A stretch of 64,000 nucleotides of DNA. Source: Amyloporia xantha. Its lineage: Eukaryota > Basidiomycota > Agaricomycetes > Polyporales > Adustoporiaceae. The translations under genes and the position numbers were made by a program. The notes beneath the pieces were generated by a model, which was not told where the DNA came from, searched no databases, and saw only the letters and a list, made by a program, of their open reading frames with translations. The stretch lies in assembly GCA_036971615.1 (NCBI GenBank), contig JAYKKR010000046.1, positions 179,295 through 243,294 on the forward strand, in the 5' to 3' direction. Positions 1-64,000 of this stretch are shown here, piece after piece. Numbering within the stretch: position 1 is the stretch's first letter; each line of letters starts with the position of its first letter.

Positions 1-1
1 T

Positions 2-1908
2 CCGAATGGGCTCGACGAGATCCTCCAATGGATGGATGATGCACCTTATCTGGATGAAGAAGGTAACCTCCCGCGCGATAGCGCCGGGTACAGCGATCAT
101 TGAGCAGTTCATTCTCATCGCGGGACTAATCACGCGAGTTTGACGTTGTTCAATTTGGGTGGGAGGAAGAGGAGGACGCCGCACAGTCAGGCATTCCTGC
201 ACATGTCGTCGGCACACAGATCGACTTTATGGACGTGGTCAATCGAATCGACCCAATGCTGAGGCTCCTCTGTGACGTAATGAGGGAGTCGGAGGCGCAG
301 GCAGCTGCCCTGCCCGCGGCACACACGCTCACCACTGGTGGAGAATCATCGCGGTCCAATACGGTGCAACCGCCATCACCTAACATTTCGAGCGGTGACA
401 AAGGTGGCAAATCTCAGGATGCAAGGTTCACAGATTCAGGAGCTACTGAAGAGCCTACCGCGGGATCCTCCACACAGCGCGAGCACCTTCACCATGAAGG
501 AAAGTTGGGTCGCGAGGACGCGCGACAGTCCTTCTCCGCGCGACAGTCCTGGAGACCGCGATCAAGGGGAAGGCAGCCTCGAAGATGCCGATGACGATTC
601 CAAGTTGAGACAGCTCAATGAACACCTAGCAGCGACACAGAGGGCGCTAGATGCTATGAAGAAGTCGAAAGAGACGGCCAAGGCTGCCGTTCGAGCAAAA
701 CCTCCACCTGTTGCGAAGAAACAGCTCGCGCGTGTAGATCCGGACAACGCGCAAGGGATTCAGGAGGCCCGTGCCTCGAATAAAAAGGACAACCAGAGCG
801 GGACAGAGCGGGAGGAACTGGCTATAATGAAAGAGAAGGAAAGGTTACAAAGGGAGGCCGAAGACGACCGGGCATGGGCGGAGGGATTAGCGCGAGAGGC
901 GGCCAAAAAGGAGCGCGCTGCTGCACACCAGAAGAAGGTCGCGTCCCGCGCGTTGAAAGAGCAAGAGATGGATAAGCAAACAAAACAAAAGGCTGTCGAC
1001 CACATCGCGCGGATCAATTTGGATCGTCAAGCCATGAAGGAGAAAGCCATTGAGGACAAGCGGGCGCGCGTGGCCCTCGCGCAGGCGGGCCCTTCGCGAC
1101 CCCCTCAAGAAGCAGCGGTGCCAGGGGCAGGTGGGCAACTGAATGCAGACTCCAATGCCATGGTTCCGACCAAGCGGACTGCAGCTCAGGGCCCTGGAGA
1201 AGCGCGGCTCGCCTTGCTTAACAAAGTGCGAGACCGTCTTGGGAGCCAGCCGCCTGTCGCGGCAACCATAAAGCCCACCACCCAAACTGCACCGCCCGCG
1301 CTGGGAGGAATGGAGTGGCGTACAGCTGTCGCGGGGCCAAGTGTGGCGCGGCCCGCGCGTCCTCAGCCGCGACCGCGATATCAAGGGGCCAGCCACGAGA
1401 ATACTGCTGGCCCGTCATCCATGTATGTTGATAGAACTCACGGTTCAGCGACAAGGACAGTACCAAATCCGACGAGGATGGGTCACCTTCGCGACCTGCT
1501 CCCGGCGCATGGACGAGGGCCAAGGCGCAGAAAGAAAAGCAGGCCATGCTTCAAGCGCCTACAGGAGGATCCGTGTCAGATGCGATAGGACAGCCGCGTG
1601 CGACACGCGCAACGACGCGGAAACAGGATAAGACTGGGAAAGGTGATGCAAGGCCAGATAGCCAAGACGGTCAGGTGAAATCCAATGCAAGTCCTGCCAA
1701 GCGCGTGCCCGCGCAAGCACGCGCGCGTGCTACGGTTCGCGCCACCGGCCGCGCGAGAGGTCGCGGTCGCGGTGCCGGGGGCAGAACGCCTGCTTTGCCC
1801 GCTCTCGAGGAGGAGGATGAGGAGGACGAGGGGAAAGATTCAGAGGAAGATGATAATCCTCGTCCTAGGAAAGTGGCCAAACGTGGCCATGGACAAAGAA
1901 GAAGATGA
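2..1908 (+). CDS. Lineage-specific coiled-coil/RG-rich protein, 5' end outside window
   Basis: I do not recognise a family. Reading frames hand over along the stretch: an acidic piece at 2-103, a piece from about 140 to 590 (FGWEEEEDAAQ, then VNRIDPMLRLLCDVM), a long charged middle at 338-1430 rich in K/E/R/A heptad-like stretches that predict a coiled coil, and a tail at 1435-1908 ending in an RGRGRG tract, an acidic EEEDEEDE run and a basic C-terminus. An intron is plausible near 62-139 (GTAACC, CTAATC). The switch near 1435-1445 has no sensible intron and needs one extra base, for example in the GG at 1442. It may be a nuclear, nucleic-acid-binding protein, by inference from the RG and acidic tracts only. 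It converges on the next gene. Confidence 0.5.
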
Positions 1909-2296
1909 GGCCTGTGATACCCATGCAAGGCGCAGCGCGTCACGCGGTCGCGGTTGTCCAGTGTCAGTTGCTGAGTCGCGGTTATTTAGTGGCGATTGTT
2001 GAGTCGCGGACGAGTTTTGACCAGATATCTTAGAAGGCACCCGATAAGTATTGCCTGTGGCGTCTGCTGTCTTATTTGTGATGTTCCACCTAATGGGCAA
2101 TCTAATGCATTGTAATTCCAGACCTGTACAGACTTGTGTTAATCAGAGACTATTGCTCCACTCTTTCACAACTTGAGTCGCGCGCAGAAATTGGACTGGA
2201 ATTATAATCATTTATATAGTAGTTTTTGGGACTGTTGAAGTCCCATGCGCTCGCGAGACTATGGTATGTACATCTAAATATTCGTCGTAAAGAAAT
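1909..2296. other. Intergenic gap between convergent genes
   Basis: These 388 bases lie between two stop codons and hold the 3' ends of both convergent genes. The sequence is AT-richer than its flanks. I see no open frame of note and no repeat. Confidence 0.6.
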
Positions 2297-5078
2297 CTAT
2301 GCGGACGATGTGCCGCGCTGTGAGTCCTCCCCCTGCTGTTCTCCACCAGTCGCAATTTTGTGAACATCCGCGGCCTGGATTGAAACTCGCGTCACCGCGG
2401 TCGTGCTTGGATCCCGTGTTTGAACACTGTCCTGGCTGATGTTGCTCGCGAGGGCGGCGGTAGAAGTCGCGCGCGAAGCCGCGCTTTGGAACAAGGGCTC
2501 TGGCACATAGGCCCGTCGAGCGCTGAGGTCCAGGACTTGCTTGCGGATGCCCTCCATCTGCCCCGCGTACCCGTCAATCTGCGCAGAGATGGTGTCCAGC
2601 GAGGCTTGCATGCTCGATGCGTTGAGGGACTGCTGCACCTTCTTGAACTCCTCGCGAAGGTTGATGATTGACGCTTGGAGGTGCTCGGGCTCGATGGAGG
2701 CGACCGCGCTGTTCAGTGCGTTGACCTGCGCACTTACCGTCTCGACGCGCGTGTCGAGATTCTCCATGGACTCTTCCATGTTCTCCTGTTGCTCCTCCAC
2801 CTGCAAGACGCGCGCCTCGATAGCGCTCCCAGCAACCTCGACCGCACCCATGCGCTCGGTCAAGCTCTCGAGCAGGACACGCGCCTCGCCCGTGCCCCCG
2901 CAACCTCCACTGCCGCCAAGCGCTCCGTCAAGCTCGCGACATCCTCCTCATAGTCTCCAAACGATGTTTGGACCTTCTCCATGAGGAAGTCCCTGAGCTG
3001 CACGGCAACTTCGGTGACCGTGTCTTCCATCTTCTCCAGGGGCACTATGGCAGCCTCATGCCTCCTCGCGATGTCCTCGAGCATGGCGACCTTTTCTTGC
3101 AAGGCCACGACCGTCTCCTTCAGCTGCGCGGTCTCCGTTTGGTCCTTGGCGAGCTGCTCGTGGGAGGCCTCGGAGTGTGTCTCGCGCGCGCGATGGGCCT
3201 CCTGGTTGGTCTCCGCAAGACCGCGGTCCTCCTCTTCGCGCGCAATGGGACTTTGCTGCGGCTCGTCGAACCTTTCGAGTTGGTGATGCTCCCACTGGTT
3301 CTCCTGGTCCTTGAGGTAGACGTAGGCGGGCGGTGTGGGGTCACGGCGAGATGGCGCGGTCTTGGGCTTCTTCGCGCGGCTGGGCCCTGCAACTGGCTCT
3401 ACTGGGTCCTCGGCGTCGATGTCGAGCGGCGGTGAGGTGCGCTCAAGGCGACTGTCTCGTTTTGGCCGCGTCTTCTTCACCGCACCGCGAGTTGGTTTGC
3501 CGGCGGTTTTCTTCGCCTGAGCCAACTCGGCCTCATACTCCTCGAATAGCTGGCCGTTGGGGAGTATGTTCTTGTTGTCACTGTTCTGGTGCAAGAAGCC
3601 CAGGTCTTTCACCCAGACGGTCCATGCCGGCGGCGCAACCTTGTCGCGGATGCATTTCTGCGCGTATTCTTGAAACGCTTTTGCGGTGTCCGTCGCGGTC
3701 TGGTGGCCAGTGATCGCCTTGCCGTTGGGTCGCCGAGGAACCAGAGAGCACTTGCCCTTGTTGCGCGCGCAGTACATGCAGCGCCCGAAGTGTGATGTCG
3801 CGACCATGCACACCTTTTTGGCCTGCGCGCATACACCACAGCTGACGACCTACAGACCAGCAGGTGAGCGTAAAACAATCGCGACGATGCAATGACTTAC
3901 AGATTTCACTGCTACTGCAGACGCCTCTTCGATCCTTGCAGCCTCTGCAGCGGCCCTTGTGGTGTGCTCAGGCTGCTTCTCCTTGGTGCGTGCGGACCGG
4001 CGCGGCGCATTCTTGCCTGCGGTCGTCTTCTCGCCGTTGCGCGGAGGCGGCGCGTCCTCCTCGTCCTCGTCGTTGTCCTCCTCCTCGTCCTCCTTGTCCC
4101 CATTCTCATCGTCCTCCTCTTCTTCCTCGTCGCGTCCACCCACCACTTCCACCTCCACCTCTTCCTCACGTGCCCGCTTCTTGCCTTTTGCATTTGACGG
4201 CTTCTTTTTTCAGGTAGCGGCGGCACCCTCACACAATCCAGAACGATTGGACTGTCGTCCGAGTCGACGAGCGGCCTCTTCAGGGATGGCCGGACAACCG
4301 GGCGCTTCATGCGAGGGGGCGCATTTACTGGGGGCAACGCGAACCGCGGTTTTGTCCTCTTGGGCTGCTGTGTTGTCTCCATAGAGGCCGCGGTGGGCTG
4401 CGCTGTGGGTGCCGCTGGTGGGGGTGTGCGCGATTGGGTGGCAGCGTCTGCCTGAGCGGAGGGCTTTGCTGCCTTGCTCTTCGCGGTCTCGCTGTCCTGG
4501 TGCGCATCCGACTTCCGTTTCTGGACAGGGACGCGCGACGTCGATGCTTCCGGCGTCGGAGCTTGCGCAAGCGTCTCGCGCGCCGCTGGAGGAGCTCCTG
4601 CTGTGAAAGATGTTAGCATTTGTCAGTGGCCTCGACAACTGACATGCACTGTGCTTACCTCTCTTGGCCCACCACTGATCGTTCCCCAGCTCCACCTCCT
4701 GAGTTGGCCCAGGGATGACGAAGTTCTTCATGCCGCTCGAGGAGATGCGAGGATCGTCGACTCTGATGTTGCGGAGGTCGGCGCCGTTGCGAGAGTCGGC
4801 GTACTCCCTGAGTGCGCTGCACAGCAACATAGGCACGCGCAGAGACCCGCGCACATCCCGGGAGCGTCGCGGAACGCGTGCCAGCCCTTTTTCTAGAAAT
4901 GAAAAAGATGTTAGCTGTTCTCATATGAGTGGCTGCTATGTACTCACAAACTCGGAGTAGAAGGACTCCTCGTAGAGCACGTAGCCTTGTGTGCCCGGGG
5001 CGGGCGCGCAGCGAGCGCGGCCGCCATACGCGCGGTCGCGGTGTCGATGGTGAGCTGGCGGACGACGGCGTCGGACAT
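2297..5078 (-). CDS. Zn2Cys6-like zinc-cluster, coiled-coil protein (three apparent frameshifts)
   Basis: Four exons fit: 5078-4948, 4892-4659, 4600-3901 and 3849-2297, with canonical donors GTGAGT, GTAAGC and GTAAGT. Exon 2 encodes a compact domain (KKGWHAFRDAPG to ELGNDQWWAKR) that I do not recognise. Exon 3 is proline/serine-rich, then strongly acidic. Exon 4 opens with CGVCAQAKKVC and CMYCARNKGKC, spacing C-x2-C-x6-C-x9-C-x2-C-x6-C, which is the fungal Zn2Cys6 layout. It sits mid-protein rather than at the N-terminus. About 350 residues of coiled coil follow, with a duplicated SLTER..AVEVAG block. The frame breaks at about 5000 (CCCC), 4206 (A6) and 2890 (G5), each cured by one more base of the run. 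Probably a DNA-binding or scaffold protein; function unknown. Confidence 0.6.
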
Positions 5079-5431
5079 TTTCAGTGAGAAGCGAGGTTAG
5101 AAAAGCGAGAGAGGCTGGAGTGGCGGTGATGGTAAGAGGAAGACAGAATGAACTTGGACGCGCGCGACCTTCAAGTGCTGAACGGGTTGCGGGTTATGTC
5201 AGCAACGCGTCAACGCGCGCTCAGGTGATCGCCGATTTTCGATCGTCTTGTCACGTGGGCGCCTGAATCGATCGCGACCTCCTATCCCAAGTCAACTGCT
5301 ACGCGTCTTTGTACTCTCATCCAGTCTTTCCGCTGCAAGTAGGTGCTAATACAAATTCCTGTGCAATGTTCATAAGCTCATGAAAACAACTTAGCATTCC
5401 CACCTCGTCGCGACCACAAACACCGCGATCG
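5079..5431. promoter_or_regulatory. Shared upstream region of two divergent genes
   Basis: These 353 bases separate the start of the zinc-cluster gene (minus strand) from the start of the next gene (plus strand), so they should hold both promoters. Several CGCG-containing words are present. No specific site can be assigned. Confidence 0.35.
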
Positions 5432-6724
5432 ATGAACATGGACATGGAGAACCGTGAGGACCTCGTCCACAGCTGTGATGAGTACTGACAACCCATAGGC
5501 AAATCCAATCGAAGGCGCGCACAGATCTCCCCCGACGTGCTCATGTCTGAGGCCCGCGGAACTCTTATGACTAGAGGTGAGTACAGTGATCGCGATCTCC
5601 ACTTTGTGGCTGATGTTAATACGACTGATTTCCGATCTTGAAGACCGCGATTCAGTGCCCCGAGACGAGAACTCGGGTGGCCGCGCACGCACCCCGATTG
5701 ATTTGGATTTTTTGATTTGGATCCAGGTATGTCCTCATATCCACATGGAATGGGCACTTATCTAGCATTGGCGTGAAGATTTGAACCGCGCGCGAACCCC
5801 AATCGACCTCGACCGCGACCTCGACCTCCACCGCGACCTCGACCGCGACCTCGACCTGGACCGCGACCTCCGCGACCTTGACTTCGACCGCGACCTCGAC
5901 CTTGACCGCGACCTCCGCGACCTCGACTTCGACCGCGACTTCGACCTCGACGTGCCCGACGCGGCCGCGGGAATTGTTCCAACTCACAACAATATTGTCC
6001 ATCAGAGTGTGTGAGGAAGTTCCTCTTTTGGATTGAACTGATATTGATTGTAGCATTCTACCGTGACCGCTCACCTGTCGGCCTAAAAAGCGTGTTGAAG
6101 GAGGCTATGGAGGTTATGGAACGCCATGGGAGTGAAGGCAAGTGTGTTCCATTTGATATAATAACATAGGGCGAACCTCTGATATACAGGAACAGAGCGC
6201 AGTCGCGAACGGTCGCCCATCCTTCTTGACGATTTTAGCGATGACTTCGATGAAGAACCTCAAGTAGTCGCCCGCATCAGCGCTGAGGCCAGAACCAAGA
6301 GGCAGGGTGGGGAGCGTCACGAAAACTTCAATACCCACAGCACAATTGAACGCATTGTGGACGAAGGCCATTCCAGAAGTGCTCCTCAAGTCGAGACGAG
6401 AAATACAGATTCTGCCCCTGACGTCCATGACGCTCCGCGCCGTGATGATGTCGCGGCAGGTCATCTTGGGGAAGTAGCACCTTTGCCACCTACTTCTCTC
6501 GCCGCGCGCTACGCGCATATCAAGGATAAAATTAGCAATGGTGGGCAAATGTTTCATGTTTTTGATTCAACCATTCATCCAGCATAGGATTTCCTATCGC
6601 GACCGAGGCCACATATCTCTGCGACATGCGGCGACACGCTCGCGACCAATTGATCGCGGTCGACCATGACATCGACACGCTCAACGACATCCTCTTGTTG
6701 GAGCGGGAATTCGGCAGCACCTGA
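5432..6724 (+). CDS. Lineage-specific protein with Asp-Leu-Asp-Arg repeats, possibly decayed
   Basis: A consistent plus-strand reading can be threaded. ATG at 5432 (MNMDMENREDLV), an in-frame TGA near 5486, then QISPDVLMSEARGT, a GTGAGT donor at about 5576, RDENSGGRARTPIDLD, a repeat region of alternating D-L-D-R codons, FYRDRSPVGLKSVLKEAMEV, a GC-AG intron at 6138-6189, RSPILLDDFSDDFDEE, and a C-terminus ending LNDILLLEREFGST at 6724. One extra base near 6580 is needed to join the last two blocks. The motif RARTPIDLD occurs twice (about 5690 and 5793). No known family is recognised. The in-frame TGA suggests either a mis-set start or a pseudogene. Confidence 0.4.
5790..5956. repeat. Short-period CGCGACCTCGAC minisatellite
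   Basis: Imperfect tandem units of 6-15 bp built from gaccgcgacctc. Plus-strand reading gives D-L-D-R repeats. The minus strand is also open and reads as R-G repeats in one frame and V-E repeats in another, so coding sense cannot be decided from openness alone. Confidence 0.8.
6138..6189 (+). other. Probable GC-AG intron
   Basis: The donor is GCAAGT after gtgaag and the acceptor is gatatacag. Splicing joins AMEVMERHGSE to G-T-E-R-S-R in phase, which no GT donor nearby does. Confidence 0.5.
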
Positions 6725-7378
6725 GCACAACGAGCATAAAAAGTAGGATCTCCAAGGTGGAGACGAAGTTGTGGGTGCATGGGTCTCCGTCCTGGGACGA
6801 GCACGAGGACGGTCCTCCCGAGTAGACGCGACTTTAGCCATGTACTTTTTCCTGCAAATTTACCATGAAGTTCACCTCCTGTATGCTTGGTATGTACCCT
6901 AGTTTGAGTTATGAAATTAGTCACTTCGGCAGTATACACATAACGGGGCCTTTCGCTACAAGTGGCCATGGTCGCGACAGCCTGAGTGGAGTTGTCGTGC
7001 TCGCGCGCGCGACTTCGCGATGGACTTTCCCAAACTCGCGGTGGCCCTCTTGCACCGTTTATCCATTGATGTTTAATGGTGCTTATGGTTGCGAGCCACT
7101 TGACGAACTGGCAGAGTTTAGTATGGGTTGTATTCCCGGGGTGAATATGCTCTCGCGAGGTCTCTATGGTGAACTCTGCCAGTCGCGATCTTCACTATTG
7201 TTTTGCGCGAGAGCCGCGAGTATTGGCAACTAATTGTCCGCGGTGCAGGCAGATGATGGCATGTACATGAGTAAAACATGGGCAAGACTCACTTGCAATT
7301 TGATAGTCCCCACAGTGTGAAGCTGTCCGCCTGCAAGCGATTTTGGTGGGAGGACAGGGGCAGCCAGTGGGCAATTGT
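6725..7378. other. Intergenic region before the minisatellite
   Basis: About 650 bases without a convincing gene. The open frame at 6865-7233 has no domain and no splice support. The sequence is CGCG-rich like the rest of the first 9 kb. Confidence 0.5.
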
Positions 7379-7399
7379 CGCCGAGGAAAATGTCACATG

Positions 7400-8700
7400 G
7401 CGCGAGCCTGCCAGACAGAGGACAGCAGCACCTCGGCCGAGCCAGGGAGACAGGGAGGAATTGTCGCGGAAAAACAGAGCACATCGCGCGAGGCTACAGG
7501 ACAGGGAACAGCAGCACCTCGGCCGAGCCAGGGAGACAGGGAGGAATTGTCGCGGAAAACAGAGCACATCGCGCGAGGCTACAGGACAGGGAACAGCAGC
7601 ACCTCGGCCGAGCCAGGGAGACAGGGAGGAATTGTCGCGGGAAAACAGAGCACATCGCGCGAGGCTACAGGACAGGGAACAGCAGCACCTCGGCCGAGCC
7701 AGGGAGACAGGGAGGAATTGTCGCGGAAAAACAGAGCACATCGCGCGAGGCTACAGGACAGGGAACAGCAGCACCTCTGCCGAGCCAGGGAGACAGGGAG
7801 GAATTGTCGCGGAAAAACAGAGCACATCGCGCGAGGCTACAGGACAGGGAACAGCAGCACCTCGGCCGAGCCAGGGAGACAGGGAGGAATTGTCGCGGGA
7901 AAACAGAGCACATCGCGCGAGGCTACAGGACAGGGAACAGCAGCACCTCGGCCGAGCCAGGGAGACAGGGAGGAATTGTCGCGGAAAACAGAGCACATCG
8001 CGCGAGGCTACAGGACAGGGAACAGCAGCACCTCGGCCGAGCCAGGGAGACAGGGAGGAATTGTCGCGGAAAAACAGAGCACATCGCGCGAGGCTACAGG
8101 ACAGGGAACAGCAGCACCTCGGCCGAGCCAGGGAGACAGGGAGGAATTGTCGCGGAAAAACAGAGCACATCGCGCGAGGCTACAGGACAGGGAACAGCAG
8201 CACCTCGGCCGAGCCAGGGAGACAGGGAGGAATTGTCGCGGGAAAACAGAGCACATCGCGCGAGGCTACAGGACAGGGAACAGCAGTGCCTCGGCCGAGC
8301 CAGGGAGACAGGGAGGAATTGTCGCGGAAAAACAGAGCACATCGCGCGAGGCTACAGGACAGGGAACAGCAGCACCTCGGCCGAGCCAGGGAGACAGGGA
8401 GGAATTGTCGCGGAAAAACAGAGCACATCGCGCGAGGCTACAGGACAGGGAACAGCAGCACCTCGGCCGAGCCAGGGAGACAGGGAGGAATTGTCGCGGA
8501 AAACAGAGCACATCGCGCGAGGCTACAGGACAGGGAACAGCAGCACCTCGGCCGAGCCAGGGAGACAGGGAGGAATTGTCGCGGAAAACAGAGCACATCG
8601 CGCGAGGCTACAGGACAGGGAACAGCAGTGCCTCGGCCGAGCCAGGGAGACAGGGAGGAATTGTCGCGGACAAGCAGAGTATATCGCGCGAGCCTGTAAG
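7400..8700 (+). repeat. 85/86-bp minisatellite, about 15 copies
   Basis: The unit contains cagcacctcggccgagccag, then gggaggaattgtcgcgg, an A-run, and cagagcacatcgcgcgaggc. The word gaattgtcgcgg recurs 15 times between about 7468 and 8660. Units are 86 bp (GGAAAAAC or GGGAAAAC) or 85 bp (GGAAAAC). The outermost units at about 7379-7430 and 8660-8700 are diverged while inner units are nearly identical, apart from rare changes such as CACCTCTGCC near 7775 and GTGCCTC near 8287 and 8627. That pattern fits homogenisation by unequal exchange. Because 86 is not a multiple of 3, all three plus frames stay open for about 1.3 kb; these are not evidence of a protein. Confidence 0.95.
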
Positions 8701-8842
8701 CCTATATAGTGGTGAGAGCAACCGGCCGAGCCTGAATCTCAAGGCCCTGCTGCAGTGTCGGCCGACGTCCGGCGTCCCTTGGGTCAGGGCACATTGTCAA
8801 CCATATATATCCTATGAGTCAGGTGAATATGACTGAACGGGC
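8701..8842. other. Junction between minisatellite and alpha-COP fragment
   Basis: A short unique stretch. Similarity to alpha-COP stops here, just after the codons for YDIQQQK. Confidence 0.5.
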
Positions 8843-9930
8843 TCCTTCTGTTGCTGGATGTCGTATAACATAACCGATGTGGGGGAGCTCAGAATTAGGC
8901 TCGCGGTTCCTCCATAGAAGATCTTGTTCGTCTGCACTGGTGGCTTGATGCTCTTCACGATCAAATTGGAGAGGTCCCGCACCTCGATCAGCTATGCATG
9001 GCGGCGTAACATTAGCAGAGATACTGACAAAACACATTGTGCTAACCTGTGTCGTCTTGTTTAGGATTGCAAACCTGTTTCTCACAACGAAGATCGCGGC
9101 ATGTCCACTACCCCTCTTTCCGTCAGTCGAAGAGTCCTTTACCTCGCCGACAGCATCTTTGGGAAGCGCCGTCAGCTCAAACAACCCGTTGTCCGAGCTG
9201 ATTGTCAAGACAACAGCACGCTCCGCAGGGTTGTAACTGAGAGTCCGCGGCAGAACATATGGACTACCAAACTTGCGCACGCTCAACAGACCAATGTCGG
9301 AGCCGGTATTGATGTCATACGAGCGAACATACTTGTCCCGGACATAGTAAAGCGTGTCGCCATGCATAGAAAACGCAGGGTGCTCGTGTTCGAGTTTGAA
9401 GACGATCAATCCATTGTCGTGGCCTACGCAGAAGTCAGAGCTGGAGTGGACCCAAAAACAGGTTACGAACCAGTGGCGAAGAGATTGAGCTCAGGATGTG
9501 CGGCTAAGGTCCAAAAGCGGTCGTTCTCTCTCCGGAAAGTCTGTACCGCCGAGCACTTCGTCAGATCCCACACGCGGACAGTCTTGTCTTCTCCGCAAGA
9601 GACGATCAGCTCGTGTTTGGGATGGAAAAGTGCGACTGAAACATTATTGAAGTGACCTCTGCACGCATCCACCTCCCAAGCCTTAGTGTCGCTCATCCGC
9701 CAGATCTTGATTTGTCGGTCGTCCGCCGCTGGCACTATCAGAGGTAGCGTCGGATGAAATGTCGCATAATTCACGCTACGGTCGTGTCCTTCGAGTACAT
9801 ACTTGACTGTTGAGGACGCGTCGAAGGCACCCGGAGATGTGTTTGGCATACTCGTCGGTAGTCCAGAGATATCCCGCACATGCACTGTCTAGTCCTGTGA
9901 GGTAGACACAACACGGTGGCAGTTAGAAAG
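8843..9930 (-). pseudogene. Partial copy of coatomer alpha subunit (alpha-COP WD40 region)
   Basis: Alpha-COP is the WD40/alpha-solenoid subunit of the COPI vesicle coat. Only an internal part is here, roughly residues 150-430 of about 1,200. Clear blocks are [112 protein letters not shown] and IFYGGTASLILSSPTSV. Two introns are kept (GTTCGT...TAG near 9412-9466; GTTAGC...TAG near 8991-9047), so this is a DNA-level copy and not a retrocopy. A TAG replaces the expected Gln codon in SQD-Q-TV at about 9894. Both ends stop abruptly. It lies just downstream of, and in the same orientation as, the decayed Plavaka-type transposase. Confidence 0.92.
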
Positions 9931-12900
9931 ATATTGTAGCAGTGTTTGAGTAGAACGAAGAGATCAAGCCAATCCAGATCAGATTGCAATAGGTGTCCCA
10001 ATTTAGAATTACAGTACAAATATGACAACACAAATTGTATATCTCAATTACCATAGCAGAAAGACATTCAATAGACATCCAAAGAATCTTTCCAGATAAA
10101 ATTAAGCTAGTTGTGCCTCCAGAATACAATCACTGTCTATACTACTAGAGACACAAGCTGCACACTTCTTTTGATCCTTGATGATGATACAATACAAACT
10201 TTAAAGATATTTGTATTAATATATATTATGTATATAAATCTGCTGAAGCCGAAGAAACATATCTCCATCAATTGTATCAACAATGAGAAAATCACCATCT
10301 TTGTCATAATCATCAACAAGTAAAGCACCACGAATGATTGAATGGACTGAAATGATTTCTGAATGCAAGCGGATATTTCTCCATACCCGATAAAAACCAA
10401 AATCACGATCTTTCTGCCGCTGGCCACCTATGCTTCCATCATATGGTTGTATAAGTGCCAAAGGATATTTTATACCCTCCACTGTGAATGTAAAAATGAA
10501 AAGTAGCCGTCCAAAAATTGGCTTGCTAAGAGTTTTAATCATAACACAATCATATCGTGGATGGCCATAGAAACCTGGACTACACCGTAGATGGTCGGTC
10601 ACTTTCTTCCATGTCTCAGTGGACTCGTAATGAATTTTCATGTACCGATATTCAGTGACCTTGATAGATATAAATCAGAAATAGTGACAAAGCAGATACT
10701 TAGAGTACCCACTGTATCAGAAGCCACTACCTTCACAGGTCTTCCATCATGCAATGTGACACCACAGTCTTCAAAAAATTTAGTAAGTTTTCGATGAAAA
10801 TCAAGGGGAAGGTTTCTTGATGAATGAGTTTCCTGTAATGTTGAAATGGCCTGAGGAGGTTGTGTTGACCCGAGTGCAAGATGCCCATCACTGAACATCA
10901 TAGATCTATTTTTTGTGAGATCATTCTCATTTTCAATATCCTCATTTTCTCCTTTCTGAAAATTGATGAATTCATCATATTCATCAATTTGATCTCGAAT
11001 CAAGCTTGAGACTGAGAGATTATGATCTGCTGATAGGATCTGTGTGGTGGATTAGACTCTGAGAAATAAACATGAAAGGAGATATACTTGTGATGCAACA
11101 TCTTTCTTGTTGGTTCGCAACAAGTATGACTTTTTGATACGCCCATGCATCCTTTCACTTGGCTTAGTATTATAATTCCGAGTCACCCCTTTTGCCTCAA
11201 TGTCATCAAAGGCATGTTGATGAGAGTGGGCTTTGGGAAAATTCCAATTTTTCTTGTCTTGACCTTCCAATGCAGGTTTTTCTTGATACTTCTGCAAAAC
11301 TATAAAAATGAATTTCCATAAATATGAGTTTAATTCTTACCTGAAGAAGTTTAGAGAACTTCTGTAGCTCTCTCCGTCCCCAAGCTAGTGTTGTTGATGT
11401 ATGGACATCAAGTGCCAAAAGCCTGTCAAGAACACAGAAACTGCGCAATAGACAGAGCAGAAGATAGTCTGCAGAATCTGGTCTCCGGCCCAGAACATTA
11501 TGGCAAATAAAGAGGACAATCTAGTCAATAGCATAAAAATAAGCAGGCTGAATAATGGTAAAATACGAGACCATTCACCCTTGACAAATCTTCAAATTTG
11601 GTACCATCATTGAAGGATATTTTCATGACTTGGTTGAAATGGTTAAGCTCACGCCATCGTGGAAATTCATCAGCTCTAAAATGTGCATCAATCAATGACA
11701 TAGACTTAAATGAAATAGAAACTTACTGTGTGTCAACAAGCTCAGCGCAGCCGCGACCAAGATGATTGACCCAATTAACAACTTCTTTCCACAAGTGATC
11801 TCCAAATAGGCCAAGGTTATAGGCATGCAGGCGGTCAAAGGACAGAGCTTGATGTGGATCAGAGTATTTTATATGCCAGAAAAAATTCTATTGTTTCGGC
11901 ATCAGTATTTTTGAAATTCATCAAGATATTTTCCCTACATCAATCTTCCGAAGTCCAACAGCCTTGAGCAATGCTTCGCCTCTCTCACTGTTTAGGGTTC
12001 TTGCCTCTGCAACTAGTGCCTTTGATTCCTCTGCAGTTCAAAGTGGATGAATCTGTGAGAGGTCTGCACAGGTATCAGAAGGTGTAAGGCAGACAACACA
12101 GTTGCATTTGCTGTTAGTCCCACGAATTAGGGACATGATACATCTAAACAAACCTATTATTAGCATTATTGTAGTGGCTTTGATAAATATGCTTACTGTT
12201 CCTCATAATCTGCTGACATTATCAAGACAAATGGATAGAGAGTTCGAATTATATCTTGAAATGCATATGCATATCCAGTTTTTGAAAATTGAGAAACCTG
12301 TCCCATGAACTTGAAAAAGGCTTTATGCCAAACAACACGCTTGAAATTGGTGAATCCTGTTTTTCCTTCTTCTGCTGCATTTTCACCAACCTAATGAAGG
12401 GTAAATCAGAAGTGAATAAAGCTATTGAGGATGGCAATTACAATAGGCAACCAGCCAACAACAACACCCCCTCCAATTCCTTGGCCATTGCAAATCTCAA
12501 CAGGTAACTGAGCACATTGTGCAATCACTGGATAACCTTTTTGTCCACCAAAACTGGAAAGTTTTGTCTTGTCTGCATAGATAATGATTGCAAGAGGTGA
12601 ACCACCCTCTGGAAGTGAGTGCTATTGCAGATGTATAAAGAACATGTTTTGAAGAATTGAAGACAAGTACATACCTGAATTTTCCACAAAAGACGTCCAG
12701 TCCATGGTTCATCATAAAATTGCTCCCATTCTGCTCCATTGAATTTGAACAGCTGAACTGCATCCCAAACCCAATATGGGGAAAGACGAGAGTCATGAAG
12801 TAGATCTAAGATCCACTCCCATACATCTCTGCCCCACACATCAAATTTGAGTTCTTGTTTCTTGTATGGAACTTTGATTATATGTTTTGTGAACTAGTTT

Positions 12901-14300
12901 CATACTTTATAATAAGTACATTTCAATAGCAAGACATTTGTTATACAATACCCACAGGGGTTAAAAGTGTGGATGCTTCTTTCCATGTATTGCGAAGTTC
13001 ATGATTACCAGAAAGAGTAAATTTTTCACCTCCAGCAACACGTTTAATGATCTGAATGAATGCCTCAGCTTGCTCATTACTCAGTGCTGCATCCAATGCA
13101 AGCTCTGCAAAATCAAAATCAATGCGGGATTGAAATGGCTTCCATGGCTGGCTAGATTGTGGCTTTGCTGGCTGAGACTCTTCCTGTTTTCCATAATCTT
13201 CAAACCGTTGGACACGAGAGGGTGTGTGAGAGGTGGGATGATATTTAACCATAATATCATCTTTCTTTATGACATAGGGTTGATGTGTTTCACCTGATAA
13301 AAGATATTATTTAACATTCACCTACACATTAAAATAATCCATACTAGAACTAGCATTGGAGCTATCAAGGGTTTGTGCATCCATACAATCCTCCATGGAA
13401 GGGCCTACATTATGATTTATGTTATTATTTATGTTGAATGACTAGTTTATACAAAAAAATATGATCTACTTGCCAGTTTCATTTGGGTGATTGAATGTCA
13501 ACACCCTTGGCACAGGAATGGCTGTCATGAATAAAAATCAGCATTATTTATCAAATCAGAAATACACAAAACATGAATGAAGTCAGAAAATTGGAAACAT
13601 AGAACTGAAAATGGTGTCTGCAGTCAATGTATCCAGGTCAGCATATAAAGATAACATGTATTACAAATGAAAATCGAATATAGTCTTGATATAGCCCACT
13701 CCTAAGTCATTATAATGATGGTCAAAAAATCTCAGAAGCTGTGCTAAACATATATCATGTAGACAATAATTATGAATAATAAATAATATACATACACAAC
13801 CTTTCAAAACCCCCTTTGGGAAATGCATAATGAGACTGCTAACTTACCAATGTTTTGCATATCTTCAACAGATGCTGCTGAACCATCATGCTGAAGGTCT
13901 ACAATCTCCTCTACACCAAGAATAAGTCAGCTAGTTCACCCAAAAGAAAGATAACTTGCGTCTTTTATCCTCCATAGCACCCTCAAGAACCCTTCTCTCA
14001 AAGGCCTCATCTTCCAACTTCTCTGCTTGCTCGCGTTTACACCGTTTGTCATGACTGGCAAACCCTTTGATGTTGAATGATTGGCCACATCGGAGACATT
14101 GCCGCATGGCACTGGTCCTGTGTCGTTGCGCGCCAGGAGGTAAGAACAACTTCTTTGGAGATTTCATTATGGCGGGGGAGCGCAAAGGACGGTGGGCAGC
14201 GCAGATGGCGGTTGGTGGCAGAGCAGCTCGGACAGACCTGCATTGCGATGTTCATCGCATCGATTGCGATCGAACACGATAAGATTAAGTTATTTTTATA
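9931..14300 (-). mobile_element. AT-rich decayed Plavaka-type (CACTA-like) transposon, ends not defined
   Basis: Base composition changes sharply to AT-rich at about 9930 and back near 14300. The block encodes one transposase remnant in minus orientation. I could not find convincing terminal inverted repeats or a target duplication by eye. The alpha-COP fragment directly abuts its 3' side and may lie inside the element. Confidence 0.6.
10215..14167 (-). pseudogene. Plavaka-type transposase remnant (C2HC finger, YADKTKLSSFG class)
   Basis: The ATG at 14167 opens MKSPKKLFLPPGA, followed by a zinc knuckle CLRCGQSF...HDKRC. Further blocks in order are PWKPFQSRIDFDFAELAL, WDAVQLFKFNGAEW, FYDEPWTGRLLWKIQ, YADKTKLSSFGGQKGYPV, VVGWLPI, FKRVVWHKAFFKF, FWHIKYSDPHQALSFDRLHA, LGLFGDHLW, HSHQHAFDDIEAKGVTRNYN and a C-terminal HPRYDCVMIK domain ending at 10215. 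These match the multi-exon Agaricomycete transposase family usually called Plavaka. A TGA at 12040-12038 sits where CGA (Arg) is expected. The first intron appears to use a GC donor (GCAAGT near 13957). Probably inactive. Confidence 0.75.
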
Positions 14301-14549
14301 GCCTTGCAATCGGATTGGACTGTCTGGGCGCCATTATAATTACCGGTGACAAATTGCAATTACACTCAATGTCTGTCTCAATATCTCGAGATTGCAATGC
14401 CCTCCGGAAATCTCCGACATAGGGGAAAGAGCATAGGAGGACTGATGTGTGATTCAGTGTGAAGGTACATGAATCCAGGTTGCTTGAGAAAGCTCCCTGA
14501 CCTTGGCCAGAGCTGGTGCCAGGGAAAGGGGCACTAGATGAATGAAATC
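14168..14549. other. Gap upstream of decayed transposase
   Basis: These 382 bases contain the presumed transposase promoter side and the end of the AT-rich block. No gene was seen. Confidence 0.4.
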
Positions 14550-14876
14550 CTAAACTGGTTTCCTTTGTGAAGATGATTTTTGTTCTTCATTTTCCCAACA
14601 CTTCTTCCTAGAGTTCCAGCTTCCCACAAGATGCAACACCTGCAAGGAGTGAGGAGGTAGCTTTGTTTTGCAATTATATGCAATGCTCTCCAGTTCTTTG
14701 TGACTAGCTGGGAGAAAGGCATGGCAAACTAGGCAGCATGCATTGAGAGTTGAGAGGGTCATGGGGTATCTTGGTCTGCTTGCTAAAGAAGGATCATAGT
14801 GTCCAAGAAGACCAATTATATGCTCAAATATTTCAAGTGGAAAAACAGGCCCCTTATTGTAGGTCAACTTGGGCAT
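14550..14876 (-). pseudogene. F-box-like protein fragment
   Basis: From the ATG at 14876 the product MPKLTYNKGPVFPLEIFEHI continues with IIGLLGHYDP, LNACCLVCHAFLPASHKEL, and then stops after about 108 residues. The pattern FPLEIFEHIIGLL...LNACCLVCHAFLPAS matches the N-terminal F-box of the large Agaricomycete F-box families (SCF ubiquitin-ligase adaptors). Those proteins normally run 400-600 residues with a C-terminal repeat or beta-rich region, which is missing here. It is either a truncated gene or an exon whose partner was lost. The longer in-frame extension to 15005 lacks F-box character. Confidence 0.55.
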
Positions 14877-16491
14877 CTGTGGAATGGTGTGATGTGATGT
14901 GAGGAGAATGTGTATTGCGACCAATGTAGACAGCACAGGGTGAAGCCGTGGGAATCTTGAGTGATCTTGTTCTCGCAGTGGTGTCTGATTGCGATTAACA
15001 TCCACGAGAAAATTGTCTGCCGGATAGATGAGGTCTTTCTACAAGTCAGTGAGATCTCAGTTCGGTCAATACACATTACTCACTGTACGTAAGTTTATGT
15101 TCACTCCGTACAAAGCGCACGAAAGAGGCACGGTGACGTGGACAGTAGTAGCTGGCGTCACGCCATGACGCGCTGAGGGAAAAACAGTCGCGTAGAGCAA
15201 TGTCGCGACCAGGAGTGAGTGGGACAAGAGGATTGTACAACGGCGCACGCGAGTTCAAGGGTTCGGTAGGAGGACGAGGGATGTGTCTGTGTAAATTGCG
15301 CGATATAGGCGTGCCGGTGAGCAGCGCTGATTCACAGCAAGGGACGGTAGCATACGAGCGTCACCTTGAGATATAGAGCGAGGGGATGATCGGTCAGTGA
15401 GATGAGTAAGAGTAGAATGCAGTGAGAGCACCAACAAAAACACTTGAATCAAGCAGGGTGATGGGACCAATGGAGAGGGATTCCCGCGAAATGACAGGGT
15501 CTTATGTTCGCTCGCGAGCGCCAAGCAATGGGGATCTAGCTCGAGAGTGGTAATAGGGTTCCTGGGACATGGGGCAGCGAGACTATCCGTACATCACGCT
15601 CCTCCGTACTTCATTGCACAGGGGGGCAGTACTGTCATGGGCGCTCAGCGGAATGCGTACCCAGTGAATTTCTGGCTTTGCGTTACATGTGCAGCTATAC
15701 GCAGACATAGCTCCTCATCCTATTGCAATGCTTCCTAGCTTAGTGCAATGTCGTCCGAGCAACCTTGTAGATACTAAAAACGTCCGACATTTCACAGCCA
15801 AGTACGCTCATCGTCGAGCATTGGATAATGAGCAAGAGACAAGAGGCTCGACAATAATCAAACCGCACAGATTAGGTGTCTAGACTGGTAGGAAGTGCCA
15901 AGTGAGACGAGGCAGATGAAGAGAGATGGTCGCGAGAACTGAGACCTGAAAATCCTAAGAGAAGTCTTGTACGGGGGTTCACAGTTTCTGAGACGTGATC
16001 TCGCAGGCGAATCACGAGAAGGTGTGACTTGGACGTTTCCCTGGAATCCTCCAGCGATGTCCTTTTTAGGTAGCGTTCGAGCGCCTATTTCCCGCCTACA
16101 AGCGGCGGGCAGCCGCTGTCGTTGTCCCCGACTCTTTTCGTTCTGCCCTTCTCGGAGTCCACACGCCCGCTCTCTTTCTATGCTAGACTAGGTCCTCCTT
16201 AATGAACAATACTGAGTTTCTTTGTAATATAGACCCTGCCTTGGGAGGGCCAAATTCCCGTGAATCTTCATTGGGCTGAGATGGTGAAATTGGGCCCATA
16301 CGAACGGCGAAAACCACACAGCGAAACCACACCCATGGTGAGTAGTCGATATGATTCGCTCACGGTGTGGTTCGGTTCAAGCCGAACTCGCAACCCTGTT
16401 CAGGACTCCCCACGCGCGCGGCGACAGCTCGGGGTTCCTCCGTATAGTAAGTCGTTCATATCTCTGATGATCAGTTCTAATCCAGAACTCG
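14877..16491. other. Gene-poor stretch
   Basis: About 1.6 kb with only short open frames of no recognisable content. A 9-bp inverted repeat (aaccacacc / ggtgtggtt) lies at about 16325 and 16366. I see no transposon ends. Confidence 0.4.
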
Positions 16492-16655
16492 GTGCACAGC
16501 GCGGCGCTCAAAGTGGCTGAGCTGAAGGAAGAACTTCGTAAATGCCATCTCCCACGTACCGGCAGCAAGAAAATTCTCATACAGCGGCTAGAAGACGACG
16601 ATCAAGCAAAAACAGGGGTTACTGTCGACCCTAACATCCGGTGCATCAGAACTTC

Positions 16656-16661
16656 TGCAAA
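16656..16661. repeat. Target-site duplication, left (TGCAAA)
   Basis: TGCAAA immediately precedes the element and recurs at 17407-17412 immediately after it. Confidence 0.65.
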
Positions 16662-16835
16662 TGCCCTGACAGCCCTGACAAATGGCTTGTCAGGGCCTTT
16701 CAGGACCTGTCAGGGATGTCAGGACACCAGCTGTCAGTTTGGGTTAGATACTCCGTCAGAAAAAACCCGTCAGGATGCTCAGGGTTGTCAGTGTTTGTCA
16801 GAGAACTAACTAAAACTCTGAAAATAAAATGCCAT

Positions 16836-16912
16836 TTGTGGGAATTGAACTCATGCATTAATCTATATGATAATTTCGAGTGCAACATAACCACTACACC
16901 ATAAGAGCTTCT
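16836..16912 (-). repeat. tRNA-derived segment, left arm of the MITE-like element
   Basis: On the minus strand an A-box-like TGGTGTAGTGGTTATG (about 16901-16886) is followed some 40 nt later by a B-box-like GAGTTCAATTCC (16852-16841), as in tRNA-derived SINE heads. It is too diverged to be a functional tRNA gene. Confidence 0.6.
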
Positions 16913-17221
16913 CCAAAGTTAACTATTCAATCAATATATCATAATTAATCCCAAGGGTCTTCAAATATGTGCACTCTAACAAGGCTTGGAATTACATGCA
17001 ACCTGATATATTATAATGGTGGAGTCTATGCAATACTATTTGACATTGTTTTGAATATAATCAGCATTGCATAGGTCTGTATCTGAATTGGTATTTCCCT
17101 AATCTGGCTTAATTTGACTCAATACAAAAGAAGTCAAAAAGTCGAAATTTGTTGAAGTCTAAATAGATTGAAACCCTTGGAGAAACTTCATGGAATAAGG
17201 TTTAAGTAGTGTGATATGTGT

Positions 17222-17300
17222 ATGGTCTTGTAGTGTAGTGGTCATACTTAATGTTTACTGCTTGTTTGTGTAAGTATTGGGGTTCAATTCTGTATGAGTG
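17222..17300 (+). repeat. tRNA-derived segment, right arm of the MITE-like element
   Basis: On the plus strand GGTCTTGTAGTGTAGTGG (A box) is followed by GGGGTTCAATTC (B box) about 50 nt on. This resembles the head of tRNA-Val or tRNA-Glu and faces outward, as a mirror of the left arm. Confidence 0.65.
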
Positions 17301-17406
17301 CATTTTATTTTCCATATTATATCTGGTTTTAAACTAATGTCCCTGTGGCCTGACGGCTCTGACAGCCTGACAAAATTATGTCAGGGCTGTCAGGATGTCA
17401 GGGATA

Positions 17407-17412
17407 TGCAAA
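17407..17412. repeat. Target-site duplication, right (TGCAAA)
   Basis: Partner of the copy at 16656-16661. Confidence 0.65.
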
Positions 17413-18038
17413 AGTGCTGATGTGAGTGCATGTAGCTGCTATCGGGCTCGAGAGAAGCTCCAGTATCCCCCGTTCTCCTCTGCAAATTGCTCTTGGGCAG
17501 CAATCTTCGGCATGGTTCAGCAACCCGAGCTCTTATGGCAGGCCTGGGCACCGAGCACTCTAGGTGAGTTCAGCACCATTGAGGAGCTTTGGCACAGTTG
17601 GACCGAGGGTGCGCAAGTTGAGGGTGTCGGCCGGAAACCGCCGCTGCGCGACGTTGAGAAAGAGTGGGGTAGCCGAAAGAACAAGATGCCGAATAAGGGC
17701 CACCAGCCGTGCTGGAGGCCACGCAATAACGACGCCGTGAGTTTGACGATGCTATGCTGACTTTTTGATCACTGACTTTCCACCAGGTGAGACAGCGTTG
17801 GTCGCAATATAACTTCTTCATCACCCACATTGAACGTGCGATCGACCTCGGCAAAACCGCATCTGAGGCCGTCGCAGACCTCGAACGTGAGCGCGGGTCG
17901 TGCTCTCTGTGCCAGCTTCGCAGGGAGCTTCAGACGAAGAGGAAGCCGAAGCCTGCCACTGCCGACATCTCTGACATGCATCAGCAAAACCCAACATTTT
18001 CCTTAAGGTTCTTTATCTGTATTATTGGTCTGAAATAA

Positions 18039-18472
18039 GAGTGTCAGATCGTCAAGACTTTCAGAAAAGTCCAATGTGAATTGGGATCGTTCTTAATTCT
18101 CTTACATCTTGCTGTATAAGAGTATTCAGATTGTAAGAAATTATTGTCAATTTGACACAAAAGAAACTAAGGAGGAAAATGGGTGTATAAGAAATAATAA
18201 GACTATAATACAGATTGTAAATGGGAGGAGTCAATTGTCAGTATGAAGTTCAGAGCAGAAAGTAGATAAGAATGTAAGACATATGTATATATTTAATTCT
18301 GAAGGGTCAATAGAATAACCTCAGGACACAAAGATAAATTGAATTCATCAAGGAAGGTTCAATTCATAGAGATAAGACAACACAGAATTTCAGACAATCA
18401 TAATTTTTTAAGATCAGCAAGTCAGTAAGTAGTACATGAATCAATACTTTGTAAGACATAAGGCCCACACAA
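18039..18472. repeat. TCTTA/TAAGA-rich subterminal region of the second Plavaka element
   Basis: An AT-rich stretch just past the transposase stop. TAAGA or TCTTA words recur at 18038, 18095, 18114, 18135, 18187, 18198, 18267, 18275, 18371 and 18452. Clustered short repeats next to the ends are typical of CACTA-superfamily transposase-binding regions. The exact end was not found. Confidence 0.5.
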
Positions 18473-20262
18473 TTAATGTAGGATCTCAAAAGCATGGTGA
18501 TCTGCATACTTGTTGATATAAAAGGATGTAAAGGTATCCAAGGAATTGTAATGTTTAAGATTATTTGGAACCCGACGTCTGCCATAGACGCCAATCAGAT
18601 GGGCAGCTCGGATGATTGAGTCCACAGGAATGACGGATACTTGGGGAAGACCACGCCTACATCTCGCCGGACGCACGATCCACATTCCAGTGTCTTCGTC
18701 TACTTCGTCGCAAACACGTTCAAACCAACGTACAAGTGCGGAAGGGTATTCCACACCATTGAGCTTGAATGAGAAGAACAGGAGGATGCGGACGACAAAG
18801 AAACTGTCGCGCGTTTCACCCCTCTGATTATGTTTTACCAGCGCGCAGTCAAAGCGGGCATGGGCTGTTTTAAACCAGCGCGGAGTTGCGCGGATGTGCT
18901 CCCGGCGCATTCCACCAATACCGGAAGGGTCACTAGGTGCGTAGAAGGTTGCAGCGGCCGAGTAGAAGACATTAATCTTCTGATTATAGGGGAGTACAGG
19001 ACATTGAGAGAGCGGCACAACGAATCCAAGTAGCGGCTGCTCGGGGTTTCGCAAGTCGAACAAGAACCGCCGTATGAATTCGCCTAGCTGAGGTTGATTA
19101 ATTTCAATAGCTAAGCCTGAAACCGACTTAGAATGTTTGCGTTCTGTCACGTAATGAATATCATCACACAACTGCGAAGACATAATCGTTGATGACTCAC
19201 GGATGGTTGCTGCCATTACAATGAATCCGCAGACAGTCGGACCAGCGATCACTCCCTCTGGTATAACTTCAGCTGGAAGATGTTCGACTTCAATATTGTT
19301 AATTGGTAGGTCATCACTTCCAGGCTCTGCAGCATCCCCGTTGCCGGCGTACTGATCGAAAAGTGCTATGTGACCAGGATCAATAAAATGATTGAACACA
19401 ATTTAGACGGTGGTACTTACGCTGCAGCGCGCGATATGCTGAGAGTAGACATGTTCCTTCTAGCATCCCCCGAGCTGAGAAATCAACACGTGCTGCGGCG
19501 AGCTTTTCTAGCCGCTGATTAGTCAACAACATCTGTCCGAGTGGCTCATAATGACTAGAGCGTCGATAGGGTTCCTTCACGGCCTTGATGTGTTTAGCCT
19601 CCGTGATTGATGAACAGAGTCCATTGGGAGCACCATATTCCCATATCATCAAGAGGTAGTGGCGAAGGGAATGCTGGCGGGGAAGATTGAATCCGGTTTC
19701 ACGTACACCAGAAGTCTCGAAGATAGGCCGGTAGTGGTAAAAACGTTCTAAAGCGTCTTGCAGGTCTTGAAGGGTCTTCTCGTTGTGAACGTTACGTCGC
19801 GCGATGTAGCAAAATTCGAGGAATGCGCGGATTGCACGGATCATATCCACTGGGACATAACCAGCGATCGCCGGCAGGTAAACCTATAAGTTAAAGTATT
19901 AAGTAATTGTGGCACAAGCCAGCGAGGTGTTCTGCACACCTTCATCAGTGCTTTAGAGTCGTCGCCGGTCCATTGCTTAAATCCACGGCCTTCATGAAAC
20001 CGCCGCAGACCTGCAAATGCAGGAACAGCCGCTATTCTAATACAGATATCAGCCGTGTCGAATTCCTTATATGGCTTGGTACTGACCGTCGATCTATGTC
20101 GGCCATGATCTTCTGGCCACCGCGTTTTCCATGCTCCAGCTCAAGATATTGTTCCACCCATTCAACGAGGTGATCTTTGAAGGTTCCCTTGATTAATTGG
20201 TGGAGCAGATCCGGAGAGAGAAGTTCATGGATGTCGGCTCTGGGAAAGTCGTTCGTGAATGG

Positions 20263-22251
20263 CTATATGAAAGGAAGTGTCAGCGCTCGTCATACGAAGC
20301 TAAAGAATGGAGTGTTGTTCAAGGAGAAAGTGAGACAAGATGATAAATTAGGAGAACCAGATTCGGAACGAAAGTCTTGTATGTGACAGCAGGGACGGTG
20401 ATGGAACACATGTGATCGCAGCGAGAGAAGTCGAAGTAGCGTGTGGGCAGTTGGCGTCGTGCAGGGGCTTGCGGGAGAGGACGATGTACTGTTGCATCGG
20501 ACTAATGCGAAGCCAATTCTTGCCGCTGTTCCTACTCGAGGGGCTGCCTGCATAGAATCTGTCCAATGTCGGCTGAGGAGAGCAGTATCGAAATCCGACC
20601 AGCGTGTCATTCCGCAATCGGTCGTTTCGGTCATTAGCCACCTGACATCCAAGGATGTCTTCAGGTTTCGGAGGTCGAGAGCGTCCTGTGCATCGGGCCA
20701 CGGCGACGCATGGCCACCGCTCATGCATACTATCAAGGCCGCCGCCGCTCACTGCTCGCGCCACTCATAGCGAGGATGCGGCGGACCCACGCCTTCTCGT
20801 AATGGGCCTTGATACTGCCTTCCTCCGGTATACTCGCCCTGTCGTGCTCTAATAAGTATACCCGCTGAATCCCAGGAACTCCGCGCAGGCTGATCGAATT
20901 CAACATAGTGTTCTCCAGCTGGTGCAGGAAAATGTCTTCCTCTGCGGTGTCCATACCGTCCTCGTCCTTGTCAGTGCCACCTAGGACGCGACAGCGAATG
21001 ATGAGCTTTTCGGAGTTATCTTCGCTCCAGATGACGAATAGGTCAGTTTTGAAACTTTCCGCGATCCGTCCGGCGACATAAGACATGGTCAATTTGCGAT
21101 CAATCATCTTCGCGCGATCCAACTCCAGCCGCGGTAACCAGGGAGATTGCAGATGGAGCTTTGTTCCACTTCTTCATCAGGGATGGCAAAGAATGATTCC
21201 ACGAAGACGCTGTCCTCCTCGATGATAGTAGAACTGGGGTCAGGAGCGTACCATATCTCGACGGCGGCAGTGACTGTGCGAAGCGATGTATAAGCCAATT
21301 CTTGTTGTACGCCATTCGCGAGAATCTGATCCTTGGCGATTTCGGGTTCGAGATATACTGAAAGCGAAGGCATTTTGAGGTTTGTTGCCACATGATGATT
21401 TCCTTCAGGCGAGGGACACCCAAGGTAATGTTCTTGCTGGAGACACCTGCGTAGTGGAACGTGTTCAAGGTCATCTGCGTAGCTGGCTCTCCAATCAACT
21501 GCGCCGCCAATGTCCCACACATCTCACCGGGATGTGCGAGAGACTGATTGAATTTTGCCTCGATCTCTCCCAATACCCATTCAACCGCCTCCCGGTTAAG
21601 ATGGAATTTCTCCAACACCTGCTGAGCAGCAAAGGTGGCCCGCAAATGTATACGGAACTTCAAAGTGGCATTGTTCTGAGTCTCGTTGCTAAAGGACGTG
21701 TCGCTCGCCACGAACGACGACCGGCCGGTTTGCTAGATCACGGACAGAGTCGATAATATAGGCAGGGTCGAGATCGCTTGGCTTTCGTCTGTCGATATGG
21801 AAATGTTGAATAGCATTTTGAACAATCCGCTGTAGGTTGACCGGAAGATGGTGTGGAATACTAGGATCCTGGCGACGGAAGACAAACTCGCGCAGTAATC
21901 GTCTGTCCTCGACGAGTTGTAGATATTCCTCGTCCAGCTTTGCCTGAAGTTCTAAGGAACTGTTGTCTAAACCAACTTGAAGGACCCCAGGGAGGAAGCC
22001 ACCAGACAGGTCGGTAACGTCCACTCGATAGTTATGTTCAAATTCCCGATTGTTCAAAGCGAATGTTTCTATATTCTAGCGCTCGATGAGCGCTCCGGTT
22101 GCATGTTCAGGGAATGAACCTCACCATGGACAGGACATTCTGCAGAGGTCGTGCTACCGAGGTGCGCGATTGAAACTTGACATTGGTCTTCATCCGCGCA
22201 CAGGATACCAAAGACAAATACAAAAGAAAGGGCTGCGAGACGGGTACTTAC
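20263..22251 (-). other. Oversized transposase intron containing host-gene sequence
   Basis: The donor GTAAGT follows the codons for GIVGDIV at 22252. The acceptor CATATAG precedes CCATTCACGAACG at 20262, and PFTNDFPRADIHELL resumes in phase. Other introns of this gene are 50-70 nt; this one is 1,989 nt. The host insert occupies about 20784-22100. The remaining 0.5 kb at 20263-20783 and the short 5' part are not recognised. Confidence 0.8.
20784..22100 (-). pseudogene. Fragment of RNA polymerase II largest subunit (RPB1)
   Basis: RPB1 is the catalytic subunit of Pol II. About 430 residues of its central part are present: [103 protein letters not shown] (bridge/trigger-loop region), [50 protein letters not shown] and NTMLNSISLRGVPGIQRV. 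It ends abruptly after GSIKA-HYEKAWV. A TAG at 22078-22076 replaces the Gln of ERQNIET. Frame breaks occur near 21700, 21392 (AAT reduced to AT in the KEIINVATN codons) and 21165. It lies in sense orientation inside the transposase intron and is not a working subunit gene. Confidence 0.93.
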
Positions 22252-22355
22252 CACAATATCACCGACGATACCATAATCATCCCATAAGACACCGAGTTCG
22301 AGTTCTTCCACCAATATATCTGTGTGAGCACGTGATCTTCGTCCACATTGAGCAC

Positions 22356-22388
22356 CATCTAGGTCAGTACTTCGTGCTGTGCATCTAG
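22356..22388. repeat. 26-bp duplication in transposase coding sequence
   Basis: CATCTAG occurs at 22356-22362 and again at 22382-22388. Removing one 26-bp period rejoins the transposase frame (YLDG-AQCGRRSR). The period is not a multiple of three, so the copy disrupts the gene. Confidence 0.7.
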
Positions 22389-23919
22389 ATAATTGTCGGC
22401 ATGAACAGAGTGAGCGGACAAAGAGTGGTGTAGCGCGCACTTCGGACACCATCCCTGCACAATACAAGCCAGGAGCGCTTGTTCGGGATAATCTGCGATG
22501 TAGGGACCGAGACCATATATGATGCGTCGAAAGTGTCCATCGGCACAGCGGACAATCTCAGGTGTTGTCATCCCAGGCTTCAAGGACTCGGGTATTCTTG
22601 AAAGAGAAGAATGGAATAGTTGTCGGCGAAATTTGCGGAATCGGACATCACCAGCATATTCCCTATCAGCTGTACGGAGTATGAGTCCAGCAAATCGACG
22701 CATGTCATAAAGTGAATGCCTACTCTTTGGAATTGCTAGAAACCCAATCAATGTGAGAGCGTCACGATGAGCACGCCGGACGTTATTATGGGTATTGCCA
22801 ACGCCGAGATACAGCGGGTAGTATTCATTCTGCCCAGTTGCAACTGAGACAGTCGTCTTATCGCTCCCGAGTATCAGCGGAACGAACGCGCATCCGTGAG
22901 TGTTTGGATCACGGGCAATGGTATCCTGTAGAAAAGTTGTAATGAGATGTATATTCACGACATGCCAGTGCTAGACACTGACCCCTTGTCTCCATGCCCA
23001 GTCTCCCGACATGAAGTTCTTCACTTCGCGGTGTTCCAATTCGTCAAAGACGCGGACCGGACAATAGTCTATCTCGCCATCGAAATCTGGGTTTCCGATC
23101 ATTTGCTCCGCTACTAGATGTGGGTCTCGGAAGAAGACGTCGAATTTTGATAGCATCCATGGTGGTACATTGTCTTCGGGAATCTCTCCTTCATACGACA
23201 TCTCGAAACTCTGCCATTTGACATCACCGAGCTTCGTGCTGTCAATAGTGTTGTATAGATCGTTTGTATTTATGAACGGCGGAGCGTCATTGTGTTTCAG
23301 GAGCGATGCTGCCCAGAGCTCCATGATAAAATCCACGTTTGGTGCAGACATCTGCGCCTTCTTGAAAAGGAATTCCGCTGCCTCATATTCGAGACGGTCG
23401 TTGTACGGACTCCAATCGTTTTGCGCAGGTACTGGTCTTGGAGGTGGTGGAGTGTCTGCTGCCAGATAGTTGCCGTCCTTGTCGCAGGGAGTTCCTAGCG
23501 CAGATCTTGTGAGTTTGTGAGTCTCGAATGCACTTACGAACAAGCATACCGTTTATGTACTGATGATACTCAAATCTCACGGGCTCAGCTGATTCCGAGC
23601 TGCTGCCATCCTCATCATCTGAGGCTTCTTCAACGAAGGGTCTATAGCGTCGTCGGTCCGCGCCATTCTGAGAGTCCTCAGAAGGTGGAATGTCTGCGAC
23701 TTGAATCAAGTTAGCGCGAGAAATTCGAAGCTCGGGGCGTCACCATACTCACAAGCTTCAGCATACCCGGGCAAGTATGCAGGCTGGAAGCCGTCCTCAC
23801 TCTCAAAGTGGTTGTCCTGAGGTGGGAACTCATCAGCTAAGCAAACGTCAGTGTCACCGCATCTGTTATAAACGGGACAAATGAACCTTCAATTCCTTGC
23901 ACATCTTCTTCGGCCTCGT

Positions 23920-24150
23920 CGTCTGCGTCTGCATCTTCGTCTGCGTCTTTGTCTTTGTCTTTGTCTTCGTCTTCGTCTGCATCTGCGTCTGCATCTTCGT
24001 CCTTATCCTCATCTCCGTCTACATCTACGTCTGCGCCTGCGCCTGCGTCTGCGTCTGCGTCCTCATCCGAGTACTCATCTGAGTCCCCGTCTCCGCGTCC
24101 GTCTACATCTGCCTGTTCATCTGCGTCTGCCTCTGCATCTGCATCTTCAT
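23920..24150. repeat. TCTGCG/TCTTCG-type microsatellite
   Basis: Hexanucleotide-like repeats of tctgcg, tctgca and tcttcgt, read on the minus strand as D-A-D-E runs within the acidic N-terminal part of the transposase. Confidence 0.85.
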
Positions 24151-24651
24151 CTTCATGACGCCGGTCTTCATCGTCGCGTGAGCTGGTGTCAGACCCAGCA
24201 TTGGAAACCTGCATGTCGTTGTCCATATCAAGGATTTGCTGATCCAAATTCATGTCGCTGGGCACAGCACCAGCATCTACCTCGTCTTGAGAGCGTGCAG
24301 CTTCGTCTTCCATTTCTACATCCCAAAGTCGAGATTGGGCGCGCGAGGTCTGACTGCGAATATCCTCACACACTATTAAGAGATTGAAGGTCAATATGGA
24401 TATATAAACAGACTTTGGGGCTATGATTCGAGACACTTACTCGATTCGCTAGATCCTTCTACATCATCCTCTGCTATGTTCATGACTCTGTCACCCTGCG
24501 GCGGAAGCTCGTTGGCTAGAATTGAATGTTTCGTTCGCGCGTGCTTCGTGCATCCTGACTGGCTTTTGAAGCGTCGGGTGCAGAAAGGGTATGGACAATC
24601 AAACGGACAGTTCTGATCCTTGAGACTTTTGAGAGTAGTAGATTTAGACAT

Positions 24652-24899
24652 AGTACCAGATTACAATGTTCAGTATCATGAGAGTATATCGACTGAGATT
24701 GCAGCGGCCGGCTTGACTCCACACAATTGATCCCAATTATCCTGTATTTGCGCACATTTTAGACGCCGGTTTCTTGCCAGCAACCATCGCAATTCGGACT
24801 TACTCACTGCGCTACGTCTTCTTCAAAACTTCGCATCCATCTCCTTCAAGTTTTCCAGAACCTCGCATCCATCTCGCCCCACTGTCCTGCTGATCAATC
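24652..24899. promoter_or_regulatory. Divergent upstream region of transposase and next gene
   Basis: This gap holds the 5' side of the Plavaka gene (minus) and the upstream region of the gene starting at 24900 (plus). The element boundary must fall in or near it. No defined motif was seen. Confidence 0.35.
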
Positions 24900-27800
24900 A
24901 TGCAGACTCGGTCGAAAAACGCGCAGCAGCACCCTGGCCAGGTTGACTTACCTGCACGTCGGGCCAGCAAAGCTGAGGTGCAAGCAGCCAAAAAGAAGAG
25001 CGCGGAAGCCAAGCAGGCGAAGGTTGATGCAAAGGAACGGGGCATTGACCGTATTGCTGGTGTAGAGAATAAGCTGGCGGCTCGTGATGAGGACAATGAT
25101 CGTCAGCGAGTGCTACGACCTACACGGAAGAGTAAACCCGGTCAGTCTCTAGCGTCTTCCTCGCATTGATATTACGCTCATTGTTCTTGAGCAAGGCCAT
25201 AAAAAGCGTGAAGTGTCGAGATCTGATAGCGATGATGAGCAAGGCGAACATGAGGAAGAGGCAAATCAATCTTCTGACAGTGATAGCGATCTTGTTATAC
25301 TGGCCCCTCCAAAACGACAGCGAAAGGCCGCTCCGCGCAAGTCGCCGCCGATTATACTTGAAGAGACTTCGTCGGGAGATGAGGCTGTCATGAGTCTGAG
25401 GAGACGGTCGAGCAAGGTTTCCCGGAAAGAGGTAGTTGAAGAAGCTGAGGCGCCGCCATCTCCGAAGAAACTATCAAAGAAGGCAGCAAGCAAGAGGAGA
25501 GTTCCTGTCGAAAGCGAAGTCGAGGAAAGTGAATTCGAGATGGTGCAAAGTGATGGCGAGTCGGATGCAGGTGATGTTGAGGCGGATGAAGGTGAGGGCG
25601 ACGAAAGTGAGGGCGACGAAAGTGAGGGCGACGAAAGTGAGGGCGATGAAAGTGAGGAGGATGAAGTCCCCATCCTTGATGCGACAGAGGAAGAGGATCG
25701 CCGAAGAAGAAAACCAAGAAGACCAATGTTTCGACGAGAGACGCAATAGAGGAAGCTCGCAGGCAAGCAAAGGGGAAGGGAAAGGAGGTCGTGAGCAAGG
25801 TGTCGAAGTCGAAGGGCAAGGAGGTCGTGAGCAAGGTGTCAAAGTCGAAGGCGAAAGATCATGATCGTGATACCGATATGGATAAGGCGCCCAAAAATAC
25901 CAAGTCCGTTCTGCTCCTATTTTCTTATCTCCGCACCATCACTGACCATGAATCGTTGCTCCCTGCTATCCCTGGACCAAACCACTCTATACTACCATAC
26001 ACTTAGGACTACGGCACCGAAAAAGAAGGCTGTTACGACCTCTATCAAGGAGTGGTCTACCAATCTCGCTACGGAATGGCAAGCTCCATCTAATAATAGC
26101 GCATCTGCCAGCCATCGAACTGCTTCCTCCTCTACTGCTATCTCAGGCTCACGCGGCACAGGCCCTCCGACTAGCACTGCCTCACAGAATCAAGGATCTT
26201 CTAAAAGCGGCAAGGGATCAGCCTCAAGTTCAAAAAGCGCGCCAAACGCGGGGGGGAATGTACAAGTCAAATTAAGTGACTTCCTCAGCGACAATGAAGA
26301 CGTCGAGCGGTTGGCCGCCTTGTCTAGTCCAGTGAAGGCTGTTGGAGCACGAAATGAAAACATGGTGAGTCGGCGTACTATACATGTACGTCCGGAGCTA
26401 ACGCCATGTTGCCTTCCAGAGGACGATCAAGATGGAAGAGGTAGATTTGACGCCACAACCCAAGCATTCACGATCCACGGCTAACGTATGGTTTTACATA
26501 CATAGGACACTATTATTCTACTGATAATGACTCTATTCTCAGATGGGCGTCAAGATTCATGAGGCCGGTGAGACTAGTGTCACACCGCAGCCAAAACGCA
26601 AGCGGAGTGCAGTTGCGGTGAGCCATTCATCATGGTAGTATATTTTCGCTGACTGATGGAATTTTCAGACTGCATTTGCAGATTACGACGAAGCCGCACC
26701 CCCGAAGAAGGTTCTTGCTAGACCTCGGGCGAAGTCCACCAAAGGTAGTAAGTCGGCTAAGACCACCGATCACTCTGACGGCGAGGACCACGATATGGAT
26801 GCCGCCAATGAAAACCAGTCCGATGTAGGGGGGGGCACGGTAGCCACTGCCAGAGGCCGCAAAGTCTGGACGAATCAGTCACTCCCCCCCCAGGCCCGGG
26901 GAAACATTACTGTTTGGCGTGGTAACTACGTGACAACGGCCACGGAAGATGTAGGTACAATGCAAAATCCCTGGGTCCCGGAGAGTCACCCCAAGTACGT
27001 GAGGAACCTGCAACTTATCTGGATCGCCATCTACGGCAAAACATATCAGCTGTTAACATTCGACGATCCCATCGAGGGTGTGGTGAGTCTACTGCCGCCA
27101 GTATCTACATTGCTCACTCGTTGACAAATGCATATATTTTAAGATGCATCAGCGGCTGTATGAGTGGCGCTCCGGCTTCGGTTCTGCTTCGTTGTCTGTC
27201 CTCGAAAGTCTCTTCAGAGACCTAGGCTACAAGACCAGCAAGACACGCGGAGAGCTTGCTGCTTATCTGCTTCACGGAAAGCGATTCTTATGGGAAGACG
27301 CGAGGGGCGATAACAAAGCGGTAAGCATTCGCAAGTACATCTGTTCTAGCTACCTTCGCATTAACGGACTACTTTAGTTGTGGAAGGGCCTTTTCCGATC
27401 GCCGTTCCTTATCCGCACGGCTGCCTATCATCTGGGCTTTATCTCTGGTAGGTGTGAGAAAGTCGGCGGTCTCTACGAAAAAGGAGAAGCCCGTCCTCCC
27501 ATTGGCGCCATTGCCCTAGCGGCTGCGGCTGTAAGTTTGTTATTTCAAGGTCATGTTCCTACACTCATCACGGTGGGTCGTTTTGCAGTGTGAACGCGCC
27601 CTTGTCCTATGGAAGGATCAAGCAATCGTTTATGAGGATGGAAAGACAAAAATACCGCTGTTGAGAAACCCGAAGACAGGCAAAGAGAGCAACATTGGGA
27701 CAGCCTTCAATGCCGGAAAATACAGCTCGAAAACCCAAGAGTATGCGATTTCCGTTGCGAAGCTCACGCCCAAGCGCCTGGAGAAGGTGGTCGATCTCAT

Positions 27801-27903
27801 GAAGGATTGCTATCGTAGTACAAACGGAAGGGAGGACGAAGCTTGGGAAGCCAGTGACGGGAGCGACGATCGTGCAGAACTCATCGAAGCTGACTCCGAG
27901 TAG
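24900..27903 (+). CDS. Nuclear-type basic/acidic protein with DUF6532-like C-terminal domain
   Basis: Nine exons fit: 24900-25140, 25196-25903, 26007-26364, 26420-26485, 26543-26617, 26669-27082, 27144-27320, 27378-27530 and 27589-27903, all GT-AG. The N-terminal half is low-complexity, with Lys/Arg stretches, SDSDSD, and a four-fold GDESE repeat at about 25593-25655. The folded C-terminal part runs from WTNQSLPPQARGNITVWRGN through LWKGLFRSPFLIRTAAYHLG and AIALAAAACERALVLWKDQA to LEKVVDLMKDCYRS. This order resembles the Agaricomycete DUF6532 family, whose function is unknown. One base is missing in the A-run near 25708 (KTKKTNVSTRDAIEEA needs five A, not four). I judge the gene intact and that gap a read error. 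Confidence 0.7.
25593..25655 (+). repeat. 15-bp tandem repeat, four copies, in coding sequence
   Basis: Unit gagggcgacgaaagt, in frame, encoding EGDES four times. The last copy has a synonymous change (gac to gat). Confidence 0.9.
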
Positions 27904-28339
27904 GTCAGTCGCCTCGTGAGTTTCTTATCTCTTTCTCGCGACCTATATCTCACGTCTACAGCGCAGGCCTTGTCTCGACTCGGTGGTATATACACGTCAT
28001 GGGGCTGCTTCGCAACAGGACCTGTTCGCTAGCGTGATTCAACTCACCGCGCGATTATTCTCCATCGTCGCCTTTGCTTCTCAACAAGCCTTGCATAGGC
28101 CTTATTGTCATGTCTTTCGGACAATGTCTCGTACTCATATTTCATTCATGATGCTGTATTAGATCGATCATCACGCAATCAGTCTCTTGTGATGTTGTGT
28201 CGTCATTTCGTTTGTTTTTACTTACATTTTTCTGCATTGTCTTAGATGCTCTGCACGTCGTTCTGCTGGCAGAACATTCCAAGGTTGTCTTGTGCCTCTT
28301 CTGGCCTTTGCGTGCGCAAAGCTTCTTATTATCATTGAC
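27904..28339. other. Downstream region of the DUF6532-like gene
   Basis: About 440 bases with no gene. AT content rises towards the TCTTA-rich block that follows. Confidence 0.5.
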
Positions 28340-28599
28340 CACTCTTAGACTCGATAAATTGCATGTCTTGATGTATCTTACAATTCTTAATAATTTCTTA
28401 TGACTCTTACGATCCGTCTGCGATCTGTCTGTTTTGTCTTATGACTCTTACGATCCGTCTGTTTTGTCTTATGAAGTCTTTATGACTGCATACTTTGTCT
28501 TAGCTCTATACAAGTAATGCATTTATTTGTATCAAGAACATAAGGGGGCATTTAAGAGATTAAGGTCACTTCAAAGCATGTTCCGGTAACATCAAGGTA
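28340..28599. repeat. TCTTA-rich transposon-like sequence, left part
   Basis: Contains a short tandem repeat of tcttatgactcttacgatcc with gtctg(tttt) at about 28398-28470 and many TCTTA words. It continues after the retrotransposon at 29676 and resembles the subterminal region at 18039-18472, so a non-autonomous Plavaka/CACTA-like element is plausible. Confidence 0.45.
28595..28599. repeat. 5-bp target duplication, left (AGGTA)
   Basis: AGGTA directly precedes the left LTR and recurs directly after the right LTR at 29671-29675. Confidence 0.9.
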
Positions 28600-28835
28600 T
28601 GTTAGAGGGAGTGCTCGGACGCACAGATCACGTGATTTAGGCGCCCATACGTCGTACATACCTGTGGTCTCTGCCTGTATCTTTCCTTAATCCGTGCTAT
28701 GAGTAGCCTTCGGTTAGGTGTCGGTGTATGTGTCGGGTTAGCTGTTTTGGCGCCTACTCTCCCTCCTGAGTTCCTAGGAGTATATCTGCTCTCTGAGCAC
28801 CCCTTTGCGTCTGTGTTTCCTCTATTCGCGCGACA
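28600..28835 (+). repeat. Left LTR
   Basis: Starts TGTTAGAGGGAGTGCTC and ends TTCGCGCGACA. It carries CTATGAGTAG and TATATCTG segments that could serve Pol II initiation, though no promoter is proven. Confidence 0.92.
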
Positions 28836-28853
28836 GGTTATGAGCCCCGCGCT
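28836..28853 (+). promoter_or_regulatory. Primer-binding site matching initiator-tRNA-Met anticodon arm
   Basis: The sequence right after the LTR, ggttatgagccccgcgct, is complementary to the initiator tRNA-Met anticodon stem-loop (GGGCUCAUAACC core). This is the half-tRNA priming used by Ty5 and copia-type elements rather than a 3'-CCA match. Confidence 0.7.
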
Positions 28854-29434
28854 CTCTGGCTTCATCCACCTCGATCTGCGCATGCAACCACATCCATTCT
28901 TCATCTACACTATCTGGGCCTACCAACTCATCTGTCTATCCTTCGATCTGCTCGATCTGCGATGATCTGCCCATCCACTACACCATTCTTCGCCTGCGTC
29001 CTCCCCTCGCTGTCCACACCTCAAGTTTTGTGTTGGCGAATCTTGCCGTTCGAGTCAAGTCTCCGGCCTCGATCTTCTGCGTCATAAGCTGAGTGTAAGC
29101 CTCTAGCTGAGTTGCTGAGAGCATCTCCGGCTTCGTACCGTTGCATCACTGCGCCATGCTTCATCTCTACCTCTGTGAGTTCCCACATGAGCTTGATGGT
29201 GATGGAATGGGTCGGGTGGTCTGTTGGGAGTTGAGAGGACTGTTTGGATTGGGTGGGAGCATTTGTGGAGGAGCATTGAGGTTGTTGGATTGCTGGAAGG
29301 GTTCTGGTCTGGACGGTCATTGGATTCGGTGGGAGCATTTTCTTCTTTGTTGTTTGGAGGATTGTATGTTTTCTTTTCTGTTGGTGGTTGTGAGGATTCC
29401 TTTTTCTGCTTCTGTGCATCCTCACAGGTGGGAG

Positions 29435-29670
29435 TGTTAGAGGGAGTGCTCGGACGCACAGATCACGTGATTTAGGCGCCCATACGTCGTACATACCTGT
29501 GGTCTCTGCCTGTATCTTTCCTTAATCCGTGCTATGAGTAGCCTTCGGTTAGGTGTCGGTGTATGTGTCGGGTTAGCTGTTTTGGCGCCTACTCTCCCTC
29601 CTGAGTTCCTAGGAGTATATCTGCTCTCTGAGCACCCCTTTGCGTCTGTGTTTCCTCTATTCGCGCGACA
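29435..29670 (+). repeat. Right LTR
   Basis: Same 236 bases as the left LTR as far as I can compare. It is followed by AGGTA at 29671-29675. Confidence 0.92.
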
Positions 29671-29675
29671 AGGTA

Positions 29676-30170
29676 TTCAGGGGTGAAAAGTATGCTGGTA
29701 AATATTTAAGAGATGTCAGCCATAATGCAGCAAGGCAGCAAATAAGACATTAAGAATGAGTCTTAGCTGTCTTGTCTGCGGTTGGCCCGATCTTGAATGA
29801 TCATTAAGGACATTCCAAGGACTCAAGAGAATTCTAAGAGTGCAGATCGTTCTTATTTAAGAACACCTCTGTCTTAATTAAGACCGAATCAGATGCCATT
29901 AAGACCGTCTTTCTTACATAGATTTTTCTATTAATTTCCTTATGTTCTGTAATAAGGGAGCTAAGGTTGCCTAAGGAAAAGTTGGGTTTTCCTGATGCAT
30001 GACTCCTGCCGCCAACGGTTGAAGCCATGCTGCACCTCGTGGGCCACACTCAGACTATGAGTATCATAGTAATAAAATTCACTGATATTTCGGTCCTAAT
30101 AGCTACAGTACATACAAACTAGACACATATCACTCCTTAGTTAACCTACTGAGCATATTTTACTGTCTTT
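29676..30170. repeat. TCTTA-rich transposon-like sequence, right part
   Basis: Continues the AT-rich block interrupted by the TRIM, with repeated ataagac, attaag and tcttaa words (about 29735-29930). No coding content. Confidence 0.45.
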
Positions 30171-31109
30171 ACTTTATTCCTTGTCATGCCCTCCCTCACA
30201 GACGAGTGCGAATGCCACGGCGAACACGACATGACGTGACCATGCAAGCGTGGAATGCAAAGACGAAAATATGAACATTTGAATGAGACAACATACCAGC
30301 AGCCTGAGTACGAAATACCGAGACAGATTGTCTCCCTTGCGCCCCACCAAACCATACCGGGGCGCGAATGCGAACGCGATTGCGCGACTCGGAACGTCCG
30401 AACTGAGAGAGAATACTAGAGTAGCGACGGCCCAAGTCTGAGACGCCCAGGCGAAGTGTCTTCCCGCCCCCGCCAGAAATCGTGAACGTTTGCGTGATCC
30501 GAGGGCGAAGAATCGTGAACCCGCGCGAGACTTTGCCTGCGAAATCGTGATTCTCCCCCAGGCGCGAGACGAAAATCGTGAACCGAGCGTGAATTCGGGC
30601 AAAGTCTGTGCGGGCGCTTGACGCCTCGCGCGCGTGAACCGGGCGTGAACAGGCGCCCGGTTCACGATACTTCTCTTGAGACCGGCATTTCCAAGGGTCG
30701 ATCAGTCATGTGAGCGCTCCGAGGTCTTTGAATGCTTCCAGTGTTCCTCGGCCACAAGTCTCTGGATTCTTTTTTTTTAAATTCTACGAATTTTCTACGA
30801 ATTTATACCAAGTCTCTGGATTCGCATACGGCTCCTATCCCTCCTTCTTTTCTGTACTATATTCAAACCCTAATTAATTCGAAAGCATATAACACAGCCC
30901 GTCGTTATATCTATAATTCTCCATCAAGTTCCAGCTCTCGCGCCGTGCCGCCTGTGGCGTGGATCCTGGAGCTGTGATACATTTCAGTGCGTTCATGAGC
31001 TTCTCTGGTTTCAAAGTTCGTCTCAACATTGTTCTTGTGTTTGATCTTTGCAGATGTGATGATATCATTCGTGCCAGGGCCCAGGGAGGTATATACAGTA
31101 TGAACATCT
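30171..31109. other. GC-rich repeat with cgtgaac motifs, then AT-rich gap
   Basis: From about 30470 to 30665 the words atcgtgaac, cgcgcgagac and gggcgaag recur, ending in a perfect hairpin. The overlapping open frames here have no domain. The part at 30690-31109 holds nothing recognisable. Confidence 0.4.
30634..30665. repeat. Perfect 12-bp-stem hairpin (GTGAACCGGGCG), copy 1
   Basis: GTGAACCGGGCG, an 8-nt loop TGAACAGG, then CGCCCGGTTCAC. It is followed by gatacttctcttgagaccg, shared with the copy at 35721. Confidence 0.85.
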
Positions 31110-31383
31110 CACACGAAAGATGTTGATGGCCGCAATGCCCCTTGAATGGCCGATTCACGGCTGCGACCGTTATGCTCTACTACGTAATCAGCTGAGATTA
31201 GGATCGTCTACGCCGATCCAATCCTGTCATAGATAACTTAGCTGTCGCATTGCAATGCTGAGCTTATGAGCAAGAATAGGTATGTGTCTCGAATCTGGGT
31301 ACTAGGCTGTCATTCTTCGTATGAAATACGTCAGTCGTGATCAATAATGTCAAGAAAGAAATCAGGGTAGCAATTGACAGATA

Positions 31384-32575
31384 TCAGACCCCATCTCCGA
31401 CGCTTCGCACGGATTTGGCATCAAGGTTAGACTGACTTGCGCTCTCCGCACGCTCTACATCCGCCTCGATCCGCCCACGCACGGTACGCAGCGCAAGTGC
31501 CGACATGGTTTCCAGCGCCTGATCCCTGGACCACGCCCGCCCCTGGACCACACGCAATACGATCATCTGCGGGGAAACACACTATCACGAGGCACCCGTC
31601 AACCTAACGCACGCCGCGACCGACCAGACTGGGACTCACCGTGAACATCGCATACAGGCCTCCAAAGAAGATCTGGATGTCGCTCTCCAAACCGTACGAG
31701 ACGAGCCACGCGATGCCCGCTATGGAATAGGGCAGCGCCGACTCGACGATGATACTGATATACTTGTGCAGGCTGCTCTTTTTCTGGGGCACGTACACGG
31801 CTTTGCTGAGGTAGATGATCCGGCCGAGGATCAGACAGGTAAGAATGATGTTCAGGCCGATGGTAAGAGAGTAGTACGAGAGGCCGAATTTGACGGACAG
31901 CCCGCTGAAGAAATCGGCGCTGGGTGATCCCGAGGAGTACAGGAGCAAGATGCCAAGAGCTGCAAGAGGTGAAATCAAGTCAACAGAGCTGCTCACAATG
32001 ACGAGAAGTAATCAAGCTGACACTTACCGAGGGTGGCAACGTAGATGATACAGGGGAAGATGATAATCCGCATATCATTCCACACGACATGGCATCGATA
32101 GATCTACGCACGGATGAAGTTGTGTACCTCTTACTCGAATATCACTCAGCTTAGCCTTACCATATACGCATCCGCGAAGAGATTCAGCATGACAGTCGCC
32201 GTCGTACCCATAGTCTGGTACCACACTGCCGCATAGTCTGCTAGGTAAGCCGCTGACCCACCAGGATAGTCGGCGTTGACGATCCACATCTCCTCCCCAA
32301 ATACCCCTTGAACCGCAACGTAAATCGTGTTGAGGACAAGCAGCGCTATGCTGAAGAACGCAAGGAAATTGTCGTATCGTGACCGTTTGCAACCACTCTC
32401 TGAATCAAACAGTCGTGACATGGTCATGCAGAACAGTACTAGCTCGACACCTGAGAAACGACCGCATTATGAGCCATTTTGGCTGGTCGTAAACTCTACC
32501 CACTACGTGCTCACCGTATAGGATGTCATTGAAGTTGTTGCTAATATAGAATGCGTTTTGGAAGAGGGATGACAT
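31384..32575 (-). CDS. 7TM-A integral membrane protein, left copy
   Basis: Five exons fit: about 32575-32515, 32450-32161, 32103-32029, 31959-31640 and 31581-31384. The product is about 314 residues: MSSLFQNAFYISNN, a hydrophobic helix at LVLFCMTM, FLAFFSIALLVLNTIYVAV, the family signature GEEMWIVNADYPGG, GTTATVMLNLFADAYM, IIIFPCIIYVATLALGILLL, SYYSLTIGLNIILTCLILGR, IIVESALPYSIAGIAWLV and FFGGLYAMFT, then a basic and acidic cytosolic tail. The topology is seven membrane segments. This is an uncharacterised Agaricomycete family; a receptor-like role is only a guess. It is divergently arranged with 7TM-B. Its twin at 53112 is nearly identical. Confidence 0.85.
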
Positions 32576-34048
32576 GACGATGTGAAGCGACGGCAGAGAG
32601 ACCCGCGAACGTAGAGAGGAAGCGGCAGAGACAAGAGCCCGATGATACCTGAAGGCACGGGCACTGTTCGGCCCGCTGTTATGTCCATGTGAAATGAGCT
32701 GGCCTTCCAGAGCGTTTGAGGGTTATCTATCTGGGGATCAGGTTAGCATGTGTACGCGTCTACGGTTGCCGCAGAGTGTCTTTTCAGTTGCCGCTCTCAG
32801 ATATCTTCTTTGACGGCGTCCGTTGGCTACGCTTCTGTGGCCATACCCTCTGCCCTCCGTTTGCTGTGAGAAATACCGGTCATGGATCGACCCAAAATGA
32901 TTGACAAAGAGGATGTCTGCAATATGACAGCTGTTGTGGATGGTATGCCATAGCTGTCACGGTATTTGGGTTTTATTGCTTACTGTGATGTGGTGTGGCA
33001 AAACACGCCAGATCAGTACCAGAGTGCCAGTGAATGGAACCAAGTCATGGATGATAAACAGATGTACGGAACAAGGGACCTTTATAGGCCAAAGATAGGG
33101 AGGCGACAGCGGCGCTCATAGAGCTCCTGACTGTATAAGGTAGAGAAGGGAGCTCATACGACCCTATACGACCACTCAAACACTAAATGAGCGCCTCGAC
33201 GTATCACGTGAATGGATCTCAATAGCGATCTTGCTCAAAGTTCAATCTCGATTTAGAATCGGCGCTCGTTGAGCCACAACTCGGAAGTCCTGAGTCGTGC
33301 ACTAGCATAAGAGAGCAGCTCGTCAAACCTTGCTCTCATAGCTGGCGTGTTTCATATTGAATTCCGTGGTATATTATGATGGACCACGTCACCCACAGAG
33401 GGCGACAAGAGCTCACACTGATGAACGCGATTCTGTGCGTTTGATCAACTAGTATCAATGGGAGATGTACTGACATTTTCCCGCTCTGCGCACGGGAAAA
33501 ATCCTGCTAAGTATTCCACTATATTTTTCCACCATCATACCCAATCCAAACTGGTTTGGTGCTTGCCCCTCTGAGTTGACGCGCATCTCAGGCTCTTCGA
33601 AGTGTTCTCCTGTCGTTGCCACTGGTTTCCAGCAACCAGCTTCTGGAGTTCCTAGGAATGCGGCTTTATATGAATCACTCGTTTAATTTCTGCTGTGGTT
33701 GATCGTACTTAACGCGGTTTTGAAATCTTGTCCTCGGCGTCATGATAACAAAGCGTCACTCAGTATGCTCATTTTCGGCGGCAGGAGTTCTGTGCGATGT
33801 CGAAGTATGATGGTAGATAAGTAGCCCCTGACGTGAGACCTATCGGTTTTACCTTCAACAATCCGCGTAACTTGCATTGCCATCGATCGCGGCGTCGTAT
33901 ATTAATCGAGACCGCCTATCTGAACCTATGCCACTCTTCTAGTCCCGCGTTGAAGGAGCTTCTCTGGCGCAGACAAGCTCGAGGTGCGAGTCGTGAAGTA
34001 TATTGCTCCCGGCGGCATCCACTCATTGGTTGCGATTACAGCAACACC
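32576..34048. promoter_or_regulatory. Divergent intergenic region between 7TM-A and 7TM-B, left arm
   Basis: About 1.47 kb with no gene. It is alignable to 51610-53111 in the other arm but visibly more diverged than the coding parts, consistent with spacer sequence holding two promoters. Confidence 0.5.
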
Positions 34049-35276
34049 ATGTCTTCCCTCTTTCAGAATGCATACTACATTGGCAACAGCATCAGCGGAA
34101 TATTGTACGGTGAGTAGCACGCGCTATACGCACGCTCTAATGCCCCGAACTCCGCTTACCCTACTCGTGACAGGCATGGAGCTTATATTATATGGCTTGA
34201 CTATGCATACGTTGTTGAAGAACAGGAGGAAACTCACCCGATCCGACAAATTCTTCATTTTCCTGAGCACGGCGATGCTCTTCCTCATCACCATATTCTT
34301 CTCCACTGAAGTGGTCTTCGGCGAAGAAATGTGGATCGTTAACGCAGACTACCCTGGCGGTTCTGCGGCTTATCTTGGGGAATACGCTTCTGTGTGGTAC
34401 CAGACTATGGGCACGACCTCATCGATCGCACTCAACTTGTTGGCCGATGCCCTCATGGTGAGATACACTTTCCTGCAGAACAATGTCTCGGACTGCGCTG
34501 AACTTTGCCCAGATATACCGCTGTCACATCGTATACAACAATTATCACATCGTCATAGTTCCTTGTATAATCTATCTTGCCTCCGCAGGTACGTCGTCGT
34601 GTCTCACGGAGTGCCAGTGTGACACCAGCGCAATCTCTGACCTGCCCGTCCCAGCCTTCGGGATCATTCTTCTCTGCGTGTCCGGCGCACCCAACGGCAA
34701 CTTCTTCGTCGGCTTCTCAGAGAAGGCCGGCATATGCTACTACTCGACCACCATCGGCCTGAACGTGATCACGACATGTCTGATCTGCGCGCGGATCCTC
34801 TTCTTCTCGCGGCGCATGAGCAAGGAGCTCGACCGCAGCGCGTCCCGTCCTTACACAAACGCAGCCGCGCTGCTCATCGAGTCCGCGCTGCCCTACAGTC
34901 TTTTCGGCATCGCCTTTCTAGTGAGCTTCGGCCTCGATAACGACATGGAGATTCTCTTCGGGTCCCTGTACAGTATGTTCACGGTACGTGGACGATCCCT
35001 TACCCGTAGCACTCACGTGTGTCAGCGCGTGCTTATGCTCAGCCCGTGAAAACGCAGTGCATATCCCCTCAATTACTCATTCTGCGCGTCGTCGCAGGCA
35101 GGGCGTGGACGAAGCGGCAGACGGAAGGCAGCGTCGTTTCCAGCACCATGTTTGGCCATGGCTCGGGTCACCTGTCCCGGTATGCAGGCGCCAACAGCAG
35201 CGACGGCACTGCGATTAGTCTGCAGCTGCAGACCATCTCCAAGTCGGATGTGGCGTCCCAGATTGACAAGGCGTGA
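34049..35276 (+). CDS. 7TM-B integral membrane protein, left copy
   Basis: Exons: 34049-34109, 34174-34457, 34513-34588, 34655-34983 and 35058-35276. Intron positions match 7TM-A one for one (after LYG, after DALM, after ASAG, after YSMFT), so A and B are ancient duplicates. Landmarks are MSSLFQNAYYIGNS, GEEMWIVNADYPGG, YQTMGTTSSIALNL, IVIVPCIIYLASAG, ESALPYSLFGIAFLVSFGL, LILRVVAGRAWTKRQTEG and a C-terminal ISKSDVASQIDKA. Length is about 322 residues with seven predicted membrane helices. It is intact. Function is unknown; it is likely a plasma or internal membrane protein. Confidence 0.85.
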
Positions 35277-36243
35277 TACGCAACGTGGGCTGGCTGGGAA
35301 AGGTGGCCTCACTTTGAGTTTTCAGGTTCGAGGTCCGGCGTAGAGATGAGAATGAACATCGGTTCCGGCATCACCCTTGAATCTTCCTCCTTTTTTTTTG
35401 AGATCTTATCCAGGTCAGAGTTCTGCTGATTGGAGCATAGGTCAGGAGGGAGCGTCCAATAGGTGGAATGGCGTGACTGACTCGTGAGAGTTGTTTGTTG
35501 TATTTTGGCGCGTCCGTTCCTTCCGCGAAGTACGGTATTGACAGATCTGTAACTCTAATTGTTACAATCCTCTCTTGGCTGCAGGAGACCATAATGCGGT
35601 CAACATAAATGGATGCACAGTTCCGCAGAAAGGACCAGTGCGTGCGATATGATGCCAGGACGCTCACAAGTTCTGATTCATGACAGAGGCAGGTTGGGAT
35701 AAGGAGGAGCCACTTGAGGCGTGAACCGGGTGTGAACAGGCGCCCGGTTCACGATACTTCTCTTGAGACCGCTCGATTCAATGAAGCCCTCGCACGGTTC
35801 CGATTGGCTGATTTCAATACCACTCGCGACGGCGCCATCCGTAAATGATCGAAGTTCGGAAACCTAAATGGAACGTGTCCACAGTGTGTCCACCGACATG
35901 GAATATCACGCAGCAAACTTTAGAGCTTGGTAGCGCTATATCAGCGGCCCTTTGAGCTCCAGTGCCCATTTATCCCACGAGCCCGCGCGCTGTCGTGACT
36001 GTGGTGCGTCGGTCGTTTGTCACAATAGCAAACTTGAACTGTGCACGAGTAGGTAGTCTATAGTCAACCCTATTCTCTGTCGAGAGTTATTACACGAGTA
36101 AGTAACCGCATCATCGTCAGCATGATTTTGTGTGTTTCTTGCTTTCTGACTCCAGTCTCCACGATCGCGGCGCAGTCACTAACAGGCACCATCAACACTA
36201 GCCCTTCACCTTGTTCCGGATATTACGCGGCTACACCTAAACG
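35277..36243. other. Intergenic 7TM-B to GNAT, left arm
   Basis: Nearly 1 kb without a gene. It contains the second copy of the GTGAACCGGG hairpin as an insertion that the other arm lacks. Confidence 0.6.
35721..35752. repeat. 12-bp-stem hairpin, copy 2 (one mismatch), with empty site in the other arm
   Basis: GTGAACCGGGTG, TGAACAGG, CGCCCGGTTCAC, followed by gatacttctcttgagaccg as in copy 1. The left arm reads cacttgag-[insert]-cttgagaccgctcg where the right arm (about 49954, reversed) reads tacttaggaccgctcg. The extra DNA is therefore about 48 bp with a possible CTTGAG duplication. Confidence 0.8.
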
Positions 36244-37333
36244 AATGTCAATGGCTTTTCCCGATGTCTCTGTACAGTTAGTCTCGCACCCAGATGGTCA
36301 GTTCTGTTCGTACAAGAATGCCGCATCTGCAATACTGACCTCAGGACGTTATTACAGAGGCACTGGTTGAAGAAGCAGTCGACGTGTTCTCAAAACTGAT
36401 GCCAGATGGTGGGTACCATTTCATCTCTTCCCTCTGGAGCCGTCGCGCTGAAGACGGCTTCGCAGACCCTGCAGCTATAGCGTTAACGGGAGGGAACATC
36501 TCCCTGCTTCCGGATCTTGCACGAGCCATGATCAGGCCTCTCGCCTTCATCGCTGGAGACATGTACACCGCGACCGACGAGAATCGCGCCCTGGTAGGAT
36601 TCACTCTGTGGACTCCTCCCGGCCAGGTCCTGTTCGGCACGTGAGACTTCGCACTGAATTCCTTGATTACGTTGGGCATTGAGCCGTGCAGGGAGGAGCA
36701 GCGTCAGCTGGGCTACTTCGACTTCATGAACAAGCTATCCGAGGAAGCCAAAACCTATTATGCGCAAGTGGTCAGTGTGCTTCTTTTGGACAGCATCACG
36801 AACAGGTTTGACGTGAAATTGTCCCCAGCTCGGAAAGGACTTCCCTGCTGTTATTGACGAGTTGACTGGCATTCCTGACGTGAGTTCATATTCCTCAACA
36901 ATGCAATTCTGCTTACCGTTTACTACTACACATGTCTTGAAGACGGAATTGAATACGTACTGGTGCGATTTTGCTTTTGTTAAGGCTGACCACCAAGGAA
37001 GGGGTATAGCTAAAGCAATGTTCGCACTGGCCTACGAGAAGGTTAGCACACGCCCACGAGGAGAAGTATCATATTCGGCTTTCGTGTCGGCTCACATGCA
37101 TATTTCGCAACAGGCGAAGAAGAATGGGTATACTATGGCGCTCTCCACAACCAACGAGCGCAATGTGAGTAGATAGCCGGATGCTTCCCTTGTGATGTCT
37201 TATACTTTCGTAGGTCGCCATTTACGAAAGCTTAGACTTCACGCTGAAGGGGTCTAAGGAGATGCCTTCTCCATGGGGCGGATGGCCCGCGTATATCTTT
37301 GTCAGAGAGACGAAAGAGGATCGGGATTTGTGA
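36244..37333 (+). CDS. GNAT-family N-acetyltransferase, left copy
   Basis: Seven exons fit: 36244-36292, 36360-36640, 36692-36770, 36829-36879, 36943-37041, 37114-37164 and 37214-37333. The start MSMAFPDVSVQLVSHPD leads to EALVEEAVDVFSKLMPDGGY, LVGFTLWTPPGQVLFGT (beta-strand 4 region), YWCDFAFVKADHQGRGIAKA with the acetyl-CoA-binding Q-G-R-G-I-A motif A, AKKNGYTMALSTTNERN (the helix and strand that usually follow) and VAIYESLDFTLKGS. About 240 residues. The substrate is unknown. The gene is intact, and a reversed twin lies at 48363-49440. Confidence 0.82.
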
Positions 37334-38066
37334 TCCCCGGCCTGCCAGAGCGCTGAGGTCTCGTCTTCTTGAAAACGCCACTATGTTCGATCCACCGAGC
37401 TGCAGAGAAGTTGGACTCGGCTGTTTCAAAGGGGTGTCGAAGTATGTCCCCGCCTTGTTCCGACATTTTTCCCATGTGCGTCCACCTCCCCGACGATCTC
37501 GCGCCGCGAAATCACACGCTATGGCCCAGAATGCCATCGTTCATGTATGGTACAGTCTTGTTGCAGCCAAAAGGCAGGATATCATCCTGACGTGCCGATG
37601 TCCAACGTCCCAACCACGACTCGCTGCGAACGCCTGACGGTCAGGTCTCTGTAAATTTGGCCTCTTGACTAATCTATACACCGAGCAAGATAGTCTGTTC
37701 ACCGACTTGGAGTTGCGAAGGTGCAGAGGCGTGAGAAGAGAAAGTTAGTGACACTTTCAACAGAAGCATTTATTGAGAGGAACGGAGATGAACGGTGGAG
37801 TATGCCAGGCGGGGAACTCGAGGAAGGGAAAATAGAAGAATAAGGCCTCTCCGAAAATCATCGAAAGAGTCGCACAATTACACGCAAATTTGAATGGGTC
37901 AGAGTCGAACCGTTTTGAGCATAGATGAAACCCTGCTTTATCAGCTGCTATACTCATGACGGAAGTGATGGACCCCTCCGTTCCTGTAAATCCTCTCAAT
38001 TACAAAGCACGACCTTCGAATGCCTCCTTAACCTGATGAAATTGATCAGCCTTTACGACCGAAAGC
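37334..38066. other. 3' region between GNAT and the M20 gene
   Basis: Similarity to the other arm ends near 37467; the rest is unique. The two genes are convergent, so this holds both 3' ends. The longest open frame (37299-37637) has no domain. Confidence 0.55.
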
Positions 38067-39982
38067 TCACCAGAAAGAACGGACCCTCAGGCGAAATTCC
38101 GCATCATCGAGCACGCGAACGCCTGTCGCGGCGAGGGCTTTTGCGACGTTAAGACAGGCTTTATGCGCTGCTATGCTCGCGGCAGATTCAGCAAAAGCTA
38201 CGGTGTGGTTCCCTCCATTCGGAATGGTTGGGATGCCTTATTGACAGGTTCAGTGTGCGGTACCCATAACGTTGAATGGTTACCCACCGAAAGACGGGTG
38301 CAAGGCTGGGAGCGCTGCGACAAGATGTCAACAGACGTCAGAAAGAAGTAGAATGATCTTACCATAAGTAACATTTCCCTGCAAGTTGCATCATCAAAAT
38401 TAGATGGGTGGAGCTTATTGTCAATAGGCACTGACGAAGTCTGTAGAAGCACTCCCGATGCCATAGGTGTAGTCCACGTGGCCGTATTTGCTACGAAAGA
38501 CGGCTGCAAACTCGTCACCTGGCAGCGAGGGTTATGGCATTAATGAATATTCCCGGAGTTAAAACACACACCTAGTGCCTTGTTTTGTCTGAGATCGAAG
38601 GTCGCACCGCCTTTTGTGACTTCGTGCCTGCACGCAGATGAAATAGCCGCTCCTCTGGTAGCAAATGTGAGTGTTGGACGGCTTGCTACAGTAACGCAAG
38701 CGGGCTTACTCAAAGCATGCAATGACGCGCTTCGTCGACGCGTCCATCTCCACGCGAGACGGTGCACGTACATACCAGCTATTAACAAAAGTCAAGCCTA
38801 TCCTGTTTGCAAGAGGAATAAGACTACATACATCATCTTGGCGTAATCCGGGATGACTTCCAAGTGCCAGTCAGGACCTCCGCGCACATATGATGTGAGT
38901 TACGACGTACTATTAGGCGTCCAGTCTTTGCCGACGAATACCCCATGAACACGGTGGGTAGGATGCAGCTGCTGGCGCAGCACAGAGATGCTGTTGTATG
39001 CGAGGACGGCCGCATCTACAGCGTTTTGTCCCTCCCAGGGGGATAATGCTGCATGTGCACTGATACAGAAGTCAAATCAATATGATATCACTCACAGGAT
39101 GAAAGAGAGCCATCCTCACGTATGGCCGTGAAACTCTACTTCGAGGACTTGTCTGGCGAGACAGCTGCTCAAACTCGCGGAATGTTTCGGTCCAGGGGCA
39201 GGGTGACACCTATTGAGAAAAGGCAGGTGAAATCGTAGCAAGTCGGGGTCAGGTACGTCTCGTACATCAAACAGGCTACCATGCCTTCATAAGCACCTTT
39301 TTCCAAGAGGATTGCCTTGCCCCCTCCGCCTTCTTCGGCTGCCGGATGATATGTGAGCAAAACGATGATATCGAGCACAATGGAATTACCTGGGGTTCCG
39401 AGAAGTACCACCGTTCCCGGGATGTCGTGCTTCTCTAGCACTGCCTTCACCGCTAGTGCGACGGCGACACCTGCAATTGCGATCAGGTTGTGACCACATG
39501 CATGTCCGATGCCGGGAAGGGCGTCCATCTCAGAATTGACACCGAGGATGGGGCCGCCGGACCCGTGTGTAAATTTGGCTTCCCAAGCAGTAGGGAGCAA
39601 ATAATGCTTTGTGACTTGCCACCCTTTCTTCGCCATGAAGTCCGTCAGAACGTCGTGGGTGCGGCTGTATAAAGATCTGATCAAGTAAAATACTGTAAGC
39701 AATTGACATACTTACTGCTCCTCCCAGCGAATTTCGGGATGATCTAGAGATATAACCAATATTAAATCTAAACGTGGTCCACATTCAGAGTATGAAAACG
39801 TTGCTAGACCGACCGTGTATGTCGAGACTGAGCGCCCGTAATTCCTCGTCCAGCGACACGATAGAATTCTCGATAGTCTCGAGTAATTCAGGCCTGTAAA
39901 TAGTGTCCCCTGTACTTTGTACGTCCGTCGACGTATCGTCCGGGTGCCATAGTGCATCCGAGATGGCTGGGACTTCGCACAT
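38067..39982 (-). CDS. M20-family metallopeptidase / amidohydrolase
   Basis: About a dozen exons splice to a full-length enzyme. From the ATG at 39982 come MCEVPAISDALWHPDD, then YRPELLETIENSI, HPEIRWEE, HDVLTDFMAKKGWQV, EMDALPGIGHACGHN (metal-binding His), GTVVLLGTPAEEGGGG (metal and catalytic Glu), HPAPGPKHSAS, EFHGHTAHAALSPWEG (dimerisation domain), VLRQQLHPTHRVHGV, DYAKM, YVRAPSRVEMDASTKRV, FDLRQNKALG, SASTDFGNVTY, ALPALHPSF and IPNGGNHTVAFA near the C-terminus. This matches the fungal M20 subfamily related to PM20D2 (dipeptide or aminoacyl-amide hydrolysis); the substrate is not shown. It is divergent from CLF1 with about 0.6 kb between. Confidence 0.88.
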
Positions 39983-40596
39983 GGTTGAAACGCACGATCG
40001 GAAGTTGGCGGTCACCCGAGGGAAATGAGGTTGAAGGCTCACTATGCTAGCTCGAGATGACGCTGTTGACGTGGTCTTACGGTGCTTATCGTTGTGTAGG
40101 GTAACTTATATGCTGAGATTGTCGGGAAACTGTATGATGATGAAGGATGCCGAAGGGACTCCGTGCCTCAGGGATCGCTGAATGAACCTGATAAGATAGG
40201 TAGTCATTTCAATGATTCTCATAATTGTCACGAAGACAAGTCTACAAGCGTCGTTCAAATAGGTCTATGTGAGCAAGAGGCCCCTGGGGATTGTCTTGAT
40301 TAGAAGACATCAAGCGCAGAACAGACCTCGAATACGTAGAGCATTGATGTAAATACTAGATATAGGTAGGCGCCTGATATTCTTCAGGCAGTCACGGTAG
40401 GTCACGATGGAAAGTCACACATCACGGGGCCAGGCATCGCGAGCGTCTGTTTTCCCCTGCGCTCATTCAGACCTTTCTAACAGTCTGTTCAAAGTTCACT
40501 CTCGACGGCCGACATCCTTCTTGCACTTGCGTCGAGGTATCCACAAAGAAACCAAAATTGAGTATTTATTTCTAGGGGGAATATTAGCTCGTAAAC
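39983..40596. promoter_or_regulatory. Divergent promoter region, M20 peptidase and CLF1
   Basis: These 614 bases separate two outward-reading genes. No repeat or extra gene was seen. No specific site is assigned. Confidence 0.5.
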
Positions 40597-43451
40597 ATGC
40601 AGGACGGTCGAGCCCCTCGGTGCGTTGCTTTCCGCAGAGTCTCTCCGTGATTGACCAACACAGAAAATGAGCTAGCATCAAGAATCGCGCACCGGCTGCG
40701 ATTCAGGTACGTGATACGGTGTTTAATACCACAGTCTTTCTCATCGACGCTTTCTCAGGTCACCGCCGAGCAACTACTCCGAGATGTAGAAATCCAGTCC
40801 TTTTGCTGTGTACGAGTTCTTGACGCAGGATATATAGGCTCAAGAACGTCAAGAGTCGCAATTTCGGGCTCCGAAACAGCGCGTGGAAGACTTTGAAGAG
40901 CTTCACGAATATCGCGGACGGAAACGGGAGGAGTTTGAGAAGCGCATTAGGCAGACAAGGGGAACATGTGAGTTCACAGACTAGCTGTACCGATGTTTAT
41001 TTGTACTGACGTAATGTTCTACCTGATAGTAAGGAATGGCTACAATATGCCAATTGGGAGGTACGTAGTAGTGCGCCTAGTATCCTTGCTACATGATTTC
41101 GAGCCACGCATAGGCCAGTCAAGGTGAATACGCCCGCTCGCGGTCGGTCTTCGAGCGTGCGTTGGATGTCGACCCACGGAGTGTGCAATTATGGCTCAGC
41201 TATACCGAAATGGAGCTCAAGGGCCGCAACGTGCAGCATTCTCGCAACCTATTCGATCGCGCGGTGACATTACTCCCTCGGGTTGACCAACTATGGTACA
41301 AATACGTCTATCTCGAGGAACTACTGCAAAATGTCCCTGGTGCCCGCCAGGTGTTCGAGCGTTGGATGCAGTGGGAGCCGGAAGACAAGGCGTGGCAGGC
41401 GTATATCAAGATGGAGATGCGGTATAATGAGCTAGACCGTGCAAGTGCTATTTATGAACGGTGGATTGCGGTGCGGCCAGAACCGAGAAATTGGGTGAAG
41501 TGGGCGAAGTTTGAGGAGGAACGGGCGCGACTGGACAAGGCAAGGGAGGTCTTCCAGACGGCGCTGGAGTTCTTTGGAGACGGTGAAGAGGAGGTGGAGA
41601 AGGCCCAAGCGGTATTTAGTGCTTTCGCCAAAATGGAAACACGCCTGAAGGAGTTCGAGCGGGCCCGGGTCATCTACAAGGTATGTCGAGGCATGCTGCA
41701 TTTTTCCAGCCCTGTCTGAAGGCGTTGCCTCTAGTTTGCGCTGTCTCGTATACCGCGCTCAAAATCCGCTTCATTGTACGCCGCGTACACGAAATTCGAG
41801 AAGCAGCACGGTACTCGTACGACCCTTGAATCCACTGTGCTTGGAAAACGACGCATTCAGTATGAAGACGAGCTAACGCATGATGGCCACAACTACGACT
41901 CTTGGTTTGATTATTCGCGCTTAGAGGAAGGTGCCTTACGAGATGCCCGAGAAGAAGGCGCAACGGCGGATGAGATAGAGAGTGCGACTGGACGAGTGCG
42001 GGAAGTTTACGAGCGTGCAGTTGCCCATGTCCCTCCAGGTGGACAGAAGAGACATTGGCGGCGGTACATTTTCCTCTGGTTGAATTATGCCCTCTTCGAA
42101 GAGATCGAGACAAAGGTATGACTTTCCTTCTGATATGACGTGCAGAGAGCTCAAGGAGTTCGATAGGATTATGCCCGAGCGCGACAAGTATACGAGACGG
42201 CCATTCGTGTCGTTCCACACAAACAGTTCACGTTCGCGAAATTGTGGCTCATGTTTGCGAAGTTCGAAATTCGCCGGCTAGACTTGCCTGCGGCACGCAA
42301 GATTTTGGGCGCGGCAATAGGTATGTGCCCGAAGGAAGCATTATTCAAGGGCTACATACAGCTTGAGCTAGACGTGAGTCCTCTGTCTATATCTTCATCC
42401 TCGTTGCATTCTCATGTAACAATGGTAGCTGCGCGAATTCGACCGGGTTCGAACACTTTACGAAAAATACATTGAGGTGGGTAACAGCTGCAGTAATTCG
42501 TCGTCAATACACTGATCAACGATGATCAGTTTGACCCAAGCAATTCATCAGCATGGGTCAAGTACGCCGAACTCGAAGCTCAGCTAGAAGACCTCGATCG
42601 TACCCGAGCAATCTTCGAACTCGGTGTGACGCAACAACCACTAGCGATGCCCGAGATTCTGTGGAAGGCATACATCGATTTCGAGACCGAGGAAGGAAAC
42701 AGGAGAACGCGCGCGCGCTCTACGAACGGTTGATCGCCCTCAGTGGGCATTGGAAAGTCTGGATATCGTTCGCGGAATTCGAAGCCGCGGCGATTCCACT
42801 TGCGCGATCACTCAGAGAAGAAAGGGAGGATGAAGAGGAAGAGGACGAACTCGTCCCCGGAGATGTCGAGCGTGCAAGGCAGGTCTTCGAGAGAGGTTAC
42901 AACGATCTCCGACGACAAGGCTTGAAGAGCGAGGTCAGTATACTTTCAGCCTACTTGGGATAGGTGTCTGATGGTCATTATTCTCGCTTGCACAGCGGGT
43001 AGCGCTTTTGGAGGTCTGGAAAGCGTTCGAGGAGAAGAATGGCAATGCGGAAGATGTGCAGAAGGTGCAGAACAAGATGCCTCTTGTCAGTCGACGTCGT
43101 GTGATGGATCCCGAATCCGGTGGTACGGAAGCAGGTATGTGGTCTCTCTTTGCATTTGTCACGCAGGAGACTGATACATAATATCTGCCTTATAGTGCTC
43201 GACTGGGATATGGTGTTCCCAGACGACGAACAGGAATCCAATCCAGCGTCATTCCAGTTCCTCCAGAGGGCGCATGCATGGCAGAAGGCCCGGGCTGCGA
43301 AAGCCAAAGAAAATCCCCAGAGGCTAATTCGAATCATGCTGCGGAGAAGTCAAGTGCAGGTCCTTCGAGGGAACGTCGCGCATCTATAAATGGACAAGAC
43401 AGAGACGAGGACGCGAACAGTGATGTTGCAAGTTCGCATGGTGACGACTGA
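40597..43451 (+). CDS. CLF1: Pre-mRNA-splicing factor CLF1 (crooked neck-like, SYF3)
   Basis: CLF1 is a HAT-repeat scaffold of the Prp19-associated complex, needed for spliceosome assembly in the nucleus. Exon 1 (40597-40619, MQDGRAPR) joins at 40676 to [10 protein letters not shown], then [37 protein letters not shown], and a long series of HAT repeats ([59 protein letters not shown], and so on). Twelve exons follow, the main one at 41114-41680. The frame needs one extra base at about 40961 (GGGG), 42170 (CCC), 42692 (GG) and 43319 (CCCC). With the last, the C-terminus reads [16 protein letters not shown] and stops at 43451. An essential gene broken four ways in short homopolymers argues for read errors, not decay. 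Confidence 0.93.
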
Positions 43452-45022
43452 TGAATGTATATCAATTTTAGTGTATTACGGTACAGGCTGTATTTAGGTG
43501 TGCTTTCGTACCTTTGACAAGATAATATCTTCAAGATCTTCTTTGACTTGATTGCCCCAAGTTCTGTTTTCTTCGGCTGTCGAACAATCCTCAAGTGTTA
43601 CTGGTGTTGATACTGGAGACTTGGTGTTATCTTTTATAATATTGAGTGCTGATTTGCGACCGCCGACCAGTGAATACCATTTCCATTTCAGCTCGGCTCT
43701 ATTACGCAGTGAGATTTTCGGACAGCTGGCTGCGATTAGTGTAGGGGGCAAAACTCCAGCGGTGCTGCGCCAAGCGCCTGGCGCGGCGCAGCCTCTGCGG
43801 GAGGGCCTGGCGTTTGCTGGCGCACATGGCGAAACTGGCGAAATTCCTCCGCATGTTTTTCTGCATCGAAAACCAGTTTGAATATATTTTACAAACTCTA
43901 GGATCACAAATTCTTCCCAGCTCATCTAGAATCAGTGTATGCATTGATACTTGTATGAAATAGATCTGATTAAAAGCTGAAAGCCCTGTTTGGCCTGCCT
44001 CGGGAGGTAGAAAGATGTCAATAAATGAGCCAATGAAGGCCAGACGTCGATTTTCAATGCGTGTAAGGCCGGCCGAGAATTCCTAAACCGGACTATCGGA
44101 GGATACCGACGGTTGCCGAGCTCTGCCGAGGTTTAGGCGCCCGTGTTCTCGCCAGGTCTTAATCCCGTCAGCTTGACGGTCCCCCGGTGAATTACATAAG
44201 CGAGTCCGCGCGCGTGACGAGTGAACGCCGTGTGCGACAGCGGAGGGGTCAAACGAAGGGCCTGAGAGGAGATCCGAGCCACGAAAAAATGCGAAAAAAT
44301 AGAGATATATTAGCTACATGTATAGAAGAGAAATATATGAACTGTCAGAGGCAGAAATCGAAGAGGAAAGGGGCGGCCGGGCACGAGGAACAGCGTGCCG
44401 CGGTCATGCCGAGGCAGGCCGGAAAAGGGAGGAGGGACCGTAAATTGACGCCTTGGGACCGTCAATCTAGCGGGACGAAGTAGGCTGCGAGGGTGGCTGA
44501 TTTTCGCAGGCGCCGCGCCTACAGTCAGCGCGAAACCGGTGCGACCTGGCAACTTTACGGTCCCAGATTTACGGTCCCTCGGCCGGAAAAGAGCGACCAC
44601 TCCGACGCGGCAGGTTTGGGCGCTAATGTCAGGTGATGTTGTGCCGCCAGACTCCGATTGGAGGGTCTTATCTTATCTCAATCACACACGTCTCGATATG
44701 GGAATGGGACCATAAATTTCCCACAGGGACGTAAATTAGCGCCCGTGAGACCGTCAATCTAGTGCCACTGAGGACGGTGCGCCAGGGGTGGCGCGGCGCT
44801 TGGCGCGCGCCACTTGGCAAAATGGCGCCGGTATTGCCAACAACACTAGCTGCGATACTTGTAGTATACAGTCCTATGTTGCATTTTTACAGCAAAAAAA
44901 CATAGCGATACATCCGAATGCCCTTCTGCTACCGTTTCTTCTTCCCAATATTCAAGAAATTAACAACAACTTACATCGTGCACCCTCTCCCTCCGCGAGC
45001 GCGCATCATCCTAATACACCCA
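43452..45022. repeat. Non-coding region with gaccgtaaatt / gaccgtcaatctag repeats
   Basis: Contains gaccgtaaattgacgcc...gaccgtcaatctag at 44437-44471 and a diverged parallel at about 44708-44762 (gaccataaattt...gaccgtcaatctag), plus tttacggtccc words near 44550-44580. The arrangement resembles a small decayed DNA transposon. Also GC-rich tracts such as gcgcctggcgcggcgc near 43780. The open frame at 43494-43925 has no domain. Confidence 0.45.
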
Positions 45023-46481
45023 TCATGCGAAGAGCTTCAGCCCCACCGAGCGAGACGCCCTCCCCGCCCTCTCCAAGCTCCCGTCCACCAGCTCATGCGC
45101 CGGTCGATATCGCGGCTCACATTTACACTCATCCGCGATGCACTGCGCCGACGGGTCGACCGGGATCCACTCCAGTCGATCTGGGAGCGCGTTGAAGCCC
45201 GACGCGTCCGCATGGCACGCCATGCTCGGGTCTCCGCGGATGTACTCCAGCGTGTCTGGCAGCGGGTCGCATCCTGTCGCGTCGGCGACGCAGACCGTGC
45301 GCGGGTCTGTCGGTATCACCTCAAACTTGTCCGGAAGGGTTGGTAGAGGGACGGCACCCGGAAGTGATGAGAACCCAGCAGGTGTGGATGCGCGGGGTCT
45401 CGAATTGTCCGGATCTGCTGTTGAAGTCACGGTGGATGTGGAGGCTGAGATGGGGCCAACCTCTATTTGTGATGATAACGGCTGAACGCCAACACTCGCT
45501 GCGCATTTACTGCATATCGGCTGGATGAGCAGCGCTGGGTTCCGGAACGTGTTGTATGTTGACCCTAGGGACGTGTATCTAGACAGACGAACCCTTAGCA
45601 TAGGGAAGAATAGCCTTGAACATCAAATACGCACCCCTCGTCATACAAGCTACAATATGGCACATTGAATTTCCGCAGATACTCCCAGACCGCAGCATAC
45701 GACCAGTTGATGATGGGATTTATTCGCTCAAAGCGGGGCCATCCGGGATCGGTTGGGTTGCGGAACGTCAATGTAGCTGAAATCATGTCGGTCAACTGAG
45801 GCAACGGTTCATTCGGAGAATTCCACGTACCTCCGTCGGGGTCCGATCTACGGGTACCGATCATTATAGCCTCGATATGGGGAAAACGCGACTTGTATGT
45901 CTCCAGAGCCCGTTTCATGCCTTCACCTCCTTTTGCCTTCATCTTTGTACTCACGTAGCCATTCTCACTGCTACTCTGTGCAGACGGAGAAGGGGTAGCA
46001 GGCGCGGCTACGGTTTCCACCGGCAGCTCTGTCTCAGGGAGAGGACAGTGAAACAGGTCGAGGTTGTATGTCTTTGCCACTTCGTCAATGAACACCTCGA
46101 GTTGAGGGAATGGAGAAGGCACAGGGATGTAGACGGCAGGTATCGGTCTTGTCGTCGCATTCCGGCGACCGAGCGCTGCGGCGAGTAGGTGCAGCAGCAC
46201 GGTACCTGTGAAGATCTGGTCAGGGCACTACGGACAGTCCTGACATACAGTACTCACAGTCCTTTCCGCCGTTGAAGCTTAGCGACACAGTTTCCACGCT
46301 TCACAAAGCGACAGGCGTCCACATGAGGCAAACACCAATGCAACTGTTGTACTCACCCGAATGTATCGAGCGCATCATCGATAACCTGCAGCGCCTCCCT
46401 GACCGACGGCGAGAGAGGGTCAACGGACGTTCTCAGGCCGTAGACCTGCTCTGCAATCTCCTGGCGATTCACGACGGTCAT
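45023..46481 (-). CDS. FAD1: FAD synthetase (FMN adenylyltransferase, PAPS-reductase fold)
   Basis: FMN + ATP gives FAD + PPi; cytosolic, last step of flavin cofactor synthesis. Exons 46481-46357, 46298-46258, 46205-45831, 45776-45635 and 45578-45023 total 1,239 nt (412 residues) with all phases agreeing. Landmarks are SLSFNGGKDCTVLLHLL (PP-loop, residues about 48-64), AVYIPVPSPFPQLE, YNLDLFHC, GGEGMKRALETYKSRFPHIE, IMIGTRRSDP, LTFRNPTDPGWPRFERINPI, NWSYAAVWEYLRKFNVPYCS, LYDEGYTSLGSTYNTFRNPA and the end YRPAHELVDGSLERAGRA. Between PALL and RYRPAHEL lies an insertion of about 110 residues, of which the last 75 or so are three imperfect 25-residue repeats (LPDKFEVIPTDP, LPDTLEYIRGDP, LPDRLEWIPVDP), each with a C-x-A-D. 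The gene is intact. Confidence 0.95.
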
Positions 46482-48228
46482 GATGCCGGTTTTGAATGCT
46501 ATAGCGGGATATGCGCGAGTGTCTGATTCGATCCAATCAGTCGCTGTTCGTTTCGGAAGGTGTTCAGTAAGTCACAGTTTCCCTGAAGTGAAGGGTAAGG
46601 ATATTGTACAATGGGAGTATAATCCTATGGATATAAGTTAGTGAGTGGTGAATGTTGACCGGAGAAACTGTAAACAGCCCATGAGAGTTTGGCGAAAGTG
46701 ACGCTACTCAATTCCACAGGCATTACGTAAACGCCTGCAACTCATCCAGAATCCGCTGTCTTCAAATGTTCAGATTTCAACCTTTTTATTATTATGTTTA
46801 ATGTTCTCGATACCCAGTTGGCGAGCACTGTGCGTGTTAATCCGACGATTCACAGGCAAAGTGAGTAGCTGTAGAACCGCCATAATCTCATTAGCGCGCA
46901 GAAAATAATAAATCCCCTGTGCTGGCCAGATACGGATACTGCATCCTGAGCTTGAAAGAATTCTATCTACTATTCTGCTCGCATGAGAATACCATGCAGT
47001 AGCACTTGGGCCTTTCCTGTGCCGACACAGCCGTTCTACAACATCCAGTTTCTCCATGGGTCACAAATTTGGAATGATCCAGTTGACTCAGTGACATGAT
47101 TTCGCTCGACACGAGCGGATCATGCTTCTACAAATCGTCGCTGTATCGGTGATATGATTAATGATTAATGAAGATGCCTTAGGCTCCTTTGCATGCAACC
47201 CCCCCTGATCCTGGAGGGAGTACATAAGACATTGGGCATATCCGTGTCCACTAGTGCTGCATTCTCACGTTTTCTTGTCGAATGCCTCATATGTTAGCGG
47301 CTCACCACGGACTATACTCAGGCTCCAGGAAAACTTCTTCGAAAGTTGAGGGGATTGGAACCCGCGTGAAGGCCGCCTTTCTCAGGCCGCCCGGTTCACA
47401 ATGCTGTCGGACTTTTAGGGCCAGAGCCCAACGACTGGCTCAGATGTGAGTCCAAGTTCTGACGTTCATTCCAAAACCTGACTCCTGGGGTGTAAAACAG
47501 CGCTATAGCCTATTAGTGCCCCTCACAGATACAATCTCGGTATGTCAAAGTCGAACTCACTAATTTGCAGTGGAACGCCAGTATAGTGACAGTCTCACGC
47601 CGTGCAACATATGGGGCTAACTGAGAGCTGATACTGGTACGTACTGTGCATGATACACCCCAGCCGTGCAATAAGATTGATACGGTGACATGGGACAACG
47701 TGTTCTTCGTCCGGCCACGGCCACGACCATACGGTTGAATGATCAAACTGGCTATAGTCAAACATTGTGATGCGTTGCGTTCACATAAGTATGTCTAAAT
47801 TTATCCAATGCGTCAGCCAGAACCAGGAATAGGACAGCAGTACCTATTTTCTTCGCACCTTAAAAGCTAATAGCAAGTCCCGATCATCCGCTGGCACTTC
47901 TATGAAAGTCTCAGGAACGTCAGGAATCCACGAGCTTGAGACCGTCCGTGTTGTTGGTCTACTAGTTGTGACCAGTGACGAGCTGAGATTGCATGTTGGA
48001 TAACGTTACTAGTAGTGCGGATACTATCTGTGATATTACTACCTCGAGCGCTCTTTGACGCATTCCACTTAATCCCATGATTACAGAGCTAGGACACGTT
48101 ATCGACCAGGTTCGCTGATATGTCGTAATGCTAATCTTACGGAATGCCAGGCAATCAGTTCACTATCACCGCGAAGATCCCACGATTGAGCCTAAGTTTG
48201 TACCCTGCGAACGTCGAACTCAATCCAA
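46482..48228. other. Intergenic region upstream of FAD1, inner side of right arm
   Basis: About 1.7 kb without a supported gene. A segment at about 47360-47400 (cccgcgtgaaggccgcc...ggccgcccggttcac) is loosely like the GTGAACCGGG hairpin repeats. Otherwise nothing recognisable. Confidence 0.45.
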
Positions 48229-48362
48229 ACGTCGGAACGAGGCGGGGACCACACTTCGATATTCCTTTCAAGCAGCCGAGTCCAACTTCTCCGCAGTTCG
48301 GTGGATCGATCATAGCAGCGTTTTAACGACGACTAGACTTCAGCGCTCTGGCAGGCCGGGGA

Positions 48363-49440
48363 TCACAAGTCCTGATCCTCTTTCGTCTCTCTGACAAAGA
48401 CATACGTGGGCCATCCGCCCCATGGAGAAGGCATCTCCTTAGACCCCTTCAGCGTGAAGTCTAAGCTTTCGTAAATGGCGACCTACGAAAGTATAAGACA
48501 TCACAAGGGAAGCATCCGGCTATCTACTCACATTGCGCTCGTTGGTTGTGGAGAGCGCCATAGTATACCCATTCTTCTTCGCCTGTTGCGAAATATGCAT
48601 GTGAGCCGACACGAAAGCCGAATATGATACTTCTCCTCGTGGGCGTGTGCTAACCTTCTCGTGGGCCAGTGCGAACATCGCTTTAGCTATACCCCTTCCT
48701 TGGTAGTCAGCTCTGACAAAATTAAAATGGCACCAGTACGTATTCAATTCAGTCTTCAAGATATGTGATAGTAAAATGTAAGCAGGATTGCATTATTTAG
48801 GAATGTAAACTCACGTCAGGAATGCCAGTCAACTCGTCAGTGACAGCAGGAAGGTCTTTTCCGAGCTGAAGACCGTTTCACATCAAACTTGACGCTGTCC
48901 GAAGAAAGAAGTGCACTGACCACTTGCGCATAGTAGGTTTTGGCTTCCTCGGATAGCTTCTTCATCAAGTCGAAGTAGCCCAGCTGACGCTGCTCCTCCC
49001 TGCACGGCTCAATGCCCAACGTAATCAAGGAATTCAGTGCGAAGACTCACGTGCCGAACAGGACCTGGCCGGGAGGAGTCCACAGAGTGAATCCTACCAG
49101 GGCGCCATTCTCGTCGGTCGCGGTGTACATGTCTCCAGCGATGAAGGCGAGGGGCCTGATCGCGGATCGTGCAAGATCCGGAAGCAGGGAGATGTTCCCG
49201 CCCGTTAACGCTATAACTGCACGGCCTGCGAAGCCGTCTTTAGCGCGACAGTCCCAGAGGGGCGATATGAAATGGTACCCACTCTCTGGCATTAGTTTTG
49301 AGAACACGTCGACTGCTTCTTCAACCAGTGCCTCTGTAATAACGCACTGAAGTCAGTATTGCAGATGGGGCATTCTTGTGCGAACAGAACTGACCATCTG
49401 GGTGCGAGACTACCTGTATAGAGACGTCGGGGAACGCCAT
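48363..49440 (-). CDS. GNAT-family N-acetyltransferase, right copy
   Basis: Same exon plan as the left copy, with blocks MFSKLMPESGYHFISPLWDC, LVGFTLWTPPGQVLFGT, ELNTYWCHFNFVRADYQGRG and AMFALAHEKV, and the end RETKEDQDL at 48363. Motif A has QGRGIA intact. Differences such as SLWSRRAED to PLWDCRAKD and CDFAFVKADH to CHFNFVRADY show the copies have drifted as proteins. The first Met of the left copy (ATG TCA ATG) is lost here; the second ATG, at 49440, starts the frame (MAFPDVSIQ). Apparently functional. Confidence 0.8.
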
Positions 49441-50384
49441 TGGCAATCGTCACGGTGCAGGTGCGCAGTGACAATCGGAAGAAGGGTGAAGGTGTGCAGG
49501 CCAATGGCGCTTGCTAGTGACTGCGCCGCAGCCGTGGTGACCGCAGTCTGGAGGTAAGAAGCACAAAGTCGTTGTAATGATGGTGATGCCGCTTAGTACT
49601 TACCTGTGTAATCGGTTTGAATGCGCTTCCCATTCGTGCACAAATCACGTTAGCTATGATACAAACAGCGACGCACCACAGTCACGACAGCGCGCGGGCT
49701 CGTGGGATAAGTGGGCACTGGAGCTTAAAGGGCCGCTGAGATAGCGCTGCCAAGCTTTAAAGTTTGCTGCGTAATAGAATATTACTGATTTGACCTTGTG
49801 GACACACTGTAGACAGCTGTAGACACGTTCCAATCATTTAAGTTTCCGAGCTTTGATCAGTTTACAGATGGCGCCGTCGCGAGTGGTATTTAAATCGGCC
49901 AATCAGAAACTGTGCGAGGACTTCGTTGAATCGAGCGGTCCTAAGTAGCTCTTCCTTATCCTAACAAGCTGTCTCTGCTATGAATAAGAACTCGTGAGTG
50001 TCCTAGCATTTCGCACGTACTGATCCTTTCGGCGGGTCTCTGTATCCAGTTATGCTAACCACATTGTGGTCTCCTGCAGCCAAGAGGCAATTGTTAAAAT
50101 TAGAGTTGTAGATATGTCAATACCGTACTTTGCGGAAGGAACGGACGCGCCAAAATACAACAAACTACTCTCACGAGTCAGTCACGCCATTCCACCTGTT
50201 CAACACTCCCTCCTGACCTATGCTCGAATCAGCAGAACTCTGACCTGAATAAAATCTCAAAAAAAAACAAGGCGGAAAATTCAAGGGTATTGCCGGAACC
50301 GATGTCCATCCTTATCCCTAGTACGCCGGACCAACCTGAACCCTCAAATTGAGACCACCATTCCCAACCAGCCCACGTTGCATA
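49441..50384. other. Intergenic GNAT to 7TM-B, right arm
   Basis: About 0.94 kb, mirrors 35277-36243. It lacks the hairpin insertion found there (junction near 49954). No gene. Confidence 0.6.
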
Positions 50385-51609
50385 TTACGCCTTGTCAATC
50401 TGGGAGGCTACATCCGACTTGGAGATGGTCTGCAGCTGCAGACTAATCGCAGTGCCGTTGCTGTTGGCGCCTGCATACCGGGACATGGGACCCGACCCAT
50501 GGCCAAACATGGTGCTGGAAACGACGCTGCCTTCCGTCTGCCGCTTCGTCCACGCCCTGCCTGCGACGACGCGCAGGATGAGCAATTGGGGGGATATGCA
50601 CTGCGATTTCACGGGGTGAACATGAGCGCGCACTGGCATACGTGAGTGCTATGGGTAAGAAACCGTCCACGCACCGTGAACATACTGTACAGGGACCCAA
50701 AGAGAATCTCCATGTCGTTATCCAGGCCGAAGCTCACCAGAAAGGCGATGCCGAAAAGACTGTAAGGCAGCGCAGACTCGATGAGCAGTGCGGCTGCGTT
50801 GGTGTAAGGACGGGACGCGCTGCGGTCGAGCTCCTTGCTCATGCGCCGCAAGAAGAAGAGGATCCGCGCGCAGATCAGACATGTCGTGATCACGTTCAGG
50901 CCGATGGTGGTCGAGTAGTAGCATATGCCGGCCTTCTCTGAGAAGCCGACGAAGAAGTTGCCGTTGGGTGCGCCGGACACGCAGAGGAGAATGATCCCGA
51001 AGGCTGGGACGGGGAGGTCAGGGATTGCGCTGGTATCACACTGGCACTCCGTGAGACACGACGACGTACCTGCGGAGGCAAGATAGATTATACAAGGAAC
51101 TATGACAATGTGATAATTGTTGTATACGATGTGACAGCGGTATATCTGGGCAAAGTTCAACGCAGTCCGAGACATTGTTTCGCAGGAACTTGTATCTCAC
51201 CATGAGGGCATCGGTCAACAAGTTGAGTGCGATCGATGAGGTCGTGCCCATAGTCTGGTACCACACAGAAGCGTATTCCCCGAGATAAGCCGCAGAGCCG
51301 CCAGGGTAGTCTGCGTTAACGATCCACATTTCTTCCCCGAAGACCACCTCAGTGGAGAAAAATATGGTGATGAGGAAGAGCATCGCTGTGCTCAGGAAAA
51401 TGAAGAACTTGTCGGATCGGGTGAGTTTCCTCCTGTTCTTCAACAATGTATGCACAGTCAAGCCATACAAAATAAGCTCCATGCCTATCGCGGGCAGGGT
51501 GAGCGGATTTCGGAGCATCAAAGCGAGTCTACTGTGCCTGCTACTCACCATACAATATTCCGCTGATGCTGTTGCCGACGTAGTACGCATTCTGAAAGAG
51601 GGAAGACAT
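50385..51609 (-). CDS. 7TM-B integral membrane protein, right copy
   Basis: Five exons mirror the left copy, from MSSLFQNAYYVGNS at 51609 to ISKSDVASQIDKA at 50385. Signature GEEMWIVNADYPGG and seven membrane segments are retained. It is one codon shorter than its twin near the end (YAGANSNGTA against YAGANSSDGTA) and has GSGPMSRY for GSGHLSRY. All splice sites are intact, so it is likely an expressed second copy. Family function unknown. Confidence 0.83.
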
Positions 51610-53111
51610 GGTGTTGCTGTAATCGCAACCAATTAGTGGATGCCGCCAGTATCAGTACCATTCTCGGTTCGCACCTCGAGCTTGTTTGCGCCAGAGAAGC
51701 TAGAAGAGCCTGAGTGGCATAAGTGCAGAGGCCGTCTCGATTAATATGCGACGCCACGATCAATGTAAGTAATGCGGATTGTTGCAGAGAATCCAGATCG
51801 GTCTCATGTCAAGGGCCAGCTATCTACCATCATACTTGGAGACCCTGCCGCCAGAAATAAACCTATCAAGGAAGACCGTGGTATCATAGCACCGAGTACA
51901 CAATTTATCACAGCGTCAAGTGCTATCAACCACAGAGGAGAGTCAGAGGAGAATTAGATAGGAAACTGCCTCTTGGGAAAACAGCTGGGTGCTAGCAATT
52001 AGTGGCAGTGACAGGCGAATGCTTCCAAGAGATGCACGTTAAGTCGGAGAGGCAAACACCCAACAAGTCTGGATTGGATGCGGTGTCATGTTGCTGGTAT
52101 TTACATATAGTAAAACACACAGCGGGTCGCGAAGGATGCCGCCAGCCCGAGTACTGCGCACAGCGCGACCATGTCAGCATGTCTCCCGTTGATAGTACTT
52201 TATCAAACGCACAAAATCGCTTACTGTGAGCGAGTGTCATCCTTGTTGGCTCTCGCGGCCCATCATCACATACCGCGAAATTCAATCTGAAACACGCCTG
52301 CTATAAGAGCAAGGTTTGACGCACTGCCCTCTTATGCCAGTGCAGGACTTCCGAGTTGTGGCTTCTGACAACAACGAGCGCCGATTCCAAATCGAGATTG
52401 AACTTTGAGCAAGATCCCTGTGGAGATTCATTCACGTGAGACGTCGAGGCGCTCATTTGGTGCTCGGGTGGTCCGAGTCGGATGAGCATCCTCCTCTACC
52501 TTATACAATCCGGAGCTGCTACCTGTTTGGCCTATCAATGACTCTTTCTCCGTACATTTGATAGGCATCTATGACTTGTATGGCGGCGGTGGCATTGATA
52601 GCACCGGCTTTGCCACTCCACATGTGCTCCAGTATCTTACCATGAACCAGATACTTTAACCAGCATTTGAACTCTATTCATTGTGATGAACAAGTCCGCG
52701 CCTGTCGTAGGTCACCGGCCTGGAGATCCGCGAAGAATAATCAGCAATAAATCCTGGATACCGTGACAACTCTGGCATTCCCTTCATGCATGCATGGCAG
52801 CTGTGATGCTGTAGACATCCCCTTTGTCGCTTCTAGGAAATCATCTCGAATGGAGCCGCCATGTATCCAACGGACGCCGTCAAAGAAGATCCCCGAGAGC
52901 GGCAAGACAGCTCGGCAGCAACCGTGAACGTGTACACATGCTAACTTGGTCCCGGCGAGATAACCTCAAAATGCTCTGTTAGGCCAGCTCGAACTCCACG
53001 GACATCATTGCGGGTCAAAAGTGCTCTCGCCTTCACATATCATCGGGCTAGCTTGTCTCTGCCGCTTTCTTTCTAACTTCACACGTCTCTCTGCTATCGC
53101 TTCACACCATC
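51610..53111. promoter_or_regulatory. Divergent intergenic region between 7TM-B and 7TM-A, right arm
   Basis: About 1.5 kb, the mirror of 32576-34048, alignable in patches. No gene or mobile element recognised. Confidence 0.5.
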
Positions 53112-54281
53112 ATGTCCTCACTCTTCCAAAACGCATTCTATATTAGTAACAACTTCAATGACATCCTATACGGTGAGCACGTAGTGGTAGAGTTTACGAC
53201 CAGCCAAAATGGCTCATAATGCGGTCGTTTCTCAGGTGTCGAGCTAGTACTATTCTGCATGACCATGTCACGATTGTTTGATTCAGAGAGTGGTCGGAAG
53301 CGGTCACGATACGACAATTTCCTTGCGTTCTTCAGCATAGCGCTGCTAGTCCTTAACACGATTTATGTTGCTGTGCAAGGAGTCTTTGGAGAGGAGATGT
53401 GGATCGTCAACGCCGACTATCCTGGTGGGTCAGCGGCTTACCTAGCAGACTATGCGGCAGTGTGGTACCAGACTATGGGCACGACGGCAACGGTCATGCT
53501 GAATCTCTTCGCAGACGCGTATATGGTAAGCTGAGTGATGTTCGAGTAAGAGGTACACAACTTCATCCGTGCGTAGATCTATCGATGCCATGTCGTGTGG
53601 AACGATGTGCGGATTATCATCTTCCCCTGTATCATCTACGTCGCTACCCTCGGTAAGTCTCAGCTTAATCATGCCTCGTCGATGCGAGCAACTGTCTTCG
53701 CAGCTCTAGGCATCCTGCTCCTGTACTCCTCGGGCTCGCCCAGCGCCGATTTCTTCAGCGGGCTGTCTGTCAAATTTGGCCTCTCATACTACTCTCTTAC
53801 CATCGGTCTGAACATCATCCTGACCTGTCTGATCCTCGGCCGGATCATCTACCTCAGCAAAGCCGTGTACGTGCCCCAGAAGAAGAGCAGCCTGCACAAG
53901 TACATCGGGATCGTCGTCGAGTCGGCGCTGCCCTATTCCATAGCAGGCATCGCATGGCTCGTCTCGTACGGTTTGGAGAGCGACATCCAGATCTTCTTTG
54001 GAGGCCTATATGCGATGTTCACCGTACGGGATTTCTCCTCAGCCATGATTTACATAATCACTGATGGACTTGTCTTGTGGCAGTGTATTTCCCCGCAGAT
54101 GATCGTGTTGCGTGTGGTTCAGGGGCGGGCGTGGTCCAGGGATCAGGCACTGGAAACCATGTCAGCACTTGCTCTGCGTACCGTGCGAGGCAGGATGGAG
54201 GGCGATGTCGAGCGCGCGGAGAGCGCAAGTCAGTCTAACCTTGATGCCAAATCCGTACGAAGCGTCGGAGATGGGGTATAA
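53112..54281 (+). CDS. 7TM-A integral membrane protein, right copy
   Basis: Exons 53112-53172, 53236-53525, 53577-53652, 53704-54023 and 54084-54281 total 945 nt (314 residues). Same landmarks as the left copy: NNFNDILYG, GVFGEEMWIVNADYPGG, GTTATVMLNLFADAYM, GLSYYSLTIGLNIILTCLI, ESALPYSIAGIAWLVSYG, ISPQMIVLRVVQGRAWSRDQ and SNLDAKSVRSVGDGV. Only a handful of residues differ (for example KYIGIVVES for KYISIIVES, RGRMEGDVE for RGRIEADVE). Intact. Confidence 0.87.
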
Positions 54282-55879
54282 TATCTGTCAATGCCCGGAG
54301 TTCTTTCTTGACGTTCTTGCTCATGAGTCATGACTCACGTATTTTATACGAATAATGACAACCTAGTACCCGGACTTCGCGACACATGCCGATTTCTGCT
54401 CATGAGCTCAGGAATGCGACAGGGGAGGTATCTATGACAGGAGTGGGTCGTCGTAGACGATCCTAGTCTTCTCTGACTACGCCGTAGAGCATAACGGTCG
54501 CAGCCGTGAATCGGCCATTCAGGGGGCATTGTGGCCACCAACATCGTTTCGTATCCGGGTAAGAGCAGACCGGATGCGCTTTGCATGTCCAGGACAGAGA
54601 GTGGCGTGACTGATGTCATGCAAATGCGTGGCACATTTGACAATGGGAGGGACCATGACTACGCACTGCGCCTCAACAAAAATGAATAGCAGGAGAAATC
54701 TGGAGAATTACTCCATCATGATGCATGCCTCGCTTTCTACGAAGGTTGAATTGCAACAAAATTGCTACCTTACCTATTCTCTTTCCTGCATCGTTTTATT
54801 GAAGTCATAAGCACCCTTGAATGGCCACCTGCGTAATTCAACGAGTTCTGAGATGGAGCTTCCGAGTGATTCGTGTCGACGACAAATTCCAGCAACTTAC
54901 GTCAGGCTGACGATCGTGTTCGATGCGGAAGAGCGTCACCAAGCTAGCTGTGCCTTCTACTCCAGCATGCGCACAACTGGTACTCGCTCATAGTCAGGGC
55001 AGTCAAAAAACAAGAGTGAGCGAGAGAGGTGGCGGAAGTGAAAAAGGAGCCTCGGAGCCAGGGATGAGCCCACGCTGACGAAAATATTTGACATTGGCTG
55101 CTTGACTATAGCTACAGCCTGAGCAACCAGCTGATACAAATGTGGATGTAAGACGAAAGCTACGTCCATGGAAGTCGTGGAATATAACAGGGACGTAAGC
55201 TGCACATCACCGACTCGAGCTCGTCATCATAGCTACTAGGCTTGCTCGCGGTTTCTTGCGGCTTCACGTCGACTAATCAATCATATATTTGGTGGACTGC
55301 ACCTGGACTCGCTGTCCTGACCGTTCGAATAAATTGCGACAATCCTGAGATAGATGTTATGAACTAGAAATACACTACATAAAGTCCGAATATCCTCCAG
55401 CTATCGCTATTCTTGTCATCAACACTACGTACAGCCAGATAACAGATAGATACAAAAAAACAGAAACGCGAGACATGTACCATCGTCAAGACAGTCACAG
55501 TGCCAATTGAGCATCGAGAGGTCCTCTAGTCTTTAGCTGGCGGTGAGGAAGCGCTGCAGGGCTGCATATGACCAGCGCGAAGGCGGTGGGTTTTGGAGAG
55601 CCTCAGAGCCACTCTTCGCCGTAGGTCGATCGCTGCGGCTTGGGTTCAGCGCGTCGTCCTTCGACCAATCCAGAGCCACGGCATGCAGCATCTGTCTTGA
55701 CGGCTGACTGTTGAATTCGAGACCTCGATCGAGACTTGAGATGCCTTGCTCCAAGCGGACACGACATGGAGGCACAAGGAATGGTCTGATGCAAGTGATG
55801 GAATACAGAGATGGCGGCAAATAACAATAAATATGGGGCATTCTGGCGACTTGAAGAATGTACGACCGGGCGAATGTTG
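54282..55879. other. Intergenic region between the duplication and the kinase pair
   Basis: About 1.6 kb. The first 280 bases are still part of the duplicated arm. The rest has no supported gene; short open frames on both strands lack domains. Confidence 0.5.
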
Positions 55880-58639
55880 TCAGACCGCGTTTAAGGAGCC
55901 TTTTCCTCGCCCGGCTGCTCTTCTTGCTCGCTTGGACGGTGAACTCTCCTCATCGGGATCAACACGGGTCCGTTTGCTACTGGATCGACTCCGAGGCGCT
56001 TCTGCTACGTTGTCTCCGACGGGTGCTGCGTACCTGAATCCATTTCGGACGTCCGCGCAAGAAGCTACCTGCAGGGCCACCTGGGCGGCTAGAATACGTC
56101 TGATATTCTCTGGTAGGTTAGGCAGGAACAGTTGGGTATCAGTGAGGGCTGGCCCGGTGGGTCGATCCTGTCTGCCAGCGGCCAATATCTTCTCGCGTAT
56201 CTTCTCGTCCCGATGTTTGCTTGATGTGAGCTGAGGTTGAGCAACGGGTCGAAGGATCGCAGCATCGTCCACAGGCCAATCTTCGCATGCGAGAGCTTCA
56301 TCGAACTTTGCAAGGACAGTTTCATAGGTAAGCGGGACCACCGGAGACTTGCCCATCCTGCAGTTTGATGAACAGAGTTCCCCGTATTCCCTCAGGAGGA
56401 ACGAAAGCGGAGAGTTGCCTGGTATGGCGAATGATTTATATCTCAACAGCCAGATGCGTTTTTGGCCAGAGCATTCGTCTTCGTATTCCGGTGTGAAGAA
56501 TGTGGCGGCTGCTTTCCGTCCCTTAGGATGGTCATGCTCTGTGTGACGGAGCACAAGCCATACTAGTAGCCAATAGAATGACTCCAGGTCGTGACGGGCT
56601 TCGTGCATAGCAGTACCTTCCAGGATTTCAATTGCCATGAAATACAAGGTTCCCTAGGAGCAACCCATCAGCTGGACTTCATGCATGCACGAACATCTAC
56701 CCAGCGTACCGTCTGCGCTTTTGGTTTCTTCTCCACAACCGGTGTCACGATCCTCGTGGCATCCTCGCTGGAGCACAAGTCAGAACGACTGCGTTCGCCG
56801 TTCTCCGCGCAGTACGTCCTCACAACGTACGCTTCCCAGCAATCGCGGCTTATTTCAAGATTATTCGCCCGAAGAAAGTGTTTCCAGTTGAAGCTGTAGT
56901 CAAAGTCGCCGATGAATCCCTTGAACGGGGCATCATCCGCAATCATCACATTGCCTTCGCTGATATCTTGATGTAGCACACCAGCCTTATAAGCGGCGCG
57001 ATGCCCTGGAGCCAAGCTCCAATTAGATGCGGTGGACTATCTAATGACAGAATAAATGCTTACCTTTGATTGCATCCCTCAACGCCTCTACTAACTCTCG
57101 TGTGCTCTTGAACCGAGAAATGGGTCTTCCAACCGTTTTGAGCGCCAGTCGCGTGTGGCTCCGCTCATGACATAGCGTCGAAGACGGGTTGCGGAGGCGG
57201 GCTGAGAGAGTCTGATGACAGACAGGCAAAGGAAGCGATTGCTCGTCATCTGGATGCTGTATGTGAGAGCAACCACTGGCCGATGGATTAGGGTATTTGA
57301 TATCCAGAGGTGATGCGTCAGATTGAACACCCGAGGATGATTTGCACGACCATCGCCGGTTAGTCTCGATTTCGCCGAAATCCACACCGGAGAGGAACTG
57401 GGCAACCCCGAACTGAAGGGCAGATTCGTCCAGCAGATCACTGTGCTCTTCATCCAATTCTGTTAGGGATTCGTGGAGACCTGTGCGAAGCGTCGCATAG
57501 AAATCCAACTCGGACACGTGCGAGAGCAGCCTCCACGAATCCTTGACGATGATAGTAGTTCCATCAGTGCTACCTTCCGCTAATGCCTCCCATACCATGG
57601 ACGCCCGGGAGAACAGACGCGGATTGATGTATTGCAGTCTGAAGGCAAAACATGTCACTGAGCGTCCAGCAGGGTCATCAATTGCCATCCATCGGCACAC
57701 TCTGCGTTCCTCAGGAGTAAGAGGCCCCTTGCCACTCTTCATCAACAGATCTTCCGCCCATTGAATGTCCTCGTCGTCCGGCACTCGAACTGTTGGGTCT
57801 GCGCCGACCACGTTATTGGCCTCCATACAAGGGTTGACGAAACGCTGAAGGAATCCCTGCATAATTGAAGGTTCGTCGACATAATTGAATGGCTCCGAAA
57901 CAATAGCGGCACTGTGGTCAAATCGAAAGATCCTTGCGATAGACCCGTAGATGCCTACGACGAAGACGAATAATCGACTCTGCGAGACCAAAATGTTCCG
58001 CGCATGCTTCGACAGTCGAATAATCGTCTCTTCATGTTCAAGAGTAAGCTTTCCGACGGGATCATCCTCATCCCGCGGTAGCACGTCGAAAGCTAAGGCG
58101 ATATTGCTCCAATCTGGTGACGATAAAGACGACGCTTCTTGACCGGGAAGGGAGACAATTACGGTAGGAGTGGATCTATGTTGCTCGTCATCGCACATCT
58201 TGTATGGGAGCTTGATAGAGTTGTTTCGGTTTATCACGAAGGACAAACGCTTTGTATCGTGAAATTGGGCGACCAGTTTCTCGAGTCCAAGTACCTGGAT
58301 CAATGTGAATTTAGCAGAATAGCAGCGATATTATTATTGACTTACAAGTCGTGTGCAGAGGCCCGTATCGTCTTCCGGCGCCCATGTATAGTCGAAGATG
58401 CCCTTTTGTGGCAATGTGCAACATGACGGTCCAGCCTGGCTCGGGACGTATGCTTCGAGGTAATGGTTGGGGTGGGCGCAAAACACATTAATTTTGCAAT
58501 CTATCTGGCTGACGAACACTGGTTCTTTCGCCTGGTCCTGTTGCGAAGTGGGATTGGACGGTAGGATGGAATGGCTGGATGCCCTCCGCGATGTGGAATT
58601 GAAGAGACTATAGGAGGAGGATGAGGTAGTGCTTGACAT
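55880..58639 (-). CDS. Fungal-type protein kinase FunK1, copy 1
   Basis: FunK1 proteins are atypical eukaryotic-like kinases expanded in Agaricomycetes. Four exons fit. Exon 1 begins at 58639 (MSSTTSSSSYSLFNSTSRRA). Exon 2 has AIVSEPFNYVDEPSIMQGFL, FAFRLQYINPRLFSRASMVW and TTIIVKDSWR (the K corresponding to the ATP-anchoring Lys), ending RELVEALRDAIKG. Exon 3 carries the catalytic loop AGVLHQDISEGNVMI and the metal-binding GFIGDFDYSFNWK (DFD instead of DFG, usual in the family). Exon 4 has LYFMAIEILEG, HEARHDLESFYWLLVWLVLR and a basic SPSKRARRA tail near 55900. It has Q where HRD has R. Intact. Targets unknown. Confidence 0.88.
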
Positions 58640-59384
58640 AATGAAGAAGTTTATATGTCAGTTATATGTCAACGCCGTTCTTTTGTGTATGTTCGAGCAG
58701 TCGATCGGGAGTAGGAAGGAAAGGTGTTGGGTGTGGCGACCTTCGTGCCACATCTTTGTGGTCGCAGAAGGCACGTGATCGTTCCACACCCGGACCGGCG
58801 CCTAATTCAATACTCAAATTGTCCATGTCAATCCTGAAGACATGAATTATTCGTATATAACTATCACTGCCAATCACAAGTTCTGGTCAGTATATTCTTC
58901 ATTACCAGTCTGTCCTAATCTGCCGCGCTGCGACCAGCGTACGGCGCGGCCACCGCAGCGGCGCGCGCTCCTACCAGATTCAGTCCTCACGTGCGGCTCT
59001 CGACAGGCCCGTCAAGAACGTCGCCACTACTAGGAGCTGAACTGAATGGGATCAGCCTGTTTGACGGTAATGCTGCTAGTACACTAATGGACTACCGGAA
59101 TACGAAAGAAGCCAGCGGCCCTCCGACCAGCGGAGTTTCCCCCAGGGGTATACACGGCGCACTACTACTAGGCTATGGCGGTGACAATGACACTATAGTA
59201 CTTATTCGCAATTTCGCATCGACTACGAGACAGATATGGTATCAGAGATATATTGTTAAACGAGTGTATGAATATACGGAATACAGGGAAACGGGGCGAA
59301 AGGACGGATTCCCGGCTGGGATATCATTCAGGAACTTGACTTCACAGGCCACGAAGCACGGAATCTAGTCGTCGCTGAAAGGAG
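58640..59384. other. Gap between the tandem kinases
   Basis: These 745 bases hold the promoter side of kinase copy 1 and the 3' side of copy 2. The open frame at 58991-59368 has no recognisable content. Confidence 0.5.
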
Positions 59385-62215
59385 TTATTTTCGGACTCTT
59401 TTTGATAACGGGTCATTCTCTTGGTCACTGATAGATCGTTTGCTTCCCGTGTTGGACTCCTTCAGGGGTACGTCGTCCGTCTGAGAACGGGTATTGTTGC
59501 CACTAATTCTTGGCTGGACTTCCCCACTTTGCGGCGGGAAGTTGTTCGGAAGAAGGGTTCTGCGGCTGCTAGACTGGAATGAACTGTTTATAACTAGCTG
59601 CTCCAGTTGGTGTTGGGTTCCGCGGCTGGTAATGACGACCTGACCGGTGGGAAGCCTGGTGATAGTCGGCGCAGAGAAGGTGTTCTGCTCGGCTTTGCTG
59701 GGTAACTGAAACGGAATAGCAGGATCATCGGTTGGCCAGTCTGGGGAATCGAGCGCCACATCGAATTGGGCCAGGATGTCGGTGTGGGTAAGTAAAATTG
59801 GACTTTGTCCTGTTTGTCTTCTATGCTCGCTTTGAAAGTAGAGATCTTGTAGATCACCATGTAATTTCGTGAGAGGACCATTTCCCTTTATGGAGATTGT
59901 CTGCCTCGACAACCACTTGTACTTCTCGTCAGCGCAGCGCTCGTCGTTGTCGGCAGTAAACAATGTGGAGCATGCAAGTGCTCCCTTTGGGTGATCATGC
60001 GCTGTATGACGCAGAATTAACCAAACCAGTACCCAATAGAATGACTCAAGGTCATGACTGGCATCATGGATAGGTGTTGAGCAGCGATGGCGTCCCATGA
60101 GAATATCTATGGCCAAAAAATACGTGCCACCCTGCACTCACACATGAGCCATGCGTACGTATTATTTGCATTGGTTGAATTTATGCTTACCGTTCGTTCC
60201 TTTAATAGGCTTTGGAGGAGGCCATCTTGAAGCTCTGCAGCAACGTCTGAATACGAATAATGTGAATTTTCTGCTATTATTCCTAGGCCGGCGCTGACAA
60301 ATGTCTTCCAGCTTTCCAGAGTAACCTGCCAGTTTCTTAATTGGAGGAACCTCTTCCAGTTGAAGCTGCGGTCGAAATCTGAAATAAATCCTTTGAAGGG
60401 GGTGTTGGTGGCGATCATGACATTCCCATCGTGGATATCACGTTGCAAAACACCGGCGGCATATACTCGTTGGTGTCCTGCACATGTGGCAGCATGTACG
60501 ATCAGCAATGATTGGAGCGATAGGATTGATATTCACCCACCAACAATAGCATCCCGTAAGGCCTCTATCAATTCCTTCGTCGTCCTGAATGAGTGTAGTG
60601 GCCTCCCAACCGACCGGAGAACCAGTCGCGTATGACTACGTTCCTTGTATGGTGCTGAAAGCTTGTCGCCTATGCATGATGTCGTCCAATGACCGACACG
60701 AACGACATTGGACCCTTCACCAGCAGCAGACTGTGATTGAGCTCCAGCGATATCTTCAGACCCTTGAGATGAATTCGAAACATCCTCAGAAGAGGCGGTT
60801 GTGACTTGAGATAGCAATATTGACCGATAGTCATCAGTGGGAGCCTCCCGTTTGCCTAGATCCACCCCCAGCTCGAACTGGGCAACACCAAAGAGAGCCG
60901 CCTCTGCATCATCAGTGACGCCGGCCCTGATGTCTTCATAGAATTGGATCTCAGAGGTACGGGCGCCTTGTCTCCAGTAATTCTTCAGAATGTACGTTGT
61001 CCCGCTAGTATCGTCTTCCAGGAGGGCTTCGAATACCATCGTCCCGCGTGAAAAGAGCCGCGGATTGATGAACAACAAGCGGAAAGTAAAGTATCGCTTG
61101 ACTGTTCCGTCGTCTGCCTCGACAACAACCAAGCGACAAGCATCCCGATGATCCTGGGTGAACGCAATACTCATGTGCTCTCTGAGCATCCGTGAGACCC
61201 AATCGTATTCCGCACTGACAGGCATTCGTATCGTTGGATCGTCACCGAGGACGCCACATAATTCCGACTCTGGATGAACGAATCGCCATAGAAATTTTCG
61301 CAAAATGTGCGGATCTTGCACATAGTCGAACGGTCGTGAGACCACAGCCGCCGCACGGTCAAAGCGCATGATGCGCGCAGTGTGCCCATAGATTCCAACG
61401 ACGAAGGAAAACAGTCTTCCGTGAACCACCAGTAGATTCCGAGCATTCTTGGCAATTTGAACCATGGTCGCTTTGTGCGTGTCGCTTGCGCTCAGCATCG
61501 GATCTTCTGCTTGCGTGGCTTTCGCTTCAAAGACCATAGATATTTGTTGCCATCGCGCGTGTTTCAGCGTGTCCACATGTTCGCCAGGATGGGACATGAT
61601 AATGTCAGGTCTCGTTTTATGATGTTCTTTCTCGAACGATCTGTACGGAAACCTGATTGAGTGATTGTTATTGTTGTAAAAGGCCGGCCGCTTGTCCCTT
61701 GGAAAGTCCTTGACTAAGGCCTGAAGAGCATTGATCTACGAAAATATCAGCACAGTGTATTCGAGTCGAGCACATCACAACCATCCACTCACAATAGGGG
61801 TGTACATGGACAACTCTCGCCCTTTCTGATTCGGGACATCTGCGAACCTGTTATCAAGTCTCGGCGGCGTTCGGTATTGCTCTCGGCTCGGGGAAAAGAC
61901 AGCCAAGTACTCGTCTAGAGGAGCATCAAATATATGAATATGCCCTTCCAGTTCTGCTTTCCACGCCGCTAGGTTTTTGTCATTGTCTCTCTGGGTGTTT
62001 TTCTCTTCTGTGTGTTGAGCAATAGATTTTTGTCGTGCAGGAGAAACAAGTGCCAGGTGAGAGGTTGGCCCGTCGGAAGGAAGCCCATGGGAGGCTGGTA
62101 CGTTAGAAGCAGGCAGGTGCGAGGCCGGGGACGCGTTAGAGGGCCCCTGGTCAGAGGCCTCTAGGTCAGAGGCCTCCAGATCAGAGCCCCCCAGGCCGCC
62201 CGGTGGCGAATTCAT
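59385..62215 (-). CDS. Fungal-type protein kinase FunK1, copy 2
   Basis: Same order as copy 1. From MNSPPGGLGGSDLEASD at 62215 the N-terminus has internal SDLEA and PASH repeats. Then come FYNNNNHSIRFPYRSF, AVVSRPFDYVQDPHILRKFL, FTFRLLFINPRLFSRGTMVF and TTYILKNYWRQGA (putative ATP-anchoring Lys), RSHTRLVLRSVGRPLHSF, ELIEALRDAI, the catalytic loop AGVLQRDIHDGNVMI, KGFISDFDRSFNWKRF, TYFLAIDILMG, HDASHDLESFYWVLVWLILR, and a tail ending DPLSKRVRK at 59385. Clearly paralogous to copy 1 but well diverged (perhaps half the residues shared). The catalytic loop has QRD where the other has HQD. Intact. Confidence 0.88.
62110..62190. repeat. Short repeats in kinase copy 2 exon 1
   Basis: Near-identical units of aggtcagaggcctc and related gcagg/gaggc words, read on the minus strand as SDLEASDLEASD and PASHLPASNVPASH. 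Confidence 0.7.
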
Positions 62216-64000
62216 GATTAGGGGAACAAACGAGGGAAACCAAAACTGACATGCTTTATAAGAAAACGGAGTGTGGCTCGGGTCAAAGCATGTGGATGCG
62301 AGGCCACCCTTGTGGCGGACTCGGCTTGTTTTGGCAGAAGCCACAGATGCAGAGTACAACAACAAGCGCGCCTAATTCGTCAGCTTGCGGCCCCACTAGT
62401 GGGCCATCCACCTTTGGGCATTATAAATGCATTTTCCGCGAAGAAGCCCTGGGCATCAACAGGCTAATCACGCCACGGAATCAATCACACACCTGACGAT
62501 ATATAAGCTCCATAACAAAAAAGCTAGAAGCGATGGGACTAGCTTCAGATCCTCCGGCAGCAACTGCGTCGGCTGCTCGGTGTTTCAGAGATGCCCATAT
62601 TCAATCGTTAGCAACAGCGGTGGAGAGGCTGTGGGATTTATGATCAACCTGCTTCATGAGTGAACAGATTATCGTGACACGCTGGAGTAGACAATCGTTG
62701 TCATTGTCCGTTGATTTGGCTCTAGCCAAGCAAATCGCTGGGTGGTCTGTCTCTCCTGCCTCCGTTCACAACAGGACAATTCAAGATCAGCTCTTTCCGT
62801 GGAATCGACTGCTCTGACGTACCACACAGGATCAATCTATCTGTATACGTGTCCGTACCGCTCGATATGGGTTGTAACTGACCGTGGCTCAAGAGTACAT
62901 ACTGTTTCAGAATACTCTCAACGAGCCCAAGGAGCTGTCATACCGGGTCTGACAATTGCAGTCAGATGAGCTGTGTTTTGATCGAGAATGGGCATACCAG
63001 GATTACCGGCCGGACCCTCTTTGCACTCTTCGAAGCTACTGTAGCAAGCTCGCAAACGAGAGAGTATTATGTGCGGTCCTCTGTGTCGCATTCAGATTCT
63101 CCTTGTTTGCATCGTTCGCTGGTCAAGCAACATCATACTATCCTACTGACACTGAAAAATTCGAGCCGGTAAGAATATTGTACAACAGCCAGGACGGGGA
63201 CTTACCTAGACAGCTTTCGGATGCACTATCCAGATTGCTCTGTAGCAACTGAAAATCGTGATACAACGTATCCGCGACCCGGTAGACGCAGCTTCCAGTG
63301 TCGGTGGATGGGTAACATCGTAAGGCAATCGATGAAGAGCGTTCGGCAAGGATTCATAGCTGTACTTATTATGTGAGGTCAGACGTCTCGATGAGCCACT
63401 GGAGGAAGCCCTTTAGCGACCGTAGTTCGTGCCGCAAGAAGCAGGCAGTAGCAAACAAGCTCAGACAGCAAAGGGATAAACTCAGACTGTACGCGCCCAT
63501 CTTATTCTTTTGCATTCAGCTTTCTATCGGGTGGATGGCGTTACCCTGGACAGCATGATACATGCGTGTATATGCTGCTGTAGTAAATCTGTCAGTTTCC
63601 TACTAAAGCACGAGCATAGGAATGTGCAAGCAAATACTACATGTGGGTATCGGCAGTTCAGGAGGTGAGGATGCATTGTAATCGGACATGTCTGTCTTGA
63701 CCAGATAACAACAGGATGGTCATATGTATGGTTTGTCATAGCATATATTCGTATGCAGGCACAAGAAAACGTTCAGCGTGGAGAACACTCTACCTTGATG
63801 AGTGAATCCGGTCACCGTCTTCGGTTGGTGTTCTCCTGGTACAGTCTATCCATTTGCGAGGATGCTTTCAGTGCCATTTTGCCTAGTCTCCTTCGCCCTT
63901 TCCTCGCAGAGAAAATTATAGCTTGCACGAGAAAGACTGGACTGAAACATGAGTTAGACAACGGACACAAAAAATGAATTCGAAGATGTACTGTATAAGT
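62216..64000. other. Gene-poor right end
   Basis: About 1.8 kb upstream of kinase copy 2. Several open frames of 60-98 codons on the plus strand have no domain or splice support. A gene just beyond the window cannot be excluded. Confidence 0.45.

What the first reader, a model, noticed from the sequence alone, without database searches (positions are those of the whole stretch)
20263..22251. Host RPB1 fragment carried in sense orientation inside an intron of a Plavaka transposase gene
The transposase reads up to GIVGDIV, hits a GTAAGT donor, and resumes after a CATATAG acceptor with PFTNDFPRADIHELL. Between them lie nearly 2 kb in which about 430 residues of the Pol II largest subunit, including the bridge/trigger-loop region, are recognisable on the same strand. 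Other introns of the gene are 50-70 nt. Gene capture is well known for plant Pack-type and CACTA elements; a fragment parked in an intron, where it leaves the transposase mRNA unharmed, is a neat way to carry host DNA. Because it is transcribed in sense as part of the pre-mRNA, it could also be a source of small RNA or alternative exons related to RPB1.
Basis: partly seen in the sequence, partly recalled or inferred. Interest (0 to 1): 0.88.

Follow-up and report, generated by a model that had tools for sequence, protein, structure and literature searches.

The report
Transposon intron carrying host gene pieces
In a wood-decay fungus, a jumping gene carries a decayed piece of the cell's own RNA polymerase gene inside one intron of its transposase gene, and related copies carry pieces of other host genes in that same intron, so far always pointing the same way.

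Summary
The minus-strand gene 24651-18473 can be read as an open 1,227-residue Plavaka transposase with nine introns of 50-68 nt and one of 1,989 nt (22251-20263). That intron holds 1,315 bp of the host RPB1 gene (22097-20783; 95% identity, sense, frame broken). Nine siblings read have 49-74 nt there. Yet the wider idea gains support: of 29 related Plavakas with both flanking exons located, 14 have a 2-9.5 kb intron at this site. Thirteen of these hold host gene pieces (RPB1, mitochondrial PheRS, an E1-E2 ATPase, a Kre2-type mannosyltransferase, a bromodomain protein, a kinase, an unnamed gene), all in sense; one was not read. This intron looks like a recurrent cargo site. Splicing and the cause of the sense bias are inferred; no RNA data were available. 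New variant of transposon gene capture.

The parts
17979..29997 (-). PlavakaB-type element, ends CATCAG...CTGATG; second copy on contig C3
   Evidence: Shared with C3 over 17977-28600 (99.6%) and 29669-29997 (100%), flanks differ; ends fit those given for PlavakaB in PMC12730594 (passages)
18473..24651 (-). Transposase gene, modelled as 11 exons, 1,227 aa
   Evidence: Open splice chain found with the long intron demanded; PF18759 1-325, E 2.6e-127. Splice sites are predicted; no RNA evidence
20263..22251 (-). Expanded intron, 1,989 nt, GTAAGT...ATATAG
   Evidence: 49-74 nt at the same position in nine siblings read
20677..22142 (-). Nested MITE-derived element X', 1,466 bp, ends CAGAATGTCCTG... 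and ...CACAGGACGCTCTC
   Evidence: 5' end and an inner stretch match a ~585-bp repeat family; both ends fit that family
22143..22150 (-). 5' copy of the target duplication of X', GACCTCTG
   Evidence: 7 of 8 bases match the 3' copy; same pair in the C3 copy
20669..20676 (-). 3' copy of the target duplication of X', GACCTCCG
20783..22097 (-). RPB1 gene fragment, sense to the transposase, frame broken
   Evidence: 95% identity to C1:4110080-4111392; Rpb1 domains; 26 silent and 28 residue-changing differences, one 4-bp insertion, two 1-bp deletions
20263..20668 (-). Rest of the intron after X', about 400 nt, origin unknown
   Evidence: No genome match outside the two copies except near the acceptor and exon; no Pfam, PDB or own-genome protein match
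22151..22251 (-). Rest of the intron before X', about 100 nt
   Evidence: Only the donor end is shared with siblings

Best explanation
In one group of PlavakaB elements, an intron that is short in siblings has repeatedly received host gene DNA, while the transposase frame on either side could stay open. In the window copy the piece is an RPB1 fragment inside a nested MITE-derived element; whether RPB1 entered the MITE before or after the MITE reached the intron is not settled. In sibling lineages other host gene fragments lie in the same intron with no trace of that MITE in the stretches read. Likely working (inferred): insertions here are tolerated because the whole stretch is spliced out, and the cargo then spreads with the element. 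Sense-oriented gene bodies would be favoured because they have been selected to lack premature polyadenylation signals on that strand, so the pre-mRNA still reaches the downstream exons. Shown: anatomy, recurrence, orientation, presence in two separate copies. Inferred: splicing, tolerance and the cause of the sense bias.
For: Open 1,227-aa chain and one full Pfam match across the intron. Near-identical insert in a second Plavaka with other flanks. Nested ends with an 8-bp duplication, 7/8; in 10 of 11 MITE copies examined the duplication is perfect over at least 8 bp (which let the 3' end slide by 0-7 bases). Short intron, 49-74 nt, in all nine siblings read, among them C58, the best-scoring exon match after C3 (83%, tied in identity with C42:74425). 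Hand tally from coordinates: one search lists 68 downstream-exon matches; 34 were kept (64% identity or more over 54 residues or more), 34 dropped as more distant or partial. Of the 34, 29 pair with an upstream exon: 14 long, 15 short (nine read, six inferred from 222-254 nt between matches); 5 unpaired. Host pieces in 13 of the 14 long introns: RPB1 in 2; mtPheRS in 6; E1-E2 ATPase in 2; Kre2-type enzyme plus an unnamed gene in 2; bromodomain plus kinase in 1. All seven are sense. In the C16, C10 and C12 introns and the window remainder, Pfam at E 0.01 gave 0 matches in 68 antisense ORFs and 8 families in 74 sense ORFs. In four PheRS-bearing elements 115 nt of the exon before the intron vary at 6 sites with no residue change, while the first 330 nt of intron are 92-95% identical with 2-60 gap columns. 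None of the 14 downstream exons has a stop in the part matched.
Against: No RNA data; introns of 2-9.5 kb are unusual for such fungi (general knowledge). The C3 copy has an exon indel that breaks the frame, C22 has a stop in a downstream exon, and the C17 donor reads GTTAGT, so some cargo-bearing copies are probably dead. Expansion is not confined to this site: other Plavakas show wide gaps between matches elsewhere in the domain (C32, about 460 nt; C12:2485-2487k, about 1.7 kb), contents unread, and the bromodomain pieces of C13 and C34 may lie outside this intron. Seven events is few for the sense bias (2 in 128, two-sided); the strand-neutral check covered only three introns and the window remainder. 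The window copy shows no 2-3 bp duplication at the Plavaka ends.
Confidence: 0.72

Rival explanations
1. One-off accident: a Pack-type MITE carrying RPB1 jumped into a Plavaka intron; nothing special about that intron.
For: Own ends and target duplication.
Against: Thirteen of 14 long introns at this site carry host gene pieces from at least seven genes, and no trace of the MITE was found in the sibling intron stretches read. None of the 11 MITE copies examined carries cargo (554-590 bp), and no RPB1-bearing copy was found outside the two Plavakas.
Confidence: 0.15
2. Each fragment was copied directly into the Plavaka intron during break or gap repair; in the window the MITE was already there and was the place of repair.
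For: No RPB1-bearing MITE found elsewhere; other cargo lacks the MITE; the bromodomain and ATPase pieces begin at the same query base in the main match of each element and of the presumed source, as for single captures inherited by descent; only a few bases of shared sequence at the RPB1 junctions (read by eye).
Against: No capture junction shows a diagnostic scar, and both MITE ends are present as after an ordinary insertion.
Confidence: 0.35
3. Decay: dead elements collect insertions because the gene is no longer under selection.
For: Frame break in C3, stop in C22, weak donor in C17.
Against: The window copy can be read open throughout; 6 of 6 variable sites in the PheRS-lineage exon are silent; no stop in the matched part of any of the 14 downstream exons.
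Confidence: 0.14

Closest known systems
Pack-TYPE transposons (Pack-MULE, Pack-CACTA)
   Same: Host gene fragment between the ends of a DNA transposon without its own transposase, as in the nested X'.
   Different: Here nested in an intron of an element that encodes a transposase. Described as plant elements in the abstract of PMC8903248, with 370 Pack- elements reported for animals in PMC8277862 (both seen in the listing only).
Tgm-Express1 of soybean, a CACTA element (PMC1947982, abstract and passages)
   Same: Several host gene fragments with exons and introns lying in an intron; there they were alternatively spliced as extra exons.
   Different: There the element sits in an intron of a host gene; here the pieces sit in an intron of the transposon's own transposase, and repeatedly.
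CACTA elements of Chenopodium (PMC8978399, passages)
   Same: Related superfamily, captured gene fragments, regions said to be prone to capture; silencing camouflage is discussed.
   Different: The fragments there lay outside the coding sequence, in the 5' region.
Helitrons of Pleurotus ostreatus (PMC4289320, title and start of abstract)
   Same: Capture of gene fragments by transposons of a basidiomycete.
   Different: Rolling-circle elements, not a transposase intron.
TET/JBP-bearing Plavaka (PMC12730594, passages)
   Same: PlavakaB ends; an extra gene is carried.
   Different: An encoded gene with a proposed role, not broken fragments in an intron.

Membership tests
PlavakaB | Plavaka transposase domain | tested here: met
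   PF18759 1-325, E 2.6e-127
PlavakaB | Ends CATCA..TGATG | tested here: met
   CATCAG at 17979, CTGATG ending at 29997 (definition in PMC12730594, passages)
PlavakaB | 2 or 3 bp target duplication | tested here: inconclusive
   C3 copy TG/TG; window copy TG against CA (by eye)
Pack-TYPE element (nested X') | Ends of a DNA transposon family around a host gene fragment | tested here: met
Pack-TYPE element (nested X') | Target duplication of that family | tested here: met
   8 bp, 7 of 8 bases match
Pack-TYPE element (nested X') | Moved as a unit with its cargo | tested here: inconclusive
   No copy found outside the two Plavakas
hAT (parent of X) | 8-bp duplication and CAG-type ends (end motif recalled) | tested here: inconclusive
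   10 of 11 copies with a perfect duplication of at least 8 bp, but Zisupton also gives 8 bp (PMC12730594, passages), so this does not single out hAT
hAT (parent of X) | hAT transposase acting on these ends | not tested
   No autonomous partner was searched for

The most novel reading that the evidence does not exclude
The intron is a maintained cargo bay. Elements that hold sense fragments of genes the host cannot do without (RNA polymerase II, an H+-ATPase, PheRS, a bromodomain protein; essentiality is general knowledge) gain because small RNAs or DNA silencing aimed at the element would also hit those genes: a hostage strategy run from a spliced intron, so that the transposase itself pays no price. 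A camouflage idea of this kind is already discussed for captured fragments in plant CACTA elements (PMC8978399, passages); its seat in a transposase intron and the sense-only rule would be new.
Probability: 0.08. Interest if true: 0.9.

Novelty: new variant of a known kind. Interest (0 to 1): 0.65.

Why it matters
The Pack-TYPE elements that capture genes in plants are non-autonomous. Here elements that still encode a transposase, in the window copy with an open frame, carry host pieces in one intron, repeatedly and so far in one orientation. That gives a natural series (short intron, RPB1, PheRS, ATPase and others) for testing how captured DNA is tolerated, how long introns splice in a fungus with short introns, and whether captured fragments affect silencing of the element or of the host gene.

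Tried and rejected
A Helitron reading of the insert was considered (a hairpin followed by CTAA beyond the MITE end) and dropped when the matching MITE ends and the 8-bp duplication were seen. The ~400 nt after X' could not be identified. A splice search that rewards exon length strung RPB1 pieces in as exons; its scoring favours that, so it is not used as evidence, but it shows that open alternative exon chains exist on paper. C12 against C22 downstream exons, meant as a test of selection, gave 41 substitutions, 37 of them transitions, and a stop in C22, with no sign of constraint. The elements at C13:63k and C34:2094k, and those at C13:99k and C34:2076k, lie near bromodomain or ATPase matches but were left out of the long-intron count because the two flanking exons could not be paired; a C10-type donor stretch lies between the bromodomain and ATPase matches in the first two, so the bromodomain pieces there may lie outside this intron. 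Plavaka proteins of other fungi: 1 of the 120 listed (of 2,037 found) has a further Pfam domain (PF01031), which does not test introns. In the sense set one ORF of the list (L071:2-895) was left out, and window ORFs under 60 residues were left out of both sets. An earlier value of 48 nt for one sibling intron was a hand error in the boundary; one search gives 50.

Full report
Setting. The window is part of contig C41 of a 46.8-Mb genome. The protein of the host mitochondrial PheRS gene is 86% identical to that of Rhodonia placenta, with other Polyporales next in the list, so the host is most likely a polypore-type fungus.

The element. The region 17979-29997 is shared with contig C3 at 99.6-100%, with different flanks and a 1,068-bp stretch present only in the window. 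Its ends, CATCAG and CTGATG, fit those given for PlavakaB (PMC12730594, passages). The C3 copy has TG on both sides; the window copy shows no 2-3 bp duplication. A splice model with the long intron demanded gives an open protein of 1,227 residues with nine other introns of 50-68 nt and one Plavaka match over the full profile. One of those nine has a weak donor (GTTCAT), and no RNA evidence was at hand. The C3 copy has an exon indel that breaks the frame.

The intron. Between GIVGDIV and PFTNDF lie 1,989 nt. Nine siblings read at this site have 49-74 nt, among them C58, the best-scoring exon match after the C3 copy (83%). More distant Plavakas run through this part of the domain in one frame. 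So within this group the intron is shared and usually short, and the insert is later.

The RPB1 piece. Window 22097-20783 aligns to a gene on C1 with 1,257 of 1,317 columns identical; an open frame of 1,183 residues there ends in CTD-like repeats. The piece has one 4-base insertion, two 1-base deletions and 54 substitutions, 26 silent and 28 not. It is a decaying fragment. The C3 copy of the intron differs by 4 substitutions and 2 short indels.

The nested element. The bases just outside the RPB1 piece match two parts of a repeat of about 585 bp. Eleven copies of that repeat were examined: 554-590 bp, and a perfect duplication of 8 or 9 bp in 10 of 11, L018 being the exception. In the window the same ends stand at 22142 and 20677 with GACCTCTG and GACCTCCG outside, and the same pair in C3. 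About 285 bp of the middle of the repeat are replaced by RPB1, and about 160 bp before its 3' end are missing. No other RPB1-bearing copy was found in the genome, so the order of events is open.

The pattern. One search lists 68 matches to the exon after the intron. Thirty-four with 64% identity or more over at least 54 of 59 residues were kept; 34 more distant or partial ones were dropped. Of the 34, 29 could be paired with an upstream exon on the same strand and 5 could not. Fifteen of the 29 have short introns: nine read, six inferred from 222-254 nt between matches. Fourteen have introns of about 2-9.5 kb: C41, C3, C17, two on C55, C25, C23, C29, C10, C42, C16, C12, C22 and C32. C32 was not read. 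Host gene pieces were found in the other 13: RPB1 in C41 and C3; mitochondrial PheRS in C17, both C55, C25, C29 and C23, recognised by 86-88% identity to a host gene that was read and by weak Pfam and PDB matches; an E1-E2 ATPase that reads as a plasma-membrane H+-ATPase (name recalled) in C10 and, by DNA match, C42; a Kre2-type mannosyltransferase (PF01793) and an unnamed gene in C12 and, by DNA match, C22; a bromodomain protein and a kinase in C16. C17, one C55, C23 and C29 were read only for the first ~0.7 kb. The presumed sources of the ATPase, mannosyltransferase and bromodomain pieces were located by DNA match and not read; no source was found for the kinase piece, only a second copy on C42 upstream of another Plavaka exon.

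Orientation. All seven pieces run in the sense of the transposase. A strand-neutral check of the introns of C16, C10 and C12 and of the window remainder gave no Pfam match at E 0.01 in 68 antisense ORFs and eight families in 74 sense ORFs; two of the eight (CENP-Q, DUF7137) are weak and unrelated to the named pieces. Seven of seven has a chance of 2 in 128, two-sided.

Selection. In four PheRS-bearing elements 115 nt of the exon before the intron vary at 6 sites, all silent, while the first 330 nt of intron are 92-95% identical in pairs with 2-60 gap columns. On this small sample the transposase stayed under selection while the intron was long. Against this, C22 has a stop, C3 a frame break and C17 a donor GTTAGT.

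Limits of the cargo-site claim. Other introns of the long-intron siblings were not read. In other Plavakas there are wide gaps at other places of the domain (C32, C12:2485-2487k), of unknown content. The bromodomain pieces on C13 and C34 may lie outside this intron.

Mechanism. DNA-level capture is indicated for the ATPase, mannosyltransferase and unnamed pieces, which match genomic DNA in long single alignments although their reading frame changes along the way. Splicing of the long intron and the role of polyadenylation signals in the sense bias are inferences.

Literature. Searches of the held library showed no title or abstract start about host gene fragments in an intron of a transposase gene; two found no paper at all, some lists were cut (72 shows 8 of 55,330), and the library lacks most subscription journals. 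The nearest are Tgm-Express1 (PMC1947982, abstract and passages) and fragments outside the coding sequence of Chenopodium CACTA elements (PMC8978399, passages), where silencing camouflage is already discussed. A review of gene capture in plants (PMC13317346, word search and passages) does not use the word intron.

Noticed in passing
window 28601-29668: A 1,068-bp stretch absent from the C3 copy, flanked by the 8-bp direct repeat CAAGGTAT: a further nested insertion in this Plavaka.
   Followed up: partly
window 25153-27903, + strand: Opposite-strand ORFs in the right half of the element, shared with C3; the three ORFs scanned gave no Pfam match over the curated cut-off. Possibly a second transposon gene.
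   Followed up: no
L075:1653-2283 and 2524-3165: The ATPase cargo of C10 contains a segment of about 650 bp twice, 76% identical, so rearrangement went on inside the intron.
   Followed up: partly
L077 against L059: C12 and C22 downstream exons differ by 41 substitutions, 37 of them transitions (24 of them G to A or C to T in C22), perhaps methylation-related decay.
   Followed up: partly
G000:C12:2485069-2487741 and C32:72027-72492: Wide gaps between Plavaka domain matches at other places than the studied intron; contents unread.
   Followed up: no
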